Program-made: the position numbers and the translations under genes
Notes under the pieces: model-generated
What the model was told of the DNA's origin: nothing
The model's input: only the letters and a program-made list of their open reading frames with translations
The model's database searches: none
In this document: piece by piece, positions 1 to 34,564 of the stretch
How positions within the stretch are numbered: position 1 is the first letter of the stretch
Layout: every line of letters starts with the position of its first letter
Virus record (IMG/VR): IMGVR_UViG_3300042465_000618
Location: 1 to 34,564 of that record
DNA: 34,564 nucleotides
DNA from: a virus
Direction: 5' to 3' (one strand)

Positions 1-127
1 CCGATTGGCTGGCCAGCAACAACGGCACGCTTACCCGCGCTAAGAATACCTTTGTGGCTGGCGACTACGCAGCCAAGCCGGGCGAGACATTTAACGATTT
101 TGCGCAGCGCATTGTTGGCGACGTTTC
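1..127. repeat. 127-bp direct repeat of the contig ends (left copy)
   Basis: Bases 1-127 are identical, base for base, to 34438-34564. The repeat lies inside one open reading frame that stays in frame across the join. This means the molecule is circular or circularly permuted, with a unique length of 34,437 bp. 127 is a common maximum k-mer size of short-read assemblers, so the repeat is most simply an assembly overlap and not a true terminal redundancy. Headful packaging, as in P22, would produce such a circular assembly. Confidence 0.97.
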
Positions 128-257
128 TAAGAAATACAACCCGACCACACAAACCCCGCTGGTTGATCAAATCCCAACACCCCGCAACCCAACGCCAAAC
201 GCGGCGCAGGTCAACATTCGATCAGCAGCCGATGCAATCCTAAGCGGAGGCCAATAA
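1..257 (+). CDS. gp20-like DNA ejection protein, 3' part (continues from 33201)
   Basis: This is the C-terminal 85 residues of the gene that starts at 33201 and runs off the right end. The reading frame here begins at base 3 and ends with TAA at 255-257. The full protein is 497 aa across the circular junction, close to P22 gp20 (471 aa). The end of the protein is Pro-, Asn- and Gln-rich with no recognisable catalytic motif, as expected for an internal virion protein expelled into the cell envelope with the DNA. The next gene starts directly after the stop codon, and its ribosome binding site GGAGG lies within the last codons of this gene. A GTG at 54 could be mistaken for a start; it is internal. 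Confidence 0.85.
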   Translation, partial: DWLASNNGTLTRAKNTFVAGDYAAKPGETFNDFAQRIVGDVSKKYNPTTQTPLVDQIPTPRNPTPNAAQVNIRSAADAILSGGQ

Positions 258-2234
258 ATGGCAACAGCCGACGAATACGCAGCTTGGATCGTTAAGAATT
301 CGGCCAAGCGCGGAACGCCTGAGTTTGACACCGTGGCGCAGGCTTATCAGCTTGCCAAGTCGGATGAAAACTTAGTAACAGCCCAAGCGCAGCAAGCACC
401 AATCCCGCAAGAGCCGGGCATTGGCGCTCAACTGTTGGGCGCCGGGGAAACTGCGCTTGCGCTAGGAACTGGTGTAACTGGCGGCACATTGGGCATGATT
501 GCCGGTGCAGGCGCAGGCTTGGCGCAGCAAATTCTAGGCGGTCAATTTGGCACGCCTGAAGCCGTCCGCGCTGTTGAGCAAGCAGCAGCCAAAGGCGCTC
601 AGGCGCTCACCTACCAGCCCCGCACGCAAGCCGGGCAGCAGCAAGTGCAAGCCGTAGGTGAAACCCTTGCAAACGTCTTGCCACCAGTCCTGCCAGTTCT
701 TGCAGCCCCCGGCATGGCATTGCAAGCAGCACGCACGGCAGCCCCAACACTGGGCGCCATAGGCCAAATTGCAGGCGCAGCAGGCCAGCGTGCTGCAACA
801 GCAACAGGCCGCGCCATTGCAAGGCCTGTGCAGGCGGCAACCACGGCAGTGCGCGAGACCTTGGGCATGGAAACGCCAGCAGCGGCAACACCCGGCGCAG
901 GCCGCGTATCCATTGGCGCAGCAGCTACGCCAGAATCTTTGCAGCGCGTCACCACGGCGGAAGGATTGCGCGTACCCATCCCATTGACCCGTGGCGCAGC
1001 AACCCGCGAAGCCGGGCAGCTTGCCTTTGAAAAAGAGCAAATGAAGGGCGAGTTTGGCGCACCACTTCGAAACCGTGCCGAAGAGAACAACCTGCAAGTG
1101 CTGCAAAACTTTGACGCAGCCATTGACGCCACTGGCGCACAAGCAGCATTCGCAGGCCCATCGGCTACCGGCAGCTCAGTGGTCAACGCTTTAAGCGGCG
1201 GCTACCAAGCAGCCAAGAACAAAACAAACGTCGCCTACACGACCGCCAAGAAGTCGCCAGAGGCTCAAGCTCCGGTGGACATCAATACCGTCGTTACCAT
1301 TGGCCGAGGTGACCAAGAGATCACCAACTCGCTGCTTGGTTACATCAACAGCAAAATCACCGGCCTACCATCATCAGTCGTGCCAGACACGGCTCGCCAA
1401 CTTTTAATTAAACTGGAATTGGCAGATGCTGACGAAGCTGGAAACTTGATTGCAAGGCCAGCCACTGTCGGCAAGCTGGAAGAATTCCGCAAAGAACTTA
1501 GCGGTACGGCAAAGTTTGACGATGCTGTAGGCCTGCGCGAAGAAACCATTCTCAAGAAGCTGATTGATGCGCAGACTGAACCAGTAGCAGGCCCACTATA
1601 CAAAAAAGCCCGTGCAATTCGTACCCAGCAATCACGCAAGTATGAAGACCGAGCAATTGTTGCCCGGCTTATAAAGAACCGAGCTGGCATGAAAGACCCG
1701 CAGGTTGCAGTCGACCAAGTGTTCCAGCGGTCAGTCCTTGGTGGATCGCCGGAGGAGCTAACATTTCTTAAGCGTGTGCTGCTCACCAGCGGCAAAGACG
1801 GTCAGCAAGCATGGAAAGAGCTGCAAGCAGCCACCGTGCAGCACATCCGAGACCAAGCCACCAGCGGCGTCGGAACGGACAGCGCAGGACGCGCACTGGT
1901 ATCGCCAGCCAAGCTAAACCAGATCGTTAATCAGCTTGATAAAAATGGCCGTCTTGATGTTGTTTTTGGCAAGCAAGAAGCCCAGCGAATGCGCGATCTG
2001 AACGAGGTTGTGAAATACGTCACCACCGTGCCACCCGGCACGCTCATCAATAGCTCAGGCACAGCGGCAACGCTCATGGCAGCCATGGGCGAAGCTGGCT
2101 TTCTTGGCGCTACGACTGGCGTACCCCTGCCAATCCTAACGGGCGTGAAGCAGATTGTTAAGATGCGCAAAGAAGGCCGCACCAAGGCCAAGATCAATGA
2201 AGCACTTAACGCATTGCCACCAGCACAGCCATAA
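258..2234 (+). CDS. P22 gp16-like DNA ejection (injection) protein
   Basis: A 658-aa protein, in P22 order the third ejection protein (P22 gp16 is 609 aa), after the gp7-like and gp20-like genes and before the tailspike. Visible features: an N-terminal segment with the motif YAAWIVKN followed by KRGTPEFDTVAQAYQ at about residues 7-32, of a type I recall from other phage internal proteins; a long Gly/Ala-rich hydrophobic stretch at about 55-95; a second hydrophobic Pro/Ala stretch at about 140-155; a helical, charged middle; and a last hydrophobic segment near 605-640. Alternating Ala/Gly hydrophobic segments fit a role in crossing the inner membrane during DNA entry. Its ATG abuts the TAA of the previous gene, with GGAGG 7 nt upstream. 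The role rests on position and composition; no enzymatic motif was seen. Confidence 0.75.
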   Translation: MATADEYAAWIVKNSAKRGTPEFDTVAQAYQLAKSDENLVTAQAQQAPIPQEPGIGAQLLGAGETALALGTGVTGGTLGMIAGAGAGLAQQILGGQFGTPEAVRAVEQAAAKGAQALTYQPRTQAGQQQVQAVGETLANVLPPVLPVLAAPGMALQAARTAAPTLGAIGQIAGAAGQRAATATGRAIARPVQAATTAVRETLGMETPAAATPGAGRVSIGAAATPESLQRVTTAEGLRVPIPLTRGAATREAGQLAFEKEQMKGEFGAPLRNRAEENNLQVLQNFDAAIDATGAQAAFAGPSATGSSVVNALSGGYQAAKNKTNVAYTTAKKSPEAQAPVDINTVVTIGRGDQEITNSLLGYINSKITGLPSSVVPDTARQLLIKLELADADEAGNLIARPATVGKLEEFRKELSGTAKFDDAVGLREETILKKLIDAQTEPVAGPLYKKARAIRTQQSRKYEDRAIVARLIKNRAGMKDPQVAVDQVFQRSVLGGSPEELTFLKRVLLTSGKDGQQAWKELQAATVQHIRDQATSGVGTDSAGRALVSPAKLNQIVNQLDKNGRLDVVFGKQEAQRMRDLNEVVKYVTTVPPGTLINSSGTAATLMAAMGEAGFLGATTGVPLPILTGVKQIVKMRKEGRTKAKINEALNALPPAQP

Positions 2235-2262
2235 GCGACAATCCACTCAGGAGAACCAATAA

Positions 2263-4359
2263 ATGTCAGCACTCTCAGTTCAAGTCCCGTTTCCAGTCTT
2301 TCAAGACCGTGATGGCCAACCGCTTGACAATGGCTATGTCTTTATTGGCACTGCCAATCTGAACCCGATAACCAATCCTGTCGTGGCGTACTTTGACGCA
2401 GCGCTAACCATCATTGCAGCACAGCCACTGCGCACCATCAATGGCTACATCTCACGCGCAGGCTCACCGGCTCAGGTCTATGTCGATGGCGTGAGCTTTA
2501 GCATCTTGGTGCAGGATAGCAAAGGCTCGATGGTCTATAGCTTTCCGAGTGGAAATAATAATAATGCTTCTGGCATTGTTTACGATCCAGCAGGAGCAGG
2601 CGCGGTGGCAACCACTGTGCAAGCCAAGCTGCGGGAGAGTGTGAGCGTTTTGGATTTTGGAGCTGACCCTACAGGGATAACAGACTCAACTGCCGCCTTT
2701 TCAACTGCTGCCCAAGAAGCTCCCGCTGCGATCAACATTGTTGGCGCTGAAGGACTGTTGCCCCGCGCCCCTATGTGCAGAATTCTGGTTCCTGCTGGGA
2801 CTTATGTTATTACCAGCGAAATAAACACAAATGGCCGTGAGGTTGTGTGGGAAGTTAATCAGGCCGCTGTTATTTCTGGCTTTCAGTTCATTAACGGCGA
2901 GATTATTCGCATTGGCCAACGGCAAGCTGACTATCACCACGGAACTACCGATTACGCAACGTCCTATTCCATCCGATCAAATACAAACTTAGAAGATGGT
3001 GCAGAAGTTTTAGGTATTACAACTCCTGCTGAGTTAGCCGTTTATGGCGACAGGGATTCGGTTAGCTTATATGTTGATAATTCAGGGCCACCACCAACCG
3101 TGGATGCTGTTACTGCCACATACACCAGTACCACAGTAACAATTGATGCACCGAGCACAACTCAATTGCTTCAGTATCGGCGCGGCATGATTGTGGATAC
3201 CAAGCACACACCAAAGTGGTCGGGCATTATTGATTCATGGAACGCTAACGGATCAATTTTGACGGTTACAGCGTGGTATCAATTTGGCGGCGGTGGCACT
3301 CCAAGCACACCACCAAACGGAACTGGTTGTATTGTTAATGGATTTACAAAAGTTTGGGCACATAACGCCAATGTATTTTTAACAACTTCTAGTTTTGCAG
3401 AAAAAGCTACAGGTTTTGAACTTGGCGTTTTTAATAACAAGGGCGCTTTAGATTTTGCAAATGAAATTAACTATATTTGGGGATATGATGCAGTTAATTT
3501 AGGAACTAATGAGGGTGCTGTAGCATATATCGCACGTTCTGGATCGGCAAATTTCTTTCGTGGATTTCAATGCACCAACGCAACACAAGCGTGTTTTGTT
3601 GCTCAAGGTACTGCGGCTTCAGGGTTTTTGTCTGAACAAACATCAGGCAGCCCGTTTGAGTTTATAAAAGCGGCGGTAACGCTTTTTGAGGTTGACACAA
3701 ACGGCGCTGTTATTGCTGCTGGCGGTTTTGCTTGCAATTCAGCCAATGGAGGCCTGTCTCTTGGTTCAAATACAAACAGTAATACACCATTTATTGACTT
3801 TAATTCATCGGGCAATAATATTGACTACGATGTTCGTATTGTTGCATCTGGTGGCACAGCGTCAGTGGGTAGTGGTATTTTAACCATTACAGCAAGTTCT
3901 GGCGTTCGATTTAATGGCGTTATACAGTCAACGCAAGACAACGTACATTCAAACGGCACTGCAACAAATCGTTGGTCTGTTATTTATGCTGGCACTGGAA
4001 CCATTAACACTTCAGACGAGCGTGAAAAACAAGATATTCAATTGCTAAATGAAGCTGAATTGCGAGTAGCAACCGCAATAAAGGGCTTGGTTAAGAAGTT
4101 CAGATTTAAGGACGCAGTAAAAACAAAAGGTGATTCGGCACGCATACATATTGGCGTAATTGCTCAAGAGATTATTTCAGCGTTTACGGCAGAAGGTCTC
4201 GACGCATTTAACTATGGGATTGTTTGTTTTGATGAATGGGTCGAACAACCGGAGCAAGTAGACGCAAAAGGCGGCGTGGTTCAAGCCTACCAAGCCGCAG
4301 GCAATCGTTACGGCATTCGATACGATGAACTTTTGGCTTTTATTATTGCTGCGCTGTAA
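2263..4359 (+). CDS. Tailspike: P22-type head-binding domain, pectate-lyase-like fold, S74 self-cleaving chaperone
   Basis: A 698-aa receptor-binding protein (P22 gp9 is 667 aa), in the gp9 position after the ejection genes. Residues ~8-110 resemble the P22 tailspike head-binding domain (PVFQDRDGQPLDNGYVFIG, then a short beta-rich stretch ending in GIVYDP). Residues ~127-146 (SVLDFGADPTGITDSTAAF) are the typical entry to a right-handed beta-helix of the pectate-lyase superfamily. The C-terminus carries an intramolecular chaperone of the peptidase S74 family: Ser584 and Lys589 in TSDEREK form the expected Ser-Lys dyad, and GVIAQE follows. Cleavage just before Ser584 would release about 115 residues after trimer folding. 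From about base 3000 onward the DNA is visibly AT-richer than the neighbours, which suggests exchange of the receptor-binding part. A good AGGAG precedes the ATG. The glycan substrate cannot be told. Confidence 0.88.
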   Translation: MSALSVQVPFPVFQDRDGQPLDNGYVFIGTANLNPITNPVVAYFDAALTIIAAQPLRTINGYISRAGSPAQVYVDGVSFSILVQDSKGSMVYSFPSGNNNNASGIVYDPAGAGAVATTVQAKLRESVSVLDFGADPTGITDSTAAFSTAAQEAPAAINIVGAEGLLPRAPMCRILVPAGTYVITSEINTNGREVVWEVNQAAVISGFQFINGEIIRIGQRQADYHHGTTDYATSYSIRSNTNLEDGAEVLGITTPAELAVYGDRDSVSLYVDNSGPPPTVDAVTATYTSTTVTIDAPSTTQLLQYRRGMIVDTKHTPKWSGIIDSWNANGSILTVTAWYQFGGGGTPSTPPNGTGCIVNGFTKVWAHNANVFLTTSSFAEKATGFELGVFNNKGALDFANEINYIWGYDAVNLGTNEGAVAYIARSGSANFFRGFQCTNATQACFVAQGTAASGFLSEQTSGSPFEFIKAAVTLFEVDTNGAVIAAGGFACNSANGGLSLGSNTNSNTPFIDFNSSGNNIDYDVRIVASGGTASVGSGILTITASSGVRFNGVIQSTQDNVHSNGTATNRWSVIYAGTGTINTSDEREKQDIQLLNEAELRVATAIKGLVKKFRFKDAVKTKGDSARIHIGVIAQEIISAFTAEGLDAFNYGIVCFDEWVEQPEQVDAKGGVVQAYQAAGNRYGIRYDELLAFIIAAL

Positions 4360-4377
4360 TGTAATATAAGCAAAAAA

Positions 4378-5361
4378 ATGGCAAATTCAAAAATATCAGC
4401 ACTACCTTCAGCCGCCACGCCACTGGCGGGAACTGAGGTTTTTCCTGTTGTTCAAGGCGGCATAACAGAACAAGTGTCTGTTGCCAATTTAACCGCAGGC
4501 CGTAGTGTGTCTGCTTCTGGGTTGCTTGTTGACGCAAACTCAGCAACGGTTGCTGTCCGTATCACGCAACTTGGCGCGGGTAATGCTTTGCTAGTGGAAG
4601 ATTCTGCCAACCCTGATTCAACTCCCTTTGTAATTGATGCTAGCGGCAACGTGGTTGTTGGCGCTTTAACGCAAATGAGTGGATTTGGGCCACTGCAAGT
4701 TTTGGGGTCATCTGCTTTATTGTCTGCCATTGGGCAATTCTCAACCGATGCTACACCGCCTATCTTTTCTTTTAATAAATCAAGAAATGCATCGGTAGGT
4801 TCTGCAGCCACAATTGTTGCAAGCGGAGATGCACTTGGACAGATTCGGTTTTATGGAGCTGATGGCTCTCAATTTATTCGTGGGGCTGCAATTGCCGCAG
4901 AGGTAGATGGCACACCCGGCACAAGCGACATGCCCGGTCGTTTGGTGTTCAGCACTACTGCTGACGGTGCAGCATCACCAACTGCTAGATTTCGTCTTGA
5001 TTCTTCAGGAAATACTTTAAATGTTAGCGTAGGCGGTTTAGGTTATGGCACTGGTTCTGGCGGCGCTGTTACTCAAGGAACATCTCGCACTACTGGCGTA
5101 ACGCTAAACAAGACCAACGGTGCTATCACGTTATTTTCTGTTGCTGGTCTTGCAACTTTTCAAAGTTTCACCGTTACCAATTCAACCGTAGCGGCTACTG
5201 ATGTTGTTCATGTAACGCAAAAATCTGGCACTGATTTGTATCAGATATTTGTAACAGCTACTGCTGCGGGTAGCTTTCAGATAAGTTTTGCTACAACAGG
5301 CGGCATTACAGTTGAGCAGCCCGTGTTTAACTTCGCCGTTATCAAAGCAGTAACCGCATAA
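4378..5361 (+). CDS. Tail fibre/receptor-binding-type structural protein (shares both ends with the 26490 gene)
   Basis: A 327-aa protein of small polar and Gly/Ser/Thr residues, with beta-strand character throughout. Its N-terminus (KISALPSAATPLAGTEVFPV) and C-terminal ~105 residues (from GYGTGSGGAVTQ to NFAVIKAVTA) clearly resemble the two ends of the protein encoded at 26490-27707; the middle differs. That pattern is usual for tail fibre or tip proteins, where conserved ends mount and trimerise a variable part. The DNA is AT-rich like the preceding tailspike. No good Shine-Dalgarno is visible before the ATG (the leader reads AAGCAAAAAA), so translation may depend on the upstream gene 18 bp away or on an A-rich leader. 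No enzymatic motif is seen. It may be a second receptor-binding protein or a tailspike accessory; which one is not decidable here. Confidence 0.65.
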   Translation: MANSKISALPSAATPLAGTEVFPVVQGGITEQVSVANLTAGRSVSASGLLVDANSATVAVRITQLGAGNALLVEDSANPDSTPFVIDASGNVVVGALTQMSGFGPLQVLGSSALLSAIGQFSTDATPPIFSFNKSRNASVGSAATIVASGDALGQIRFYGADGSQFIRGAAIAAEVDGTPGTSDMPGRLVFSTTADGAASPTARFRLDSSGNTLNVSVGGLGYGTGSGGAVTQGTSRTTGVTLNKTNGAITLFSVAGLATFQSFTVTNSTVAATDVVHVTQKSGTDLYQIFVTATAAGSFQISFATTGGITVEQPVFNFAVIKAVTA

Positions 5362-5370
5362 AGGATAAAT

Positions 5371-5523
5371 ATGTACGTTGCAACTGTGACCCACGACACA
5401 CAATCCAACACGTTGGAAGCAACTTGGCTTGAACTTGTTAATGAAGAACTTAAAAGAATTAAATTCCGTAACTATTCCGCAGATCAAAAAAGAAGAATTT
5501 TGAACATCAGCTACTACAGCTAA
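5371..5523 (+). CDS. Small hypothetical protein (50 aa)
   Basis: An ATG at 5371, preceded by AAGGAT at a sensible distance, opens a 50-codon frame ending in TAA at 5521-5523. The protein starts MYVATVTHDTQSNTLEATWL and is rich in Glu, Lys and Arg in its second half (ELKRIKF, ADQKRRILNI), without a membrane segment or signal peptide. It fills the gap between the fibre-type gene and the next small gene, only 9 and 1 bp away respectively. I do not recognise a family. The tight packing and ribosome binding site favour a real gene. Confidence 0.6.
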   Translation: MYVATVTHDTQSNTLEATWLELVNEELKRIKFRNYSADQKRRILNISYYS

Positions 5524-5524
5524 T

Positions 5525-5761
5525 ATGACATTGCGTAAATACCTTATGGGCATTTGGTCAGCAACAAGCCAATGGTTTAATGTTGTCCTGTTGCTTGGTC
5601 ATCCTAATGAGTCGATCAGCGGTCGGAGCCACCGTGAAGATTGGCGGCTTAAAAAGTTGGTTAACGCCATTCTTTTTTGGCAGATTGACCACTGTAAAAG
5701 CGCGTACATGAATGATTTGAAATGGGCAAAAGCCTACATTGAGCAAGATAAACTACTTTAA
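5525..5761 (+). CDS. Conserved small phage protein, unknown function (78 aa)
   Basis: The start ATG lies one base after the previous stop and no clear Shine-Dalgarno is seen, so coupling is likely. The 78-aa protein has a recognisable pattern: an amphipathic N-terminus, then ESISGRSHRE, then LVNAILFWQIDHCKSAY. From memory, small proteins with the same SxSxRxxR and FWQxDHCxxAY pattern occur next to lysis genes in many proteobacterial phages and are sometimes given unreliable enzyme names. I see no catalytic motif and assign no function. Position just upstream of the lysis cassette suggests a late role. Confidence 0.6.
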   Translation: MTLRKYLMGIWSATSQWFNVVLLLGHPNESISGRSHREDWRLKKLVNAILFWQIDHCKSAYMNDLKWAKAYIEQDKLL

Positions 5762-5770
5762 GGAATTACT

Positions 5771-6124
5771 ATGTCTACAAACTCGCAAATTGCATTCGCC
5801 CAGCTTGGCCAGACCGTCGTGGTTGCCGCAGCCGCATCAGCACCTACTGGCGTTCAAGCACCCGTCTACGCAAAGTTTGACGGGCAAAGTGCAGGCCAGT
5901 ACCGAATCGTCAACTCAGGCACTACCATCGTGTTTTTAGGCACTGGCGCAACCGCAGCAGAGGCCACGGCCAATGCGGTGGCTCCAGTAGACGGTACGCC
6001 ATCAGCCGCTGTTGTGCTAATTGTTGGCGCAGTTGCCATCTTGCGATTCAACCAATCCACTTATTTTAGTGGCCTGTCCAGTTCGGCGGCCACCGTGTAC
6101 ATCACACCAGGTCAAGGTCTTTAA
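5771..6124 (+). CDS. Small beta-rich probable virion protein (117 aa)
   Basis: AAGGA at 5760-5764 precedes the ATG. The 117-aa product is almost devoid of charge, rich in Ala, Val, Thr, Ser and Gly, with short alternating strands (TVVVAAAAS, YRIVNSGTTIVFLG, AAVVLIVGAVAILRF, ATVYITPGQGL). This composition is typical of small phage decoration or tail-tip proteins. Its stop codon shares a base with the next start (TAATG). No family is assigned; a head- or tail-associated beta-sandwich is the best guess. Confidence 0.6.
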   Translation: MSTNSQIAFAQLGQTVVVAAAASAPTGVQAPVYAKFDGQSAGQYRIVNSGTTIVFLGTGATAAEATANAVAPVDGTPSAAVVLIVGAVAILRFNQSTYFSGLSSSAATVYITPGQGL

Positions 6125-6357
6125 TGATGGAGTCTGATTTTATGTCGTCGAACAATGAGATCAGCCTTGTTAAATACGGCGTGCTCTGGCAAAAAGTCCA
6201 AGACATGGATCGCAAGGTTGACAAATTAGAGCGCAACATCGAAGAGCTTCTGGCCTTGGCCAACAAGTCCAAAGGCGGTTTCTGGCTTGGAATGTCTATC
6301 GTTTCAGGCGTCTCGGCATTTATTGGTTTTTTCTTAAATTACTTTAAAGGCCAGTGA
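6124..6357 (+). CDS. Coiled-coil plus C-terminal membrane-segment protein, XhlA-like lysis accessory
   Basis: A 77-aa protein with a charged helical region (about residues 20-48, VQDMDRKVDKLERNIEELLAL) followed by one hydrophobic segment (about 53-72, FWLGMSIVSGVSAFIGFFLNYF). This layout matches haemolysin XhlA-type and similar phage proteins placed just before the endolysin, which sit in the inner membrane and help holin action. Three starts are possible: ATG at 6124, ATG at 6127, and ATG at 6142, which has GGAG nine bases upstream. The stop shares a base with the endolysin start (TGATG). It may serve as a holin or as an accessory to the holin-like protein at 6734. Confidence 0.65.
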   Translation: MMESDFMSSNNEISLVKYGVLWQKVQDMDRKVDKLERNIEELLALANKSKGGFWLGMSIVSGVSAFIGFFLNYFKGQ

Positions 6358-6737
6358 TGTACACGCTCGGCGCACGATCTAAAACAAGGCTCAAAGGTGT
6401 TCACCCTGACCTCATTAAAGTCGTGACGCGTGCCATTGAGATTACGACCGTAGACTTCACCGTGCTTGAAGGCTTGCGCACCCCAGAGCGCCAAAAAACA
6501 CTCATGGAGGCTGGTGCAAGTCAAACGCTCAACTCACGCCACATCACCGGCCATGCGGTTGATCTTGGGGCTTGGGTGGAAAACGAAGTGCGCTGGGATT
6601 GGCCGCTGTATCACAAGATCGCGGCAGCCATGAAAGAAGCCGCCAAGCAGCTTGATATTGCTGTTGAATGGGGCGGCGACTGGCGAAGTTTTAAGGATGG
6701 CCCACATTGGCAATTATCAAGAAAGACACACCCATGA
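6357..6737 (+). CDS. Endolysin: M15-family L-alanyl-D-glutamate/D-Ala endopeptidase
   Basis: A 126-aa zinc peptidase of the VanY/T5-endolysin type that cuts peptidoglycan stem peptides. The M15 signature SxHxxGxAxD is intact at residues 60-69 (Zn ligands His62 and Asp69), and FKDGPHW near 112-118 supplies the third ligand His117 and the catalytic acid Asp114. There is no signal peptide, so release should depend on the neighbouring holin. The ATG at 6357 overlaps the previous TGA by one base; a GTG at 6354 is also in frame but less likely. The last codons overlap the next gene by 4 bp (ATGA). Confidence 0.92.
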   Translation: MYTLGARSKTRLKGVHPDLIKVVTRAIEITTVDFTVLEGLRTPERQKTLMEAGASQTLNSRHITGHAVDLGAWVENEVRWDWPLYHKIAAAMKEAAKQLDIAVEWGGDWRSFKDGPHWQLSRKTHP

Positions 6738-6931
6738 AGCCTTGGTATCAATCAAAAACCATCTGGATCAACGTCTTCGTTGCAGTCTTGGCGGCGTTTG
6801 AGGCTGTGACCGGCCTGTTGCAGCCAATCGTTTCTGCCAACATTTACGCCGTTATTGCCGTAAGCTTGCCAGTCATAAACGCTGCGCTGCGCATCATCAC
6901 GACTCAGACGCTAACGGCATCCAGCAAGTGA
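6734..6931 (+). CDS. Putative holin, two membrane segments (65 aa)
   Basis: The start at 6734 gives an ATGA overlap with the endolysin gene; the open frame extends further upstream, but this ATG fits the coupling pattern. The 65-aa product begins MKPWYQSKTIWIN and has two hydrophobic helices, about residues 10-30 and 40-58, joined by a short turn. Its small size, two membrane segments and place between endolysin and spanin genes fit a class II-type holin. The XhlA-like protein upstream is an alternative holin; the pair may act together. Confidence 0.75.
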   Translation: MKPWYQSKTIWINVFVAVLAAFEAVTGLLQPIVSANIYAVIAVSLPVINAALRIITTQTLTASSK

Positions 6932-7383
6932 TGGCGCTGCTTTGGCGTTATGGCCTGTTTGCCGGGTTTTTGCTGGCTTTGGGTGTATGGCACTTGGCAG
7001 ACAAGAGCAAGGCCGTGGACGACGCCCTAGAGCTTATGCGTGGCGAATACATTGTCGCAGCACTGGTGGCCAGCGAGTCAGCCCGTCAGAAAGAAATCGC
7101 CCTCAACCTTTCAGTAGAAAGCGCCAAAAATGCAGCAGCCATCCGTGAAAAAACTTTATTGGCCGATGCTGGCCGTAGCCGCGCTGCTGCTGACCGGCTG
7201 CGCGACGACCTCGCCACAGCTCGCGTTATCCTGCCCGGCCTTACCCGCGCCGCCGTTGAGCGTTACGCCGATGACGCCAGTATCGTATTCAATCAATGCG
7301 TCAACGAATATCGAGACATGGCGGCTCAAGCTGACCAACTCGCTAACGACCGGCAAACCCTGATTGACGCTTGGCCTCGGTAA
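6931..7383 (+). CDS. Rz: Rz-like inner-membrane spanin
   Basis: A 150-aa protein with one N-terminal membrane anchor (about residues 3-21, LLWRYGLFAGFLLALGVWHL), then a long charged helical periplasmic region rich in Ala, Arg, Glu and Asp. This is the standard layout of an i-spanin, which joins an outer-membrane lipoprotein to fuse both membranes at the end of lysis. ATG 6931 shares a base with the holin stop (TGATG); GTG 6928 is an alternative. A lipoprotein gene lies entirely inside it in another frame (7130-7363), which is decisive for the Rz/Rz1 call. Confidence 0.85.
   Translation: MALLWRYGLFAGFLLALGVWHLADKSKAVDDALELMRGEYIVAALVASESARQKEIALNLSVESAKNAAAIREKTLLADAGRSRAAADRLRDDLATARVILPGLTRAAVERYADDASIVFNQCVNEYRDMAAQADQLANDRQTLIDAWPR
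7130..7363 (+). CDS. Rz1: Rz1-like outer-membrane lipoprotein spanin, nested inside Rz
   Basis: A 77-aa frame wholly within Rz, shifted by +1. It has a lipoprotein signal: Lys-containing start, hydrophobic core LYWPMLAVAALLLTGC and lipobox LTGC with the acceptor Cys at residue 24. The mature part is Pro-, Ser- and Thr-rich, as expected for an o-spanin. ATG 7130 is the assigned start; a GTG five codons later would give a more compact signal peptide (VKKLYWPML). Both genes end within 20 bp of each other. Nested Rz/Rz1 pairs are known from lambda; their coding in two frames here is seen directly. Confidence 0.85.
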   Translation: MQQPSVKKLYWPMLAVAALLLTGCATTSPQLALSCPALPAPPLSVTPMTPVSYSINASTNIETWRLKLTNSLTTGKP

Positions 7384-7532
7384 CTGGTGCTGTCTCTCCA
7401 GCAGTCACGCATTTGCCGCCTGCGTTTGGCGAACTTACCGACCCCAGAGCAAATCCTTCTAAGTCTCCTGAATCGGCTGCAACTTTATTGCTTATGAATT
7501 TTGAACTGCTTCGGCTTTTGCGCAAGCATTGA
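7371..7532 (+). CDS. Possible small ORF at the convergent junction (53 aa, TTG start)
   Basis: In the frame not used by Rz or Rz1, an open stretch of 53 codons runs from TTG 7371 to TGA 7530-7532. It would read ASVTGAVSPAVTHLPPAF... and end NFELLRLLRKH. Composition looks protein-like, but there is no ATG near the start, no clear Shine-Dalgarno, and its end overlaps the last 48 bp of the minus-strand gene that ends at 7485. The opposite strand is also open here, so one of the two frames is a shadow. I list it only as a possible gene; a plain convergent intergenic gap (7384-7484) is just as likely. No strong terminator was seen in that gap. Confidence 0.2.
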   Translation: MASVTGAVSPAVTHLPPAFGELTDPRANPSKSPESAATLLLMNFELLRLLRKH

Positions 7533-7709
7533 AGCGGTCTTATCGCTGATTGCTAACGCTCCATAATTTGGCGTATCCAAGCGAATCCGTTCAATTGCCT
7601 TCGATGACGCCAAGCTGCGCTTCAAGGAAGTGTTGTTTTCGTTCCGCGTCTCGTTCCGCTTGGCCCGTTCTTCGTCGGTGTACTGCTTCCAATTGAATGC
7701 GTTCGTCAT
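7485..7709 (-). CDS. Small hypothetical protein, last gene of the leftward operon (74 aa)
   Basis: The start at 7709 gives an ATGA overlap with the stop of the upstream gene, the pattern used throughout this operon; longer in-frame starts would overlap that gene heavily. The 74-aa product begins MTNAFNWKQYTDEERAKRNE and is highly charged and polar, with many Asn, Lys and Arg, and no membrane segment. The N-terminal half is likely helical. I recognise no family. It closes the early operon and faces the lysis genes. Confidence 0.6.
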   Translation of the reverse strand: MTNAFNWKQYTDEERAKRNETRNENNTSLKRSLASSKAIERIRLDTPNYGALAISDKTASMLAQKPKQFKIHKQ

Positions 7710-8017
7710 GTGTTCTTTTCCTCCAAAGCCTTTTCCACTGCCTCCATGAACACCAGCCAGTCGGCAGACATGGCCCCGCACTCAAGCGCAATGGCCTCGC
7801 GCTCCCACTCGGTCAGACCTACCCACTCGCGCTTGGGTGCTGATTTCCATGCAAACTTGAATGCGTCAGGTAGCCTGGGGATGCGGTCTTTCATCGAGGC
7901 AATAAACTCGTCCCATGCCTTATCAATTGGCCTCTTCACCGCCCGTTTAAATGAAGCCTCGGGAACATTCGCTGCCGCTATGCCCCTGCTTAACGCCAAG
8001 AAATCTGTGTCGTTCAT
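7706..8017 (-). CDS. Hypothetical early protein (103 aa)
   Basis: A 103-aa acidic-to-neutral helical protein with several Trp residues (AWDEFIAS, FKFAWKSAPKREWVGLTEWEREAIAL, SADWLVFMEAVEKALEE). Both ends overlap neighbours by 4 bp (8014-8017 and 7706-7709), so it is translated as part of the coupled chain. No catalytic or metal-binding motif is visible. Similar Trp-rich small proteins in phage early regions are often of unknown function, and I assign none. Confidence 0.6.
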   Translation of the reverse strand: MNDTDFLALSRGIAAANVPEASFKRAVKRPIDKAWDEFIASMKDRIPRLPDAFKFAWKSAPKREWVGLTEWEREAIALECGAMSADWLVFMEAVEKALEEKNT

Positions 8018-8424
8018 GATTGCTTTCCAATTCCGTGGGCTTGCTCGATGGCTCTGGCAAACTGAATAAAGTCTTTTCCGTACAGCATCTCATAAAGTGC
8101 TTCATCCGTCAGCGGCTGGCGCTTTGGTAATGATGTGTAGAGTGGCACTCGATCTTCCCCAGCAGTCTTGTAAATCGTGCCGCATCCAACCGAATCAAAG
8201 TGATCATGCACCTCGTCAATCTTGACCCACCCCTCAACTGCGTTCCAGTATTCAAGCGGCTCCTGCTCTTGCAACTGTCCAAAGTCCGACACGGCTTGTA
8301 AATGAGATTCTGCGTCCTGCTGTGCCAATGCTTCTTTGATTAAGGTGGCGGCTTCTGTAACTTCTTTCCACCCACCCGTTGCAACAGCATCCAGCGCCAT
8401 CTTCAATGCGTCGTCTTTAGTCAT
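8014..8424 (-). CDS. Hypothetical early protein (136 aa)
   Basis: The product begins MTKDDALKMALDAVATGGWKEVTEAATLIKEALAQ. The first 35 residues form a likely amphipathic helical hairpin seen in various phage hypothetical proteins. The middle (VEGWVKIDEVHDHFDSVGCGTIYKTAGEDRVPLYTS) resembles a short conserved stretch in which a sample or request value is checked, but I cannot tie it to a named family. The C-terminus is acidic and helical. Coupled by 4-bp overlaps at both ends. Function unknown. Confidence 0.6.
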   Translation of the reverse strand: MTKDDALKMALDAVATGGWKEVTEAATLIKEALAQQDAESHLQAVSDFGQLQEQEPLEYWNAVEGWVKIDEVHDHFDSVGCGTIYKTAGEDRVPLYTSLPKRQPLTDEALYEMLYGKDFIQFARAIEQAHGIGKQS

Positions 8425-8621
8425 GCCGGAACCCTATCTTTGTATCTGTTGTATCGCCACGAGGTAGCCTCAGCATCAATGCGTTGCCAGACCTCTTCAC
8501 GCTCCTTCTCACCCATCGCGCTCCAATGCGCGACCTCTGCGTAGTGCCTGCCGCATCCTTTGCAGTAATCGTCGTACAGCGTGGTGCAGACGGCAATGCA
8601 CGGACTGTCCAAACGACTCAC
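8421..8621 (-). CDS. DUF1289-like small four-Cys protein (66 aa, GTG start)
   Basis: The GTG at 8621 makes a GTGA overlap with the stop of the tiny gene before it and removes a hydrophobic, out-of-place N-terminus that a longer frame would carry. The 66-aa protein has Cys8, Cys12, Cys20 and Cys23 in SPCIAVC...YCKGCGR, followed by a helix with W..M...E...VW.RI. That is the pattern of the DUF1289 family, bacterial proteins thought to bind iron-sulphur or zinc. A phage copy in an early operon is less common than cellular ones. Its role is unknown. Confidence 0.75.
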   Translation of the reverse strand: MSRLDSPCIAVCTTLYDDYCKGCGRHYAEVAHWSAMGEKEREEVWQRIDAEATSWRYNRYKDRVPA

Positions 8622-8743
8622 GCCCACCACCCAAAAAGAAACGTAAACGACACAACAAGCGTGCAACCAATGACAGCAACCAAGGCCCATGACGCATAAG
8701 CCAGGCGGTCGGTGGATGTTTTAATTATTGAAGGCTTTTTCAT
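8618..8743 (-). CDS. Tiny membrane protein (41 aa)
   Basis: ATG at 8743 overlaps the stop of the preceding gene (ATGA), and the TGA at 8618-8620 overlaps the GTG of the next gene. The 41-aa product has a short basic N-terminus (MKKPSIIKTSTDR) and one hydrophobic segment (about residues 16-38, ASWALVAVIGCTLVVSF) ending in FGWWA. It is probably a single-pass inner-membrane protein with the N-terminus in the cytoplasm. No family recognised. Coupling on both sides and the fit to the gap argue that it is real. Confidence 0.6.
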   Translation of the reverse strand: MKKPSIIKTSTDRLAYASWALVAVIGCTLVVSFTFLFGWWA

Positions 8744-8913
8744 GCTGACAGCCCAAAGAAAAGCATGGCGGCCAACGCCAAGCCAATGGCCACAGCAAGG
8801 ACGTATCCAGCCACTGTTTCCCGTGGCGACTCTTTAAAGCTGGCGCTGTAATAGCCCTCAGCGAACTGGCATTCTTTCAGTGTGCGTGGTGTTTGCGTGT
8901 GTGATGACTTCAT
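8740..8913 (-). CDS. Small membrane protein (57 aa)
   Basis: The start at 8913 is preceded on the minus strand by AGAAAG and is favoured over an upstream in-frame ATG, which lies in the previous intergenic hairpin. The 57-aa product has a polar N-terminal half (KECQFAEGYYSASFKESPRET) and one C-terminal membrane segment (about residues 35-55, YVLAVAIGLALAAMLFFGL). It is followed directly, with an ATGA overlap, by another single-pass protein of 41 aa. The pair may act together at the inner membrane. Function unknown. Confidence 0.6.
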   Translation of the reverse strand: MKSSHTQTPRTLKECQFAEGYYSASFKESPRETVAGYVLAVAIGLALAAMLFFGLSA

Positions 8914-8925
8914 GATTTTCTTTCT

Positions 8926-8941
8926 AAAAGCCCCGAAGGGC
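8926..8941 (-). terminator. Weak UUCG-loop hairpin with U4, possible attenuator
   Basis: On the minus strand GCCC-TTCG-GGGC is followed by TTTT. The stem is only 4 bp, but a UUCG loop is unusually stable. It sits in one of the few gaps of the leftward operon, between the genes ending at 8949 and starting at 8913. It may reduce transcription of the small downstream genes; a chance match is possible. Confidence 0.3.
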
Positions 8942-8948
8942 GGGATTG

Positions 8949-9149
8949 TTACTCGCATCTTTCAATGCACTGGCCAGCGTGGTAAAAGCTATCGGCCACC
9001 ATCTCAAATGAGATGTCAGCCCAGAGCATCTCAGGCGTCTCCACCGTGGCATCGTGGCCAAGGCTGGCAAAGGCCATGATCTGAGCGTGATTGAATTGCT
9101 GGCCTGTGCTGCGTTGCTTGGCAATCAAGGCGTCGAGTTCTTGCTGCAT
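8949..9149 (-). CDS. Small hypothetical protein (66 aa)
   Basis: ATG at 9149 is preceded by GGAGAG with a 4-base spacer, one of the better ribosome binding sites of this arm. The 66-aa product begins MQQELDALIAKQRSTGQQFNHAQ and is a mildly acidic, mostly helical protein with no membrane segment. It follows a 95-bp gap that may hold a promoter, so it may head its own transcript. A competing frame at 8924-9124 on the same strand has an Arg/Trp/Pro-rich, unlikely composition. Function unknown. Confidence 0.6.
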   Translation of the reverse strand: MQQELDALIAKQRSTGQQFNHAQIMAFASLGHDATVETPEMLWADISFEMVADSFYHAGQCIERCE

Positions 9150-9244
9150 TTTTCTCTCCGGTTAGCTTGTAGCTGGTTGGTTGTTGATGTCTCAACTATA
9201 ACACGACTTCCCACAATCTCTCACCTATTTTATAAGGACAAACC
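9150..9244 (-). promoter_or_regulatory. Candidate internal promoter of the leftward operon
   Basis: This 95-bp AT-rich gap precedes the minus-strand gene starting at 9149. On the minus strand it contains TGTTATAGT (9195-9203), an extended -10-like element, and further on TTGAGA with TACAAG 18 bp later, which would leave a very short leader. No good -35 pairs with TATAGT. The gap breaks an otherwise overlapping gene chain, which is the main reason to suspect a promoter. Confidence 0.35.
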
Positions 9245-9745
9245 CTAGAACGACATTATTTCTACGTCGTGCGCTTTTTTTCGACCGGCCATGATGTCAT
9301 GAATGCGCTGCTCGGTCAGTCGGTGGCAGCGGATCATGGTGCGTGCTGGCAGAACTTCCAGCAGCCCGGCGTAGTCCTGCAAGATGGCCCGGACTGCCTC
9401 AATGCCTGCGCCATCCAAACGAATAGCACCACCGGCCAAGTTGCGGCGACCGGCCATTGCCAGCGCGGTGATAGCGTCCATCAGCAGGCCGCTTTCATCC
9501 TCGCAAATTTTCATGGTCTTGATTAGCGTCTCCATCAGATTGACAGCATCCGAAACCACGCGCCAATCGTCCGTGGTGGGCGCTGGCGCCGTCTCCATAG
9601 CGGCCAGACCCTCGTACATTCGCGTTAACTGGTGCGTGCGGTACTCCACCGGCAACAGCTCGCTCGGGCTTGCCATCATTTCGTCCATGATCGTGTAGTG
9701 CTTTGGCCGTGAAGCCGTGCGGCGCTTGCTTTGCTTTCGGCTCAT
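9245..9745 (-). CDS. Conserved phage protein, unknown function (166 aa)
   Basis: A 166-aa protein with a very basic start (SRKQSKRRTASRPKHYT), then a helical body: ELLPVEYRTHQLTRMYEGLAAME, WRVVSDAVNLMETLIKTM, DESGLLMDAITALAMAGRR, IEAVRAILQDYAGLLEVLPARTMI, RCHRLTEQRIHDIMAGRK. The all-helical body and basic N-terminus would fit a nucleic-acid contact. From memory, proteins of this type recur in early regions of Burkholderiales phages without known function. Its start overlaps the stop of the ribbon-helix-helix gene by 4 bp, so the two are likely made together. Confidence 0.65.
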   Translation of the reverse strand: MSRKQSKRRTASRPKHYTIMDEMMASPSELLPVEYRTHQLTRMYEGLAAMETAPAPTTDDWRVVSDAVNLMETLIKTMKICEDESGLLMDAITALAMAGRRNLAGGAIRLDGAGIEAVRAILQDYAGLLEVLPARTMIRCHRLTEQRIHDIMAGRKKAHDVEIMSF

Positions 9746-9894
9746 TTGGTCTCTTTCGCAAGGCCAGACTTCACGTAATGCAATATTTGCGCGGCCAGCG
9801 TGCGCGTTCCAATCTCTGCGTGCTTTCGCAAATCGCGCTCGACGTCAGCAGGCAGTCGAACGGTCAGGTAACGGTCTTTAATTTTCTCGGTCAT
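9742..9894 (-). CDS. Ribbon-helix-helix DNA-binding protein (50 aa, Arc-like)
   Basis: The start at 9894 gives MTEKIKDRYLTVRLPADVERDLRKHAEIGTRTLAAQILHYVK...; a longer frame would add an odd His/Arg-rich leader. The sequence fits the ribbon-helix-helix fold: a strand (RYLTVRLP), helix A (ADVERDLRKHAEIG) and helix B (RTLAAQILHYVKSGL). Such proteins bind operators as dimers; Arc and Mnt of P22 are examples. It overlaps the nuclease gene upstream by 17 bp and the next gene by 4 bp. It probably regulates phage promoters; the target is not evident. Confidence 0.75.
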   Translation of the reverse strand: MTEKIKDRYLTVRLPADVERDLRKHAEIGTRTLAAQILHYVKSGLAKETK

Positions 9895-10252
9895 AGTGGG
9901 TCTTTCGGTCGTTAAAAAATGCGCTGATCTTTGCCTTGGCATCGTCTGCACCTTTTCCCACTATACACCAATGATTCACACTTTCAAGGTAAGACATCCA
10001 ATCCTTCTGCTCCGCGCTCACGCTGCCCCCCTTGCTGCGCTTCATCTCCACCCAGCACCGCCACGCAGGGATAAACAGATCTGGCACGCCAGCCGAGACG
10101 CCTTCGGCCTTCAACCGGCCAGCCTCTGAAATGCTTCGCCTGCCACCGTTTGGAATGGCAAAGATGCGCACGCCTGGCCATGTTTGGCGAAACCATCGCA
10201 CCAGCTCGCGCTGCTCGTAATGCTCGCTGGGTGAATCATTCTTCGTGGCCAT
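9878..10252 (-). CDS. VRR-NUC domain nuclease (124 aa)
   Basis: The start at 10252 gives an ATGA overlap with the upstream gene. The 124-aa protein is a stand-alone VRR-NUC domain, a PD-(D/E)XK nuclease fold: an E-rich N-terminal helix (SEHYEQRELVRWFR), the basic loop IPNGGRRS, GVPDLFI with Asp58, and the E-x-K of VEMKR (Glu69, Lys71). Phage VRR-NUC proteins act on branched or structured DNA in replication and recombination; the eukaryotic relative is FAN1. In this operon of recombinase, SSB, exonuclease and helicase, a structure-specific nuclease is the natural reading. Confidence 0.85.
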   Translation of the reverse strand: MATKNDSPSEHYEQRELVRWFRQTWPGVRIFAIPNGGRRSISEAGRLKAEGVSAGVPDLFIPAWRCWVEMKRSKGGSVSAEQKDWMSYLESVNHWCIVGKGADDAKAKISAFFNDRKTHYDREN

Positions 10253-10443
10253 CAGAAAGGCACCTCCAATTCCCAGCTCGGGCACAGCTCCACCGCATCA
10301 GCAAACTCGGCTGGCGGCTTCATGAAGAACTCCACGCATAGGCCGTCAACCCCGTAATGCTCACAGGTATGGCAGCACTTCGGTGGCCCTGCCTTTATCC
10401 ACTCTCGATAGTCAATTAAAAATTGCGGCTCTGCATGTCTCAT
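10252..10443 (-). CDS. Small Cys-rich probable zinc-binding protein (63 aa)
   Basis: ATG at 10443 (MRHAEPQFLIDYREWIKAG) overlaps the stop of the 49-aa gene and is preferred; a start at 10491 would cover much of that gene. The key pattern is KCCHTCEHYGVDGLC...ELCPSWE: C-x2-C-E-x-Y, G-x-C, then C-x2-W-E. Four spaced cysteines fit a zinc knuckle. The same pattern returns in the late 31527 gene. Coupled on both sides by 4-bp overlaps. It is probably an accessory of the replication or recombination enzymes; the role is not known. Confidence 0.65.
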   Translation of the reverse strand: MRHAEPQFLIDYREWIKAGPPKCCHTCEHYGVDGLCVEFFMKPPAEFADAVELCPSWELEVPF

Positions 10444-10589
10444 TTCATGTTCCTTCTCATTAAATTTATCCAGCACTTCGCACAATGCCACTTAGCTTTC
10501 ATTTCAATGCCACCCAGCGGCTCGCTTTCCAGTTTGCACACGTCGCAAGTTTTCAGCTTTTGCAATCGTTCCATCAGCTCGTTGGTCAT
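10440..10589 (-). CDS. Mini zinc-ribbon protein (49 aa)
   Basis: ATG at 10589 overlaps the helicase stop (ATGA) and the TGA at 10440-10442 overlaps the next ATG. The 49-aa product contains CDVC and, 20 residues later, CAKC, in the form of a zinc ribbon (KTCDVCKLESEPLGGIEMKAKWHCAKCW). Exact fit between two coupled genes and the paired CxxC motifs make this a strong case despite its size. It may bind DNA, RNA or a protein partner. Confidence 0.65.
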   Translation of the reverse strand: MTNELMERLQKLKTCDVCKLESEPLGGIEMKAKWHCAKCWINLMRRNMK

Positions 10590-12190
10590 GATGCCCAGCT
10601 CCTTTTAATCACCCTGTAAAACTTGCCGTCCTTGCGGTACTCAATGGCCCTTGGAGGCGCTGAATTGCTCATCTGAACCCCTATGTAGTCCAGACCTTCT
10701 TCACCCTCCATGCGTGAAGCCTGCGACAAGTCAGCGCCAGACGCATTGGCCATCGTAAACAATTGCTGCATCGCCTTTTGCCCGGCGTACCCGTCATGCA
10801 GGACTGGAAGATATTCCGTGATCGGCTTATCGCTCAAGTCCCCGTAATACGTGATGGCCAGCATCAGCTTGCCACTGGCCTTGCTGGTGTGCGTTCGCCA
10901 ATTCCAAGTGGTGACTTCCATATCACTACCCTCAAGCCCCATGATGTCGTCGTTCCTCAGCGACATGGATTTTTTCACAGGCTCAGGAAAGGCAGCGCCG
11001 CAGGCAGGGCAGGCCACCGCAGAGATATGCACCAGCTCGCCGCAGGCATCGCAGACTTTAGCCGGCGCCTCGCCATTGCCGTCGCCACCTTTCTTTGGCG
11101 GCTGAATGTTGGTGATCGGCCCATGGCTTGCCACCACGCCAGCGAAGTCCAAGACTAAGCAATGGTCGGTGTGCGACTTCACACGCATACCCCGGCCTGC
11201 CATTTGCACATACAAGCTCGCGCTCATGGTTGGCCGCAACATGGCAATCAGATCAATGTCAGGATAATCAAATCCCGTGGTCAGAACATTGGCGTTGGTC
11301 AGGGCTTTCAGCTTTCCTGACTTGAAGTCAGCCAGCATCTGCTCGCGCTCTTTCTTGGGCGTCTCGCCGGTCACGCAATCGGCCAAGATGCCATGCTCGC
11401 GCAAGACCTCCGCAACGTGCTGCGCGTGCTTCACGCCAGTGCAAAAGAACAGCCATGCCTTGCGATCTCCAGCCAAAGCCAGCACCTCACGGACTACAGC
11501 CTGATTTTGGTCATCCGTGTCGACGGCGGCTTGCAATTCAGACTCAATGAACTCGCCGCCACGCTTTTTCACGCCAGTCACATCCAGCTTGGCCCGTGTC
11601 AGCTTGCTTCGCAGCGTCGACAGATAGCCCTTAAACACCAGCTCCTCAATGCTCACCGGCTCAATCAGGGCGTCAAACAGAGCAGGCTTGTCCGTAATCA
11701 GGCCATGCCCCAAGCGGTAAGGCGTGGCTGTCAAACCAACCACCCGCACCGCCGGGTTAATTGCTTTCAGGTCGCCTAGCAGCTTCCGATAACCGCCTTC
11801 GTCCTTGTGGTTGACCAAGTGGCATTCGTCGATGATGACAAGATCAACGTGGCCCAGCTCGCTCGACTTGGTGCGCACCGACTGGATACCAGCAAAGGTG
11901 ATCGGCTCACCAAGATCACGGCGCCCCATGCTGGCGCTGTAAATGCCCAAAGGCGCACCAGCCCAATGCTGGCGCATCTTCTGCGCGTTCTGCTCAATCA
12001 GCTCCTTCACATGGGTAAGCATCAGCACCCGAGTCTCAGGCCAGTTCTGCAAAGCATCCTTGCACAGCGCCGCCACAATGTGACTCTTGCCCGACCCGGT
12101 CGGCAACACCAGACAAGGATTGCCAGCGTTGCCAGCCTCAAACCATGCGTAGAGTTGGTCAATGGCTCTTTGTTGATATTCACGGAGCAT
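10586..12190 (-). CDS. SF2 DEAD/DEAH-type DNA helicase with zinc finger
   Basis: A 534-aa helicase with all core motifs: Q-like REYQQ at the start, Walker A PTGSGKS (30-36), DECH (121-124), TAT (154-156) and motif VI QMAGRGMR. After the helicase C-terminal domain there is a four-Cys zinc finger (CDACGELVHISAVACPACG) and a ~130-residue tail. Phage proteins of this type (compare T5 D10 and UvsW-like enzymes) unwind or remodel branched DNA. The start at 12190 gives an ATGA overlap with the nuclease gene and drops a short, out-of-place leader. It likely works with the adjacent nuclease, SSB and Sak4-like protein in replication-recombination. Confidence 0.92.
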   Translation of the reverse strand: MLREYQQRAIDQLYAWFEAGNAGNPCLVLPTGSGKSHIVAALCKDALQNWPETRVLMLTHVKELIEQNAQKMRQHWAGAPLGIYSASMGRRDLGEPITFAGIQSVRTKSSELGHVDLVIIDECHLVNHKDEGGYRKLLGDLKAINPAVRVVGLTATPYRLGHGLITDKPALFDALIEPVSIEELVFKGYLSTLRSKLTRAKLDVTGVKKRGGEFIESELQAAVDTDDQNQAVVREVLALAGDRKAWLFFCTGVKHAQHVAEVLREHGILADCVTGETPKKEREQMLADFKSGKLKALTNANVLTTGFDYPDIDLIAMLRPTMSASLYVQMAGRGMRVKSHTDHCLVLDFAGVVASHGPITNIQPPKKGGDGNGEAPAKVCDACGELVHISAVACPACGAAFPEPVKKSMSLRNDDIMGLEGSDMEVTTWNWRTHTSKASGKLMLAITYYGDLSDKPITEYLPVLHDGYAGQKAMQQLFTMANASGADLSQASRMEGEEGLDYIGVQMSNSAPPRAIEYRKDGKFYRVIKRSWAS

Positions 12191-13215
12191 CAGCCAACCA
12201 CCCGAGCAAACCAAGTCTTGCGCATATCAGCAATCAGCGGATCTCCACTGGCGCAAGCCTCGGCATTTGCCAGTAGTTCCGCACTACCCCACACGCCCTC
12301 TCGCGCTGGGTCACCGTTGGCTATATTTATACCGTTTACCTCGTATACAGCCGTAAATTCGTCCGGCCCATCCTTGCGTTGCCAAGGCACAAGGTCAGGG
12401 TGCAGCACATGGCCATCACAGCCCGTGCGCTGCGACTCCAGCGGGATTACATCGTCCCACTTGGCACAATGCCATGTGCTGTCAGACAATGGCGTCACAT
12501 GGGCGCAGGTGCGGCAGTTAACGTGCTTGGTGGTCTTGGACTCATGGCAAAACTTATGAGCATCGCAAAACATGCACTTGTACCAAGTCGGGTCATCGCT
12601 TATCGGCTCAGGCATCCGATCGGTCAGGGCAATGCGCTGGCCGCGTGCAATGGCCTTGCCTGCTACTTCCTTGTCGAACTTCACGCGCTCAGTATGGATG
12701 CGGTCATCATCCTTGCAGACAGCCAGATACAAAGCCCGGTCAATCTGAGTGCCAGCCATGTAGACCTGCATTTGCACGAAATGTTCAGGCTTTGACTTCT
12801 CCACACCCTGCTTGGCTAGATCATCAAATGCTTTTTTTGATGCCGTCTTGAACTCGGCAATGTGCTTGGTCTTCGGCGCTTCCGGCACGCCACTATCAAT
12901 GATGGCGTCCAACGATCCAGAAACGTGGCTTCCAAAGTTAACTCGGTGTTGACTTGAGACTTTCCGTACATCCATGCCGATAGCCCGAAGGTCGCTGATG
13001 ATGTTGGATTCTTCTTCATGGCCCCTGCGGAACAAGCGCAGTATGCGGCCCGGAAAGGTAGGCTGCACGGCCCAGCGAAACGACAACCACAGCCACCGAT
13101 CACAAACATGGCCAAGCGTGCTGGCGCCAAGGTGAGGCCGAGGAACTTCAGATATTTCCTCATGGTGCTTGTCAATCAGCGCCTGAATGTTATTCTCTGC
13201 TTCGGGGATTTTCAT
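12190..13215 (-). CDS. RecB/Cas4-like PD-(D/E)XK nuclease with probable Fe-S cluster
   Basis: The start at 13215 has a strong AAGGAG five bases upstream; a longer frame has an Arg/Leu-rich, unlikely leader. The 341-aa protein shows a RecB-family core: RRGHEEE (about 63-69), GSLDAII with Asp103, EFKTAS with Glu121 and Lys123, and QMQVYM (Gln150). Cys38 together with Cys214, Cys217 and Cys223 matches the C...C-x2-C-x5-C pattern of Fe-S nucleases such as Cas4 and AddB; Cys234, Cys237 and Cys250 may form an extra metal site. It probably resects DNA ends for annealing by the Sak4-like protein. No cas genes or arrays are present, so a CRISPR role is not supported. Confidence 0.85.
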   Translation of the reverse strand: MKIPEAENNIQALIDKHHEEISEVPRPHLGASTLGHVCDRWLWLSFRWAVQPTFPGRILRLFRRGHEEESNIISDLRAIGMDVRKVSSQHRVNFGSHVSGSLDAIIDSGVPEAPKTKHIAEFKTASKKAFDDLAKQGVEKSKPEHFVQMQVYMAGTQIDRALYLAVCKDDDRIHTERVKFDKEVAGKAIARGQRIALTDRMPEPISDDPTWYKCMFCDAHKFCHESKTTKHVNCRTCAHVTPLSDSTWHCAKWDDVIPLESQRTGCDGHVLHPDLVPWQRKDGPDEFTAVYEVNGINIANGDPAREGVWGSAELLANAEACASGDPLIADMRKTWFARVVG

Positions 13216-13239
13216 TTTTTCTCCTTGGTTGTTGATATT

Positions 13240-13271
13240 GACCCCGCCGTCACAAGCGGGGTCTTTTTTTT
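13240..13271 (+). terminator. Strong intrinsic terminator on the plus strand, antisense to the early operon
   Basis: GACCCCGC (13240-13247) and GCGGGGTC (13256-13263) form a perfect 8-bp GC-rich stem with an 8-nt loop, followed on the plus strand by eight T (13264-13271). All genes around it are on the minus strand. On the minus strand the hairpin is followed by AATATC, not a T run, so it should terminate rightward and not leftward transcription. It lies in the 58-bp gap between the SSB and nuclease genes. Confidence 0.85.
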
Positions 13272-13273
13272 GC

Positions 13274-13789
13274 TTACTTCTTAGCCCAAGGAGGCGCGGC
13301 CTTTGCAACCGCTGGCGCAGCATCAGCCGCTGGCTTGGCGCTGTTGCCAAACGGGACAGTAGACGATGCCATCGGCGCAGAGCTACCAGACAGCGACTTG
13401 AAGCCCTTCACCTCGTTACCCGCGCCATACTGCTCGTCTTGCTTGACCTCCAGCTTGATGCCGATCTGACCGCCAATCAACTGGTCGGTGTCCGTAACCT
13501 TGCCCAAGCCAATGGCTCGCATGATGTCGCCAAGTTGCTGGCGTCCAATCTCTTCGGCCTTGGGGTTGGCGTTCTTGATGTTCAGATTGCCAAACACCAC
13601 CCGACCTTGGTGGGTTGGCCCGGTCACGTCGTAGCGCAGCTTGATGTATTGGCCATTACCGGCCTTGGTTGCTTTTAGCTCGGCCTGCGAAATGGTTACG
13701 GTGTACCAACCGGCTGGCAGCGGCTCAAAGTTACCGCCGTTGCCTTGTGGGAGTTCGTTAACGTCAAATGTTTCGTTTAAAAATGCCAT
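13274..13789 (-). CDS. DUF669-like single-stranded DNA-binding protein
   Basis: The start at 13789 gives MAFLNETFDVNELPQGNGGNFEPLPAGWYTVTI; the longer frame is a poor leader. The 171-aa protein has the DUF669 pattern: PLPAGWYTVTISQAELKATKAGNGQYIKLRYDVTGPTHQGRVVFGNLNI and NPKAEEIGRQQLGDIMRAIG, then a low-complexity Ala/Pro/Ser tail ending PPWAKK. DUF669 proteins are OB-fold-like phage SSBs usually found next to Sak4-like recombinases, as here. The tail is basic, not acidic, at its tip, unlike bacterial SSB. Confidence 0.85.
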   Translation of the reverse strand: MAFLNETFDVNELPQGNGGNFEPLPAGWYTVTISQAELKATKAGNGQYIKLRYDVTGPTHQGRVVFGNLNIKNANPKAEEIGRQQLGDIMRAIGLGKVTDTDQLIGGQIGIKLEVKQDEQYGAGNEVKGFKSLSGSSAPMASSTVPFGNSAKPAADAAPAVAKAAPPWAKK

Positions 13790-13794
13790 GATGT

Positions 13795-14184
13795 TCAGTC
13801 CTTGATAATGATTTTGAAAGATGGACGGCCAGGCTTGGCCGTGATAGCACCCGCAAGGGGCTTGGTGATTGCTTCGCTGGATGCCTTCCAAAGCGCCATG
13901 TTTAGCTCCGGCTTCCAACGAAACAAAGTAGCGAGATGCACCGACAACCCATTTTCGGAGGCCAGCATTTGCAGCTTCTCAGAATCAATCTTGCGATCAA
14001 TCCGACCGCTGATCTTGATCTGAAAGCCAGCAGGCTCAGTCGTCTCGGTGCTCTCAAAGTTTTCAGGAATCTCAAGCATCTTGACGATCTGGTCTTCAAT
14101 CTTGCGACGTTCAACCGTGGCAGCTTCTTCTTTTGCTTTATGAATCATCCATTCTTGCGACAGCCAGATAAGATCGTCACTCAT
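13795..14184 (-). CDS. Conserved phage protein between recombinase and SSB (129 aa)
   Basis: A 129-aa protein with a charged helical N-terminal half (EWMIHKAKEEAATVERRKIEDQIVKML) and a strand-rich middle (GFQIKISGRIDRKIDSEKLQMLASENGL). From memory, genes of this kind recur between AAA/Sak4-like ATPases and DUF669 SSBs, in the same order, but no activity is known to me. The N-terminal helix could be a coiled coil that binds one of its neighbours. It overlaps the ATPase gene by 4 bp and ends 5 bp before the SSB start. No catalytic motif. Confidence 0.7.
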   Translation of the reverse strand: MSDDLIWLSQEWMIHKAKEEAATVERRKIEDQIVKMLEIPENFESTETTEPAGFQIKISGRIDRKIDSEKLQMLASENGLSVHLATLFRWKPELNMALWKASSEAITKPLAGAITAKPGRPSFKIIIKD

Positions 14185-14858
14185 ACCCGACCACCAATCT
14201 TGTTAATGATTGCACCCAAGTCAGGAGCCTCCCAGCTTGACAGCTTGCCTGAGCGATCCTTAGCCAGCCAAAGGCCGTCCGAGTCACACATCAGAGCACG
14301 TTGGGTCACGCCCTCAGCATCGCGCTCAACCCGCATGGCCAGCACTTCATCAAAGAAGTAAGGCAAGCCTTGCGTTAGGCTTTTGCCCGGCATTCCTGGG
14401 TTGTAAAGCATCTTGCCCATCTCATCAGTGGACTTTTCCAGCTTGGCGCTCATGTAAACGTGCTTACCCGGCAGATCACGAAAGGCCCGGATCAGCTCTT
14501 GCATGGTGGTGTTCATCTCGCCATAAGCAGCCCGGCCATCCTTGGACTTCTTCATCTCGTGGTGCAGCACCACCTCGGCCACCTCACTGATTGAGTCCAG
14601 AGCCACCGACTCAAACCCTGCGGCCTCCTTGCTCTCCTTGCACCAAGTAAAAGCCTCTCGCAAATCGTCCATGCTGGTGATCTCAATGTAGGGAAGGTCA
14701 GCGTCTTGAATAGACAGCAGGCCACCCTCGGCAGACAATACGATAACGTTAGGCAGCGTCTTAACCAGCGCAGTCTTACCCGCACCCGCTTGACCGTACA
14801 CCAACAACTTCACTCCATTGGCAGACAGGCTGCCCGTCGTCTTCAAGTTAATAGCCAT
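14181..14858 (-). CDS. Sak4-like RecA-fold ATPase (AAA_24), single-strand annealing recombinase
   Basis: A 225-aa P-loop protein, first gene of the leftward operon. Walker A GQAGAGKT lies at residues 22-29; Walker B is VALDS (85-89, Asp88). It matches the short, single-domain RecA-fold proteins of the AAA_24/Sak4 group, which anneal ssDNA with help from an SSB. The start at 14858 has AAGGAGAG four bases before it; an upstream frame extension lies in the promoter region. Together with the DUF669 SSB and the exonuclease this is a complete phage recombination set. Annealing activity is inferred from family and context. Confidence 0.85.
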   Translation of the reverse strand: MAINLKTTGSLSANGVKLLVYGQAGAGKTALVKTLPNVIVLSAEGGLLSIQDADLPYIEITSMDDLREAFTWCKESKEAAGFESVALDSISEVAEVVLHHEMKKSKDGRAAYGEMNTTMQELIRAFRDLPGKHVYMSAKLEKSTDEMGKMLYNPGMPGKSLTQGLPYFFDEVLAMRVERDAEGVTQRALMCDSDGLWLAKDRSGKLSSWEAPDLGAIINKIGGRV

Positions 14859-14978
14859 TTGGCTCTCCTTTTTTAACACCCGTCTGAAAATCAGTTCGGT
14901 GCATGGCTGAACTTTAACACACAATTTAGGGTAAGATATGCACAACGAAACAAATTTATTTCACAAAAGGAAAAAACC
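14859..14978. promoter_or_regulatory. Divergent promoter/operator region between the two arms
   Basis: 120 AT-rich bases separate the first leftward gene (14858) and the first rightward gene (14979), so promoters for both must lie here. On the plus strand TAAGAT (14932-14937) is a fair -10, with only a poor -35 near 14908-14913. Short inverted repeats are visible: CTGA-AAA-TCAG (14884-14894) and GTGCAT/ATGCAC at 14899-14904 and 14938-14943. These could be operators for the small HTH or ribbon-helix-helix proteins. No clean sigma70 pair was found for the minus strand. Confidence 0.6.
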
Positions 14979-15164
14979 ATGATGACCCTAGAACAGATCA
15001 GACTCGCGCTTTCAGACCGAATGCCCAAAAAGGTAGCGGATGTTACCGGCATCCACTACAACACCATTCGCAAGGTGCGAGATGATCCAAACGCCAACCC
15101 AACTCATAAAGTCCTGCAAGCCCTGAGCGACTACCTCGAAAGCCGTAAGGTCACACATGGCTGA
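14979..15164 (+). CDS. Small HTH DNA-binding protein, Cro-like position (61 aa)
   Basis: A 61-aa protein; residues ~16-50 (KKVADVTGIHYNTIRKVRDDPNANPTHKVLQALSDYL) form a helix-turn-helix of the lambda-repressor/XRE type, with the recognition helix around HYNTIRKVR. AAAAGG precedes two tandem ATG codons (14979, 14982). As first gene of the rightward arm, facing the leftward operon, it sits where Cro-like switches are found. Its stop overlaps the primase start by 8 bp. It may repress the divergent promoters, or act with the origin. No CI-like partner is seen. Confidence 0.75.
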   Translation: MMTLEQIRLALSDRMPKKVADVTGIHYNTIRKVRDDPNANPTHKVLQALSDYLESRKVTHG

Positions 15165-17172
15165 CTTAAGCAATATCCTCGGTGGCCCATGGGCGCCATC
15201 ACCAGAGAAAAGAGTTGCACCACCAGAGGCGCAGCTTATTGATGCCATGCGAGCAGCGGGGCTTGAGCCACCCGACGAGATCCACATGGACGGCAAGATT
15301 CATCGCTTCAAGTCAGGCACAAAGGGATCGCCAGGACACGGCGACAAACCCGGCTGGTATTTGGTATTTGGCGACGGCATACCGGCTGGCCGCTTCGGTT
15401 GCTGGCGAGCAGGCATGGAAGTGATGTTTCGAGCCGACATTGGTAGAAAGCTCACTCAAACCGAGGAAATGGTCAACGTCCGGCGCATGACCGAGGCCAA
15501 AGCCTTGCGAGATGCAGCCTTGGAGCGCCAGCACCAAGTGGCCAGTGAGACAGTTGAAAAAATCTGGACAACAGCCAATCCAGCCAGCGCAGAGCACCCC
15601 TATTTAGCTAAGAAAGGAATCGATGTGCATGGCGCACGAATCACAGGAGACGGTCGACTGGTGCTGCCACTCTACGACCAAGACGGCACACTGGCCACCC
15701 TGCAATACATTGACCACGAAGGCGGCAAGCTCTACCATCCCGGCGGTCAGACAGGTGGTAAGTTTTGGATGGTAGGCACAACGGATGAACCCGGCACGAT
15801 CTTTATTGCCGAAGGCTTTGCAACCGCAGCCACCATCCATGAAACCACCAATAGGCCAGTCGTGGTGGCTTACAGCGCCAGCAATTTGGTTCCGGTCACT
15901 GGCACACTCCGAGAGATGCACGGCGCAACCCAAGACATCGTAATCGTGGCAGACCATGACCAAAGCGGCGTAGGCCAACGATACTCAGAGCAGGCCAGTG
16001 CCAAGTACGGCGCACGCATGGTTATGCCTCCGATACTCGGTGATGCTAATGATTATGCCCAAGCTGGACACGATCTGGCTGGTTTGCTTATGCCAATCAA
16101 AGATGACTGGCTGATTCCAGCAGACGACTTCTGCGCACAGCCAAGCCCCATCAGTTGGCTGGTCAAACGCTGGATTCAATCTCAGGCGCTGGTCATGGTT
16201 CACGGCCCTAGCGGTGGCGGCAAGACCTTTGTAGTGCTCGACTGGTGTCTGCGCATGGCCAGCGGCATTGAGGACTGGGCAGGTCATAAGGTCAGGCCCG
16301 GTAACGTGGTGTATTTGGCCGGCGAAGGCCACCACGGTCTGCGCGGCAGGGTGGCCGCTTGGAAGCACCACAACCAAGCCGGTAAGCTCAATATGTGGCT
16401 CTCCAAGGACGGATGTGACCTCAACACCCCAACCGGCTACCTCAAAGTGGTAGAGCAAGTCCGGATGCTACCCAATCGGCCAGATGCTATTGTGGTTGAC
16501 ACCCTGCACCGATTCTTGTCTGGCGACGAGAACAGCGCCCAAGATGCCAAGACAATGCTGGACGCCTGCAACGCCCTGATGATGGAGTTCAACTGCTCGG
16601 TGATCCTGGTGCATCACACTGGAGTCAGCGAAGAAGCACAGCACCGAGCACGAGGCTCATCAGCTTGGCGCGGCGCTCTGGACATTGAAATAAGCATCGT
16701 CCCCGGCAAGGACGACCAGCCCATGCAGATCGTGCAACGCAAGAGCAAAGATGCTGAAATGCCAGAAACCATCTTCGTTAACTTGGAGCAAGTCACCATT
16801 CCCGGATGGTATGACGAGGACAACCAACCCGTCACCAGTGCCGTTGTTGTGCAAGCCAAGGCTCCAACATCAGCCAAGAAAGACAGCAAGATTGACAACC
16901 ACCGAAAGACATTTGAGAACGCTTGGTGGGCATCTGGAGCCGAAGAACGCAACGGCTATCCATATCTTAGCCGGTCAGCAATGATGGATTATTTGGTCCA
17001 AAAACTAGCCGTCAGCGAAACCTCAGCCAAGCAATACATCAAGCCAAGCGTCCCCGGAAAGCCAATCGCCGATATGCTGACAGCTCAAATTATCGAAGCC
17101 TTTGAGCATGGATGGATCGTCATTGACAGCACTCAGGCCAGCGCAATGCTCATTAGAAAGTCAGTTCAATGA
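15157..17172 (+). CDS. Primase-helicase: Toprim domain plus RepA-type AAA helicase
   Basis: A 671-aa replication protein. The N-terminal ~110 residues include a basic region resembling zinc-free primase leaders; the Toprim domain has IFIAEGFATA (Glu219) and VIVADHDQSG (Asp266, Asp268). The helicase part is RecA/RepA-like with Walker A GPSGGGKT (350-357), Walker B IVVDT (445-449) and VHHTG near 485-489. The C-terminal ~130 residues look like a winged-helix-type segment. Such proteins make primers and unwind DNA; with no phage polymerase present, host polymerase III would do synthesis. The candidate origin begins 3 bp after its stop, an arrangement that links gene and site. Confidence 0.88.
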   Translation: MADLSNILGGPWAPSPEKRVAPPEAQLIDAMRAAGLEPPDEIHMDGKIHRFKSGTKGSPGHGDKPGWYLVFGDGIPAGRFGCWRAGMEVMFRADIGRKLTQTEEMVNVRRMTEAKALRDAALERQHQVASETVEKIWTTANPASAEHPYLAKKGIDVHGARITGDGRLVLPLYDQDGTLATLQYIDHEGGKLYHPGGQTGGKFWMVGTTDEPGTIFIAEGFATAATIHETTNRPVVVAYSASNLVPVTGTLREMHGATQDIVIVADHDQSGVGQRYSEQASAKYGARMVMPPILGDANDYAQAGHDLAGLLMPIKDDWLIPADDFCAQPSPISWLVKRWIQSQALVMVHGPSGGGKTFVVLDWCLRMASGIEDWAGHKVRPGNVVYLAGEGHHGLRGRVAAWKHHNQAGKLNMWLSKDGCDLNTPTGYLKVVEQVRMLPNRPDAIVVDTLHRFLSGDENSAQDAKTMLDACNALMMEFNCSVILVHHTGVSEEAQHRARGSSAWRGALDIEISIVPGKDDQPMQIVQRKSKDAEMPETIFVNLEQVTIPGWYDEDNQPVTSAVVVQAKAPTSAKKDSKIDNHRKTFENAWWASGAEERNGYPYLSRSAMMDYLVQKLAVSETSAKQYIKPSVPGKPIADMLTAQIIEAFEHGWIVIDSTQASAMLIRKSVQ

Positions 17173-17174
17173 AA

Positions 17175-17196
17175 GTTATCCACAGGTTATCCACAG
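17175..17196 (+). repeat. Tandem 11-bp repeat containing two DnaA boxes
   Basis: GTTATCCACAG is repeated perfectly in direct tandem at 17175-17185 and 17186-17196, so the two DnaA boxes are exactly 11 bp, about one helical turn, apart. The same 11-mer recurs at 17363-17373. Equal facing on the helix would favour cooperative DnaA binding. Confidence 0.9.
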
Positions 17197-17279
17197 AAAG
17201 AATTAAGGTAACAGGTTACGGTAACGTAAAAAAACGTTACGAATTTAAGGGGCAAAAGCATCGAATTACGGTAACGTAA

Positions 17280-17306
17280 CGTAATCCCCCCCTTAGGGGG
17301 ATTACG
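17280..17306. repeat. 11-bp inverted repeat (hairpin) inside the origin
   Basis: CGTAATCCCCC (17280-17290) and GGGGGATTACG (17296-17306) pair perfectly around a 5-nt loop CCTTA. Outside the stem GGTAAC (17270-17275) can also pair with GTTACC (17308-17313) across small bulges. No T run follows on either strand, so it is unlikely to be an intrinsic terminator. It may be a protein-binding palindrome or a single-strand priming structure. Confidence 0.85.
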
Positions 17307-17391
17307 AGTTACCTTTCGTTGCTGCAAAATTTGGTATCCAAGGAAGAAAGTGAATTGGAAAAGTTATCCACAGGCAGAAAAGGAAATCAAA

Positions 17392-17610
17392 ATGCAGTCA
17401 GTAAACGAAACGCCCAGCTTTCACACTTGGCAAAAAGACAACCTTGTTGCCTTTTGCGAGAAATGCTATGTCGAGCTGTTGGCCCAGCAAAAAGCAAACG
17501 AGCAGCTAAGGCTCGACTTTAAAGATGCCATGAAGATGGCAAGAATGAACAACATGGCGCACAATACAAGCACAGCACAAAATCACACAATCACAAAGGG
17601 ATCAAAATGA
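17392..17610 (+). CDS. Small hypothetical protein downstream of the origin (72 aa)
   Basis: AAGGAA seven bases before ATG 17392 selects this start; a frame start at 17350 would lie in the DnaA-box region. The 72-aa product begins MQSVNETPSFHTWQKDNLVAFCEKCYVELL and continues as a charged helix (AQQKANEQLRLDFKDAMKMARMNN) with an Asn/Thr-rich tail. The helix may be a coiled coil. The third DnaA box lies 20 bp upstream, so its transcription may respond to DnaA. No family recognised. Overlaps the next gene by 4 bp. Confidence 0.6.
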   Translation: MQSVNETPSFHTWQKDNLVAFCEKCYVELLAQQKANEQLRLDFKDAMKMARMNNMAHNTSTAQNHTITKGSK

Positions 17611-17744
17611 AAACAATTTTTAGATTAGGTTTGTACTTTGCAGCCGTGGCGATCATGGCCGCTGCTCCGATGCTGGTGGCTGGGATTGTGATGGTTGGCT
17701 TTGCCATCTATCACGCGATGACTTGGGATAAGCAGGATGACTGA
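17607..17744 (+). CDS. Tiny membrane protein (45 aa)
   Basis: ATG 17607 overlaps the previous stop (ATGA), and its TGA at 17742-17744 overlaps the methyltransferase start by 8 bp. The 45-aa product is MKTIFRLG followed by a long hydrophobic stretch (about residues 9-36, LYFAAVAIMAAAPMLVAGIVMVGFA) and a short acidic end (WDKQDD). The segment could span the membrane once, or fold as a short hairpin at the Pro. It resembles no family I know. Similar in style to the two tiny membrane proteins at 8618-8913. Confidence 0.6.
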   Translation: MKTIFRLGLYFAAVAIMAAAPMLVAGIVMVGFAIYHAMTWDKQDD

Positions 17745-18918
17745 AAAAACCCATAACCCTGCCGACAAGGTCCAGCGATGGTCTATCGACAAGCTGGTGC
17801 CTTATGCTCGCAATGCCAGGACGCACTCGGATGAGCAAGTGGCTCAGATTGCGGCCAGCATCAAAGAGTGGGGCTGGACAACTCCCGTCTTGGTGGATGA
17901 GCAGGGAAGCATCATTGCCGGCCACGGGCGCACGTTGGCCGCACAGCGCCTGCAAATGACCGAGGTGCCAGTCATGGTGGCCAAAGGATGGAGCGATGCC
18001 AAGAAGCGGGCTTACATCATTGCTGACAACAAGCTGGCGCTGAATGCAGGCTGGGACAACGAGATGCTGGCGCTCGAGCTGGGTGAGATTGGTGATCTGG
18101 GCTTTGACTTAGATTTAACTGGTTTTACAGCAGAAGAGATCGCGGCGCTGATGCCTGAGCAGATTGAACCTGGCTTGACAGATGAGGATGCGGTGCCAGA
18201 AGTGCCAGAGCAACCAGTCACTGTGCTTGGCGATGTTTGGATACTTGGTCAACATCGACTGATGTGTGGAAGCAGCACTGTCTTGCATGACATTGAAAAA
18301 CTGATGAATGGTGTTTCTCCTGATTGCATACACACCGACCCGCCCTATGGTATGAATGCCGTCAGCAATTCGTCTGTTTTAAAAAAGAATTACAAGATTG
18401 ATATTCTTGGCGATGACACACCAGACGTTGCTAAAGATGCTTTCCGTTTGATTTACGGCATGTGGCCAGATGCAAAGCAGATCTGGTGGGGAGCAAATTA
18501 TTATTGTTCCGTCTTGCCAGACAGCGAATGCTGGCTTGTGTGGGACAAGAACAATGGGCAATCAGACCAAACCGACTGCGAACTGGCATGGGCAAACTTC
18601 CGCAGCGTTGTTCGGCAGTTTACGCTTGCTTCAGAAAAAACTAATCGCGTTCACCCAACCCAGAAGCCGGTGGCGCTGATGGAATGGATATTGAAACGGT
18701 TCAACTTGTCAGTGAAAACAGTTGCTGACTTTTTTGGTGGATCTGGCTCGACATTGATAGCGGCAGAAAAACATGGCGCTCAAGCCTTCATCATGAAGTT
18801 TGATCCAAGGTTCGTCGACGTGATTGTCAAACGCTGGCAAGACTTCACAGGCAAAATTGCTACACACGCCGAGACCGGCAAGACTTTTTCGGAGGTTCAC
18901 AATGACAGCAAAACTTGA
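17737..18918 (+). CDS. ParB-like domain fused to a DNA methyltransferase (N6-A or N4-C)
   Basis: A 393-aa two-domain protein. Residues ~15-110 form a ParB/Srx-like domain (LVPYARNARTHSDEQVAQIAASI, then IIAGHGRTLAAQ at 59-70). Residues ~160-390 are a methyltransferase: catalytic DPPY at 201-204, HPTQKP at 306-311 and the AdoMet motif FFGGSGST at 332-339, in the beta-class order. The end (WQDFTGKIATHAETGKTF) also fits this phage family. No restriction partner is near, so it is an orphan methylase, perhaps for protecting phage DNA or for packaging, as it lies directly before the terminase genes. Specificity cannot be read. Confidence 0.9.
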   Translation: MTEKTHNPADKVQRWSIDKLVPYARNARTHSDEQVAQIAASIKEWGWTTPVLVDEQGSIIAGHGRTLAAQRLQMTEVPVMVAKGWSDAKKRAYIIADNKLALNAGWDNEMLALELGEIGDLGFDLDLTGFTAEEIAALMPEQIEPGLTDEDAVPEVPEQPVTVLGDVWILGQHRLMCGSSTVLHDIEKLMNGVSPDCIHTDPPYGMNAVSNSSVLKKNYKIDILGDDTPDVAKDAFRLIYGMWPDAKQIWWGANYYCSVLPDSECWLVWDKNNGQSDQTDCELAWANFRSVVRQFTLASEKTNRVHPTQKPVALMEWILKRFNLSVKTVADFFGGSGSTLIAAEKHGAQAFIMKFDPRFVDVIVKRWQDFTGKIATHAETGKTFSEVHNDSKT

Positions 18919-19351
18919 AAAACCAATTACTAAAAGCAAAAAGACAAAAATCGTGCCAGCCAAAGCGCACGACCCAAACTACGGCGGCGCTCGTGAAGGC
19001 GCTGGCCGAATGGCATTTGAGCCAACCGATGCCGAGCGCAAGCAGGTGGAAGCCTTGTCTGGCTACGGCTTGCCCATCGATCAGATCGCTGTGCTGGTGC
19101 GCGATGGCATCCACGTTGATACGCTTAGGTCGCACTTTAGCAACGAGCTGATCTCCGGCAAAGCCAAGGCCAACGGACAGGTAGGGAAAACCCTATTCCA
19201 AAAGGCAATGGGTGGCGACACGACCGCAATGATCTGGTGGAGCAAGACACAGATGCGCTGGGCAGAAACCCAGAAGCACGAGCTGACCGGCGCAGACGGC
19301 GCACCTTTGGAGTTTGCCAAGATCGAACGGGTGATCGTCAAGCATGGGTAA
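18902..19351 (+). CDS. terS: Terminase small subunit (probable)
   Basis: The start at 18902 has GGAGG six bases upstream; a longer in-frame start lies deep in the methylase gene. The 149-aa product has a basic N-terminal tail (KPITKSKKTKIVPAKAHDP), a GGAREGAGR motif, and a helix-turn-helix (RKQVEALSGYGLPIDQIAVLVRDGIHVDTLRSHF), followed by helices that could form the oligomer core. It overlaps the large subunit by 8 bp. Position and the DNA-binding domain support a role in recognising the packaging site; sequence alone would allow another HTH protein. Confidence 0.8.
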   Translation: MTAKLEKPITKSKKTKIVPAKAHDPNYGGAREGAGRMAFEPTDAERKQVEALSGYGLPIDQIAVLVRDGIHVDTLRSHFSNELISGKAKANGQVGKTLFQKAMGGDTTAMIWWSKTQMRWAETQKHELTGADGAPLEFAKIERVIVKHG

Positions 19352-20570
19352 GGTGCTCCAGCTTCAAACCCCAGAATGGGCGCTGCCCCTGATGGAGGCC
19401 AGCCGCTACAAAGGCGCTTGGGGTGGGCGCGGCTCTGGCAAGTCGCATATGTTTGCCGAGCTGATGATTGAGGCGCACATCATGGATCAGAAGCGGCGCA
19501 GCGTTTGCGTGCGTGAGATTCAGAAGTCACTCAGTCAATCGGTTAAACGCCTGCTTGAGAACAAGATCGAGTCAATGAACGCTGGCGCCTACTTTGAGGT
19601 GCAAGAGGCCGTCATCAAGTCCAAGAAGGGCGATGGCCTCATCATCTTTCAGGGAATGCAGAACCACACAGCCGATTCCATCAAGTCACTGGAAGGCGTC
19701 GACTGTGCATGGGTAGAGGAAGCGCAGAGCCTTTCTCAGCGATCACTTGACCTGCTCCGGCCAACCATTCGAAAGCCCAAGTCCGAGCTTTGGTTTACGT
19801 GGAACCCGAGGCAATGCACCGACCCGGTGGATCTGCTCTTGCGCGGTGAAACGCCACCTAAAGACGCCAGCGTCATTAAGGTCAATTACACCGACAACCC
19901 TTGGTTTCCCGATGTGCTACGCGATGAGATGCAGTACGACCTGCGGCGTGACCCCGACAAATACCAGCACGTTTGGATGGGGCAATACCTCAGCAACAGC
20001 AATGCCCGAGTCTTCAAGAACTGGCGAGTCGATGAGTTCGAAGCACCCGAAGATGCCGTTCATCGGCTTGGCGCTGACTGGGGCTTCTCTGTTGACCCGA
20101 CCACACTGGTGCGCTGTCACATCATTGGCCGCACGCTTTACATTGATTACGAAGCCTACATGGTGGGCTGCGAGATCATCAACACGCCCGAGCTGTTCAT
20201 GACCGTGCCCGAGTCCGAGAAATGGCCCATCGTTGCCGACTCAGCCAGGCCAGAGACGATCAGCCACATGAAGCGCAACGGCTTTCCAAAGATCATGACA
20301 GCCGTCAAAGGCCCGAAGTCAGTAGAGGAAGGCATCGAGTTCTTGAAGAACTACGACATCGTGGTTCATCCGCGCTGCATCCACACTATTGACGAGTTGA
20401 GCCTTTACAGCTACAAGGAAGACCCGTTGACTGCTAAAATCCTGCCGGTGTTGGAGGACAAGAAGAACCACGTTATAGACGCCCTGCGCTACGCCTGTGA
20501 AGCCGTTCGTCGCGCAGTGGTGGCCAAGCCAGCCAGTTTCACGCCTATCGCCAACATAAAGCGATGGTGA
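19344..20570 (+). CDS. terL: Terminase large subunit (ATPase-nuclease)
   Basis: A 408-aa packaging motor of the PBSX/P22-related type. ATPase: Walker A GGRGSGKS (27-34), Walker B VDCAWVEEA with the catalytic Glu at about 125/126, and motif FTWNP (151-155). Nuclease: the three metal-binding Asp residues Asp245 (GADWGF), Asp299 (VADSA) and Asp379 (HVIDALRY). It threads DNA into the prohead through the portal and cuts it. It is shorter than P22 gp2 (499 aa), but complete for this group. Headful packaging by such enzymes fits a circularly permuted genome. Confidence 0.95.
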   Translation: MGKVLQLQTPEWALPLMEASRYKGAWGGRGSGKSHMFAELMIEAHIMDQKRRSVCVREIQKSLSQSVKRLLENKIESMNAGAYFEVQEAVIKSKKGDGLIIFQGMQNHTADSIKSLEGVDCAWVEEAQSLSQRSLDLLRPTIRKPKSELWFTWNPRQCTDPVDLLLRGETPPKDASVIKVNYTDNPWFPDVLRDEMQYDLRRDPDKYQHVWMGQYLSNSNARVFKNWRVDEFEAPEDAVHRLGADWGFSVDPTTLVRCHIIGRTLYIDYEAYMVGCEIINTPELFMTVPESEKWPIVADSARPETISHMKRNGFPKIMTAVKGPKSVEEGIEFLKNYDIVVHPRCIHTIDELSLYSYKEDPLTAKILPVLEDKKNHVIDALRYACEAVRRAVVAKPASFTPIANIKRW

Positions 20571-20598
20571 GACAATCGCACAAACCCCAAGGATACAC

Positions 20599-22662
20599 AT
20601 GGCACGAATTCCCAACGACCAACGGCTCGCGAATCTGCACGCTGATGCCTTGCAACAGTACAACGACATCCAGACCGCACTAAGGGATGAGCGTCTGCAA
20701 TGCCTGCAAGACCGGCGCTTTTACTCACTCTGCGGCGCACAGTGGGAAGGCCCATTGTGGGATCAGTACGAAAACAAGCCCAAGTTTGAGGTCAACAAGA
20801 TCATGCTGGCGGTTATTCGTATCGTCAACGAATACCGTAATAACCGCATTACGGTTGATTACGTGAGCAAGGATGGAACGGAGAACGACAAGCTGGCCGA
20901 AGTTTGCGATGGCTTGTATCGTGCCGACGAGCAGGCATCCGTGGCTGATGAAGCCTACGACAATGCCTTTGAGGAAGCTGTCGGCGGTGGTATTGGTGCA
21001 TGGCGCCTGCGCACGGTTTATGAGGATGAGGAAGACGACGAAGATGATCGGCAGCGGATTCGCTTTGAACCGATCTTTGACGCTGACAGCTCGGTGTTCT
21101 TTGACCTGAACGCCAAGCGCCAAGACAAGTCAGATGCCAAGTATTGCTTCGTGGTCAACAGCATGACCCGCGAAAGCTACAAAGAAACCTACAACGATGA
21201 CCCGGCTGACTGGCCCAAGGTTATCCACCAGTACGAATTCGACTGGTCTACGCCTGATGTTGTCTTCGTGGCCGAGTACTACAAGGTTGAAGAAAAGACC
21301 GAGGTTATCCGCATATTTGAGGCCATTGATGGAACTGAGGAACGCTACAACCAGCAAGACTTTACAAACGATGAGATGCTGGAAGAAACCCTGATGGCCA
21401 TCGGCAGCCGTGAAGTGCGCCAAAAGCGTGTCAAGCGTATGCGGGTTCGCAAGTACATCATGTCAGGCGGCAAGGTGCTGGAGGACGCAGGCTACATTGC
21501 AGGACGGAACATCCCAATCGTGGTGGTCTACGGTAAACGTTGGTTCGTCGACAACATCGAACGCTGTATGGGTGCTGTGCGCCTGGCTAAAGATGCCCAA
21601 CGCCTGAAGAATATGCAACTGTCCAAGCTGGGCGAGATCAGCGCATTGTCCAGCATTGAAAAGCCAATCATGACCCCTGAACAGGTGGCGGGTCATCAAG
21701 TGATGTGGGCAGAGGATAATCTGCGGGATTACCCTTATCTGCTTATTAACCCGATCACTGGACCTGATGGAAACACCCAGGCCGCTGGCCCTGTGGGTTA
21801 TACAAAGTCTGCGTCAATCCCACCGGCAATGGCTGCGCTCTTGCAGATCACCGAGCAAGATATGCAGGACATTTTGGGCAACCCGCAAGGCGCTGACAAG
21901 ATGGTCTCAGGCATGTCAGGCAAAGCCGTGGAGATGATCCAGACCCGTGTGGATATGCAGACGTTCATTTACATGAGCAACTTTGCCAAGGGCATGAAAC
22001 GCTGCGGAGAGATATGGCTCGGCATGGCCAAGGAAATCTACACCGAAGACCGGCGCAAGATGAAGACCATTGCATCAACTGGCGAGTCCGGCGCCGTCGA
22101 GCTGATGAAACCAATGATCGACACAGAAACTGGCGCGATGGTCATGGAGAATGATCTTAGCAATGCGACCTTTGATGTTGTTGCCGACGTTGGGCCATCG
22201 AGCAGCAGCAAGCGTGCTGCCACTGTCAGGGCGCTGACCGGAATGCTTCAGATCACCACCGACCCAGAAACCGCGCAAGTACTGACATCGATGGCCATGA
22301 TGAACATGGAGGGCGAGGGCTTGTCAGACGCGAACGCATACTTCCGCAAGAAACTCCTGCGCATGGGTGTCGTAAAACCGACAGATATAGAATCCGAAGA
22401 ACTGATGGCCGAAATGCAAGGCAAGCCGCAAGACCCGAACGCTGTTTATCTGCAAGCCGCAGCCGAGGAAGCCACAGCCAAAGCCGCCAAAGCCAGAGCC
22501 GACACCGTGGAAACCGTGGCAGCCGCAGAGCTTAAACGTGCTCAGACGCTGGAGACTTTGGGCAAAGTTGACGAGACTTCGCAAAACATGGCGATGACTA
22601 ACGCCAAGGCCGTGCAAGAGATATTGCAGGGTCAGATTGTTCAGCCTGTTGCGAATCAGTAA
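20599..22662 (+). CDS. P22-like portal protein
   Basis: A 687-aa protein directly after the large terminase, close to P22 gp1 (725 aa). The opening resembles P22-type portals: RRFYSLCGAQWEG followed by KPKFEVNKIMLAVIRIVNEYRNNRITVDY. Residues ~150-165 are an acidic patch (EDEEDDEDDRQR). The last ~130 residues are Ala/Glu-rich helix, as in the P22 barrel (AAAEEATAKAAKARADTVE). Dodecameric portals sit at one vertex and dock the terminase and later gp4. AAGGA precedes the ATG. Confidence 0.93.
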   Translation: MARIPNDQRLANLHADALQQYNDIQTALRDERLQCLQDRRFYSLCGAQWEGPLWDQYENKPKFEVNKIMLAVIRIVNEYRNNRITVDYVSKDGTENDKLAEVCDGLYRADEQASVADEAYDNAFEEAVGGGIGAWRLRTVYEDEEDDEDDRQRIRFEPIFDADSSVFFDLNAKRQDKSDAKYCFVVNSMTRESYKETYNDDPADWPKVIHQYEFDWSTPDVVFVAEYYKVEEKTEVIRIFEAIDGTEERYNQQDFTNDEMLEETLMAIGSREVRQKRVKRMRVRKYIMSGGKVLEDAGYIAGRNIPIVVVYGKRWFVDNIERCMGAVRLAKDAQRLKNMQLSKLGEISALSSIEKPIMTPEQVAGHQVMWAEDNLRDYPYLLINPITGPDGNTQAAGPVGYTKSASIPPAMAALLQITEQDMQDILGNPQGADKMVSGMSGKAVEMIQTRVDMQTFIYMSNFAKGMKRCGEIWLGMAKEIYTEDRRKMKTIASTGESGAVELMKPMIDTETGAMVMENDLSNATFDVVADVGPSSSSKRAATVRALTGMLQITTDPETAQVLTSMAMMNMEGEGLSDANAYFRKKLLRMGVVKPTDIESEELMAEMQGKPQDPNAVYLQAAAEEATAKAAKARADTVETVAAAELKRAQTLETLGKVDETSQNMAMTNAKAVQEILQGQIVQPVANQ

Positions 22663-22691
22663 AAAACCGGCGAGAATATATCAACGGATGC

Positions 22692-22713
22692 CACCCACCG
22701 TTTTCAATGGGTG
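22692..22713 (+). other. Small hairpin before the scaffold gene
   Basis: CACCCA (22692-22697) and TGGGTG (22708-22713) form a perfect 6-bp stem with a 10-nt loop, ending 6 bp before ATG 22720. The right arm overlaps the GGTGAG that would serve as Shine-Dalgarno for this ATG. It could lower scaffold translation or favour the ATG at 22732. No T run follows, so it is not a typical terminator. Confidence 0.45.
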
Positions 22714-22719
22714 AGTTAA

Positions 22720-23565
22720 ATGGGGTCAAAGATGAATAAAAAGGCAGTAATTGAGGATGACGAGATTGAGATAGAAGAAGAAGAAACCGAATTCAGCGAA
22801 ATCGTTGATGAGGAAGAATCGGAAGATATTGAAGATGTCGTTGTCAGCATTGGTGAGGAAGCGCCACCTCCCGAAGAGCACACTCCCGCGCCTGAATGGG
22901 TAAAAGAGTTGCGTAAGACGAATCGAGAACTGCAACGGCAGAATCGTGAACTGCAAGGCAGGCTGCAAGCCACACCAACTGAGAACAAACCAGTGGTGAC
23001 CGGAACTAAGCCAAAGCTGGAAGACCACGACTATGACGCTGATAAGTACGAGGAAGCATTGACAACTTGGTTTGAGCGAAAGCGGCAAGCCGATGATGTT
23101 AATGCCAAGCAAGAAGCTGAGGTTATGACTCAGCAGAAAGCATGGCAAGCCAAACTGGATGGTTACGGCAAGGCGAAAGCCGAGCTAAAAGTCAAAGATT
23201 TTGAAGACGCTGAGGCCGTGGCCCAAGAGTTATTCAACATCACCCAGCAAGGCGTTTTGCTTCAAGGTGCAGATAATCCTGCGCTCGTTGTTTACGCACT
23301 TGGTAAAAACCCAGTCAAAGCTAAAGAGCTGGCTGAAATCAAAGACCCCGTAAAGTTTGCCTTTGCGGTAGCAAAACTGGAGAAAGACTTGAAAGTTACA
23401 AACCGTAGGGCAGCACCCGCGCCAGAGCGCATTGTCTCGGGAACTGGACGATCCTCTGGTGCGGTGGACTCAGCACTTGAACGGCTGCGAGAAGATGCGG
23501 CTCGTACTGGAAACATGACGAAGGTCATCCAGTACAAGGCGCAAAAACGAACAGCATCCAAATAA
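22720..23565 (+). CDS. Scaffolding protein, P22 gp8-like
   Basis: A 281-aa protein between portal and coat, the position of P22 gp8 (303 aa). The N-terminus is extremely acidic (about residues 9-48, EDDEIEIEEEETEFSE and further Glu/Asp), the middle is charged helix with a possible coiled coil (ELRKTNRELQRQNRELQGRLQ), and the C-terminus is basic (KVIQYKAQKRTASK), which in P22 binds the coat. Two starts are possible, ATG 22720 and ATG 22732; a hairpin overlaps the ribosome site of the first. It directs coat assembly and leaves the prohead before packaging. Confidence 0.85.
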   Translation: MGSKMNKKAVIEDDEIEIEEEETEFSEIVDEEESEDIEDVVVSIGEEAPPPEEHTPAPEWVKELRKTNRELQRQNRELQGRLQATPTENKPVVTGTKPKLEDHDYDADKYEEALTTWFERKRQADDVNAKQEAEVMTQQKAWQAKLDGYGKAKAELKVKDFEDAEAVAQELFNITQQGVLLQGADNPALVVYALGKNPVKAKELAEIKDPVKFAFAVAKLEKDLKVTNRRAAPAPERIVSGTGRSSGAVDSALERLREDAARTGNMTKVIQYKAQKRTASK

Positions 23566-23582
23566 TTCACTAGGAGCTTTAC

Positions 23583-24869
23583 ATGAGCAATTCATTCAGC
23601 AAGGAAGAGCGCGTAGCTTTTGAGGACATCCTCGAAGGCTTCAACGACGCTCTGGTTCTTTCCCGCAACGTGTCCGTCTACAACACTGACGGCTCGATGA
23701 TGGAGCGTACCAACAACGTTATCTACCGCCCACAGCCATACATCGCGCAATCGTATGATGGTATGGATCAGACCAACAACTTCACGGCTTACACACAGCT
23801 CTCCGTCCCTGCAACGCTCGGCTTCCAAAAGTCCGTGCCGTTCATCTTGGACGCGCTTGAACTGCGTGACGCTTTGCAAGAAGGTCGCCTGGGCGAAGCC
23901 GCCAAGCAAAAGCTGGCATCCGACATCAACATCGCAATCATGAACGTGGCATCGGCTCAAGGCTCGCTGGTCGTTACCGTGAACACTGCGGCTGGTGATT
24001 ATGACGATGTGGCCCTGTGCGACAGCATCATGAACGAGCAAGGCGTCCAAGCCTTTGATCGTTACTTGGCTTTGTCTTCACGCGACTACAACGGTCTTGC
24101 TGGCAATATCGCTGGCGGCGCTGGTGGTGCTTCCGTGTCCCGCAGCTTCGCAGGCACTAAGTCAAACACCGCCTTTGAACGCTCGTTCGTTGGCATGGTG
24201 GCTGGCTTTGATACTTACAAGCTGGACTACGCTAACCGCCTTGCTGGTGCAACGGGTTCTGACCCGACCATGAGCACTTTGGTTGCTGCCAATAACTACT
24301 ACGTGCCAGTGGCAACACGCACAGCGGCAACTGGTGAGACTCAGAACGTGGACAATCGTTTCCAAACGATTACCGTGTCGAGCACCACCGACCTGCCTGC
24401 TGGCTCTGCCATTGAGATCGCAGGCGTCGAGGCTGTCCATCACATCACCAAGCAAGGCACAGGTTTCTCGAAGACCTTCCGTGTCGTGCAAGTGATTAAT
24501 TCGACAACCTGCGTTATTACACCTCCAATCATCTCCGCACAAGGTGGAACTGATGCTGAGTTGCAATACCAGAACTGTATCGTTACTGCCGCCTCTGGCC
24601 GCACCATGAACCGCTTGAATACCACCACTGCACCTGTAAACTGCTTCTGGCAGAAAGATGCGCTGGAGATTCTGCCGGGTCGTTACTCAGTCCCGTCTGA
24701 TGCTGGCGTTGCAGTGATGCGTGCCGCTACGGATCAGGGCATTGAGCTGGTCATGCAAAAGCAATACGACGTCAACACCATGAAGACCAAGTATCGTCTT
24801 GATACCTTGTTCGGCGTGGTCAACAAGCAGCCCGAAATGTCTGGCATCTTGCTGTTCAATCAAGCATAA
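23583..24869 (+). CDS. Major capsid (coat) protein, P22 gp5-like
   Basis: A 428-aa protein, almost the length of P22 coat (430 aa). The opening FEDILEGFNDALVLSRNVSVYNTDGSMMERTNNVIYRPQPYIAQ is typical of the P22 coat family with an HK97-like fold. An inserted domain rich in Thr and Val follows (about residues 225-330), in keeping with the extra domain of P22 coat. AGGAG precedes the ATG. This should be the most abundant virion protein. Confidence 0.93.
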   Translation: MSNSFSKEERVAFEDILEGFNDALVLSRNVSVYNTDGSMMERTNNVIYRPQPYIAQSYDGMDQTNNFTAYTQLSVPATLGFQKSVPFILDALELRDALQEGRLGEAAKQKLASDINIAIMNVASAQGSLVVTVNTAAGDYDDVALCDSIMNEQGVQAFDRYLALSSRDYNGLAGNIAGGAGGASVSRSFAGTKSNTAFERSFVGMVAGFDTYKLDYANRLAGATGSDPTMSTLVAANNYYVPVATRTAATGETQNVDNRFQTITVSSTTDLPAGSAIEIAGVEAVHHITKQGTGFSKTFRVVQVINSTTCVITPPIISAQGGTDAELQYQNCIVTAASGRTMNRLNTTTAPVNCFWQKDALEILPGRYSVPSDAGVAVMRAATDQGIELVMQKQYDVNTMKTKYRLDTLFGVVNKQPEMSGILLFNQA

Positions 24870-24878
24870 GGAGCAATC

Positions 24879-25490
24879 ATGAGCTATAACGTAATTTTTG
24901 CACAAGGTACTGCCACCGTTACCGTGCCAGCAGGCGAGAAAATCGCTGTTCAAGCCTACTCCGCAGCAAGCGTGTTTCAGGAAGTTGGCTATCCCCAAAT
25001 GCCTGATTCGCAGAACTTGCTGACCGTAGTCGAGAACACGACTTATGTCTCAGGCGCATTCACCAATGCCACCAGCGTGACTATTCAAGCTGGTGCATCG
25101 GGTGCGTACTTCTCCGTCGGCGTTGCGCCTGACATCAGCAACAATGGCAACTGGCAGCCACAAGGTGCGCCAGCCAACATTGCTGATGGCGCATCGATGA
25201 TTGCCACGGCAGCAAATGTGCTGGTCGGCATCGTTACCGCAACTCCAACCGAAGCACGCAACGTTCAACTGCCAACAGGTGCAAATCTGGACTTGGCAAC
25301 CGAATGGGCAATTGGTGATTCGTTTGACTTTAGCGTGATTACTTTGGCTGCATTTGCTTTGACCATCACGGTCAACACAGGTGTGACCATCGTGGGTGCT
25401 GCTGCAACTGCGGGTACGGCTGGTGCTGCTGCACGATTCCGTCTTCGCAAGACTGCTGCTGATACCTTTGTTGCGTACCGAGTAGGTTAA
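24879..25490 (+). CDS. Probable head decoration or small virion protein (203 aa)
   Basis: Directly after the coat gene, with GGAGC before the ATG. The 203-aa product is beta-rich, with few charges: an N-terminal strand domain (IFAQGTATVTVPAGEKIAVQAYS...), then a C-terminal one (ARNVQLPTGANLDLA...GDSFDFSVITLAAFALTITVNTGVTIVG...FRLRKTAADTFVAYRVG). The C-terminal pattern recurs in phage decoration and tail-tip proteins. Followed by an intrinsic terminator, so coat and this gene may be expressed more strongly than those behind it. Its place suggests a head-bound role. Confidence 0.6.
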   Translation: MSYNVIFAQGTATVTVPAGEKIAVQAYSAASVFQEVGYPQMPDSQNLLTVVENTTYVSGAFTNATSVTIQAGASGAYFSVGVAPDISNNGNWQPQGAPANIADGASMIATAANVLVGIVTATPTEARNVQLPTGANLDLATEWAIGDSFDFSVITLAAFALTITVNTGVTIVGAAATAGTAGAAARFRLRKTAADTFVAYRVG

Positions 25491-25498
25491 TTAACCAG

Positions 25499-25527
25499 AC
25501 AGGCCAGCAGAGATGTTGGCCTGTTTT
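25499..25527 (+). terminator. Intrinsic terminator after coat/decoration genes
   Basis: ACAGGCCA (25499-25506) pairs with TGGCCTGT (25517-25524), extendable by two base pairs to a 6-nt loop AGAGAT, followed by T at 25524-25527. It lies 9 bp after the stop at 25490. Because the late genes continue downstream, it probably acts as a partial terminator that favours coat over tail gene expression. Confidence 0.75.
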
Positions 25528-25541
25528 ACATGGAGAACGAT

Positions 25542-25685
25542 ATGCCTGGAATGAAAAAAGACATGATGTCCAAGATGGTTAAAAAAGAGATGAAAGCTGG
25601 CAATCCTCAAAAGCAAGCCGTGGCTATGGCGTATGGCATGACCAAGGCAGCCAAGCCAGCAGCTAAAAAGACCATGAAAAAATGA
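25542..25685 (+). CDS. Tiny Lys/Met-rich protein (47 aa)
   Basis: GGAGAACGAT precedes ATG 25542 and the TGA at 25683-25685 overlaps the next ATG. The 47-aa product (MPGMKKDMMSKMVKKEMKAG, then NPQKQAVAMAYGMTK and AAKKTMKK) has about ten Met and fourteen Lys and no acidic stretch. The NPQKQAVAMAYG part resembles a short motif (KQAxAIA) I recall from other tiny basic phage proteins. It is the first of several small basic proteins between coat and gp10. Confidence 0.65.
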   Translation: MPGMKKDMMSKMVKKEMKAGNPQKQAVAMAYGMTKAAKPAAKKTMKK

Positions 25686-26026
25686 TCAAGTCAGCCGCAA
25701 TTCTTAAAACCAAGACTCTTTCCGCTGGCAAAGAGTTGCGGCTGCAAAAGCGCAAGCTGAAAAAGGCGCAGACCATTGAGCGCAGAGCAATCAAACAGGT
25801 TCGCCCATCGCCCATTGGCCAGCAAATTGTTAAAGTGCTGGATGTCGTTGAGCCGATTGAATCGCTTGAAGTTGTTGAGACAGCCGAATACAGCCCACCA
25901 ACGCGACAGGAAATGCTGCAACAGGCCGAAGTGCTTGGCTTGAAGGTTGACAAACGCTGGTCAGATGCGACACTTCTGAAACAAATTGAGGATTCAGCAT
26001 GGGTTACACAAAACGACAATTCATAA
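25682..26026 (+). CDS. Small basic protein with possible HeH/LEM domain (114 aa)
   Basis: Overlaps the tiny gene before by 4 bp and the gp4-like gene after by 28 bp. Residues 1-50 are strongly basic (KELRLQKRKLKKAQTIERRAIKQV). Residues ~72-105 (PTRQEMLQQAEVLGLKVDKRWSDATLLKQIEDS) fit a helix-extended-loop-helix (HeH/LEM-like) domain found in phage DNA- and virion-associated proteins. It may bridge DNA and the portal region, but this is inference. Its stop is inside the next gene. Confidence 0.6.
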   Translation: MIKSAAILKTKTLSAGKELRLQKRKLKKAQTIERRAIKQVRPSPIGQQIVKVLDVVEPIESLEVVETAEYSPPTRQEMLQQAEVLGLKVDKRWSDATLLKQIEDSAWVTQNDNS

Positions 26027-26481
26027 GCGCAGCCTTTGAAGAAATTGGCCTTGCGTCTTATGTTTTCGATTTACAGCCTGAACAGCTTGAATCTGCCTTG
26101 CGCCGCTTAGATGCAATGATGGCAGACTGGAACGCCAAGGGCATCCGTCTGGGCTACCCTTTGCCATCCAGCCCACAGGACAGCGACCTCGATGAGGAAA
26201 CCAATGTGCCTGACTCGGCATATGAGGCCATCATTTGCAGTCTAGGCATCAGGCTGGCTCCAAGTTTTGGCAAGCAAGTGATGATCGAGACCAAGACTAC
26301 AGCCAAGCAGGGTTACGACATCTTGCTCCAAAGAGCGACATTCCCGCTTGAGAAGCAACTCCCGGCCACAACCCCGGCAGGCGCTGGTAACAAACCGTGG
26401 CGCGTGCGAGACAATCCGTTTATCAGGCCACCAGCCGACCCCGTTACCGCTGGCCCTGATGGGCCTCTTGAATACTACTAA
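25999..26481 (+). CDS. P22 gp4-like tail accessory (head-to-tail adaptor)
   Basis: A 160-aa protein, near P22 gp4 (166 aa). The opening YTKRQFISAAFEEIGLASYVFDLQPEQLESALRRLDAMMADWNAKGIRLGYPLP is characteristic of this family. gp4 binds under the portal after packaging to close the head and seat gp10. In P22, gp4 also has a muramidase activity; no such motif can be confirmed here. Start ATG 25999 is the only good one. Confidence 0.9.
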   Translation: MGYTKRQFISAAFEEIGLASYVFDLQPEQLESALRRLDAMMADWNAKGIRLGYPLPSSPQDSDLDEETNVPDSAYEAIICSLGIRLAPSFGKQVMIETKTTAKQGYDILLQRATFPLEKQLPATTPAGAGNKPWRVRDNPFIRPPADPVTAGPDGPLEYY

Positions 26482-26489
26482 GGACAGTC

Positions 26490-27707
26490 ATGCCACAGAT
26501 CAATCAGCTCCCCGTACTGAACACGATTTCAAGCGGAGATCAACTCCCGGTTTACTCGCCAAACAATGGCGATGCTCGTCGAACCTCGATTGGTTCTTTG
26601 CTGACGTTTTTTCAGCAGAGCTTTGCCTCGCCAACGCTGTCGGTAAATCTGTTTGTGCCGGGTTCAGGCTTCAATATCACAGTGCCGACACCAGTCAGCA
26701 ACGACCAGTGGATGCTGCTGCAACCCGCTGGAACGCTGGCAACTGGCACGATTACCTTGCCTTTGAACACTGGCGTGCCTGATGGCACTACGGTGCTGAT
26801 TACCAGCACGCAAGAGATCACCTCACTGACTATTGCATTGAATGGTGCATCGGCTATTTATGGCGCTGTGACTTCATTGGCAGCCGGTACAGCAACAGCA
26901 ATCCGTTTCTACCAGCCCACAAACTCTTGGTATCAGATCATTGCCAATACAGTTTACGCGGCTGGCGTGCAGACTTTCTTGGCTACACCTAGCAGCACCA
27001 ATCTACGGGCAGCGATGACCGATGAGACCGGCACAGGTGTATTGGTGTTTGCCACCAGCCCGACTTTGGTCACGCCTGCGCTTGGAACGCCCACGGCATT
27101 GGTGGGTACAAACATTACAGGCACGGCTGCTGGATTGACTGCAGGCAACGTCACCACAAACGCAAACCTGACCGGCGCGATTACATCGGTCGGCAATGCC
27201 GCCTCTCTTGGTTCGTTTACTTCGGCTCAATTGCTGGCAGCACTGACTAATGAGACTGGTACGGGGTCTGCTGTATTTGCAACCACCCCAACGTTAGTAA
27301 CGCCGATTCTTGGTGCGGCTACTGGCACAAGTTTATCAACCACTGGCAACCAAGTAATCACAAATACCGGTAAGCATGGTTACGCTACAGGGTCAGGTGG
27401 AATTGTCACGCAGGCTACTAGCAAGGCCACTGGAGTTACGTTAAGCAAGCCCACTGGCCAAATTACATTAGATGGCGCTGCATTAGCTGCCTCTACCACC
27501 GTCAGTTTTGCTTTAACAAACACCGTAATTGAAGCTGGCGACATTTTGATAATGAACCACATTAGCGGCGGCACTGCGGGTTCTTACCTGTTGAATGCTC
27601 AGTCTAGCGCAGGAGCAGCAAGCATCAACGTTCGCAATATTTCTTTGGGTTCTTTATCTGAAGCCATCGTTATTGCCTTTGCCGTAATCAAGGCTGTAAG
27701 CGCGTAA
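26490..27707 (+). CDS. Tail fibre-like structural protein (405 aa)
   Basis: Inserted between gp4- and gp10-like genes. The 405-aa product starts MPQINQLPVLNTISSGDQLPV, and has two internal repeats (LRAAMTDETGTGVLVFATSP and LLAALTNETGTGSAVFATTP, each followed by TLVTP.LG). This repeat is common in phage tail fibres. The last ~110 residues (GYATGSGGIVTQ to IAFAVIKAVSA) match the end of the 4378-5361 protein. AAGGACAG precedes the ATG. It is probably a fibre or tip subunit; its place among neck genes suggests attachment to the tail collar. Confidence 0.7.
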   Translation: MPQINQLPVLNTISSGDQLPVYSPNNGDARRTSIGSLLTFFQQSFASPTLSVNLFVPGSGFNITVPTPVSNDQWMLLQPAGTLATGTITLPLNTGVPDGTTVLITSTQEITSLTIALNGASAIYGAVTSLAAGTATAIRFYQPTNSWYQIIANTVYAAGVQTFLATPSSTNLRAAMTDETGTGVLVFATSPTLVTPALGTPTALVGTNITGTAAGLTAGNVTTNANLTGAITSVGNAASLGSFTSAQLLAALTNETGTGSAVFATTPTLVTPILGAATGTSLSTTGNQVITNTGKHGYATGSGGIVTQATSKATGVTLSKPTGQITLDGAALAASTTVSFALTNTVIEAGDILIMNHISGGTAGSYLLNAQSSAGAASINVRNISLGSLSEAIVIAFAVIKAVSA

Positions 27708-27889
27708 TGGCCACCAAGCCCAAGTCCTCAGTCAATGCGGCTGGCAACTACACGAAGCCAACCATGCGGAAAGCCTTATTTGAAAAGATCAAGGCAGGGA
27801 CAAAGGGCGGCGACCCAAACGAATGGTCGGCCCGAAAAGCGCAACTGCTGGCGGTGGAGTACAAGAAAAAAGGCGGGGGTTATAAATGA
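27707..27889 (+). CDS. Small basic protein (60 aa)
   Basis: TAATG overlap with the fibre gene. The product (MATKPKSSVNAAGNYTKPTM, RKALFEKIKAGTKGGDPNEW, SARKAQLLAVEYKKKGGGYK) is Lys/Gly-rich and carries the pattern NYTKPxxRxxLFxxIKxGxKGGxPxxWSARKAQLLAxxYKxxGGGY, which I recall as a conserved small protein of tailed phages. No known function. It is the first of three consecutive coupled basic proteins. Confidence 0.7.
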   Translation: MATKPKSSVNAAGNYTKPTMRKALFEKIKAGTKGGDPNEWSARKAQLLAVEYKKKGGGYK

Positions 27890-28119
27890 AAGCACCGCAG
27901 AAAAGCCTCAAGGATTGGTCAAGCCAAAACTGGCGCACCAAGTCTGGCAAGCCATCATCTGAAACTGGCGAGCGTTATCTGCCAGAGAAGGCCATCAAAG
28001 CCCTAACAGCAGCCGAGTATGCGGCAACCACACGCGCCAAGCGTGAGGCCACTGCCAAGGGCAAGCAGTTTGCCAAGCAGCCTAAAAAGATTGCGGAAAA
28101 GATTAAAGGGTTTAGATGA
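27886..28119 (+). CDS. Small basic protein, DUF5872-like (77 aa)
   Basis: Overlaps both neighbours by 4 bp (ATGA). The product has SLKDWSSQNWRTKSGKPSSE, TGERYLPEKAIKALTAAEYA and then ATTRAKREATAKGKQFAKQPKKI, ending KIKGFR. This matches, from memory, the DUF5872 pattern found in phages and large eukaryotic viruses. The net charge is strongly positive. It may bind nucleic acid or be packed in the head; no experiment is known to me. Confidence 0.65.
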   Translation: MKAPQKSLKDWSSQNWRTKSGKPSSETGERYLPEKAIKALTAAEYAATTRAKREATAKGKQFAKQPKKIAEKIKGFR

Positions 28120-28412
28120 AAACTCCAGCCTACGCACGCAAAGAAGGCCAGAATCCTAAAGGCGGCTTGAATGCCAAAGGTCGTCTCGCTGCCAAGGCCG
28201 AAGGCATGACCCTAAAGCCTCCGGTCAAGTCCGGCGACAATCCTCGCAGAGCATCGTTTCTTGCTCGCATGGGCGGCAATCCCGGCCCTGAGTACAAAGA
28301 CGGTGAACCTACTCGATTGCTGTTGAGCCTGAAAGCGTGGGGCGCATCATCTAAAGCTGACGCGCAAGCTAAAGCAAAGAAAATATCAGCCAGAAACAAG
28401 GCGAAGAAATAA
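28116..28412 (+). CDS. Small basic protein, DUF6321-like (98 aa)
   Basis: The 98-aa product has AYARKEGQNPKGGLNAKGR, then KPPVKSGDNPRRASFLARMG, PGPEYKDGEPTRLLLSLKAWGASSKADA and a Lys-rich end. From memory this resembles a small domain (DUF6321 type) that in other viruses often occurs next to the DUF5872-like domain. ATGA and TAATG overlaps on either side. Strongly basic with no hydrophobic core, so possibly a nucleic-acid-binding or structural protein. Function unknown. Confidence 0.65.
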   Translation: MKTPAYARKEGQNPKGGLNAKGRLAAKAEGMTLKPPVKSGDNPRRASFLARMGGNPGPEYKDGEPTRLLLSLKAWGASSKADAQAKAKKISARNKAKK

Positions 28413-29818
28413 TGCAAATACCTATTCTCAGCGGTATTTACACCGACAACACACCAGAGCTGCGGACGGCATATCCGGTGAATCTTGTGCCTGTGCCAAA
28501 ACAGTCGGGCATTAGCAACGGGTTTCTGCGACCCGGTGATGGCATTGTGGCCAATGGCGCAGGCCCAGGCGCTGACCGTGGCGGCATCAACTGGCTGGGC
28601 AGCTTGTATCGGGTAATGGGCACAAAGCTGGTGGAGATCGACAGCGCAGGCACAGTGACTACTTTGGGCGATGTAGGTGGGCCAACAGACCAACTGGTGA
28701 CATTTGACTACAGCTTTAACGAGCTGGCGATTGCATCCGGCGGTCGACTGTATTACTGGGACGGCTCGACCTTGGCCCAAGTTACCGACCCTGACATTGG
28801 CGTGGTGCTGGATGTTGTCTGGGTAGACGGTTACTTCATGACCACCGATGGTGAGTTCTTGATCGTCACCGAATTGACTAACCCGCTGGACGTCAACCCG
28901 CTAAAGTATGGAAGCTCCGAGGTTGACCCTGACCCGGTTGTCGCGCTCTTGAAGCTGCGCAATGAAATCTATGCGCTGAACCGCAACACAATTGAAGTGT
29001 TTGACAACGTGGGCGGCACGCTCTTTCCATTCGCAAGGATTGATGGCGGCCAGATTCAAAAGGGCGTTGTCGGCACTCAAGCCTGCTGCGTATTCATTGA
29101 TCGCATTGCTTTTTTGGGCAGCGGCAGAAACGAAGCGCCGGGCATCTTTGTTGGAGCTTCGGCAACTACGCAAAAGATCAGCACGCAGGAAATTGATACT
29201 TTGTTGCTGGAGTACACCGAGGCGCAGTTATCACTGGTCAAACTGGAAGCCAGAAACGACAGATCGCACCAGCACTTGTATATCCACCTTCCAGACAGAA
29301 CAATTGTTTATGATGCATCTGCATCTGAGGCGCTGCAAAGCCCCGTCTGGTTCACCCTGACCACCACGCTGAATGGATTCTCGCAGTACCGCGCACGAAA
29401 TCTGGTATGGGTCTATGACAAGTGGACGGTGGGCGACCCGCAATCCAGCAGCGTCGGCTATCTGGTGCAGGACATAGGCCACCACTGGGGCCAGCAAGTG
29501 AGATGGGAATTCGGCACGTTGATTGTCTACAACGAAGGCAATGGCGTGATCTTCAATGAAATGGAATTGGTCAGCCTGACTGGTAGCGTGGCGCTTGGCA
29601 AGAATCCACAAATCAGCACCAGTTACTCGTTGGATGGTCAGGCCTATTCGCAAGAAAAGTTTATCTCTGTCGGCACGATTGGCAACCGGAAAAAGCGCCT
29701 TGCATGGTTCCAGCAGGGCCACATGAGGAACTGGCGCATTCAAAGATTCCAAGGCGACAGCGATGCCCATGTGTCTTATGTGCGCTTAGAGGCGCAGATT
29801 GAATCGTTGGCGTACTAA
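28412..29818 (+). CDS. P22 gp10-like tail hub / packaged DNA stabilisation protein
   Basis: A 468-aa protein (P22 gp10: 472 aa). The opening MQIPILSGIYTDNTPELRTAYPVNLVPVPKQSGISNGFLRPGDGI and the blade-like repeats that follow (LYRVMGTKLVEI, LYYWDGSTLAQVTD, IYALNRNTIEVFDN) fit the gp10 family, a six-copy beta-propeller ring below gp4. It plugs the packaged head and carries the tailspikes and needle. Coupled by TAATG to the previous and next genes. Confidence 0.9.
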   Translation: MQIPILSGIYTDNTPELRTAYPVNLVPVPKQSGISNGFLRPGDGIVANGAGPGADRGGINWLGSLYRVMGTKLVEIDSAGTVTTLGDVGGPTDQLVTFDYSFNELAIASGGRLYYWDGSTLAQVTDPDIGVVLDVVWVDGYFMTTDGEFLIVTELTNPLDVNPLKYGSSEVDPDPVVALLKLRNEIYALNRNTIEVFDNVGGTLFPFARIDGGQIQKGVVGTQACCVFIDRIAFLGSGRNEAPGIFVGASATTQKISTQEIDTLLLEYTEAQLSLVKLEARNDRSHQHLYIHLPDRTIVYDASASEALQSPVWFTLTTTLNGFSQYRARNLVWVYDKWTVGDPQSSSVGYLVQDIGHHWGQQVRWEFGTLIVYNEGNGVIFNEMELVSLTGSVALGKNPQISTSYSLDGQAYSQEKFISVGTIGNRKKRLAWFQQGHMRNWRIQRFQGDSDAHVSYVRLEAQIESLAY

Positions 29819-31173
29819 TGGCAACCGCACCAATTTCACGCAAGCTGAACCTGACACGAGATCAGCTCGCCACATTCCTGTCCGATCAGCAGCAGATTCG
29901 CCAGTTTGAATTGCTGTTTTCAACTGTTGACCAATTGCAAGTCATTGTAGGAACAGACTTTGAATTTCAGGCTGACACAGCAGCGGCCAACGCAAACAAC
30001 GCGCTGGCTCAGATCAGGGTGCTGGCGCAAGACACCGCAGTCGATGACGCTGTGCTGAACGCCAAAGTTCAGCAGGCGCTGGACGCCATCCCGCGCTTGG
30101 CGCAGGCGCTTGACTTGCTGGCTTTAGCCCCAGTAAATTATGGGACTGGCGATGTTGTTGGCCCTGCCAATTCAACCGATAACGCCATTGCTAGGTTTAA
30201 TGGAACTACTGGCAAGGTAATTCAAAACTCTGTAGTCACAATTAGTGATACAGGTGCAACTACAGGCGTTACAACATTAACTGCATCTACTAGCGTTACT
30301 ACACCTATTGTCCAAGCATTAAACTCTGCTGGTTTATCGCTTAAAAATGCGTCAGGCACAACTCAAATGAGTGTTGGTGCTGGCGGTGGCGATAATATGT
30401 CCGTCAATGTTTCTACCAATTTAAACGGTACAAATGCACAAATAGATATTAGTCCCACTGGCACTGGTCATGTGCATTTAAAGCCTACTGGCGCTGGTTC
30501 GGTTGAAATTGCTCCTACTAATGTAGGAACAATTGACAACATGACTATCGGGGGTACAACCCCTAAAAATGCAAGTGTTATAGATTTAAGCGTTACAGGA
30601 ACAACTAGCTTTGATGGTAGCCAAGGCACAAGCGGTCAAGTTCTAACATCCGCAGGTACAGGTAATACGCCTACGTGGACAACCCCAACAACTGGGACTG
30701 TCACCGCCGTCTCAGTTGTTTCAGCCAATGGCCTTGCCGGAACGTCAAGCGGCGGTGCTACACCCGCGCTGACGTTATCCACCAGCGTTACCGGCCTGCT
30801 TAAAGGAAACGGTACGGCTATTTCAGCAGCCGTGGCCAACGTTGATTACGTCGGTGTATCTGCGCCTGTTGTTAAGACTGCCAACTTCTCCGTAGTTAAC
30901 GGCGAGACTTGGCTGATTAACAACAAGTCTGGCTCCACCTGTACGGCCACACTGCCTACTGCATCTTCATGGTCTGGGCGTGTGCTGCACTTTCAGAACT
31001 ATCAAGTTCAAACGCTAGTGTCTGCATCTTCAAACGTAGTCCCTTTGGCCGGCGGTGCTGCTGGAGCATCAATCCTCTTGGCAAGTTCGGGCGACTCTGC
31101 GACACTTGTATCAGATGGCTCTAATTGGCTGATGACACAATATGTACCTAATAACATTCTTCTTTTGGAGTAA
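29818..31173 (+). CDS. Tail needle-position / fibre-like protein (451 aa)
   Basis: Lies where P22 has the gp26 needle (233 aa), but is twice as long. The N-terminal ~100 residues are helical with a coiled-coil look (TRDQLATFLSDQQQIRQFELLFSTVDQL, ANANNALAQIRVLAQDTAVDDAVLNAKVQQAL), as needles have. The rest is beta-rich repeat: TTSFDGSQGTSGQVLTSAGTGN, TVTAVSVVSANGLAG, GLLKGNGTAISAA, common in phage fibres. Bases ~30130-30640 are visibly AT-richer than the ends, as if that stretch had been swapped in. It may be a needle with a receptor-binding tip. Confidence 0.65.
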   Translation: MATAPISRKLNLTRDQLATFLSDQQQIRQFELLFSTVDQLQVIVGTDFEFQADTAAANANNALAQIRVLAQDTAVDDAVLNAKVQQALDAIPRLAQALDLLALAPVNYGTGDVVGPANSTDNAIARFNGTTGKVIQNSVVTISDTGATTGVTTLTASTSVTTPIVQALNSAGLSLKNASGTTQMSVGAGGGDNMSVNVSTNLNGTNAQIDISPTGTGHVHLKPTGAGSVEIAPTNVGTIDNMTIGGTTPKNASVIDLSVTGTTSFDGSQGTSGQVLTSAGTGNTPTWTTPTTGTVTAVSVVSANGLAGTSSGGATPALTLSTSVTGLLKGNGTAISAAVANVDYVGVSAPVVKTANFSVVNGETWLINNKSGSTCTATLPTASSWSGRVLHFQNYQVQTLVSASSNVVPLAGGAAGASILLASSGDSATLVSDGSNWLMTQYVPNNILLLE

Positions 31174-31176
31174 GAA

Positions 31177-31515
31177 ATGACCGTCATTATCAAAGTGCTA
31201 ATTCCAGCAAAGCAAGCTGAAGCCAGCCAAACCACCCAATACACAGCCACCAATGTCAAGGCCATCATTGACAAGTTCACGATCACCAACACCAGCGCAG
31301 GCAACGTAACAATCAGCGTCAACCTGGTGACAGGCGGCGGCACGGCAGGCGCATCTAATCTGATTGTTGATACCCGAAGCCTTGTGCCAGATGAAACCTA
31401 CACATGCCCCGAGCTGGTAGGCCAGGCGCTTGATGTGGGTGGGTTTATTTCTACCATTGCCAGTGCAGGCACATCCCTAACCATTCGGGCCTCTGGCCGT
31501 GAAATTACTTCTTAA
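31177..31515 (+). CDS. Small beta-rich virion protein candidate (112 aa)
   Basis: GGAGTAAGAA leads to ATG 31177, three bases after the previous stop. The 112-aa product is made of alternating strands with few charges (FTITNTSAGNVTISVNLVTGGG, SLVPDETYTCPELVGQALDVGG, SLTIRASGREITS). It resembles a single beta-sandwich domain such as occurs in phage virion accessory proteins. No family assigned; position between needle and gp14-like genes supports a structural role. Confidence 0.6.
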   Translation: MTVIIKVLIPAKQAEASQTTQYTATNVKAIIDKFTITNTSAGNVTISVNLVTGGGTAGASNLIVDTRSLVPDETYTCPELVGQALDVGGFISTIASAGTSLTIRASGREITS

Positions 31516-31526
31516 AGGAGCAAATC

Positions 31527-31922
31527 ATGCGTGAATTTATGCCTATTCCCAAGGGCTTCATGGGCTTTCCGACTGAGGAGGCATTTCTCACTACGGCAGA
31601 GAACAAGAAGAATTACTCGGTGGCTGTGGCAGACTGGAACTATGGCCCTGAAATGCCGACCAACGAGCCGGGCGCAAACAAAGAGTTCTACGCAGGACTG
31701 GCCGAAGCTATGCAGTGCGATGAAAAAGACGCACGGCGCAAGCACTGCTCCAATTGTGAATACTACGACAACAGCTTGATGACTCAAGTGCGGATCGAGC
31801 GCATCCCAATGGCGGCTTATGACAAGGGCGCAGGCTTTCGTGGTCACTGCGAAAAGCTGAACTTTATCTGCAACGATATGCGGGTTTGCCAAGCGTGGGA
31901 AGACCGCGAGTATGAAGATTGA
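31527..31922 (+). CDS. Cys-rich late protein with probable metal knuckle (131 aa)
   Basis: AAAGGAGC before the ATG. The N-terminal half (FMPIPKGFMGFPTEEAFLTTAENKKNYSVAVADWNYGPEMPTNEPGANKEFYAGLAEAM) is a conserved-looking phage module. The C-terminal half has HCSNCEYYDN..., RGHCEKLNFICNDMRVCQAWEDRE, with six cysteines in C-x2-C-E-Y-Y, G-x-C, C and C-x2-W-E spacing. It probably binds zinc or an Fe-S cluster. The same signature is in the early protein at 10252-10443. The role is unknown; gene order ties it to late virion genes. Confidence 0.6.
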   Translation: MREFMPIPKGFMGFPTEEAFLTTAENKKNYSVAVADWNYGPEMPTNEPGANKEFYAGLAEAMQCDEKDARRKHCSNCEYYDNSLMTQVRIERIPMAAYDKGAGFRGHCEKLNFICNDMRVCQAWEDREYED

Positions 31923-31993
31923 TCAGAATGTGCGAAAATCAATTCGCTGAGTCCATTGAGCTGCCAGCAGCTCACCCCGAAGAGGAGTTGTGC

Positions 31994-32440
31994 ATGGTCA
32001 CAGTTGGCATCACAGAGCAGCATTTGGCAGAGGTCTATGCAGACCCCTACATTACAAAAGTGGGGCACGACCACCGGCCAGCCGCGCCGATCAATCATCC
32101 GCTGGTAACTTACCTGACCGCGACAGTTGGCAACCGCTTTGCTGGCGCTTTCATGGCCATTCGGTTTTCCAGCACTGAGCTTGAGCTGCATTCACTCTTG
32201 CACAAGTCTGCTGTCAAGCACTCACGCGCCCTTGGTCGCGCTTTTCTGGCATGGGCCTTTGCCCAGCCCATCTTGCGCGTGACCGCCTACATCATTGAAG
32301 GCTTGGAGTCGGCCAAGAACTACTGCCTTAAACTTGGCATGACGATTGAAGGCTTTCGCCGCGATGCGTGCATCCAAGCCGGGCAAATTAAAGGCGTCTA
32401 CATTCTCGGCATGACGCGCACAGATTGGAGTAAATCATGA
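31994..32440 (+). CDS. P22 gp14-like protein, GNAT acetyltransferase fold
   Basis: The ATG at 31994 has AGAGGAG seven bases upstream and yields 148 aa, near P22 gp14 (152 aa). ATG 31928 and TTG 31919 (TTGA overlap with the previous stop) would add 22 and 25 residues. The sequence fits the DUF2824/GNAT-like group: a strand domain (FAGAFMAIRFSSTELELHSLL), a helix after HSRALGRAFLAWAF, and VTAYIIEGLESAKNYCLKLGMTIEGFRRDA, the typical GNAT end. It sits before gp7 as in P22, where gp14 has no clear role in the virion. Acetyl-CoA binding is unproven. Confidence 0.78.
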   Translation: MVTVGITEQHLAEVYADPYITKVGHDHRPAAPINHPLVTYLTATVGNRFAGAFMAIRFSSTELELHSLLHKSAVKHSRALGRAFLAWAFAQPILRVTAYIIEGLESAKNYCLKLGMTIEGFRRDACIQAGQIKGVYILGMTRTDWSKS

Positions 32441-33192
32441 GTTTTGTTGGAGACGCAATTGGTTCAGTTTTTGGCGGCATCACTGGCGCCTCACAAGCGG
32501 CAGACGCAGCCGAGGCCGCAGGCCGCACACAATCAGCCGCATCTCAGGCGGGCATAGAAGAGCAGCGCAGGCAGTTCGACAAGCTCGTTGAACTCATGGC
32601 CCCCTATGTCACAGCAGGGCAAGGCGCATTGGGTGGCCAGCAAGCCTTGGTCGGTTTGCAGGGCCAAGAAGCGCAGCAACAAGCCATTCAAGGCTTTGAG
32701 CAGTCGCCATTGTTTCAGTCGCTGGTGCAACAAGGCGAAAGCGGTATCTTGCAAAATGCATCAGCCACCGGTGGCTTGCGCGGAGGAAACGTCCAAGCCG
32801 CACTATCCCAATTTCGCCCACAAATTCTGAACTCTTTAATTGAGCAGCAATACGGCAGACTTGGCGGTCTATCATCAATGGGTCAAGCATCCGCAGCCGG
32901 TCAAGCAACCGCTGGTCAGCAGCTAGGACAGAATGTCTCCGGCCTACTCGGTCAGCAAGGCGCAGCCACAGCAGGCGGCCAACTGGCCCAAGGCGGCGTG
33001 GTAGGCAGCACTTTTAACACGCTTGCCCAAATTGCTGGTGCAGTTGCTGGCGCTGGTGGATTTGGCGGCGGTGGCGGGGCTGGTATGGGCGCAGGCGCGT
33101 CTGGCGCTCCGTCCTATGGGTTTGGCGGAGGCACTGGGGCGAGTCTTGGTGGTGGTGGCGGCGGCGGTGGCTTTAGGTATACAGGTTTTTAA
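32437..33192 (+). CDS. P22 gp7-like DNA ejection protein
   Basis: A 251-aa protein (P22 gp7: 229 aa), ATGA-coupled to the gp14-like gene. It has a Gly/Ala/Gln-rich helical body (QAADAAEAAGRTQSAASQAGIEEQRRQFDKLVELMAPYVTAGQ, ALSQFRPQILNSLIEQQYGRLGGLS) and a Gly-rich disordered tail of about 50 residues (FGGGGGAG, LGGGGGGGGF). This composition and the place before the gp20-like gene fit the first ejection protein, which in P22 goes to the outer membrane or periplasm. No enzyme motif is visible. Confidence 0.8.
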   Translation: MSFVGDAIGSVFGGITGASQAADAAEAAGRTQSAASQAGIEEQRRQFDKLVELMAPYVTAGQGALGGQQALVGLQGQEAQQQAIQGFEQSPLFQSLVQQGESGILQNASATGGLRGGNVQAALSQFRPQILNSLIEQQYGRLGGLSSMGQASAAGQATAGQQLGQNVSGLLGQQGAATAGGQLAQGGVVGSTFNTLAQIAGAVAGAGGFGGGGGAGMGAGASGAPSYGFGGGTGASLGGGGGGGGFRYTGF

Positions 33193-33200
33193 GGCAAAAC

Positions 33201-34564
33201 ATGGTTCAACCAATCAACTACATGGCGCAGATTCCGCAGCCAAATATTGGCGCCAGTCTGCTCAGTGGCTTGCAGATCGGCGCTGGCATTCAGGATATGC
33301 AAGCCAAGCGGGTGGCTGCCGAGCAAGCGCAACAGGCCAAGCAGCAATTTGCCACCGACCTGCAAGCGGCGCAAGCCAACGGCGGACAACAAGCATGGCT
33401 GAACATGATCGGCAAGTATCCGCAATTCCGCGAAGCCTTCGGCGATGTGCGAAAAGGTCTTGGTGAAGAACGGGTCAAAAACCAATTCACCAGCGGCTTT
33501 GATGTATCAACCGCGTTGGAAAACCAAAAGCCAGAAGTGGCAAAGCAAAAGCTGCAAGAGTTGATTGACGCTAACAGGAACGCAGGCGAATCAACCGGCA
33601 TCTATCAGCAAGCATTTGACTTGATTGACTCTGGCGATATTAAATCGGCGCAGGCAGGCATCAACAAAGCCCTGTCAATTCTGGACCCAGATCGGTTTGA
33701 GAAAACGGTCAAGGCCCAAAGCACGGCAGCCAAAGCCCCGTCTGAATTAATTGATGCCAAAGCAAAAGCCGACAAAGCCGTGGCAGACGCCACAACAGCA
33801 CAGGCCACAGCCACGAACGCGGCAGAAAAGGCCGCAGCAGATGCTGCTCTGGCGTCAGCTAATGCTGCAAAAGCGAAAGTCGAAGCCGACTTTGCATTGC
33901 CACTGCAACAAGCTGGACTCAACAAAGCCAATTGGGACATTACCAATCTGAAAAGCCAGATCAATGATCGATCCGAGCGCCTCGGACTGGACAAGCAGAC
34001 CACGGCGGCAACTGTTGCTGAAAAGCTCTCGAGCATTCAAAAGAATTTGAATGAACTGCCAGCCGACACCCGCAAGCTGATTAACGATGCGGCGGTTAAC
34101 GCTGCCGCATCGAAACAATCGGCGTCTCAATTTAGCGATCTGGCCAAACGACTGGACGCGGCAGGCGGTGGTTACGGCGTGGCTTCCAGCGCCTCAGACT
34201 TTTTGAAAAAGAGCGCAGGCTTTCAAGGTGGAATGACTCAGCTTCGCCAAGAATACACAAGACTGCGAAACTCAGCGGCCATCAAGTCACTGCCTCCCGG
34301 CCCAGCGACGGACAAAGACATTCAGCTTATCTTTCAGGGATTCCCCGGAGAAAATGCATCCGCCACAGACCTAGCAAGTTTCTTGCGCGGCATGGCCAAG
34401 ATTCAAGATATTGATGCAGCGGTATCTAACGCCAAGACCGATTGGCTGGCCAGCAACAACGGCACGCTTACCCGCGCTAAGAATACCTTTGTGGCTGGCG
34501 ACTACGCAGCCAAGCCGGGCGAGACATTTAACGATTTTGCGCAGCGCATTGTTGGCGACGTTTC
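33201..34564 (+). CDS. P22 gp20-like DNA ejection protein, 5' part (continues at 1-257)
   Basis: Starts MVQPINYMAQIPQPNIGASLLSG at 33201, and runs off the window end without a stop. Joining base 34437 to base 1 keeps the frame and gives 497 aa with TAA at 255-257. The protein is Ala/Gln-rich and mainly helical (about residues 170-225: KAPSELIDAKAKADKAVADATTAQATATNAAEKAAADAALASANAAKAK), with no membrane segment or catalytic motif. Length and position agree with P22 gp20 (471 aa), an internal protein released with the DNA. Any annotation of this contig that is not circularised will miss or truncate this gene. Confidence 0.85.
   Translation, partial: MVQPINYMAQIPQPNIGASLLSGLQIGAGIQDMQAKRVAAEQAQQAKQQFATDLQAAQANGGQQAWLNMIGKYPQFREAFGDVRKGLGEERVKNQFTSGFDVSTALENQKPEVAKQKLQELIDANRNAGESTGIYQQAFDLIDSGDIKSAQAGINKALSILDPDRFEKTVKAQSTAAKAPSELIDAKAKADKAVADATTAQATATNAAEKAAADAALASANAAKAKVEADFALPLQQAGLNKANWDITNLKSQINDRSERLGLDKQTTAATVAEKLSSIQKNLNELPADTRKLINDAAVNAAASKQSASQFSDLAKRLDAAGGGYGVASSASDFLKKSAGFQGGMTQLRQEYTRLRNSAAIKSLPPGPATDKDIQLIFQGFPGENASATDLASFLRGMAKIQDIDAAVSNAKTDWLASNNGTLTRAKNTFVAGDYAAKPGETFNDFAQRIVGDV
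34438..34564. repeat. 127-bp direct repeat of the contig ends (right copy)
   Basis: This is the right-hand copy of the sequence at 1-127, with no mismatch. It should be trimmed from one end before the genome is treated as a circle. Joining 34437 to 1 restores a single uninterrupted gene for the gp20-like ejection protein. Confidence 0.97.

Follow-up and report, generated by a model that had tools for sequence, protein, structure and literature searches.

We propose that the gap directly behind the primase-helicase gene of this phage is its replication origin, where the C-terminal winged helix of the primase-helicase would read GGTAAC iterons and host DnaA would help in this clade, a reading in which we have high confidence. 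The window, by which we mean the whole 34,564-nt stretch that was analysed (one strand, 5' to 3'), corresponds to positions 1–34,564 of the IMG/VR record IMGVR_UViG_3300042465_000618. An earlier note had already taken the region for a replication origin, and this is strongly supported by the conserved anatomy of the gap, by its position and by its covariation with the replication protein. The evidence is sequence-based throughout, and the relatives are mostly metagenomic.

The window carries an exact 127-bp terminal repeat (1–127 = 34438–34564), giving a circle of 34,437 bp. This repeat probably reflects the k-mer overlap of an assembler on a circular map and not the real ends of the phage, because the terminal repeats in relatives measure 127 bp in two cases and 99 and 93 bp in others. 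Pfam and PHROG identify a P22-like portal, a coat protein, a terminase and tail proteins, and the window also encodes a Sak4-like annealing protein, a Cas4-type exonuclease, an SSB-like protein and a DEAD-type helicase. No DNA polymerase was recognised among the window proteins scanned, which is consistent with the suggestion in the earlier note that the host polymerase is used. A search by protein for clues to the host gave no close relative among 84,980 genome species; the distant matches were mostly metagenome-assembled contigs. Upstream of the gap, a small HTH gene (14979–15164, + strand; Cro/repressor-like, an ORF with a PHROG transcriptional regulator assignment) precedes and overlaps the gene for the 671-residue primase-helicase (15157–17172, +; Pfam/PHROG), the proposed initiator, and its product is a candidate autoregulator of the primase-helicase operon. 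The next gene downstream (17392–17610, +; 72 aa, ATG start, no PHROG match) is a flanking gene outside the proposed mechanism; its listed GTG start at 17350 would overlap the third DnaA box. Shortly downstream lies a ParB-like domain fused to a DNA methyltransferase (17737–18918). For the terminase small subunit the better candidate frame is 18824–19351, and the doubtful frame 18915–19148 was not used as evidence.

The gap extends from 17173 to 17391, between the primase-helicase stop (17172) and the ATG of the small ORF (17392). The earlier note had described three perfect DnaA boxes in one direction, two of them in an 11-bp tandem, two exact copies of TTACGGTAACGTAA and seven GTAAC/GTTAC motifs with a long hairpin right behind the primase-helicase gene, and all of these elements are present. 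The boxes, each a perfect TTATCCACA on the + strand, lie at 17176–17184, at 17187–17195 (11 bp after the first) and at 17364–17372, just before the next gene. The two exact copies of TTACGGTAACGTAA (17216–17229 and 17266–17279, both +) are the only ones in the window. The seven pentamers start at 17208, 17215, 17221, 17236, 17271, 17276 and 17308. The pentamer is common elsewhere, with 59 occurrences in the window; for the hexamer GGTAAC the gap is the only strong cluster, and no second one was seen in the window. A GTAAC cluster at 5068–5468 lies in and beside a tail-fibre gene, is not a GGTAAC cluster and was rejected.

Motif listing and the alignment of iteron types place the first iteron half at 17207–17240, on both strands. 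It comprises GGTAAC (17207–17212, +), GTTAC (17215–17219, −), GGTAAC (17220–17225, +), an A7 tract (17228–17234) and GTTAC (17236–17240, −). The second half is an extended hairpin (17270–17313, both strands; motif and hairpin listing), in which GGTAAC (17270–17275) and GTAAC (17276–17280) are followed by the stem and by GTTACC (17308–17313, −). The stem itself is a perfect 11 bp (17280–17290/17296–17306) closed by the loop CCTTA. As single-stranded DNA the gap folds better than 200 of 200 shuffles (z −4.1). Beyond the short A7 tract and at most 70% AT over 30 bp it shows no distinct AT-rich element of the kind expected for unwinding. The gap holds an array of short repeats, as in iteron-type origins, a cluster of TTWTNCACA boxes, as in oriC-like ones, and a stem-loop directly 3' of a fused primase-helicase gene, as in replicons of the pRN1/BIP-1 type.

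The primase-helicase consists of a Toprim_3 primase (residues 215–303) and an AAA_25, RepA-type helicase (residues 321–491; Pfam/PHROG), and the helicase part matches RSF1010 RepA (1g8y) with an E-value of 1.4e-5 in phmmer. By predicted fold, the C-terminal 97 residues (575–671, encoded at 16879–17169, +; mean pLDDT 96 in AlphaFold2) are a winged helix, the proposed iteron reader on the basis of covariation; fold comparison with the PDB lists winged-helix DNA-binding proteins with modest Z. The short helix ETSAKQY (621–627) appears to sit at the usual place of the recognition helix. Covariation marks Q626 and Y627 in this helix (codons at 17032–17037, +) as the main specificity positions, and V632 and P633 in the loop after it (codons at 17050–17055, +) as secondary ones. 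No family in Pfam or NCBIfam convincingly covers the C-terminal domain, no solved relative is convincing by sequence, and the winged helix gives no sequence match to the solved P4 alpha. P4 alpha is also absent among the fold matches listed for the winged helix, which leaves room for homology. In INPHARED (E 0.01), the domain occurs otherwise only in primase-helicase or repA-annotated phage proteins of the same kind, and in BFVD it is also carried by a Prim-Pol protein. Three loci (L086, L229 and L290) have Prim-Pol/PriCT_1 instead of Toprim_3, together with the AAA_25 helicase, the winged helix and downstream iterons, and the two versions represent a primase swap inside one replicon type. The replication gene of one further locus (L119:2587-4506) carries a LAGLIDADG-like domain, probably an intein or similar homing element.

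Close relatives provided 80 loci, and four further scans yielded 270 loci with both the C-terminal end and the gap. Iterons were typed by fixed pentamer counts, as a per-locus motif model blurred several of them; 219 of the 270 loci could be typed and 51 had no confident iteron. Pentamer typing mislabels one locus, L220, whose repeat is GTGACA. The close loci mostly keep the position of the gap, and most have DnaA boxes at the same spacing. Boxes and iteron positions are conserved among them, and this check, named in the earlier note, came out in favour of its proposal. Their iterons are GGTAAC in 36 loci (including the window), GGGAAC/GGAAC in 26 and AGGGGG in 18. An iteron array and a hairpin occupy the gap in most of the 270 loci while the iteron sequence varies, the types being GGTAAC, GGGAAC, GGGACA, GGTACN, GGTTCA and AGGGGG. 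Distant phages have GGTACA (Idiomarinaceae phage 1N2-2), GGTTCA (PB15 and XX1924) or GGGACA (MW202867 and CGphi29). Iterons of close relatives point towards the hairpin on its left and are inverted and point away on its right. In many relatives with long perfect stems the base of the stem often equals the iteron of that locus, and across different iterons the apex is repeatedly CTTTA or CTATA. Across the window and nine genome records the top cluster of the cognate iteron hexamer is the gap, with 4–11 copies per 300 bp, compared to at most two in any other listed 300 bp. A search for satellites with the origin but without the primase-helicase gave none; the six loci without the gene upstream were five chance matches and one contig end. 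In L057, about 280 bp (about 7010–7290) separate the primase-helicase gene from the origin boxes and the matching iterons are kept, and in L012 about 970 bp (about 6180–7152) lie between the gene and the box pair. To judge by these two loci, the origin seems to tolerate displacement from the gene.

The type of iteron follows the C-terminal domain. In the close relatives, residue 626 by itself is enough to assign the iteron type (80 of 80), with a mutual information of 1.53 bits that equals the full entropy, and along the primase-helicase mutual information is low and rises only in residues 601–671. Among the 219 typed loci, Q, M or L626 with Y627 goes with GTAAC (51 of 51), V626 with GGAAC (25 of 25), T626 with Y627 with GGAAC or GGACA (62 of 62) and Q626 without Y627 with GTAC (11 of 12). 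N626 without Y627 goes with G runs in 24 of 26 loci, these 24, as shown, all having D or E at 627, and K626 and some other backgrounds are mixed, with several iterons. On a tree of residues 1–570, iteron type and residue 626 each need 16 changes. Between GTAAC and GGAAC there are at least eight forced switches, and eight independent pairs all agree (p 0.008). A set fetched by the origin DNA pattern, which overlaps the first set, agrees in all 69 readable cases, and in a non-redundant set (80%, 69 loci) positions 632 and 626 lead. The Prim-Pol loci also obey the rule, with T626 beside GGACA and Q626 without Y627 beside GTACC. As the iteron type covaries with these C-terminal residues, it is very probable that the phage's own initiator acts at the iterons. 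The suggestion in the earlier note that they serve the phage's own replication protein thus receives strong support from comparative sequence data, and they, rather than DnaA, would form the core of the element.

Recombination of neighbouring sequence could mimic such covariation, and linked sites were tested for this reason. The gap adjoins the 3' end of the gene, and both might have been swapped jointly without any recognition. Near-identical upstream parts do carry different iteron types, and the AGGGGG type differs over the whole domain, as in a cassette swap. For GTAAC versus GGAAC, by contrast, neither the linked synonymous sites nor most domain residues follow the iteron. Here residues 626 and 633 each reach the full 0.98 bits and residue 632 reaches 0.76, compared to an average of about 0.1 bit at third codon positions, where only codon 626 itself (0.88) and codon 671, which adjoins the gap (0.62), stand out. 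L045 (GTAAC) and L032 (GGAAC) differ in residues 590–671 only by Q626V, S632A and P633T, so opposite iterons are possible with just three of the 82 domain residues changed. The same pairing of residue and iteron recurs with distant domains and with another primase, the iterons of L057 match although displaced, and the box pair of L012 is kept despite its distance. Joint swapping without recognition is a highly improbable explanation of the pattern, which probably reflects recognition of the iterons by the winged helix.

The DnaA boxes could instead mean that host DnaA is the initiator and that the iterons merely help or regulate. The three boxes are the only perfect copies of TTATCCACA in the window, where 0.15 are expected from dinucleotide shuffles and none of 100 shuffles reached three, so the equal boxes elsewhere that would have weakened the earlier note's proposal are absent; two of the three lie about a helical turn apart. 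They are perfect in 51, 53 and 56 of 60 relatives, respectively, and the variants of box 1 are mostly, though not all, at the free position of TTWTNCACA and thus inside this consensus. Consensus boxes in the gap number 108 in the GTAAC group and 70 in the GGAAC group, 116-fold and 81-fold denser than in the rest of the loci, and relatives whose whole sequence was searched have few perfect boxes beyond the gap. The GGACA group shows a 34-fold enrichment in the gap, of boxes that are mostly single and lie on the opposite strand. The same layout is free of boxes in the GTACC group, as it is in the distant phages 1N2-2, PB15, XX1924 and CGphi29, and the G-run group has at most one; the iteron array, by contrast, is present in most loci. 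With boxes lacking or at most single in these two groups, DnaA is dispensable to the design, and an origin driven by DnaA has a small chance of being the correct reading. The DnaA dependence proposed in the earlier note is plausible, given boxes that are both conserved and strongly enriched in the groups with GTAAC and GGAAC iterons. The distribution of boxes suggests that host DnaA is probably a clade-specific helper. In L070, L074 and L076, box 3 lies inside TTGACTTATCCACA, which is −35-like, about 190–230 bp after the primase-helicase stop and before the next gene. Box 3 may also act in transcription.

The gap might alternatively be a regulatory site for the flanking genes, such as an operator, a terminator or an antitermination hairpin. 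A pattern scan lists the hairpin as terminator-like, and box 3 precedes a gene; in relatives iterons and no T run come after the hairpin, and no promoter match exceeds shuffles. Moreover, the covarying protein is a replication enzyme, whereas the upstream HTH regulator does not covary: neighbouring proteins, this one included, fail to track the iteron type. As an iteron reader the HTH regulator was rejected, since L032 (GGAAC) and L045 (GTAAC) have identical copies. We regard a regulatory site as very unlikely. A pac or partition site for the terminase small subunit or the ParB-like methyltransferase is extremely unlikely. Both genes lie some 0.4–2 kb downstream, but no residue of the methyltransferase exceeds 0.68 of the iteron-type entropy, compared to 1.0 for residues 626 and 633, and phages with other genes downstream still have their iterons behind the primase-helicase gene.

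GC skew, for which the earlier note had expected a minimum near 17.2 kb, proved uninformative. The raw cumulative minimum of the window circle is indeed at 17,094, but removal of the linear trend shifts it to about 15.2 kb, the point at which gene direction switches, and most of nine relatives have their minimum away from the gap, its position not being conserved. We rejected GC skew as proof of an origin, as the switch of gene direction near 15 kb confounds it and relatives give inconsistent results.

From the anatomy, conservation, enrichment and covariation of the gap we infer how binding, melting, priming and the role of DnaA could be arranged at an origin read by the winged helix. The primase-helicase would bind the GGTAAC iterons via its C-terminal winged helix, with Q626 and Y627, together with residues 632–633, reading the bases that differ between iteron types. 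The opposed iteron groups around the A-tract and the hairpin would lead to assembly of oligomers, which would load the helicase ring, of RepA type, and open the duplex. The fused Toprim domain could then prime the exposed strands, possibly at the hairpin, and the host polymerase would extend the primers. Host DnaA may, in this clade, occupy the three flanking boxes and aid opening or recruitment of the replisome.

We also lean towards a wider reading, in which the winged helix and its iterons form a modular unit with a simple residue-to-base rule (626, 627 and 632–633), switched many times in populations of phages that otherwise resemble one another, and joined to two unrelated primases. Switches would proceed by two or three substitutions and also by cassette exchange. 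If true, switching may serve to discriminate, at the origin, between co-infecting phages or between their parasites or origin-directed nucleases. To our knowledge, few initiator–origin pairs are resolved to single residues and bases. The present set offers more than 200 natural matched pairs, with residues 626, 632 and 633 against GGTAAC/GGGAAC as the minimal comparison, and makes origin specificity switching and its driver directly testable. The presence of DnaA boxes beside a phage initiator in some clades only is a natural experiment on the use of DnaA by phages.

In the literature searched, a library with few subscription journals, we found no earlier description of this origin. Several known systems come close to it. 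The alpha protein of P4 is described as a fused primase-helicase-winged helix that acts on repeats at the origin (PMC4234260). The phage protein resembles it in having a Toprim primase, a helicase and a C-terminal winged helix, the last by predicted fold, in one polypeptide; it differs in the helicase, which is SF3 in P4 and AAA_25, RSF1010 RepA-like here, and in an origin that lies directly behind the gene and carries DnaA boxes. P4 also has a second iteron cluster, crr, whereas no second strong cluster that could be its counterpart was seen in the window. In pRN1, a small repressor gene is followed by the fused primase-helicase-winged-helix protein ORF904 and, directly downstream, an origin stem-loop that works when displaced, and a similar stem-loop was proposed for phage BIP-1 (PMC4234260). 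The small repressor gene, the fused protein and the stem-loop just downstream all recur here, but pRN1 combines Prim-Pol with an SF3 helicase and lacks iterons, while the window has Toprim, a RepA-type helicase and clear iterons; L086, L229 and L290, with Prim-Pol and AAA_25, stand between the two layouts. RSF1010 shares the RepA-type helicase, the iterons and hairpins as priming sites (PMC4234260; 1g8y), priming at the hairpin being a proposal here, but its RepA, RepB' and RepC are separate, compared to one fused protein with the winged helix as the proposed iteron reader. The RepA/ori modules of the PLE satellite and ICP1 Odn likewise show covariation of an initiator DNA-binding domain with its origin and repeated module swaps; origin swaps were tested experimentally there, and an origin-directed nuclease was proposed as a selective force behind the diversification (PMC8263062). 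That system involves a RepA_N protein on iterons of about 30 bp, a satellite and two specificity groups, compared to a phage initiator, at least six iteron types and covariation at single-residue resolution here. In the iteron-related domain of geminivirus Rep, residue changes in a short segment correlate with the iteron across many viruses (PMC10653810), although this is a different protein and mechanism, a rolling-circle Rep of ssDNA plant viruses. Compared to these systems, the novelty lies in how the domains are combined, in how many iteron types and switches between them occur, in the single-residue resolution and in the DnaA boxes.
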